From positions 1-21,219 of the IMG/VR virus record IMGVR_UViG_3300042881_001899: a stretch of 21,219 nt of DNA; one strand, written 5' to 3'. Made by a program: the position numbers and the translations under genes. Position 1 is the stretch's first letter. Each line of letters starts with the position of its first letter. The DNA comes from a virus. The notes below the pieces were generated by a model. It was not told the DNA's origin, ran no database searches, and was given only the letters and a program-made list of their open reading frames with translations. This document shows positions 1-21,219 of the stretch, one piece after another.

Positions 1-1383
1 ACTCAAAAAACTATCAATGACTTGCTAGGAATGAGCCACAATATGTTTAAACATGTTGTAGCACTTAATACATACACTGAACCATTCCTTAGTATGCGAA
101 CAAATGACCAAAGAGAAATCATTGAACAGCTTCTTGGCATTACTATCCTGTCCGAAAAAGCAAACTTGTTAAAAGATCAAGTTAAATTTACAAAAGATCT
201 TATAACAGAAGAAACATTAAAGATTAATGCTGTACAATCCAGCAACGAAAAGATTGGTCAAAGTATTAACACTCTGATAAGTCGTCAACGTGCATGGGAA
301 ATAAAAAGAAAGCAGGATATTGAAAATCTATCGACTGCATTAGAAGAACTTGCAAAACTTGACATCGAAGTCGAGTTGGATTTGCATGATCAACTGTTAA
401 AGTGGAACGATCGTAATACTCGTGTTAATGCATTAAAGAAAGAACATGCAACTCTTGAAACTGCACTTACTAGAGCAGATACTAGTGTTCAGAAAGTACA
501 AAAAGACATCAAAGAACTAGACGATGCTGTGTGTTATGCATGTGGTCAAGCATTGCATGATAATAAAAAACAGGAAATTCTTTCAAAAAAAGATAAAGAA
601 TTGTCAGACGCTATGAAATATCTGTCCGAGGTTGCAGACAAATTTGAAAAAGTCAACAACGAATTAACTGAAATCGGTGATGTTAATGCAAAGCCGAACA
701 CATTTTATGAAACTGCAAAGGAAGCCTACGAGCATAGAAACAACGTAGACAACCTACAAGCAGCGATCGTGCGTAAAGAACAAGAAGAAGATCCGTATCA
801 AGCACAGATAGACGATTTAAAAAACACTGCATTGCAAGTAATCGACTGGTCAGGTGTTAATAAGTTAACAGAACTTAAAGAACATCAGGATTTCTTGCTT
901 AAACTGTTAACCAATAAAGATTCATTTATTAGAAAAAAGATTATTGATCAAAACTTAGCGTATCTAAACAACAGACTTACATATTACCTTGATAAACTAG
1001 GGTTACCACATCAAGTTGCGTTTTTAAATGACCTGAGTGTTGAAATTACACAGCTAGGTCAGGACTTGGACTTTGATAACTTGTCAAGAGGTGAGCGTAA
1101 TCGTTTAATACTAGGTCTGAGCTTTGCTTTCCGCGATGTTTGGGAAAGTTTATACCAAAGCATTAACTTGTTGTTTATCGACGAGCTCATTGATAGTGGA
1201 ATGGATACAGCAGGAGTTGAAAATAGCTTAGGAGTTCTAAAAAAGATGGGAAGAGAACGTAGCAAAAACATTTTTCTTATCTCGCACAAAGACGAACTGG
1301 TTGGTAGAGTTAATAATGTGTTGAAAGTTATTAAAGAAAACGGCTTTACCAGTTACGCAAACGATATTGATGTAGTAGAATGA
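1..1383 (+). CDS. 46: gp46-like recombination endonuclease subunit (Rad50/SbcC family), 5' end missing
   Basis: ATPase subunit of the phage Mre11/Rad50-type complex (T4 gp46/gp47), which processes DNA ends for recombination-dependent replication and host DNA breakdown. The frame is open from base 1, so the N-terminus with the Walker A motif lies outside the window. Visible in order are a long charged coiled-coil arm, a zinc-hook CYACG at bases 532-546, a returning coiled coil, an ABC signature LSRGE at about 1081-1095, and a Walker B-like LLFIDEL at about 1170-1190 followed by a D-loop-like SGMD. The end is intact (TGA at 1381-1383) and overlaps the next start by four bases (ATGA), suggesting translational coupling. 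Family assignment is secure; the T4 number follows from the phage context. Confidence 0.93.
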   Translation, partial: TQKTINDLLGMSHNMFKHVVALNTYTEPFLSMRTNDQREIIEQLLGITILSEKANLLKDQVKFTKDLITEETLKINAVQSSNEKIGQSINTLISRQRAWEIKRKQDIENLSTALEELAKLDIEVELDLHDQLLKWNDRNTRVNALKKEHATLETALTRADTSVQKVQKDIKELDDAVCYACGQALHDNKKQEILSKKDKELSDAMKYLSEVADKFEKVNNELTEIGDVNAKPNTFYETAKEAYEHRNNVDNLQAAIVRKEQEEDPYQAQIDDLKNTALQVIDWSGVNKLTELKEHQDFLLKLLTNKDSFIRKKIIDQNLAYLNNRLTYYLDKLGLPHQVAFLNDLSVEITQLGQDLDFDNLSRGERNRLILGLSFAFRDVWESLYQSINLLFIDELIDSGMDTAGVENSLGVLKKMGRERSKNIFLISHKDELVGRVNNVLKVIKENGFTSYANDIDVVE

Positions 1384-1631
1384 CAATCGAAGACGATACA
1401 CACGACAAACTTGTTAAGGCATACCTAGATTATTTTGCATTAAACGAAGATTTTCAGCAGCGTCCTGCTGAAACTAGGCGGCGCATAGTAAGAAAAAAGC
1501 TAAACGAGATAAAGTTATTGTGTTCAATACGTCGTGATGAAATAATGGAAGAACACCGCAGGCATGTAAAAGATGGCAGAGCAAGAAATAATCCAAAAGA
1601 GGCACGTAGAGTAAATCCAAAAAATAATTAA
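1380..1631 (+). CDS. small charged hypothetical protein, 83 aa
   Basis: I do not recognise this protein. Its start overlaps the gp46 stop (ATGA), so it is probably translated by re-initiation after gp46. The N-terminal third is acidic (IEDDTHDK). The rest is strongly basic and predicted helical, with Arg/Lys clusters such as RRRIVRKK and a Lys/Asn/Arg-rich tail, which would suit nucleic-acid binding or a partner of gp46. No cysteines form a zinc site and there is no membrane segment. Small ORFs next to gp46 are usual in T4-like genomes. Function is unknown; the coding call rests on the coupled start and the tight packing with the next gene. Confidence 0.75.
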   Translation: MTIEDDTHDKLVKAYLDYFALNEDFQQRPAETRRRIVRKKLNEIKLLCSIRRDEIMEEHRRHVKDGRARNNPKEARRVNPKNN

Positions 1632-1634
1632 TGT

Positions 1635-2066
1635 ATGAATTGGACATATAAAGGTAAAGAAGTCACAGAAATACCAGAAGAGATCGAAGGCTTTGTATAT
1701 CTTATTACCAATCTACTCAATAACAAAAAATACGTAGGCAAAAAACTAGCACGTTTTAAAACCACCAAACCACCGCTTAAAGGCAAAAAGAACAAACGCA
1801 GAGGCTACAAAGAAAGCGATTGGCGAGACTATTGGGGATCGTCGGACAGGCTAAACGAAGATGTAGCAGCACTAGGCACTGATAAATTCACAAGAGAAGT
1901 ACTTTACTTTTGCAAAAGCAGAGCAGAAATGAGCTACATAGAGGCAAGAGAACAGTTCGAACGTAGAGTTTTAGAAACAGATGAGTATTATAACGGTATC
2001 ATCAACGTTCGTGTAGGCGGATCAGACAAACTGCGTCAGGCTCTTTTAGAACAACAGGCAAAATAA
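1635..2066 (+). CDS. GIY-YIG nuclease-like protein, 143 aa
   Basis: Probable small endonuclease of the GIY-YIG superfamily. The core motif appears as VYL (residues 21-23) and YVG (33-35), eleven residues apart as expected. A lysine/arginine-rich stretch follows, then WRDYWGSSDRL (a W-YWGSS signature seen in phage members). A later helix, around residues 96-108 with EAREQFE, may supply the metal-binding glutamate. There is no obvious extra DNA-binding domain, so it could be a free-standing homing endonuclease or a resident phage nuclease. ATG at 1635 is used because the ATG at 1631 opens only a six-codon frame. The gene ends just before a 560-bp gene-free, hairpin-rich stretch. Confidence 0.75.
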   Translation: MNWTYKGKEVTEIPEEIEGFVYLITNLLNNKKYVGKKLARFKTTKPPLKGKKNKRRGYKESDWRDYWGSSDRLNEDVAALGTDKFTREVLYFCKSRAEMSYIEAREQFERRVLETDEYYNGIINVRVGGSDKLRQALLEQQAK

Positions 2067-2281
2067 TCCAACACATAAGGTTGGCGGGCCAGTTTAGAAA
2101 CACCGCTGTGGAAAAACCGGGTGGTACCGGACACGTAACATGTTGATCGACACTCCAGAGAGTGGAAGCCATCAGACAAATTGGGCTCACTGATTGACAT
2201 AGGTTGAATGTTGGCAATCGAAACACTGCACATTACACATAAAAACCGTTTGCACTAGGAACGAAGCAACGGATAAAAGTG

Positions 2282-2336
2282 TAGTGTATGCACTCTAAAA
2301 GAATTTTATTAAAATATTTTTATAGCGCATACACTA
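2282..2336. repeat. 10-bp perfect inverted repeat around an A+T-rich loop
   Basis: TAGTGTATGC (2282-2291) is exactly complementary to GCATACACTA (2327-2336). The 35-base loop is almost pure A/T and holds a smaller ATTTT/AAAAT stem. There is no U-run after the stem, so it is not a standard terminator. It could be an RNA hairpin, a cruciform or a protein site. Confidence 0.7.
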
Positions 2337-2442
2337 TATTTTGATGTCGACGTAGGTTGGGAAAGGTCAGAGCCCATTGTGTAGCAGAAAACACCTACTT
2401 CCAAGTCTCGGCTGGTGATACTCACATAATGTTTGAGAAGGA

Positions 2443-2580
2443 GGAACCTGTTAACAGGTTCCGTCTGACCAGATTAATCTACATAATATTAATTGCATGT
2501 GTTACACACATGCTTAATCATTAAGATAAAGATAATATGTGTTGAGCGATAGCGATAACACAGTTGAACGTAGTTCAACT
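2443..2580. repeat. tandem array of four perfect hairpins
   Basis: Four stems in 138 bases: GGAACCTG/CAGGTTCC with loop TTAA (2443-2462, a 20-bp palindrome); GCATGTGT/ACACATGC with loop TAC (2495-2513); TGTGTT/AACACA with a 13-nt loop (2538-2562); and AGTTGAAC/GTTCAACT with loop GTA (2562-2580, sharing one base with the previous stem). The palindromes AGATTAATCT (2471-2480) and TTAATCATTAA (2514-2524) lie between them. The stems are unrelated in sequence, which argues for one folded RNA rather than repeated binding sites for one protein. Confidence 0.7.
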
Positions 2581-2591
2581 CAAAGGTTATT

Positions 2592-2600
2592 CATAAATAA
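2592..2600 (+). promoter_or_regulatory. late-promoter-like CATAAATAA
   Basis: Close to the T4 late promoter element TATAAATA recognised by gp55-type sigma factors. It lies 27 bases before the ATG at 2627, with AAGGA at 2614-2618 as ribosome binding site. Comparable motifs occur at 4268 and 14550. Confidence 0.45.
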
Positions 2601-2626
2601 TACAAATAAGTTTAAGGATACTTGGA

Positions 2627-3151
2627 ATGAAAATACATCAGATAATCTCAGAAACAGAATTAAATGAAAAACCTATGGGCATGTTACAACGTGCTGTAGC
2701 AGGTGTAGCAAGTAAATTTGGTAGTAGTGCAGCTAAGGCAAATCTTGATGTAAATAAAGATGTTATTACAATGAAGAAAGATCTTGCTGGTTGGATGGCA
2801 GGCAGTGGTATTGCCAAAGGAACATTGAGTGTTGAAGATTTTATTGATTTCTTAGGAAAAAAAGGTCTTCCTACTGACTTTGTTAATAGTAGTATGCAAG
2901 CAATACGTCGACAAAGCGGTACTCCTGATGAGTCTCCGTTGACCAATCCTGAAGTTGACGAACTATTAAAGAAAGCATCGCAAGCTGGATTTAAATCTCA
3001 AGGTTCTACAGGTGCAAAAAGTCGTTATGCTGCTAAGACTCCGACACCTGCTGACAATCCACCTGCACAAGGACAAGGCGCTCCTGACATAACTAATTTT
3101 GTTAACAGTTTAACACCTCAACAAAAAGCAAAACTTAAAGCATCACTATAA
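2627..3151 (+). CDS. hypothetical protein with capsid-targeting-like N-terminus, 174 aa
   Basis: I do not recognise the whole protein. The first residues, MKIHQIISETELNE, resemble the short N-terminal capsid-targeting propeptides of T4 internal head proteins (for example MKTYQEFIAE). They contain two (I/L)-x-E sites, ISE (7-9) and LNE (12-14), that a gp21-type protease could cut. Next comes a mostly helical, small-residue-rich domain (about 18-110), then a low-complexity Pro/Thr/Ala/Gln linker (about 125-150), and a short C-terminal helix ending LTPQQKAKLKASL. No membrane segment or enzyme motif is visible. A late-promoter-like motif and AAGGA precede it and a terminator follows directly. An internal capsid protein is an inference; a tail or neck part is also possible. 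Confidence 0.8.
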   Translation: MKIHQIISETELNEKPMGMLQRAVAGVASKFGSSAAKANLDVNKDVITMKKDLAGWMAGSGIAKGTLSVEDFIDFLGKKGLPTDFVNSSMQAIRRQSGTPDESPLTNPEVDELLKKASQAGFKSQGSTGAKSRYAAKTPTPADNPPAQGQGAPDITNFVNSLTPQQKAKLKASL

Positions 3152-3157
3152 AAATAA

Positions 3158-3195
3158 AACAAACCTGCTTAGAAATACGGCAGGTTTGTTTTTTT
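3158..3195. terminator. bidirectional intrinsic terminator between convergent genes
   Basis: Stem AACAAACCTGC (3158-3168)/GCAGGTTTGTT (3180-3190) with an 11-nt loop, followed on the plus strand by T through 3195. On the minus strand the same stem is followed by a T-rich run (TTTTATTTTTAT). It ends the rightward gene stopping at 3151 and the leftward reading frame, whose stop codon (3169-3171) lies in the loop. Confidence 0.9.
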
Positions 3196-3399
3196 AGCTA
3201 CTTCATGATTTTCTTTTATTAAATTAGCTATGATTTCTTGATCTTCGGGTGACAACTCATACGCCTCTGACAACGAAACGCTTCCTCTCATGCTCCAACA
3301 AATTTTAAACAAGTTATGTTTTAGCTGTTTTGTTTCGTTATCTAGGATCTCAACTTCTTGTAAGATCTTTTCAACTGACCAAGTTGAGATCCTTATGCG
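3169..3399 (-). CDS. -1 frame extension of the gp26-like chaperone (gp51/GT-type C-terminal segment, 76 codons, no start codon)
   Basis: This minus-strand frame runs from a TGA just upstream of the slippery site to TAA at 3169-3171. It encodes a well-behaved small domain beginning RIRISTWSVEKIL, then a helix, CWSMRGSVSLSEAYELSPED and IIANLIKENHEVAKK. The W-x-MRG...SLSEA...LSPED pattern resembles T-type segments of tail tape-measure chaperones and, from memory, the small hub-assembly protein called gp51 in marine T4-like phages. It has no ATG, GTG or TTG before residue 30 of the domain, and the only codon overlapping the gp26 stop is ATA. Reading it by -1 slippage at T TTT TTC gives a 361-aa fusion (285 gp26-like residues plus 76). 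The frame looks real; the exact family name is less sure. Confidence 0.8.
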   Translation of the reverse strand, partial: RIRISTWSVEKILQEVEILDNETKQLKHNLFKICWSMRGSVSLSEAYELSPEDQEIIANLIKENHEVAKKTNLPYF

Positions 3400-3405
3400 A
3401 AAAAA
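3344..3405 (-). promoter_or_regulatory. programmed -1 ribosomal frameshift signal (slippery heptamer, spacer, 13-bp stem-loop)
   Basis: Read on the minus strand, the last codons of the gp26-like gene are GAT TTT TTC GCA TAA. T TTT TTC (3405-3399) is a canonical X XXY YYZ heptamer in the correct frame. After a 5-nt spacer (GCATA, 3398-3394) comes a perfect 13-bp stem, AGGATCTCAACTT (3393-3381)/AAGTTGAGATCCT (3356-3344), with a 24-nt loop. A -1 slip continues CGC ATA AGG ATC and so on, straight into the frame that lacks a start codon. All three parts of a standard frameshift site are present with standard spacing. Confidence 0.88.
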
Positions 3406-4253
3406 TCAGAACGATCAAAAATAATAGGCAGCATGAATTCTTCTGGAGCACCTGCTGCACGTTCTTCTTCGCCAGTTACAACTTTCAAAGATTTTATTTT
3501 AAACTTTTTTCTTTGTTCTTCGATGTGATCCAGCACAGCTTTGTACAAGTCTTTGTCAGCGTTGTCAAAAAATTCTGCTATATGTGTCGGATCAGTTACA
3601 GGATCTTCATCTTGATATTGAATAGCAACTACACTTCGTGCCATTAATCCTATGTTCAAGTCAGTTAATCTAGTAAAACTTTCATTGAAGCGTTGTATTT
3701 TTTCAACTTCGGACATGTTGTCGTCGTCTAGTAGCTTTAATATTCGTTGCTCTTCAAAGGTTTTCATTGCACTGTCAGTGAAATTTTTATAATTTGTAGG
3801 TGCAATTTCAAATTTCCAATCACGGTAGGACACTATGTTTTCATATTCATTTGATGAAATTTGATCCAACAGTATTCTTAGGTCAACGTCATACGAGCGT
3901 TCAATGTCTGTGTTGGGCAGTGTGGTGGTAATGGACATCTTCTCACCATAGGTTGCAATTCTTATAGCGATTAAGATATAATCTACGTCGATGCTGGGTA
4001 CGTTCCACGCATTTTTAATATTAGGAATACAACTTTGTATTACATCAACAGTTGATTGCCCGTTTAACAGTGCATCGGGTGTTTTAAAACGCAATTCATC
4101 CTTGGCAGTCATGGCCAACACAGGGATTTCTCCCGTTTCCGTTGTTTCAAACGAGCCTTTGGGATAAAAATATCCTTTACTAGGCAATGTAACATATAGT
4201 TTAGGTTGTCTAAAATGCTTTGCTAACGGATTGCTAGATGCGGACAGGTTCAT
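3393..4253 (-). CDS. 26: gp26-like baseplate hub/tape-measure chaperone, 286 aa
   Basis: Resembles the T4 gp26-type baseplate family, best recognised from the N-terminal block FRQPKLYVTLPSKGYFYPKG (residues 14-33), followed by LAMTAKDELRFKTPDALLNG. T4 gp26 is needed for baseplate hub assembly but is not thought to stay in the virion. By position it corresponds to the tape-measure chaperones of other tailed phages. The C-terminal half is helical and charged. The start is ATG at 4253-4251, with GGAG nine bases upstream. It is transcribed leftward, divergent from the tape-measure gene, unlike most genes in the window. Its last codons carry a frameshift signal that would also give a longer fusion product. 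T4 gp26 is somewhat shorter (about 208 aa). Confidence 0.78.
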   Translation of the reverse strand: MNLSASSNPLAKHFRQPKLYVTLPSKGYFYPKGSFETTETGEIPVLAMTAKDELRFKTPDALLNGQSTVDVIQSCIPNIKNAWNVPSIDVDYILIAIRIATYGEKMSITTTLPNTDIERSYDVDLRILLDQISSNEYENIVSYRDWKFEIAPTNYKNFTDSAMKTFEEQRILKLLDDDNMSEVEKIQRFNESFTRLTDLNIGLMARSVVAIQYQDEDPVTDPTHIAEFFDNADKDLYKAVLDHIEEQRKKFKIKSLKVVTGEEERAAGAPEEFMLPIIFDRSDFFA

Positions 4254-4267
4254 GTATTTTTTCTCCG

Positions 4268-4276
4268 GATAAATAC
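4268..4276 (+). promoter_or_regulatory. late-promoter-like GATAAATAC for the tape-measure gene
   Basis: ATAAATAC-type late motif 53 bases before the ATG at 4329, inside the 75-bp divergent intergenic region. The small palindrome ATACTA-TG-TAGTAT (4273-4286) overlaps its 3' end. Confidence 0.45.
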
Positions 4277-4307
4277 TATGTAGTATATATGCGATATAAT
4301 TATGTAC

Positions 4308-4315
4308 GTATTTAA
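4308..4315 (-). promoter_or_regulatory. possible leftward late promoter TTAAATAC for the gp26-like gene
   Basis: On the minus strand TTAAATAC lies 55 bases upstream of the gp26-like ATG, mirroring the rightward motif at 4268. The two promoters would overlap, giving transcripts that share about 30 bp of complementary leader. It is weaker than the plus-strand motif. Confidence 0.3.
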
Positions 4316-4328
4316 TTTAGGTTAGCAA

Positions 4329-6866
4329 ATGGTAGATGAAGTAGAAATTTCCAATGTAGGCGGTCCGAAAGGTGTTGCCAGTGAAGCTACGCTTGCAGCA
4401 TTGGTTTCCGCATTAAGCAAAGGTGATACTGCTAGAGATCGCGGACTGCGACTGGAAGGTCTAGCTAGAGCTTCAAACATAAAAGAATTAAAAACTGGAA
4501 CAAAAGAGCAGGGTGCTTTTGGAAAAGCTATATCTGGTACTGCAAGTGCTGCTGTAGGCTTAGGAAAAGAATTCCTGTTTGGCGGCAATAGACTTTCGGA
4601 CTTTAGCAGAGCAGTGTTCGGCGCTGACAGTGCTATTACCAGTCTTGTTAAGTACACTGACAACTTAATTGATACCTACAGAGAACTGAGTTCAGTAGGT
4701 GCTGGGTTTAACAACAGTTTGTTTGATTTTATTAAAACTAGTGCAATGACCGGTATGAGTTTAGGAGATTTTAGTGATCTTGTATCTCAGAACAGTACAA
4801 GACTACGAATGTTAGGTGGCACTGTTACTGAAGGTGCTAAACGATTTGGACAAATCAGTAAAACACTAAGACAAGATTTTGGAATTGGCCTAAGTAGAGT
4901 TGGGTTTACTATGACTGACTTGAATGATGTGTTGCTAGAATACTCTGATTTTTCTATTAGTCAAGTAGGAAGAGAAACTAGATCTAATCGTCAACTAGCA
5001 GCGGCCGCTGCTAGTTACGGAATGGAACTTGATCAGCTTTCTAAGTTAACAGGAATAAGCAGAAAGCAACTTGCTGAAACAATTACTCAACAACAAGCTG
5101 ATCAACGAGTTAGACTTGCTACAATCGCAATGGACGAAGATCAAAGAAAACGATTTAACCAAACATTGGCTGTAGCAGGATCTGCTAGTCCGGAGTTGAA
5201 AGAAGCACTAATTGATTTAGCTGACGGTATTCCAGATGATGAAATAACAAAGAAGCTAATAACGTCAAGTGATGCATTTGCAGCATTAGGCGGCGACATT
5301 GAAAACATGTCTACTCAGGAAATGATGAAGTTCTTTGCAAGTGTCGGTAAAGACATTGATATGTTTTCAAACAGACCCGGTTTCCAACAGTTAATAAAAA
5401 ATGACGGTGCGTTTGCAAGTATTGCAAGCATGGGAGCAGGACTACGTAGTTATTCAGACTTGACTCAAGAACAAATAGACAGAATGGTAAAAGAACAAGA
5501 TGCAAGAGACACAATCACCGAAACATTAGTTGCATTTGAAAATGCGTTAAACAACGTAAAAACATTTTTAATGGACGAGCTGTTTGGAGAAAATGCACCA
5601 TTTGGAAGATCCTTAAAAGCATTTAGTGAATCAATTACAAAACTAGTTAATTCTTTATTTGGTGAATCAGGAACAGGTGGCACCGCAGGAGGTCTAACAT
5701 CAGGATTTCAAGGAATTATCGATTCTTTATTTGGAGAGAATGGCATACTTACACTTTTAGTAAAGGATTTTACAACTTTTACAAATGAACTAGCACTAAG
5801 TGATGATCCTATGGGACTATTTAAAACAAAAGTTGGCGAACTAGGAACTAGCATAAAAAATTGGTTCATGGATATGCTGCTCGGAACAAAAGTAGAAATA
5901 GGAACTCAGGGCAGGCCGGGCGAGGTACGTATAGAAAGACAAGGTGGATTACTACAATCTATATCAGATGGATTTTCCAGTTTGTTTAATGAAGGGTCGA
6001 TATTAACAACTATAAAAGAATCTATATCCAGTGCGTTTGTTGCTGCAATAGAAGGTATCGGTAATTTCTGGAATGATCCTGCTAACCAAACGGTAATTAA
6101 CAATTTCTTTACAGACATGACAGATATGTTTACTAGATTAATTAATGTAATACAAGATATGTTTGTTAATAGTTCGTTAGCAGCTTTCTTAGGAATAACT
6201 GACCGAGAAGATGTTACAGCAAGACAAGCAGATGCAGCTATAGCTGCAAGAAATTCCGGAGGCCCTGTTACAAAAATAGATGCCGAAAATGCACTTAATG
6301 CTATCTTAGGTAAAGATTGGTTTAACGTTTCTACAATAGGATTAGTAGGCGGTAGTCAGGATAAAGTCGATCCTGCCATAATAACAGAACTATTAAAACA
6401 AGTTAATACAGATGAATATTGGTTTGAAGGAAGTGCAATTAAAGATGCATTACAACAGTTAGGCGACAAATATACTGCCGGAAATGCATCAGAAGAAGAA
6501 CAACGGTTATTTGAGCAAGCTGCTTCGGCATTTGTTAAAGCAGAAGCACAAATGGATCAACAACCTGTTGGTGCTATACCACCTGAACAAAAATCAATTG
6601 GAACTCTAGGAACAACTGGACTCAAGTTTGAACCCAAGGACACTGTTGCTCAAATTCACAGAGGAGAACGTGTGTTAAGTCCTGAAGAAACTGCAAAATA
6701 CAATAGCACAGGCAATCAGACTATGTCAAACGAAAAGCTAGATCAGTTAAATAATACTATGATGAGAGTGGCAGGATTGCTTGATTCTGCACTAGGAGTT
6801 CAAACAAGAACAATGAAAAATGTTAAATCGCTAGGATTTGATTATTATAGAGGATCACCAGCATGA
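4329..6866 (+). CDS. 29: tail tape-measure protein (gp29-like), 845 aa
   Basis: Long, mostly helical protein that would set tail length inside the tube and sit in the baseplate hub. The evidence is its length, low cysteine content, alanine/glycine-rich amphipathic helices (about 55-80), and many amphipathic LF/FGEN-type repeats in the middle (LFGENAPFG, SLFGESG, SLFGENG). A C-terminal motif VAQIHRGERVLSPEE near residues 772-786 is typical of phage tape measures. The gene is divergent from the gp26-like chaperone and overlaps the portal start by four bases (ATGA at 6863). T4 gp29 is 590 aa. If tail length scales at about 0.15 nm per residue, this one suggests a somewhat longer tail, but internal domains may not count. 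The ribosome binding site is weak (AGG at 4319-4321). Confidence 0.85.
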   Translation: MVDEVEISNVGGPKGVASEATLAALVSALSKGDTARDRGLRLEGLARASNIKELKTGTKEQGAFGKAISGTASAAVGLGKEFLFGGNRLSDFSRAVFGADSAITSLVKYTDNLIDTYRELSSVGAGFNNSLFDFIKTSAMTGMSLGDFSDLVSQNSTRLRMLGGTVTEGAKRFGQISKTLRQDFGIGLSRVGFTMTDLNDVLLEYSDFSISQVGRETRSNRQLAAAAASYGMELDQLSKLTGISRKQLAETITQQQADQRVRLATIAMDEDQRKRFNQTLAVAGSASPELKEALIDLADGIPDDEITKKLITSSDAFAALGGDIENMSTQEMMKFFASVGKDIDMFSNRPGFQQLIKNDGAFASIASMGAGLRSYSDLTQEQIDRMVKEQDARDTITETLVAFENALNNVKTFLMDELFGENAPFGRSLKAFSESITKLVNSLFGESGTGGTAGGLTSGFQGIIDSLFGENGILTLLVKDFTTFTNELALSDDPMGLFKTKVGELGTSIKNWFMDMLLGTKVEIGTQGRPGEVRIERQGGLLQSISDGFSSLFNEGSILTTIKESISSAFVAAIEGIGNFWNDPANQTVINNFFTDMTDMFTRLINVIQDMFVNSSLAAFLGITDREDVTARQADAAIAARNSGGPVTKIDAENALNAILGKDWFNVSTIGLVGGSQDKVDPAIITELLKQVNTDEYWFEGSAIKDALQQLGDKYTAGNASEEEQRLFEQAASAFVKAEAQMDQQPVGAIPPEQKSIGTLGTTGLKFEPKDTVAQIHRGERVLSPEETAKYNSTGNQTMSNEKLDQLNNTMMRVAGLLDSALGVQTRTMKNVKSLGFDYYRGSPA

Positions 6867-8587
6867 GTTGGAAAAAATACTTTACCCCTGTACCAACTAG
6901 CATGAATGCCAGTGGAAGCTATAGCCCATTTAGTTTTAAAAGCGGTTCGGGCATGGGTCCTGCTGCTGCCAATTACTCAAGTCATTTGCCTGATGTTTAC
7001 GTAGGATCTCCTAACCGTATTGAACGTTATGGTCAGTACAATACCATGGACAACGACAGCGAAGTGAATGCTGCACTGGACATCTTGGCTGAATTTTGTA
7101 GTCAAACCAACAAAGAAAACGGTACACCATTTAAAATTAATTTTAACAACAGTGCAACAAACACAGAAGTTAAGATACTAGGACAATATTTAAAGCAGTG
7201 GTCAAAACTACAACAGTTTGAAACTAGAATATTTAAAATCATAAGAAACGCTTTCAAGTATGGCGATCAATTTTTCATTAGAGATCCGGAAACTAAAAAA
7301 TGGTTCCACGTTGATCCAGCCAAGGTTACAAAAATAATTGTTAACGAAAGTGATGGCAAGCGTCCAGAACAATACATTGTCAAAGATATTAATATTTCAT
7401 TTGAAGCGTTGAGTGCTACAAAGATCAATACAACAAACGCATACGGACCAGGCGGCAATCAACCTGGATACCAAACGCTTGAACAAAAGTATATGACTGG
7501 TCAAACTCCTGGACCTAACACCAGCAGATTCATGAATGAAACAAACGAAACTGCTATTAACGCAGAACATATGGTACATTTAAGTTTAAGCGAAGGATTG
7601 GACAACAACTATCCGTTTGGCAACAGTTTGCTTGAAACTATCTTCAAAGTGTACAAGCAAAAAGAATTACTCGAAGACGCTATCATCATCTATCGTGTGC
7701 AACGTGCACCGGAACGCAGAGTGTTTTATGTTGACGTTGGTAACATGCCCAGTCACCTTGCTATGCAGTTTGTTGAACGGGTAAAAACTGAAATTCATCA
7801 GAGACGTATACCTAGTAAGACAGGCGGCGGTCAAAATGTTATAGACAGCTCGTACAACCCACTTAGCATAAATGAAGACTACTTCTTCCCGCAAACAGCA
7901 GAAGGTAGAGGATCAAAGGTTGAAACACTACCAGGTGGTACAAACCTAGGTGAGATTGACGACTTACGTTATTTTACAAACAAGTTGATACGTGGATTGA
8001 GAATTCCAAGTTCTTATCTTCCGACTGGTGCAGATGATGCAAGTTCAACTTACAATGATGGTAGAGTTGGCACAGCGTACATTCAAGAATTGCGTTTTAA
8101 CAATTACTGCGAAAGACTACAAAGTTTAATAGCTGAAATATTCAACAACGAGTTTAAGTTGTATCTAGTTGAAAAGGGTGTAAACATAGACGTATCTATG
8201 TTTGACTTAAAACTTCAACCACCGCAAAACTTTGCAAGCTATCGTCAAGCAGAACTTGACAGCAACAGAATCAATACATTTACAGCAATGCAACAGGTAC
8301 CGTTTATTTCAAATAGATTTGCCCTAGCAAGATTCTTAGGACTGAGCAAAGAAGAAATTGCAGAAAATGAGCGCCTATGGCAAGAAGAGAACGATGAAGA
8401 ATTTGGCACACCGTCTCAAGACCCAACTGTACAAATGCGTGATGCAGGTATAACTGGTGCTGACATAAGCAACGATCTAGCTTCAGCAGAAGGCGAAGAT
8501 ACAGAAACAGCACCTCAAGAACCAACTGGCGAGGAAAGTCCATTAAGCGGCGCAGGCGCCGCTGCTCAACCTGCACCGGAGATATAA
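6863..8587 (+). CDS. 20: portal vertex protein gp20, 574 aa
   Basis: Forms the dodecameric ring at the capsid vertex through which DNA is packaged, and nucleates prohead assembly. Recognisable T4-like gp20 blocks include DNDSEVNAALDILAEFCSQ (about 61-79), IIYRVQRAPERRVFYVDVGNMP (about 274-295), and RGLRIPSSYLPTGADD with GTAYIQELRF in the second half. The size is close to T4 gp20 (524 aa). The extra length is an acidic, Ala/Pro/Glu-rich C-terminal tail (about residues 505-574) with no predicted fold. The start overlaps the tape-measure stop (ATGA), so the two are probably translationally coupled. The next gene begins seven bases after its stop. Confidence 0.95.
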   Translation: MSWKKYFTPVPTSMNASGSYSPFSFKSGSGMGPAAANYSSHLPDVYVGSPNRIERYGQYNTMDNDSEVNAALDILAEFCSQTNKENGTPFKINFNNSATNTEVKILGQYLKQWSKLQQFETRIFKIIRNAFKYGDQFFIRDPETKKWFHVDPAKVTKIIVNESDGKRPEQYIVKDINISFEALSATKINTTNAYGPGGNQPGYQTLEQKYMTGQTPGPNTSRFMNETNETAINAEHMVHLSLSEGLDNNYPFGNSLLETIFKVYKQKELLEDAIIIYRVQRAPERRVFYVDVGNMPSHLAMQFVERVKTEIHQRRIPSKTGGGQNVIDSSYNPLSINEDYFFPQTAEGRGSKVETLPGGTNLGEIDDLRYFTNKLIRGLRIPSSYLPTGADDASSTYNDGRVGTAYIQELRFNNYCERLQSLIAEIFNNEFKLYLVEKGVNIDVSMFDLKLQPPQNFASYRQAELDSNRINTFTAMQQVPFISNRFALARFLGLSKEEIAENERLWQEENDEEFGTPSQDPTVQMRDAGITGADISNDLASAEGEDTETAPQEPTGEESPLSGAGAAAQPAPEI

Positions 8588-8594
8588 ATACATT

Positions 8595-8843
8595 ATGATA
8601 TTACGTGAGCTTTATTACTTTGACAGAAAAACTTTAGAGCCAACTGAGGATAATCGTTACGAACCTCAGGACGATGAATCTATAGTTAAAATCGGCGACA
8701 CTAGAAAAACTAGATTAACATTACGTGATATCAATAAAGCAAGACGTGCAGATGACATGCACAGACAAGAAGCTGACAAAGATTTATCTCACATTAGAGC
8801 CATGTATGGACTTGCAGCACAAGCACCAGCAGATCAAGTGTAA
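8595..8843 (+). CDS. small hypothetical protein between portal and capsid genes, 82 aa
   Basis: Short charged protein starting MILRELYYFDRKT, then an acidic segment (EPQDDES) and a helical block RLTLRDINKARRADDMHRQEADKDLSHIRAMYG that looks conserved in character. In T4 this place between genes 20 and 21 is held by the prohead core genes 67 and 68. I see no convincing similarity to either, and a better gp67 match lies further downstream at 9679. No membrane segment. It begins seven bases after the portal stop and is followed closely by the TTG-started gene at 8854, so it is part of the same operon. A prohead or portal accessory role is only a guess from position. Confidence 0.8.
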   Translation: MILRELYYFDRKTLEPTEDNRYEPQDDESIVKIGDTRKTRLTLRDINKARRADDMHRQEADKDLSHIRAMYGLAAQAPADQV

Positions 8844-8853
8844 GGATTAACAC

Positions 8854-9579
8854 TTGCCTAAAAGTCATATCCCTGGCGAAACAAAAGAACAACGTAAAAT
8901 TAGAAAACGACAAGAAAAAAACAAAACGTTATCTAACACGCCAATAGAAAAAGAATACTATCCACAACTAGAAATAAACAGAGATGAGTCTGTTGCATTT
9001 GTGTTAGGAAATGGCACAAGCAGAAAGCCTATTGACGTAAAGGAATTGCGTCCTTATGGAAAAATCTACGGATGCAATGGACTGTATAGAGAATTTTCTC
9101 CTGATCATTTGATTGCAGTTGATACAAAAATGATAAAAGAAATTTCTGGAAAAAGCTATCAAATGAATCATCAAGTTTGGACCAATCCAAACAGATACAC
9201 AAGAGAAGTTCCAAGATTAAATTTGTTCAATCCTAACTTAGGATGGAGCAGCGGACCTAGCGCATTGATGCTAGCAAGCACACATGTATACAAAACAATT
9301 TATATCTTAGGCTTTGACTATGAAGGTATCGGATTGAGAAAAGAGTTGGTAAACAATGTGTATGCAGGCACAGAAAATTACAAACGAGAAAACGAAAGAG
9401 CCACATACTTTGGAAACTGGGCTAGACAAACTGCAACATGTATCAAGAAACACAACACTATAAAATATATAAGAGTAGTTGAAGATCAAAACAGTTTTGT
9501 ACCAGAAACTCTATCAGGATTGATAAATTTAACACACATTACAGTAGATTTATTTAAGAAAAGATTTAATTTACTTTAA
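8854..9579 (+). CDS. Rossmann-like DUF115/GT42-type protein, putative sugar- or nucleotide-handling enzyme, 241 aa
   Basis: The start is TTG at 8854 with AAGGA eight bases upstream; no ATG fits the conserved N-terminus. After a basic tail (residues 1-30) comes VAFVLGNGTSRKPID (47-61), a glycine-rich nucleotide-binding-like turn, then GCN (73-75), AVDTKM (88-93), and a central GWSSGPSALMLAS...YILGFDY (130-156). This order (GNG-S, CN, D-K, SG--A, LGFDY) matches DUF115 and GT42 sialyltransferase-like proteins as I remember them. The real substrate is unknown. It sits between the portal and prohead-core genes, a place where T4 has only head-assembly genes, so a role in capsid glycosylation or a cargo gene is conceivable. 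A hairpin-rich gap of 99 bp follows. Confidence 0.6.
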   Translation: MPKSHIPGETKEQRKIRKRQEKNKTLSNTPIEKEYYPQLEINRDESVAFVLGNGTSRKPIDVKELRPYGKIYGCNGLYREFSPDHLIAVDTKMIKEISGKSYQMNHQVWTNPNRYTREVPRLNLFNPNLGWSSGPSALMLASTHVYKTIYILGFDYEGIGLRKELVNNVYAGTENYKRENERATYFGNWARQTATCIKKHNTIKYIRVVEDQNSFVPETLSGLINLTHITVDLFKKRFNLL

Positions 9580-9580
9580 A

Positions 9581-9629
9581 ATTTTAAAAATACGCTTAAA
9601 TATAACCATTTAAGCATGGTTTTTAAAAT
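9581..9629. repeat. long two-part inverted repeat (10 + 7 bp)
   Basis: ATTTTAAAAA (9581-9590) pairs with TTTTTAAAAT (9620-9629), and GCTTAAA (9594-9600) with TTTAAGC (9609-9615), giving one nested hairpin with a small internal loop and an 8-nt tip. It starts two bases after the stop at 9579. It may end transcription weakly or protect the 3' end of the mRNA. The direct repeat TAAATATAAC occurs at 9597-9606 and again at 9636-9645. Confidence 0.65.
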
Positions 9630-9678
9630 AAAGTGTAAATATAACTGACAGCCTTGACAACTAAATAAGGAGATAACA

Positions 9679-10566
9679 ATGACTGATCGCAGCAAGTTTG
9701 AAGAAATGCTCGAGCGTCTGATTAACGAAGATCGCGCCGGAGCAGAAGAACTATTCCATGAAATCGTGGTAGAAAAATCACGTGAAATTTATCAAAACAT
9801 AATCGAGTCGGAAGACGAAGACGATGAAGAAGATGATCTAGAAGAAGCTACTGATGAAGAAGTAGACGAGTCAGAAGAAGACGAACTAGAAGAATCAGAC
9901 GAAGAAGATCTAGAAGAAATGTTTGGCCTAGACGAGTTTGAAGTTGAAGCACCTGTAATGGGCGGCGATGCAACTGACGACATGATGGGCGACATGGGAA
10001 TGGACATGGGCGGCGAAGACGACATGGACATGGGCGACGAAGGTGAAGGTGATGTAGAAGACCGCGTTGCAGACCTAGAAGACGCACTAGAAGATCTAAG
10101 AGCAGAATTCGAAAAGCTAATGGGTGACGACGAAGGCGACGACGAAGGCGACATGGGTGACATGGACGACGAAGGCGACGACGACGAAGAAACCAAAGAA
10201 GTATTTGCACCAGCTTTTGAAGCTAAAGACAAAGAAAAAGAAAAGTCAAAAGGCAAGCAAACAGCAGCTGAACAAATGCGTGAATACGTAGAAAAAGTAA
10301 GCGCAAAAATGGGCGACAATGGAGTTAACAACAAGTCAGCAGTAGCTGGTAAGAACGACATGGGCGGAACAACTGCTAATATTGCTAAGTCATTCTCAAC
10401 AGAGAAGGGCGGAACACAAGGCGGCTTAGCTAACCCATCGACTAAAGAAGATAACGCTGGTAACGTAAACGTTCCTGGCGGTAAGGCTGGTAAATCAATG
10501 ACATCAGCAAAATCCCCTGCAAAGGGAGACAACGGCGCCAATTCTAAATCAATAATGGGCAGCTAA
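9679..10566 (+). CDS. 67: acidic prohead core protein, gp67-like with long C-terminal extension, 295 aa
   Basis: Likely a component of the scaffold core that is digested during head maturation. The N-terminal 50 residues (FEEMLERLINEDRAGAEELFHEIV, then KSREIYQNII) followed by a run of Asp/Glu match the layout of T4 gp67: a short helical head, then a polyacidic tail. T4 gp67 is only about 80 aa. This protein continues with a Met/Gly/Asp-rich segment (about 93-125), a short coiled coil (VEDRVADLEDALEDLRAEFEKL, about 126-147), another acidic run, and a Lys/Gly/Ser/Asn-rich, basic-to-neutral tail (about 182-295). The ribosome binding site is AAGGAG. The next gene is the protease gp21. The assignment rests on composition and order, not on a strong sequence match. 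Confidence 0.7.
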   Translation: MTDRSKFEEMLERLINEDRAGAEELFHEIVVEKSREIYQNIIESEDEDDEEDDLEEATDEEVDESEEDELEESDEEDLEEMFGLDEFEVEAPVMGGDATDDMMGDMGMDMGGEDDMDMGDEGEGDVEDRVADLEDALEDLRAEFEKLMGDDEGDDEGDMGDMDDEGDDDEETKEVFAPAFEAKDKEKEKSKGKQTAAEQMREYVEKVSAKMGDNGVNNKSAVAGKNDMGGTTANIAKSFSTEKGGTQGGLANPSTKEDNAGNVNVPGGKAGKSMTSAKSPAKGDNGANSKSIMGS

Positions 10567-10581
10567 GGTTAAGGAAAACGG

Positions 10582-11205
10582 ATGAACTACCTACGTGAAC
10601 ATTTAAGTTTCGACCAAGCAAGGATAGTCGTTGAGTCTGCTGATGAAGGCAAAAACCTTTATATGAAAGGAATTTGCATTCAAGGCGGAGTACGCAACGC
10701 AAATCAGCGTGTTTATCCCGTTAGAGAGATTGGCAGGGCTGTCACCACGCTCAGCGAACAAATCCAAGGCGGATACTCAGTGCTCGGGGAAGTAGATCAT
10801 CCAGAAGGCCTTAATATAAACTTGGACCGCGTCAGCCACATGATTACTGAAATGTGGATGGACGGACCTAATGGTTACGGAAAATTAAAAATCCTACCTA
10901 CACCGATGGGACAACTAGTCAGAACAATGCTGGAAAGCGGCGTAAAGCTAGGTGTCTCATCGAGAGGTAGCGGTAACGTTAGCGAAAGCGGTTCTGGTGA
11001 AGTATCAGATTTCGAGATAATCACTGTAGACGTAGTAGCACAACCTAGTGCGCCAGGTGCTTATCCTACACCAATTTATGAACACCTAATGAACACACGA
11101 GGTGGATACAAGGCAATTTTAACTAGTAAAGAAGTACAAGGCGATAAACAGGCACAAAAATACATTGCAGAGAGCTTATTAAACATAATAAGCAGGCTCC
11201 AATAA
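10582..11205 (+). CDS. 21: prohead core protease gp21, 207 aa
   Basis: Serine protease that degrades the scaffold and trims capsid proteins after prohead assembly, of the T4 gp21 (herpes-assemblin-like) type. Visible motifs are RNANQRVYP (about 38-46), GEVDHPE with the probable catalytic His73, GVSSRGSG with the probable catalytic serine at 126 or 127, and DFEIITVDVVAQPSAPGA (about 143-160). The length matches T4 gp21 (212 aa). AAGGA precedes the ATG. It lies directly between the gp67-like core protein and the gp22 scaffold, its expected substrates. Expected cut sites of the family are (I/L)-x-E. Confidence 0.93.
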   Translation: MNYLREHLSFDQARIVVESADEGKNLYMKGICIQGGVRNANQRVYPVREIGRAVTTLSEQIQGGYSVLGEVDHPEGLNINLDRVSHMITEMWMDGPNGYGKLKILPTPMGQLVRTMLESGVKLGVSSRGSGNVSESGSGEVSDFEIITVDVVAQPSAPGAYPTPIYEHLMNTRGGYKAILTSKEVQGDKQAQKYIAESLLNIISRLQ

Positions 11206-11217
11206 AAGGAGAAAATT

Positions 11218-12309
11218 ATGGAAGCACTAAAAGCCCTTTTAGAGAGTGAAGCAATTACTGAAGCAATGAAAACCGAGATACAAGAAGCATGGACAGCAAA
11301 AATTGCTGAAAATCGCAGACAAGTAACTGTCGAACTTCGTGAGGAATTTGCACAAAAGTACGAGCATGACAAAAGTGTTATGATCGAAGCTATTGATTCT
11401 ATGATTAGCGAAAAGCTAGTAGAAGAAGTAACCGAATTCCAAGAAGATCGTAAGCAACTAGCAGAAGCAAAAGCAAAATATGCAATAGCTATGAAAGAAA
11501 ATGCAAATCTACTAAAAAGATTTGTAAGTGAAACTTTAGTTAAAGAAGTTTCCGAACTTCATGAAGACCAAAAGTCTATGGCATCAAAGTTTTCTGCTCT
11601 TGAAGAATTTGTAATCGAACAACTTGCAAAAGAAATTGCCGAGTTCCAGGAAGATAAACAAGATCTAGCTGAAACAAAAGTACGTCTAGTACGTGAAGCA
11701 AAAGATCACATTGCTAAGGTCAGAGCTGACTTTATCAGTAGAAGTGCAAAGTTAGTATCAGAAACAGTTAACAAAACTCTTAAAAAAGAAATTAGTCAAC
11801 TCAAAGAAGATATCGATACTGCACGTCAACACGACTTCGGTCGTAAACTATTCGAAGCATTTGCTTCAGAATATTTAAATTCGCATCTAAATGAAAAGTC
11901 TGAAACAAAGAAACTGTTAAAAGTACTTGAGTTAAAGGACAAGCAAATAGCAGAAGCAAAAGTGATTGCAAGAAAAGCAACACAAATTGCTGAATCAAAA
12001 GATGTAGAAGTAAAGCGTTTAGTTGAATCAGCTGAACGTCAAAAAGTACTAAACGAGTTGACTGCACCGTTAGGTAAAGATCAACAAAGTATTATGATGG
12101 ACTTACTGGAATCAGTACAAACTCCTAAGTTACGTTCGGCGTTTGACAAGTACCTACCTTCCGTAGTTGAAGGTAAATCTCCAGCAAAGCAGAAGGCAGT
12201 TTTAAAAGAAGGCACAGAAATAACAGGCAACCGTACACAAAATAATAATAGTAACGCAGACGTAGATAGCAACGTAGTTGATATTAAGCGTCTTGCCGGA
12301 ATTAAATAA
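11218..12309 (+). CDS. 22: prohead scaffold protein gp22, 363 aa
   Basis: Major scaffolding protein of the prohead core, expected to be digested by gp21. Almost entirely charged and helical, with Lys/Glu-rich coiled coil through residues 60-290 and a conserved-looking C-terminal block PLGKDQQSIMMDLLESVQT and LRSAFDKYLPSVVEG before a low-complexity Asn-rich tail. Four related segments recur around residues 66-83, 106-123, 135-152 and 187-200, with the pattern L-(V/A/K)-(E/K)-E-(V/I)-x-E-F-Q-E-D. AGGAG lies upstream of the ATG. It sits 12 bases after gp21 and 10 before gp23, exactly as in T4. T4 gp22 is about 269 aa, so this one is longer. Confidence 0.9.
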   Translation: MEALKALLESEAITEAMKTEIQEAWTAKIAENRRQVTVELREEFAQKYEHDKSVMIEAIDSMISEKLVEEVTEFQEDRKQLAEAKAKYAIAMKENANLLKRFVSETLVKEVSELHEDQKSMASKFSALEEFVIEQLAKEIAEFQEDKQDLAETKVRLVREAKDHIAKVRADFISRSAKLVSETVNKTLKKEISQLKEDIDTARQHDFGRKLFEAFASEYLNSHLNEKSETKKLLKVLELKDKQIAEAKVIARKATQIAESKDVEVKRLVESAERQKVLNELTAPLGKDQQSIMMDLLESVQTPKLRSAFDKYLPSVVEGKSPAKQKAVLKEGTEITGNRTQNNNSNADVDSNVVDIKRLAGIK

Positions 12310-12319
12310 GGAGATTAAA

Positions 12320-13480
12320 ATGTCAGAACTATTAGAAAGTCGCTGGCAGGAGACAAAAGGTGCGCTTCTCGAAGGCCTAAACGGTAACAAGAAATCCGTT
12401 ATGGCAACAACGCTAGAAAATACTCGTAGATATCTAGCTGAATCTGCAACTTCCGGTGCTTCTGCTGCTGGTAATATCGCAACCCTAAACCGTGTAATTC
12501 TTCCAGTAATTAGACGTGTTATGCCAACAGTTATCGCAAACGAACTTGTTGGTGTTCAACCAATGACTGGTCCAGTTGGCCAAATTCACACTCTACGTGT
12601 GCGTTATGCTGACGGCAACAACGGTGCAACTGCTGGTTCAGAAGCACTAAGCCCATTCAATATTGCTGCTTCGTACTCAGGTACACCAAGCTCATCGGCT
12701 GCACCAAGTGCAACTGGTGCTCTAGAAGGTGTAGCTGGTAACAGACTAAGCATCCAAATCTTGAAGCAAACTGTCGAAGCTAAGTCACGCAAGCTATCAG
12801 CTCGCTGGACTTTCGAAGCTGCTCAAGATGCTCAGTCACAGCACGGTATTGATGTTGAAGCAGAAATCATGGCTGCTTTAGCACAAGAAATCACTGCTGA
12901 AATCGACCAAGAGATTCTTAGTAGCCTAAGTTCTCTAGCAGGCACTGCACAAACTTACGACCAAGCTGCCGTAAGTGGTACTGCTACATTCGTCGGTGAC
13001 GAACATGCTGCACTTGCAGTTCAAATCAACCGTACAAGCAACCTAATTGCACAGCGTACACGTCGTGGCGCTGGTAACTGGTGCGTTGTTTCGCCAACTG
13101 TTCTAACTGTACTACAGTCAGCAACTACTTCAGCATTTGCTCGTACAACTGAAGGTACTTTTGAAGCACCAACTAACACTAAGCTAGTAGGTACTCTAAA
13201 CAGTGCAATGAAAGTTTATGTTAACACATATGCTTCGGGTGATGACGTTCTTGTTGGTTATAAGGGCACTTCAGAGTCAGACGCAGCAGCGTTCTACTGC
13301 CCATACATTCCGCTAATGAGCAGCGGTGTTGTTCTAGACCCAACAACATTCGAACCAGTTGTTAGCTTCATGACACGTTATGGTTATGTAGAACTAACTA
13401 ACACTGCTTCGTCGCTTGGTAACGCAGCAGACTACCTAGGTAAAGTAGCAGTAACAACTGCAAACCTAAGCTTCAGCTAA
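12320..13480 (+). CDS. 23: major capsid protein gp23, compact form, 386 aa
   Basis: Forms the hexamers of the head. The start is ATG at 12320, giving MSELLESRW, the usual gp23 N-terminus, with AAGGAG before it; an in-frame ATG at 12278 inside gp22 has no ribosome binding site. Diagnostic blocks are LENTRRYLAE (32-41), GVQPMTGPVGQIHTLRVRYA (about 78-97), EAKSRKLSARWTFEAAQD (about 154-171), RTRRGAGNW and FYCPYIPL near the C-terminus. LAE at 39-41 is a plausible gp21 cleavage site. At 386 aa it is much shorter than T4 gp23 (521) and typical cyanophage versions (about 460-470). The shortening seems to fall between the TGP block and the EAKSR block and in the middle of the protein. A strong terminator follows. 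Confidence 0.96.
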   Translation: MSELLESRWQETKGALLEGLNGNKKSVMATTLENTRRYLAESATSGASAAGNIATLNRVILPVIRRVMPTVIANELVGVQPMTGPVGQIHTLRVRYADGNNGATAGSEALSPFNIAASYSGTPSSSAAPSATGALEGVAGNRLSIQILKQTVEAKSRKLSARWTFEAAQDAQSQHGIDVEAEIMAALAQEITAEIDQEILSSLSSLAGTAQTYDQAAVSGTATFVGDEHAALAVQINRTSNLIAQRTRRGAGNWCVVSPTVLTVLQSATTSAFARTTEGTFEAPTNTKLVGTLNSAMKVYVNTYASGDDVLVGYKGTSESDAAAFYCPYIPLMSSGVVLDPTTFEPVVSFMTRYGYVELTNTASSLGNAADYLGKVAVTTANLSFS

Positions 13481-13504
13481 TAGCTAAGTGTAGTTACAAA
13501 AAGA

Positions 13505-13534
13505 AAAATAGCGCCTCTGGGCGCTATTTTTTTT
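13505..13534 (+). terminator. intrinsic terminator after gp23
   Basis: AAAATAGCGCC (13505-13515)/GGCGCTATTTT (13520-13530) with tetraloop TCTG and T through 13534. It closes the capsid operon 25 bases after the gp23 stop and isolates the next cassette. Confidence 0.93.
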
Positions 13535-13555
13535 GACTGATATTTAAAAAAGAGA

Positions 13556-13584
13556 TTGACCTTGCATCATTTCTAAGTTACATT
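13556..13584 (+). promoter_or_regulatory. sigma70-type promoter TTGACC-N17-TACATT
   Basis: -35 box TTGACC (13556-13561), exactly 17 bp spacer, -10 box TACATT (13579-13584), placed just after the gp23 terminator and 30 bases before the ATG at 13614. This is unlike the ATAAATA late motifs elsewhere in the window and suggests recognition by the host polymerase. Confidence 0.65.
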
Positions 13585-13613
13585 GCTATTAACAAAAACA
13601 GAAAGGCAATATA

Positions 13614-14177
13614 ATGAAAATTTCACTACGCAAAGCAAACGCACTACAGTCTGCAATCACTGAAGCAATGGCAGGGTTGGACCTTGCAACAGAAATTGCA
13701 ATCAACGAATTTGAAAAACCTACTGCAAAGATTGCAGAAGCTAAAGAACGTTTTGTTTCGCAGTGTTTGACTCGCGACGCACTACTGGTTAGTGTTTACC
13801 AAATTCGCCGCGCTGTTGCCCAAGCAAATGCCAAGTCGGGTATCAATGACTTGCTTGCTGATGTTGCATTAGTTGACAAGGAAATTGCTTTCTACAGCAA
13901 ACTTGCAAAAGTTGTACCTGCTGTTGAAACTGGTGTAATCGTTGGAAAACTTGACAAGATCAAGTCACGCACAGAGTCTGACTACTACGGACGCGAAGAC
14001 ACTGTTCGCACCAGTATTTTTGCAGAAGTAGAAGTTGCTGAGTTTAAAACAAAACTTGCTGCACTTAAAAAGCAGAAGGTTGTTTTGCAAGACCATCTGC
14101 TTGAGTTAAACGTTGCAACAGAGATTGAACTCTCTGAACAAACCAAAGAAATTCTTGCTCGCGCAGGCATTATCTAA
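13614..14177 (+). CDS. helical hypothetical protein in a self-contained cassette, 187 aa
   Basis: I do not recognise this protein. It is predicted largely helical: MKISLRKANALQSAI at the N-terminus, a long helix with AKIAEAKERF, a central hydrophobic part (VVPAVETGVIVGKLDKIKSR, about 101-120), a short loop RTESDYYGREDTVR, and a C-terminal coiled coil (VAEFKTKLAALKKQKVVLQDHLLEL) ending ILARAGII. No signal peptide, membrane segment or enzyme motif. GAAAGG lies upstream. It has its own sigma70-like promoter, and the transcript would run on through a folded RNA to a terminator at 14507. The placement between two terminators inside the structural cluster is that of a moron. Early expression is inferred from the promoter type. 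Confidence 0.82.
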   Translation: MKISLRKANALQSAITEAMAGLDLATEIAINEFEKPTAKIAEAKERFVSQCLTRDALLVSVYQIRRAVAQANAKSGINDLLADVALVDKEIAFYSKLAKVVPAVETGVIVGKLDKIKSRTESDYYGREDTVRTSIFAEVEVAEFKTKLAALKKQKVVLQDHLLELNVATEIELSEQTKEILARAGII

Positions 14178-14182
14178 GTTTT

Positions 14183-14507
14183 GGTAGTTAAGCGGGATAG
14201 ACTCTTAGAGAACCCGCAAACTACCCGGTAGGAGGAAAGAGAAGAGGATAAGTTTCTGTTTCTTGTATGAAACATAGTTCATTGGTTTGGGCTCCGGCCT
14301 AGCCTCCACAGTTTGTGTGCTCTAGCGTTATAACACCTTTGATTAGGCCTGCACGTTGCTCGCTAGAAATAAACATTCCGTTGCACATTGTAGATTGCAT
14401 TTTGTTTCTTGCATGTTGCTTGGCTTATTGCTCACTTTCCTCCACTGTTATATTTTAAACACTGTAAAACAGATAAAAGCACCTAGTTACGCTAGGTGCT
14501 TTTTTTA
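14183..14507 (+). ncRNA. putative structured RNA of about 325 nt ending in a terminator
   Basis: No gene fits here, but the stretch has extensive complementarity. A compact 5' hairpin comprises GGTAGTT (14183-14189), GCGGG (14192-14196) and CTC-TTA-GAG (14202-14210), closing with CCCGC (14213-14217) and AACTACC (14219-14225). A perfect 9-bp long-range pair, GGAGGAAAG (14231-14239)/CTTTCCTCC (14435-14443), encloses about 195 nt. Inside lie TGTTTC/GAAACA (14257-14274) and GGCCTA/TAGGCC (14296-14301/14344-14349). A U-tailed terminator follows at 14475-14507. It is probably made from the promoter at 13556, as the 3' part of that mRNA or after processing. It could be a stable small RNA or a structured 3' UTR. 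It is not a tRNA. Confidence 0.6.
14475..14507 (+). terminator. intrinsic terminator of the 13.6-14.5 kb cassette
   Basis: AAAAGCACCTAG (14475-14486)/CTAGGTGCTTTT (14492-14503) around a TTACG loop, with T continuing to 14507. It separates the cassette from the late virion genes. Confidence 0.93.
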
Positions 14508-14549
14508 TTAAATCACAATATTTAGGTAAGTAACCATTTTTGTAAAAAG

Positions 14550-14558
14550 CATAAATAC
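14550..14558 (+). promoter_or_regulatory. late promoter-like CATAAATAC before the virion-protein operon
   Basis: A T4 late-type ATAAATA element 43 bases after the preceding terminator and 82 bases before the ATG at 14640. It is well placed to start the transcript that carries the four fibre-like genes to the window end. Confidence 0.6.
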
Positions 14559-14576
14559 TTATGTCATAGATATCTG

Positions 14577-14609
14577 CCGGATAATCCGGATTTATGCGGT
14601 ACCCACCGC
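14577..14609 (+). repeat. two perfect hairpins in the leader of the virion-protein operon
   Basis: CCGGAT-A-ATCCGG (14577-14589), then GCGGT-ACCC-ACCGC (14596-14609), between the late promoter and the GGAG ribosome binding site. They would form in the mRNA leader and may stabilise its 5' end. The first is also a near-symmetric DNA site that a protein could bind. Confidence 0.65.
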
Positions 14610-14639
14610 GTATGACCTAGAACGTCAAAGGAGAAAACA

Positions 14640-15077
14640 ATGGGACGTCCAATTAATAAAAAATATATCGGATACGGTTCAGGCCGTATTGCAGTAAGCC
14701 GCCACTACTTTACTGGTGCTTCAGAAGCTACTACAGCAGCACACATTTATAAAATAAAAGGTTCAAACCAGTTTTGGGTTCGTTTAGACTCAGACAACGC
14801 AGATCCAACTGCTGGCGAAATCATGAAACTTACAACAGCAGCAAACGGTGCAATGACTGCCGGAACTTTTAGAATTGACTGTGTAGGATCTGATTCAACA
14901 ACTTATAATGTAACTCAACTAAGAAACAGAACTGTACAGATTGAAAAGAACGGTACACCACCTGAAGGTGACGTTGCTGATAACGCTATTTGGGCTATTG
15001 GTAATACACCGGATGCTAGAGAATCAGCAAGTGTTCCTAACGCAGTACTAAGCGTAAACTTACCAGGACAAGCATAA
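14640..15077 (+). CDS. putative virion structural protein, 145 aa
   Basis: First gene after the late promoter, with AAAGGAG before the ATG. Beta-rich and low in charge, starting MGRPINKKYIGYGSGRIAVSRHYF, then alternating short strands (IYKIKGSNQFWVRLDS; MKLTTAANG; TFRIDCVGSDSTTYNVTQLRNRTVQIEKNG) and a Pro/Asn/Val-rich end. The pattern and position resemble small structural proteins of marine T4-like phages, but I cannot name the family. No signal peptide or enzyme motif. It lies in an operon with the two fibre-like genes and the giant repeat protein, so a decoration, neck or fibre-associated role is likely. That is inference from context. Confidence 0.8.
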   Translation: MGRPINKKYIGYGSGRIAVSRHYFTGASEATTAAHIYKIKGSNQFWVRLDSDNADPTAGEIMKLTTAANGAMTAGTFRIDCVGSDSTTYNVTQLRNRTVQIEKNGTPPEGDVADNAIWAIGNTPDARESASVPNAVLSVNLPGQA

Positions 15078-15097
15078 TACCGAGCTAGGATAAAAAC

Positions 15098-16114
15098 ATG
15101 GCATCATCTAAAGTACATAATCACAGTGTTGATCTGTATAGAATAAAAATCAATCCAGGAGGAACTATTGACTTAGATTCTGGTGACGTTATTATTCAAG
15201 GTAACTTAACAGTTGAAGGTACATCGACGTCAGTTGGTAGTGAAGACTTGGTTATTACTGATAACACCATTACACTAAACAATGGTGAAACCGGTGCAGG
15301 TGTAACTTTAAATACAGCAGGTCTTATCATTGACAGAGGTTCATTAAGCAATGCACATCTGTTTTTTGACGAAGATAAGAGTTTCTTAGACAGCAGAACC
15401 GGAGGTATAACAAATGGAGCATATACATTTGAAAATGCCTCCGGACATTCTCTAGGAATTTACACCAACAGTATTAAAACTTTAGATGATGTTGACTTAT
15501 ATCTTATCAGCGAAGGAACTGGTATAGTAAGTGTTACTGGTACAGTCGATTACGAAAAACAAGTATTTCCGTATACAGGCAGTAACATAACCTTTAACGG
15601 TTCAAACCCTGATAAACTAGCAACTCCTTACGACAACGATGCTATTCCTAACGTTCAAGTTTTAAAAGATTATGTTAAAGGATATAATACATATAACTTC
15701 CATACAAAAATTTGGGCACCGGTTAGTACTGGAAATACAGCAGTTGAAGCAACAGATACAACCAACGGAGATGCTTCAAACAAAGTACTATTTAAAGTAA
15801 ACGGTGTTACTGTTGCAGAATTTTTTGAAACATATTTAGATTTAAACAACATTAGAATTTCTGATAACGAAATAACTTCTAATGTTACTAATCAAAATAT
15901 TATACTAACAGGCAACGGAACAGGAAGTGTTGAAATTTCAACTGCAATTGAATTAACAAAAATATCAGATCCTTCTGCTCCGGTTGATGGTGTAAAGATA
16001 TATTCAAAAGCAGAATCTGATGGATCTACTGGAATATTTTTTATAAACGAAGACAGTACCAATGGCGAGTTGATCAGTAAGAACAAAGCAATATTATATG
16101 CAATGATTTTTTAA
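15098..16114 (+). CDS. fibre-like virion protein, 338 aa
   Basis: Beta-rich structural protein. The N-terminal region IKINPGGTIDLDSGDVIIQGNLTVEGTST (about 12-40) followed by SEDLVITDNTITLNNGETGAGVT (about 45-67) is a pattern I associate with fibre and structural proteins of marine T4-like phages. The middle has short glycine/asparagine-rich strands, and a TGNGTGSVEIST strand repeat lies near residue 270. The SGDV-I-GNL-V-G motif recurs in the N-terminus of the giant protein at 16464, suggesting a shared attachment module. AGGA precedes the ATG. Ending KNKAILYAMIF, it shows no collagen-like or lysozyme motif. A tail-fibre or whisker-like role is likely but not proven. Confidence 0.8.
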   Translation: MASSKVHNHSVDLYRIKINPGGTIDLDSGDVIIQGNLTVEGTSTSVGSEDLVITDNTITLNNGETGAGVTLNTAGLIIDRGSLSNAHLFFDEDKSFLDSRTGGITNGAYTFENASGHSLGIYTNSIKTLDDVDLYLISEGTGIVSVTGTVDYEKQVFPYTGSNITFNGSNPDKLATPYDNDAIPNVQVLKDYVKGYNTYNFHTKIWAPVSTGNTAVEATDTTNGDASNKVLFKVNGVTVAEFFETYLDLNNIRISDNEITSNVTNQNIILTGNGTGSVEISTAIELTKISDPSAPVDGVKIYSKAESDGSTGIFFINEDSTNGELISKNKAILYAMIF

Positions 16115-16127
16115 AGGAAAGCAAAAT

Positions 16128-16460
16128 ATGTCAATAGCAAGCGCACTCATTTTAGAAACTGACACAACGCTTTTAACTGTTCCATCATCAAAAAGATATG
16201 CAATTACAACTGTAATTGTATGTAATTATGCACCAACCGCAGATACTGCCAACGACAGTTTCTTTGACATGCATTTAGTAAAAGGATCAGGCGGCGTTAA
16301 AAGCGATGTAAACAAAATTCTAAATAACGTTTCATTACCGGCACAAGATACATTCACGTTTAGTGCAGAAAGGATTCTACTCGACGAAGGCGACAGAGTA
16401 ATTTTAATAAGCACAGACCCAGACAAGATATCAGCAACGGTAAGTTATTTAGAAGTATAA
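16128..16460 (+). CDS. small beta-rich virion protein, 110 aa
   Basis: Short protein with AAAGGA upstream, 13 bases after the previous stop and three before the next ATG, so a tight part of the operon. It consists of alternating strands (ALILETDTTLLTVPSSKRYAITTVIVCNY; FFDMHLVKGSGG; TFTFSAERILLDEGDRVILIS; ISATVSYLEV) consistent with one small jelly-roll or Ig-like domain. The pattern of strand, DEGD turn and a final strand resembles small tail or fibre-tip proteins of other phages. No family name is certain. Its position between two fibre-like proteins suggests an adaptor or decoration subunit. Confidence 0.8.
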   Translation: MSIASALILETDTTLLTVPSSKRYAITTVIVCNYAPTADTANDSFFDMHLVKGSGGVKSDVNKILNNVSLPAQDTFTFSAERILLDEGDRVILISTDPDKISATVSYLEV

Positions 16461-16463
16461 AAT

Positions 16464-19400
16464 ATGAAATATGTAAAGCAACAGATACTGCATGAAAGGA
16501 AAGTCGGAGATCGTCAGTTAGTAATAACTGGTGACGGACAGATCAACCTCACACCTAAAAGTGGTAATGTAACAATAAATGGAAACTTAATTGTTACAGG
16601 AAATATTCCCGGTGCTGAAGAAAATGCATTAGTTTATTATGTATCACTCGAAGGAGATGATAACAACAGCGGGTTAGGACCGACTTCCGACAGGGCTAAA
16701 AAAACAATAAAAGCCGCAGTTGAAGCAGCACCTGTTGGAGCAATAATTCAAGTTGCGCCAGGAGATTACTACGAAGACAATCCTATTACATTAAAAGTAC
16801 GTCAAACTGTTAGAGGAGATAGCTTACGTACAACAAACGTTTGGCCAAACAACAACCAGGATGACATATTTTATGTAGACAATGCCTGTTACATATATCA
16901 AATAACTTTTAGGGGATTGGCCGACCCAGGGTTTTGTGTAAAAATTAAATCTGGAGCATTAGTTACTACATCGCCCTACGTACAAAATTGCTCAAACATT
17001 AACGGACCTTGGTTAAACGATGGCACAGAGTTTGTACCTTTTGAAACTGTACAAATCGAAGGCGTTACTCCGGGTGCAAGACCTATTATAAATGATGTTA
17101 GGGTACCATTAGCAAAGCGTGTAAACGAAACCGGCGGCGGCAACGGTATATTAGTCGATGGGGATGAATACGATCCTAGGTCGTTGGTTCGTTCGATGGT
17201 CGCCGACGCATTTACTCAGATTGCACAAGGCGGCATCGGTTTCCATATTACTAATTTTGGTTATACACAAATTGTTAGCTGTTTTACTGTTTTTTGCCGT
17301 ACTGGATTTTTAACAACCAATGGCGGTTATCTATCAATTTCTAACTCAGTTTCTGACTTTGGTACATACGCTATTGTTGCAGACGGAGTTTACGAAACTC
17401 CTTATACAACAGCAAGACCTGTTCAAGATTATTATTCAACAGTAGGAAGTGTAACAATTACTAACCAAGGTGCCGGTTATATCAGTGCTCCTGCGGTAGT
17501 GTTTGATCCTCCTACCGTTCCGGGCGGAGTAACTGCAACTGGTACAGCAATTATTGATGTTACAACAGGAAAACTAACAGGTATTATTGTTACTAATTCA
17601 GGATCAAGATATACATTTGTACCACAAGTAACATTTGTAGGCGGATCATGGACAGTCGAAGCAGAAGCAGATGTAAACCTTACACGAAACATAAGTGTAG
17701 AAATTGATAGCTTAAGAGATATTCCCCAAGTCGGATCGGTTATTACGTTTGATGGCGATGCAACAAAGTACTATATAACAAACACTGACATAACTGACCA
17801 ACCTTTAATTTACGATGAAAATATCTGTAGACGAGACGTTGCTAGAATAGTCGATGCTATTATGGGAGATGTTGCATTAGGTACAACATACCAATCACTA
17901 GCAGCCGGTAGATCATACTTACGAGTAGCCGCGCAAAAAGTTATTAGACAACAGCTTGAAGCAACTGTATACGGTCTTGAATCTGCAAGAGACTTAATTC
18001 TCGATTTGCTACCAGACAGCGATTCTGGAAACTTGGATGCTAGATACGATATAATAGAACGCTTTGCAATTGTAACTAATATGTTAGACAGAGGTGATAG
18101 CAGTGCTGCACCAGATGTAATATACAACGATTTACCGACACTGTCAAGTGGCACAATATCAGCTAAAGACAACATTCTCGCCAACAGAGAGTTTATCATT
18201 GACGAAGTAACAAAATATATTGCAGAACAATTTACATACTTATCTTATAATCAAGATAACTTTGATCGCGATGTAAGATTAGCAATGGAAGGTGTTGCGT
18301 ATGATGTAGCATTAGGAACAAACTATAATGCTGTAACAACCGGGATAACATATCAAAGAAGTTACTCTTCAGAAATTAGAGCAAGACAACTTACGCAAAC
18401 ATTAGCTGCATTTACTGAATTAAAATCAATTGTTGCTGGATATAGCGCAGTTGTTGCAAGTGCCACTGCAAATACTAGAAGCAATGCTGCTTTCGATGAA
18501 ATTATAGAATTAATCGGTGCAAGTGATAGTTCAAGCGCAAATGATATACAGTATCCAAATCCTACTAGCGGAGTAGCCAGCAGAATAAATGCTAAAAATC
18601 ATTTACGAGCAAATAGAGAATTTATACAAGAAGAAATTTTAGCATGGATGGTAGCCAATCATCCAACATTATCTTATGACAGTGACAAGTTTTATAGAGA
18701 CGCCGGATACATTGTTGATGCGTTGTCTTATGACATACTTTATAAAGGCAACACTGCGACAAGAAATGCATCTAATGCATACTTTATAGAAACCAGTATT
18801 CAACTAGTAAACGCAAACGAAATTGACCCTACAGTTGAAGCATATCAACATCTACAGTATATTGTAGGACAAATTATTCTAGGTAACTTGATTGAAAAAA
18901 CTCCAGCCAACCCGTTAACTCAAGATACTAGTAGCGATAATGCTACAGGATTGGAAGTTGACGAAATATCTGATTTAGTACAAATTTTTATTGACGTTGT
19001 TGATAATTCTACTATAAGTGGTTTACCTGTAGCAAGTTATCCGGAAATAACTTGGGCAACTTCGCAAATACAAAACGCATCGAGACAAATTTTTGCAAAT
19101 AAATCTACCGCAGTAACTGAGATTTCTGACTTTATAATAGACAACTATCCAGATTTTACATATGATAGAACAAAATGCAAACGTGACGTAGCATTGATTT
19201 TAGATGCCGTTGCAAGAGATGTAAGGCTGAACACAAATTATAATAGCATAACTGCCGGACTTGCTTATAAACGAGCAACCGCTTCGGTAGTAGACGCTAA
19301 TCAGTTGCCTGCTACTATTTTAGCATTAAGAGAAACTAAACGTCTAGCACAACTTGCAACAATATCTAGTTCATCGGTATCAACCGCAGTAGGTGATAGA

Positions 19401-21219
19401 TTTGACGATTTGTTAAGTGTGATTGAATACGAAGATCTTCCAAGCGAAGGAAAAACATTTAACTATCCTCCTAGTGCTAGTACTGAACTAAGAGATGCAT
19501 CGAGACAGCTACAGGACAACAGGGATTTTCTAGTTGCCGAAACCATAGCATGGATCAATGACAACTATTTTATATATGATAGTGCAAAGTGTTCTCGTGA
19601 CGTCGGACTTATAGTAGATGCAGTAAGTCTTGATGTTGCACTAGGAACAAATTATAATTCAGTTACTGCCGGTTTATCATACCAACGAGCAGTTGCTTCG
19701 CCGGTAATAGACGACCAAGTTGTGCAAACAGTTTCGGCGATTACACATTTAAAATCATTAGTAGGAACCTTACTAGTAAGTTCGAGTAATGCGTTGCTAA
19801 GAGCAAATGCAGGATTTGACGAAATAATTGATATTATTGTTAATGGAACTGAAAGCACAACAATAGCAGCAGATAATTTAATTTGGGATGAATCTGGCGT
19901 ACCGACAGATCAAATTTATGCAAAAGAACAACTACAAAATAACAGAGAGTTTATAGGTGCAGATGTAGTAGCATTTGTAGAAAATACATACCCGTCTTTA
20001 ACATTTAATACAACTTATTGTAACAGAGACGTAAAGTTGTTTGTAGATGCGTTAAGTCATGACATAATGTATGGTGGTAATTATGCAACAAGAATTGCAG
20101 CACAATCGTACTGGAATGGAACGACAAGTGTTGTACCAACTGAAAAAACTGAAACAGTTGCAGCGTTTAATCATTTAACTAATATCTTAGGCGACATTAT
20201 ACAAGGTATACCTATAACTCCACAAGCAGGCAACGCCGAACTACAAGATTTAGGAAGCATAGCAGCAAGTAGTACAGAAGTAGACAGGTTAATCGAACTG
20301 TCTCAAGATATTGCAAATGCAATTGACGACATTGATACATTGCCTTCTCAAGTATTGCCAGATTTTAGTTGGGTATCTTCGGAATATGCAAATGCAAGAA
20401 TATCGTTACAAACACAAAAAACAAGTCTTCAGTCAAGTGTTATATCTTACATTAATTCCGATCTAAGCGGACTTACATACAACGAATCTCTTTGTGCTAG
20501 AGACACTGGGTATCTAATAGATGCTGTAACACACGATCTATTATACGGCGGTAACAAAGCTATTTTAGTTGCTGCTAGAGCGTATTACAACTACGGTACT
20601 ACTCAGATACCTACACAAGAAACAGAAACTTCTGCTGCAATTGAACATCTAAGAGATGTTGCAGCCGATATAATAGAAGGAATTGCTGTAACACCGACTA
20701 CAGGAAACACTGAATCTCAAGTTTTAACTCCAGGATTTGGATTGTCAACACATAGCAATATATCAAACAACTTATTTGATATTGTTATAGATGCAATAAA
20801 TGACGGATTAGTTTCAACTCCACAAGAAGAACTACCTGACTATTCTTGGAATACAAGTAGTGTTGACGATGCAGCTACTAACCTCTTAGCTCAAAGTTCA
20901 ACAATACAGCAAGGTACAATTGATTTTATCACCAACAACTTAATTGGCTTTAGTTATAATGTACAAAAATGCCAACGTGATATAAGCTATATAATAGATG
21001 CTGCGGTGTACGACATGACCTATGGCGGCAATAAACAAACTCGACGAGCTGCTGAAGCGTACTACAATGGTGCAGTATTAGGAAATGCAATAGTCGGTAC
21101 CGCCGATCAGTCGGGTGTTTCGGAATTTTCTTATAAACACCTTGCAACTGTATTAAAAGAAATAGCATTAAACAATACAATTACTCCAAGCGAAGATGTT
21201 ACAGAAACTCAAGTAATCG
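16464..21219 (+). CDS. giant repeat-containing virion protein, partial at 3' end (at least 1,585 aa)
   Basis: The frame is open from ATG at 16464 to the window end without a stop. The N-terminus (about 16-45) has ITGDGQINLTPKSGNVTINGNLIVTG, like the fibre-like protein at 15098. Residues about 55-310 look like a right-handed beta-helix (pectin-lyase type): YYVSLEGDDNNSGLGPTSD, KTIKAAVEAAPVGAIIQVAPGDYYED, then turns such as IGFHITNFGYTQIVS. Residues about 327-395 form a small strand module with GAGYISAPAVVFDPP and GKLTGIIVTNSGSRY. From residue 450 on there are eight helical repeats. No clear ribosome binding site precedes it, so coupling to the preceding gene is likely. A long tail fibre or other giant virion protein is probable; the function is inferred. 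Confidence 0.85.
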   Translation, partial: MKYVKQQILHERKVGDRQLVITGDGQINLTPKSGNVTINGNLIVTGNIPGAEENALVYYVSLEGDDNNSGLGPTSDRAKKTIKAAVEAAPVGAIIQVAPGDYYEDNPITLKVRQTVRGDSLRTTNVWPNNNQDDIFYVDNACYIYQITFRGLADPGFCVKIKSGALVTTSPYVQNCSNINGPWLNDGTEFVPFETVQIEGVTPGARPIINDVRVPLAKRVNETGGGNGILVDGDEYDPRSLVRSMVADAFTQIAQGGIGFHITNFGYTQIVSCFTVFCRTGFLTTNGGYLSISNSVSDFGTYAIVADGVYETPYTTARPVQDYYSTVGSVTITNQGAGYISAPAVVFDPPTVPGGVTATGTAIIDVTTGKLTGIIVTNSGSRYTFVPQVTFVGGSWTVEAEADVNLTRNISVEIDSLRDIPQVGSVITFDGDATKYYITNTDITDQPLIYDENICRRDVARIVDAIMGDVALGTTYQSLAAGRSYLRVAAQKVIRQQLEATVYGLESARDLILDLLPDSDSGNLDARYDIIERFAIVTNMLDRGDSSAAPDVIYNDLPTLSSGTISAKDNILANREFIIDEVTKYIAEQFTYLSYNQDNFDRDVRLAMEGVAYDVALGTNYNAVTTGITYQRSYSSEIRARQLTQTLAAFTELKSIVAGYSAVVASATANTRSNAAFDEIIELIGASDSSSANDIQYPNPTSGVASRINAKNHLRANREFIQEEILAWMVANHPTLSYDSDKFYRDAGYIVDALSYDILYKGNTATRNASNAYFIETSIQLVNANEIDPTVEAYQHLQYIVGQIILGNLIEKTPANPLTQDTSSDNATGLEVDEISDLVQIFIDVVDNSTISGLPVASYPEITWATSQIQNASRQIFANKSTAVTEISDFIIDNYPDFTYDRTKCKRDVALILDAVARDVRLNTNYNSITAGLAYKRATASVVDANQLPATILALRETKRLAQLATISSSSVSTAVGDRFDDLLSVIEYEDLPSEGKTFNYPPSASTELRDASRQLQDNRDFLVAETIAWINDNYFIYDSAKCSRDVGLIVDAVSLDVALGTNYNSVTAGLSYQRAVASPVIDDQVVQTVSAITHLKSLVGTLLVSSSNALLRANAGFDEIIDIIVNGTESTTIAADNLIWDESGVPTDQIYAKEQLQNNREFIGADVVAFVENTYPSLTFNTTYCNRDVKLFVDALSHDIMYGGNYATRIAAQSYWNGTTSVVPTEKTETVAAFNHLTNILGDIIQGIPITPQAGNAELQDLGSIAASSTEVDRLIELSQDIANAIDDIDTLPSQVLPDFSWVSSEYANARISLQTQKTSLQSSVISYINSDLSGLTYNESLCARDTGYLIDAVTHDLLYGGNKAILVAARAYYNYGTTQIPTQETETSAAIEHLRDVAADIIEGIAVTPTTGNTESQVLTPGFGLSTHSNISNNLFDIVIDAINDGLVSTPQEELPDYSWNTSSVDDAATNLLAQSSTIQQGTIDFITNNLIGFSYNVQKCQRDISYIIDAAVYDMTYGGNKQTRRAAEAYYNGAVLGNAIVGTADQSGVSEFSYKHLATVLKEIALNNTITPSEDVTETQVI
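17811..21219 (+). repeat. eight tandem protein repeats (138-162 residues) of two subtypes
   Basis: Each unit begins Y/F-N/D-x3-C/F-x-R-D, continues with a (I/V)DA-x3-D helix, and then diverges. Type A has GTNYNSVTAGLSYQRA-like sequence; type B has GGNxATRxAAxAYY-like sequence. Units start at 17811(A), 18246(A), 18675(B), 19161(A), 19575(A), 20004(B), 20478(B) and 20955(B). A units span 138-145 residues and complete B units 158-162. The DNA copies are diverged, so this is an old duplication. The last unit runs off the window. Confidence 0.85.

Follow-up and report, generated by a model that had tools for sequence, protein, structure and literature searches.

The minus strand of a viral DNA fragment of 21,219 nucleotides (IMG/VR record IMGVR_UViG_3300042881_001899), hereafter the window, carries a gp26-like gene whose 3' end runs, in the -1 frame, into a second open reading frame (ORF) devoid of an early start codon. 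This arrangement raises the question of whether the locus encodes two independent proteins, or a single protein in two forms, the longer of which is produced by slippage just before the stop codon of the shorter.

Organization of the locus and identity of the gp26-like protein

Genes for the gp20 portal, a gp21-type protease and the gp23 capsid protein were all found in the window, identifying it as a fragment of a T4-supergroup phage. The features of the gp26-like locus are listed in Table 1. The gp26-like gene ends with TCT GAT TTT TTC GCA TAA (minus strand), and among the likely genes of the window (about 6,500 codons) an in-frame T TTT TTC occurs only at this place. In the -1 frame, a TGA immediately precedes the slip site, after which 76 codons are open, ending at position 3169; the first ATG, GTG or TTG among them is a TTG at codon 30. 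The predicted products are a short form of 286 aa and a -1 fusion of 361 aa. The signal described in the initial annotation, namely the in-frame heptamer, a 5-nt spacer and a perfect 13-bp stem with a 24-nt loop, is thereby confirmed on the minus strand, as is its 76-codon -1 ORF with TGA just upstream and no start before codon 30.

Table 1. Positions of the gp26-like gene, its putative frameshift signal and the adjoining gene in the window.
Feature	Position	Strand	Evidence
gp26-like gene, short form (TAC-N), 286 aa, PF12322 / phrog_150	3393..4253	-	ORF, Pfam, PHROGs, AlphaFold
Slippery heptamer T TTT TTC	3399..3405 (read 3405-3399)	-	Sequence, invariance among relatives
5-nt spacer GCATA	3394..3398 (read 3398-3394)	-	Sequence
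13-bp stem, 5' arm AGGATCTCAACTT	3381..3393 (read 3393-3381)	-	Fold z = -3.2, compensatory changes
13-bp stem, 3' arm, distal register, AAGTTGAGATCCT	3344..3356 (read 3356-3344)	-	Fold, pairing analysis
Alternative proximal 3' arm, 7/8 pairs with the same 5' arm	3362..3369	-	Pairing analysis
-1 frame extension, 76 codons + stop, putative C-terminal domain of TAC-NC	3169..3399	-	Coding constraint, hhalign
Divergent neighbor, 845 aa, candidate tape measure protein	4329..6866	+	Position beside the portal gene

The short form is a member of the T4 gp26/gp51 family (PF12322). It matches the Pfam model T4_baseplate with an E-value of 1e-6 and 29.1 bits (curated cut-off 24.5) and the PHROGs family phrog_150 at 2e-12. 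A comparison of its AlphaFold model (pLDDT 85) with BFVD gave matches to baseplate hub assembly proteins, with E-values down to 1e-22, and Foldseek searches gave T4-like gp26 proteins. For a T4-like gp51, the predicted fold hits a set of baseplate hub assembly proteins that overlaps with the set hit by the window protein. A search of the PDB for relatives of the short form, by sequence and by fold, found none. The corresponding fusions of jumbo phages, which are the named relatives of the gp26-like protein, match T4 gp26 in profile comparison (95.6%, E 1e-8).

Several other elements of the window were observed. An inverted repeat with T runs, aaacaaacctgct ... gcaggtttgtttttt (3157-3196), is located between the end of the -1 ORF and a convergent gene (2627-3151), and looks like a bidirectional terminator shared by the two. 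A SegE-like GIY-YIG endonuclease (PF19835, 2e-33) is encoded at 1635-2066 (+); the region 3' of it (2067-2626) is apparently non-coding and has no match in Rfam. A freshwater-2 RNA (RF02980, 54.3 bits, over the gathering score) was predicted at 14575-14642 (+), downstream of the capsid region and directly 5' of an ORF of 145 aa (14640-15077). The gp23 capsid ORF as listed (12278-13480, +) has a TTG start inside the preceding gene, and an internal ATG (MSELLES) is more likely to be its start.

The slip site and the -1 frame

A scan of IMG/VR yielded 80 relatives of the gp26-like protein of the window, and T TTT TTC is retained in every one whose sequence reaches the gene end. All 44 distinct coding sequences of the family, with a mean amino acid identity of 54% (minimum 42%), have the identical heptamer, and TTTTTTCG is the only invariant run of at least 5 nt in the gene. 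An invariant third base was found only in the three slip-site codons among 281 well-occupied columns. The heptamer is likewise invariant in 63/63 distinct coding sequences of cyanophages, in which the remaining invariant third bases belong to Met and Trp codons. Among jumbo phages, T TTT TTC is present at the end of the gp26-like gene in Phosso, Atu_ph07, PA5oct, 121Q, RaK2, CBB, Vibrio 2.275 and SCTP-2, and in all eight the -1 frame is open for 70-77 codons. It was also found in cyanophage Sf-FS3, Rhizobium phage IC12, and Aeromonas phage phiAS5 with three relatives. The gp26 homologue of Rhizobium phage RL38J1 (L096, 4962-5830) and that of one relative (L184) carry T TTT TTG, the heptamer of P2. 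The heptamer is absent from T4, Stupor and Cygsa01; in T4 and Stupor this fits a separate-gene strategy, and Cygsa01 has an overlapping TAATG start in its place.

The -1 extension comprises exactly 76 codons in all family members. In codons 1-18 of the -1 frame, the column entropy is 0.88 at first, 0.58 at second and 1.32 at third positions; in codons 19-29, which are the cleaner part of this test since codons 1-18 overlap the stem, it is 1.00, 0.59 and 1.48. Variation is thus greatest at third and smallest at second positions from the first -1 codon on, a coding signature that matches the one downstream; the frame is coding right from the slip site, before any start codon. The extension of the window is homologous to those of jumbo phages (hhalign 99.1%, E 4.5e-19), and virtual fusions from the window and jumbo phages align at E 9e-75. 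The direct profile match of the window to the cyanophages is weak (11%), so the link between the two runs via the jumbo phages. No convincing family was found for the window extension in Pfam or PHROGs.

Invariance of the heptamer in 44/44 sequences, coding constraint in the -1 frame and the stem described below support the proposal of the initial annotation that the gp26-like gene uses a -1 frameshift similar to that of lambda G/GT. Judged from these sequence features, programmed -1 ribosomal frameshifting very probably yields two proteins from one start, TAC-N (286 aa) and TAC-NC (361 aa).

The second ORF might instead be a separate gene, translated by reinitiation or from an internal start near the overlapping stop codon, with the heptamer being incidental. 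It is annotated in this way in several records (121Q_595, Phosso 319, CBB_249, SCTP2_87 and cyanophage gp51), the product being listed as a hypothetical protein of its own or as "baseplate hub assembly catalyst," while other records have no annotation for it. An AAGGA is present at the stop codon, and in some family members an ATG occurs at codon 2 (5/38) or codon 7 (2/38), others having an early TTG. The expectation that the downstream ORF would always be startless therefore does not hold, although the relatives with an early ATG still keep the heptamer. In 28 of 39 family members, however, codons 1-18 contain no ATG, GTG or TTG and are nevertheless under coding constraint; in 19/39 there is no start in codons 1-28 either. 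PA5oct and RaK2 have neither a start near the slip site nor an annotated second gene, and in CBB and SCTP-2 conserved residues are present upstream of the annotated start. A separate gene would also leave the invariant heptamer unexplained, and we regard this explanation as very improbable. Where an ATG is located near the slip site, as in cyanophages and in several of the jumbo phages, the frameshift products could be joined by one that is initiated separately.

Downstream RNA structure and codon choice at the slip site

The 5' arm of the window stem begins at the final A of the stop codon. The fold calculation proposed in the initial annotation gave a minimum free energy (MFE) of -21.7 kcal/mol (z = -3.2), with one of 200 dinucleotide shuffles being equally stable. 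Perfect stems of 6 bp or more that begin 3-5 nt past the heptamer are present in 35 of the 38 distinct family sequences. Thus, in the alignment of relatives suggested initially, the heptamer was conserved throughout, and the stem was conserved with the exception of three members that have none (L032, L037 and L081). Family stems average 10.3 bp, compared with 6.5 bp in synonymous randomizations that keep the -1 protein, and the mean MFE z-score of the 38 sequences is -3.0.

The stem occurs in two registers that share the 5' arm. In 22/38 sequences a distal stem is formed, with the 3' arm ending 55 nt past the heptamer, while 13/38 have the proximal stem alone, ending 37 nt past it; about a third of the family members, the window sequence included, can form both. 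Partners in the distal register pair at 78% in all 38 sequences, an unbiased figure, and at 95% in the 22 with the distal stem, a figure biased upwards since the register groups are defined by the pairing itself. When the partners are slid by 1-3 bases, pairing in all 38 falls to 30-52%. Compensatory double changes, for example from C-G to A-T, are found in the stem. The downstream RNA structure is thus conserved by compensatory change, in two alternative registers, and has a putative stimulatory role. It is conceivable, if rather unlikely, that the hairpin is a two-state element of which lineages have fixed either register, and that switching could set the ratio of TAC-N to TAC-NC. Cyanophages have their own stem of 7-12 bp around the "gp51" ATG (mean z -1.9); the stem signal of jumbo and other phages is weak (mean z -0.85).

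The structure also bears on the possibility that the fusion results from slippage of RNA polymerase, rather than of the ribosome, on the run of six T. This run is present, and similar protein products would be expected. The run, however, never exceeds six in any family member, and transcriptional slippage usually requires a longer one; nor would it need a stem at fixed spacing, kept by compensatory change. Such an origin of the fusion appears extremely unlikely.

At the protein level F284 and F285 are invariant. The first slip-site codon encodes N, S, D or T across the family, and also H, Y or R in jumbo phages, yet its third base is always T. Elsewhere in the family genes Phe is encoded by TTT 541 times and by TTC 133 times, whereas the second slip-site Phe is always TTC; because Phe is otherwise TTT four times in five, the constant TTC is not due to codon bias. 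Hardly any weight can therefore be given to the idea that a Phe-Phe C-terminus is kept for the sake of the protein and that codon bias in these AT-rich genes produced the rest of the pattern. All three candidates weighed, separate initiation, transcriptional slippage and codon bias, are much less likely than -1 ribosomal frameshifting.

The occurrence and efficiency of this frameshifting and the chaperone roles of its products are inferred from sequence, and the following course may be proposed. Most ribosomes would terminate at TAA, giving the 286-aa TAC-N, while a fraction would pause at the stem 5 nt past T TTT TTC. In these ribosomes both Phe tRNAs would re-pair one base back, from TTT TTC to TTT TTT, and the -1 frame would then be read for 76 codons to give the 361-aa TAC-NC. 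By analogy with gpG and gpGT of lambda, the tape measure protein may be coated by many copies of TAC-N and few of TAC-NC, whose C-terminal domain may, as in lambda, recruit tail tube subunits.

Relation to T4, lambda and P2 and to earlier work

T4 gp26 and gp51 are both members of PF12322 and are paralogues (98.7%, E 4e-16, gp51 residues 6-204, profile comparison). The short form of the window has a homologue in T4 gp26, while gp51 consists of the short-form domain and a C-terminal tail like the -1 tail of cyanophages: the virtual cyanophage fusion aligns with almost the whole of gp51 (98%, E 3e-13), and the -1 tail of cyanophages, taken by itself, matches residues 210-246 of gp51 (91%, E 1e-6) and does not match gp26. 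The match of the window -1 tail to gp51 (4%) is not significant. The paralogy, the match of the cyanophage fusion and the absence of the heptamer together indicate that T4 replaces the frameshift with two separate genes, gp26 being the short form and gp51 a permanent long form.

As in lambda gpG/gpGT, a -1 shift near the end of the short ORF would lead into a short startless ORF and produce two forms of a tail chaperone. The lambda heptamer is G GGA AAG, unlike T TTT TTC. Neither the sequence nor the fold of the window short form found a match in the PDB, and the window gene and the candidate tape measure gene are divergent, whereas the lambda gene is located just upstream of the tape measure gene on the same strand. 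The likeness to P2 E/E+E' is drawn from the heptamer only, a poly-T T TTT TTG shared with the RL38J1 gp26 gene; the P2 tail chaperone is another protein.

Vladimirov, Gautam and Davidson reportedly found in 2022 that frameshifting is conserved in several T4-like groups and that T4 uses genes 26 and 51. As described by citing papers, that study identified the tail assembly chaperone genes of T4-like phages (Vladimirov et al., 2022; Virology 566:9-15, doi 10.1016/j.virol.2021.11.003); it is cited for poly-T -1 signals in T4-like TAC-N genes (PMC12846349) and for T4-like phages with a short and a fused long gene and no frameshift (PMC10885494). The window shares with these T4-like TAC-N/TAC-NC systems, so described, the gp26/gp51 family PF12322 and the two-form strategy. 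A frameshift in gp26/gp51 genes, of which the initial annotation was not aware, is therefore not new: going by these descriptions, the principle has been known in T4-like phages since 2022, and the window is a well-supported further example. Beyond the 2022 study as the citing papers present it, the window clade, the jumbo phages, the mis-annotated second ORFs and the two-register stem may be additions.

Earlier reviews describe G-T frameshifting, with a summary of the lambda system, as widely conserved "except T4" (PMC5009743), and list gp26 and gp51 as hub assembly chaperones, the function of gp51 being given as unknown (PMC3004832, 2010). Cyanophage gp51 was reported to have about 20% of the usual length and to be similar only at the C-terminus, and gp51 to be missing in Aeh1 (Sullivan et al., 2010; PMC3037559); both reports fit the frameshift reading. 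Both the heptamer and the -1 tail are present in phiAS5 and Aeh1-like phages of Aeromonas (L093, L180-L183), which may explain the reported absence of gp51 in Aeh1.

These data suggest that a frameshifted tail chaperone is widespread, and perhaps ancestral, across a very wide range of the T4 supergroup including jumbo phages, and that the exception is T4 itself, the phage of the textbooks. The finding would also correct the many records that miss the second ORF or list it in its own right as "hypothetical protein" or "baseplate hub assembly catalyst," and the chaperone role of gp26/gp51 becomes testable in laboratory phages such as 121Q and PA5oct.

The divergent 845-aa protein, encoded next to the portal gene, is a candidate tape measure protein. 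It matches no tape measure family by sequence in Pfam or PHROGs, and its match to phrog_14121 is weak (0.0012). A counterpart is located at the same position in six jumbo phage records, annotated as a structural or hypothetical protein and once as "similar to tape measure." On whether the chaperone products are part of the virion, CBB_250 is annotated as a structural protein. In PA5oct the gp26-like homologue carries no mass-spectrometry tag, while several of its neighbors are tagged, a hint that the product is absent from the virion.
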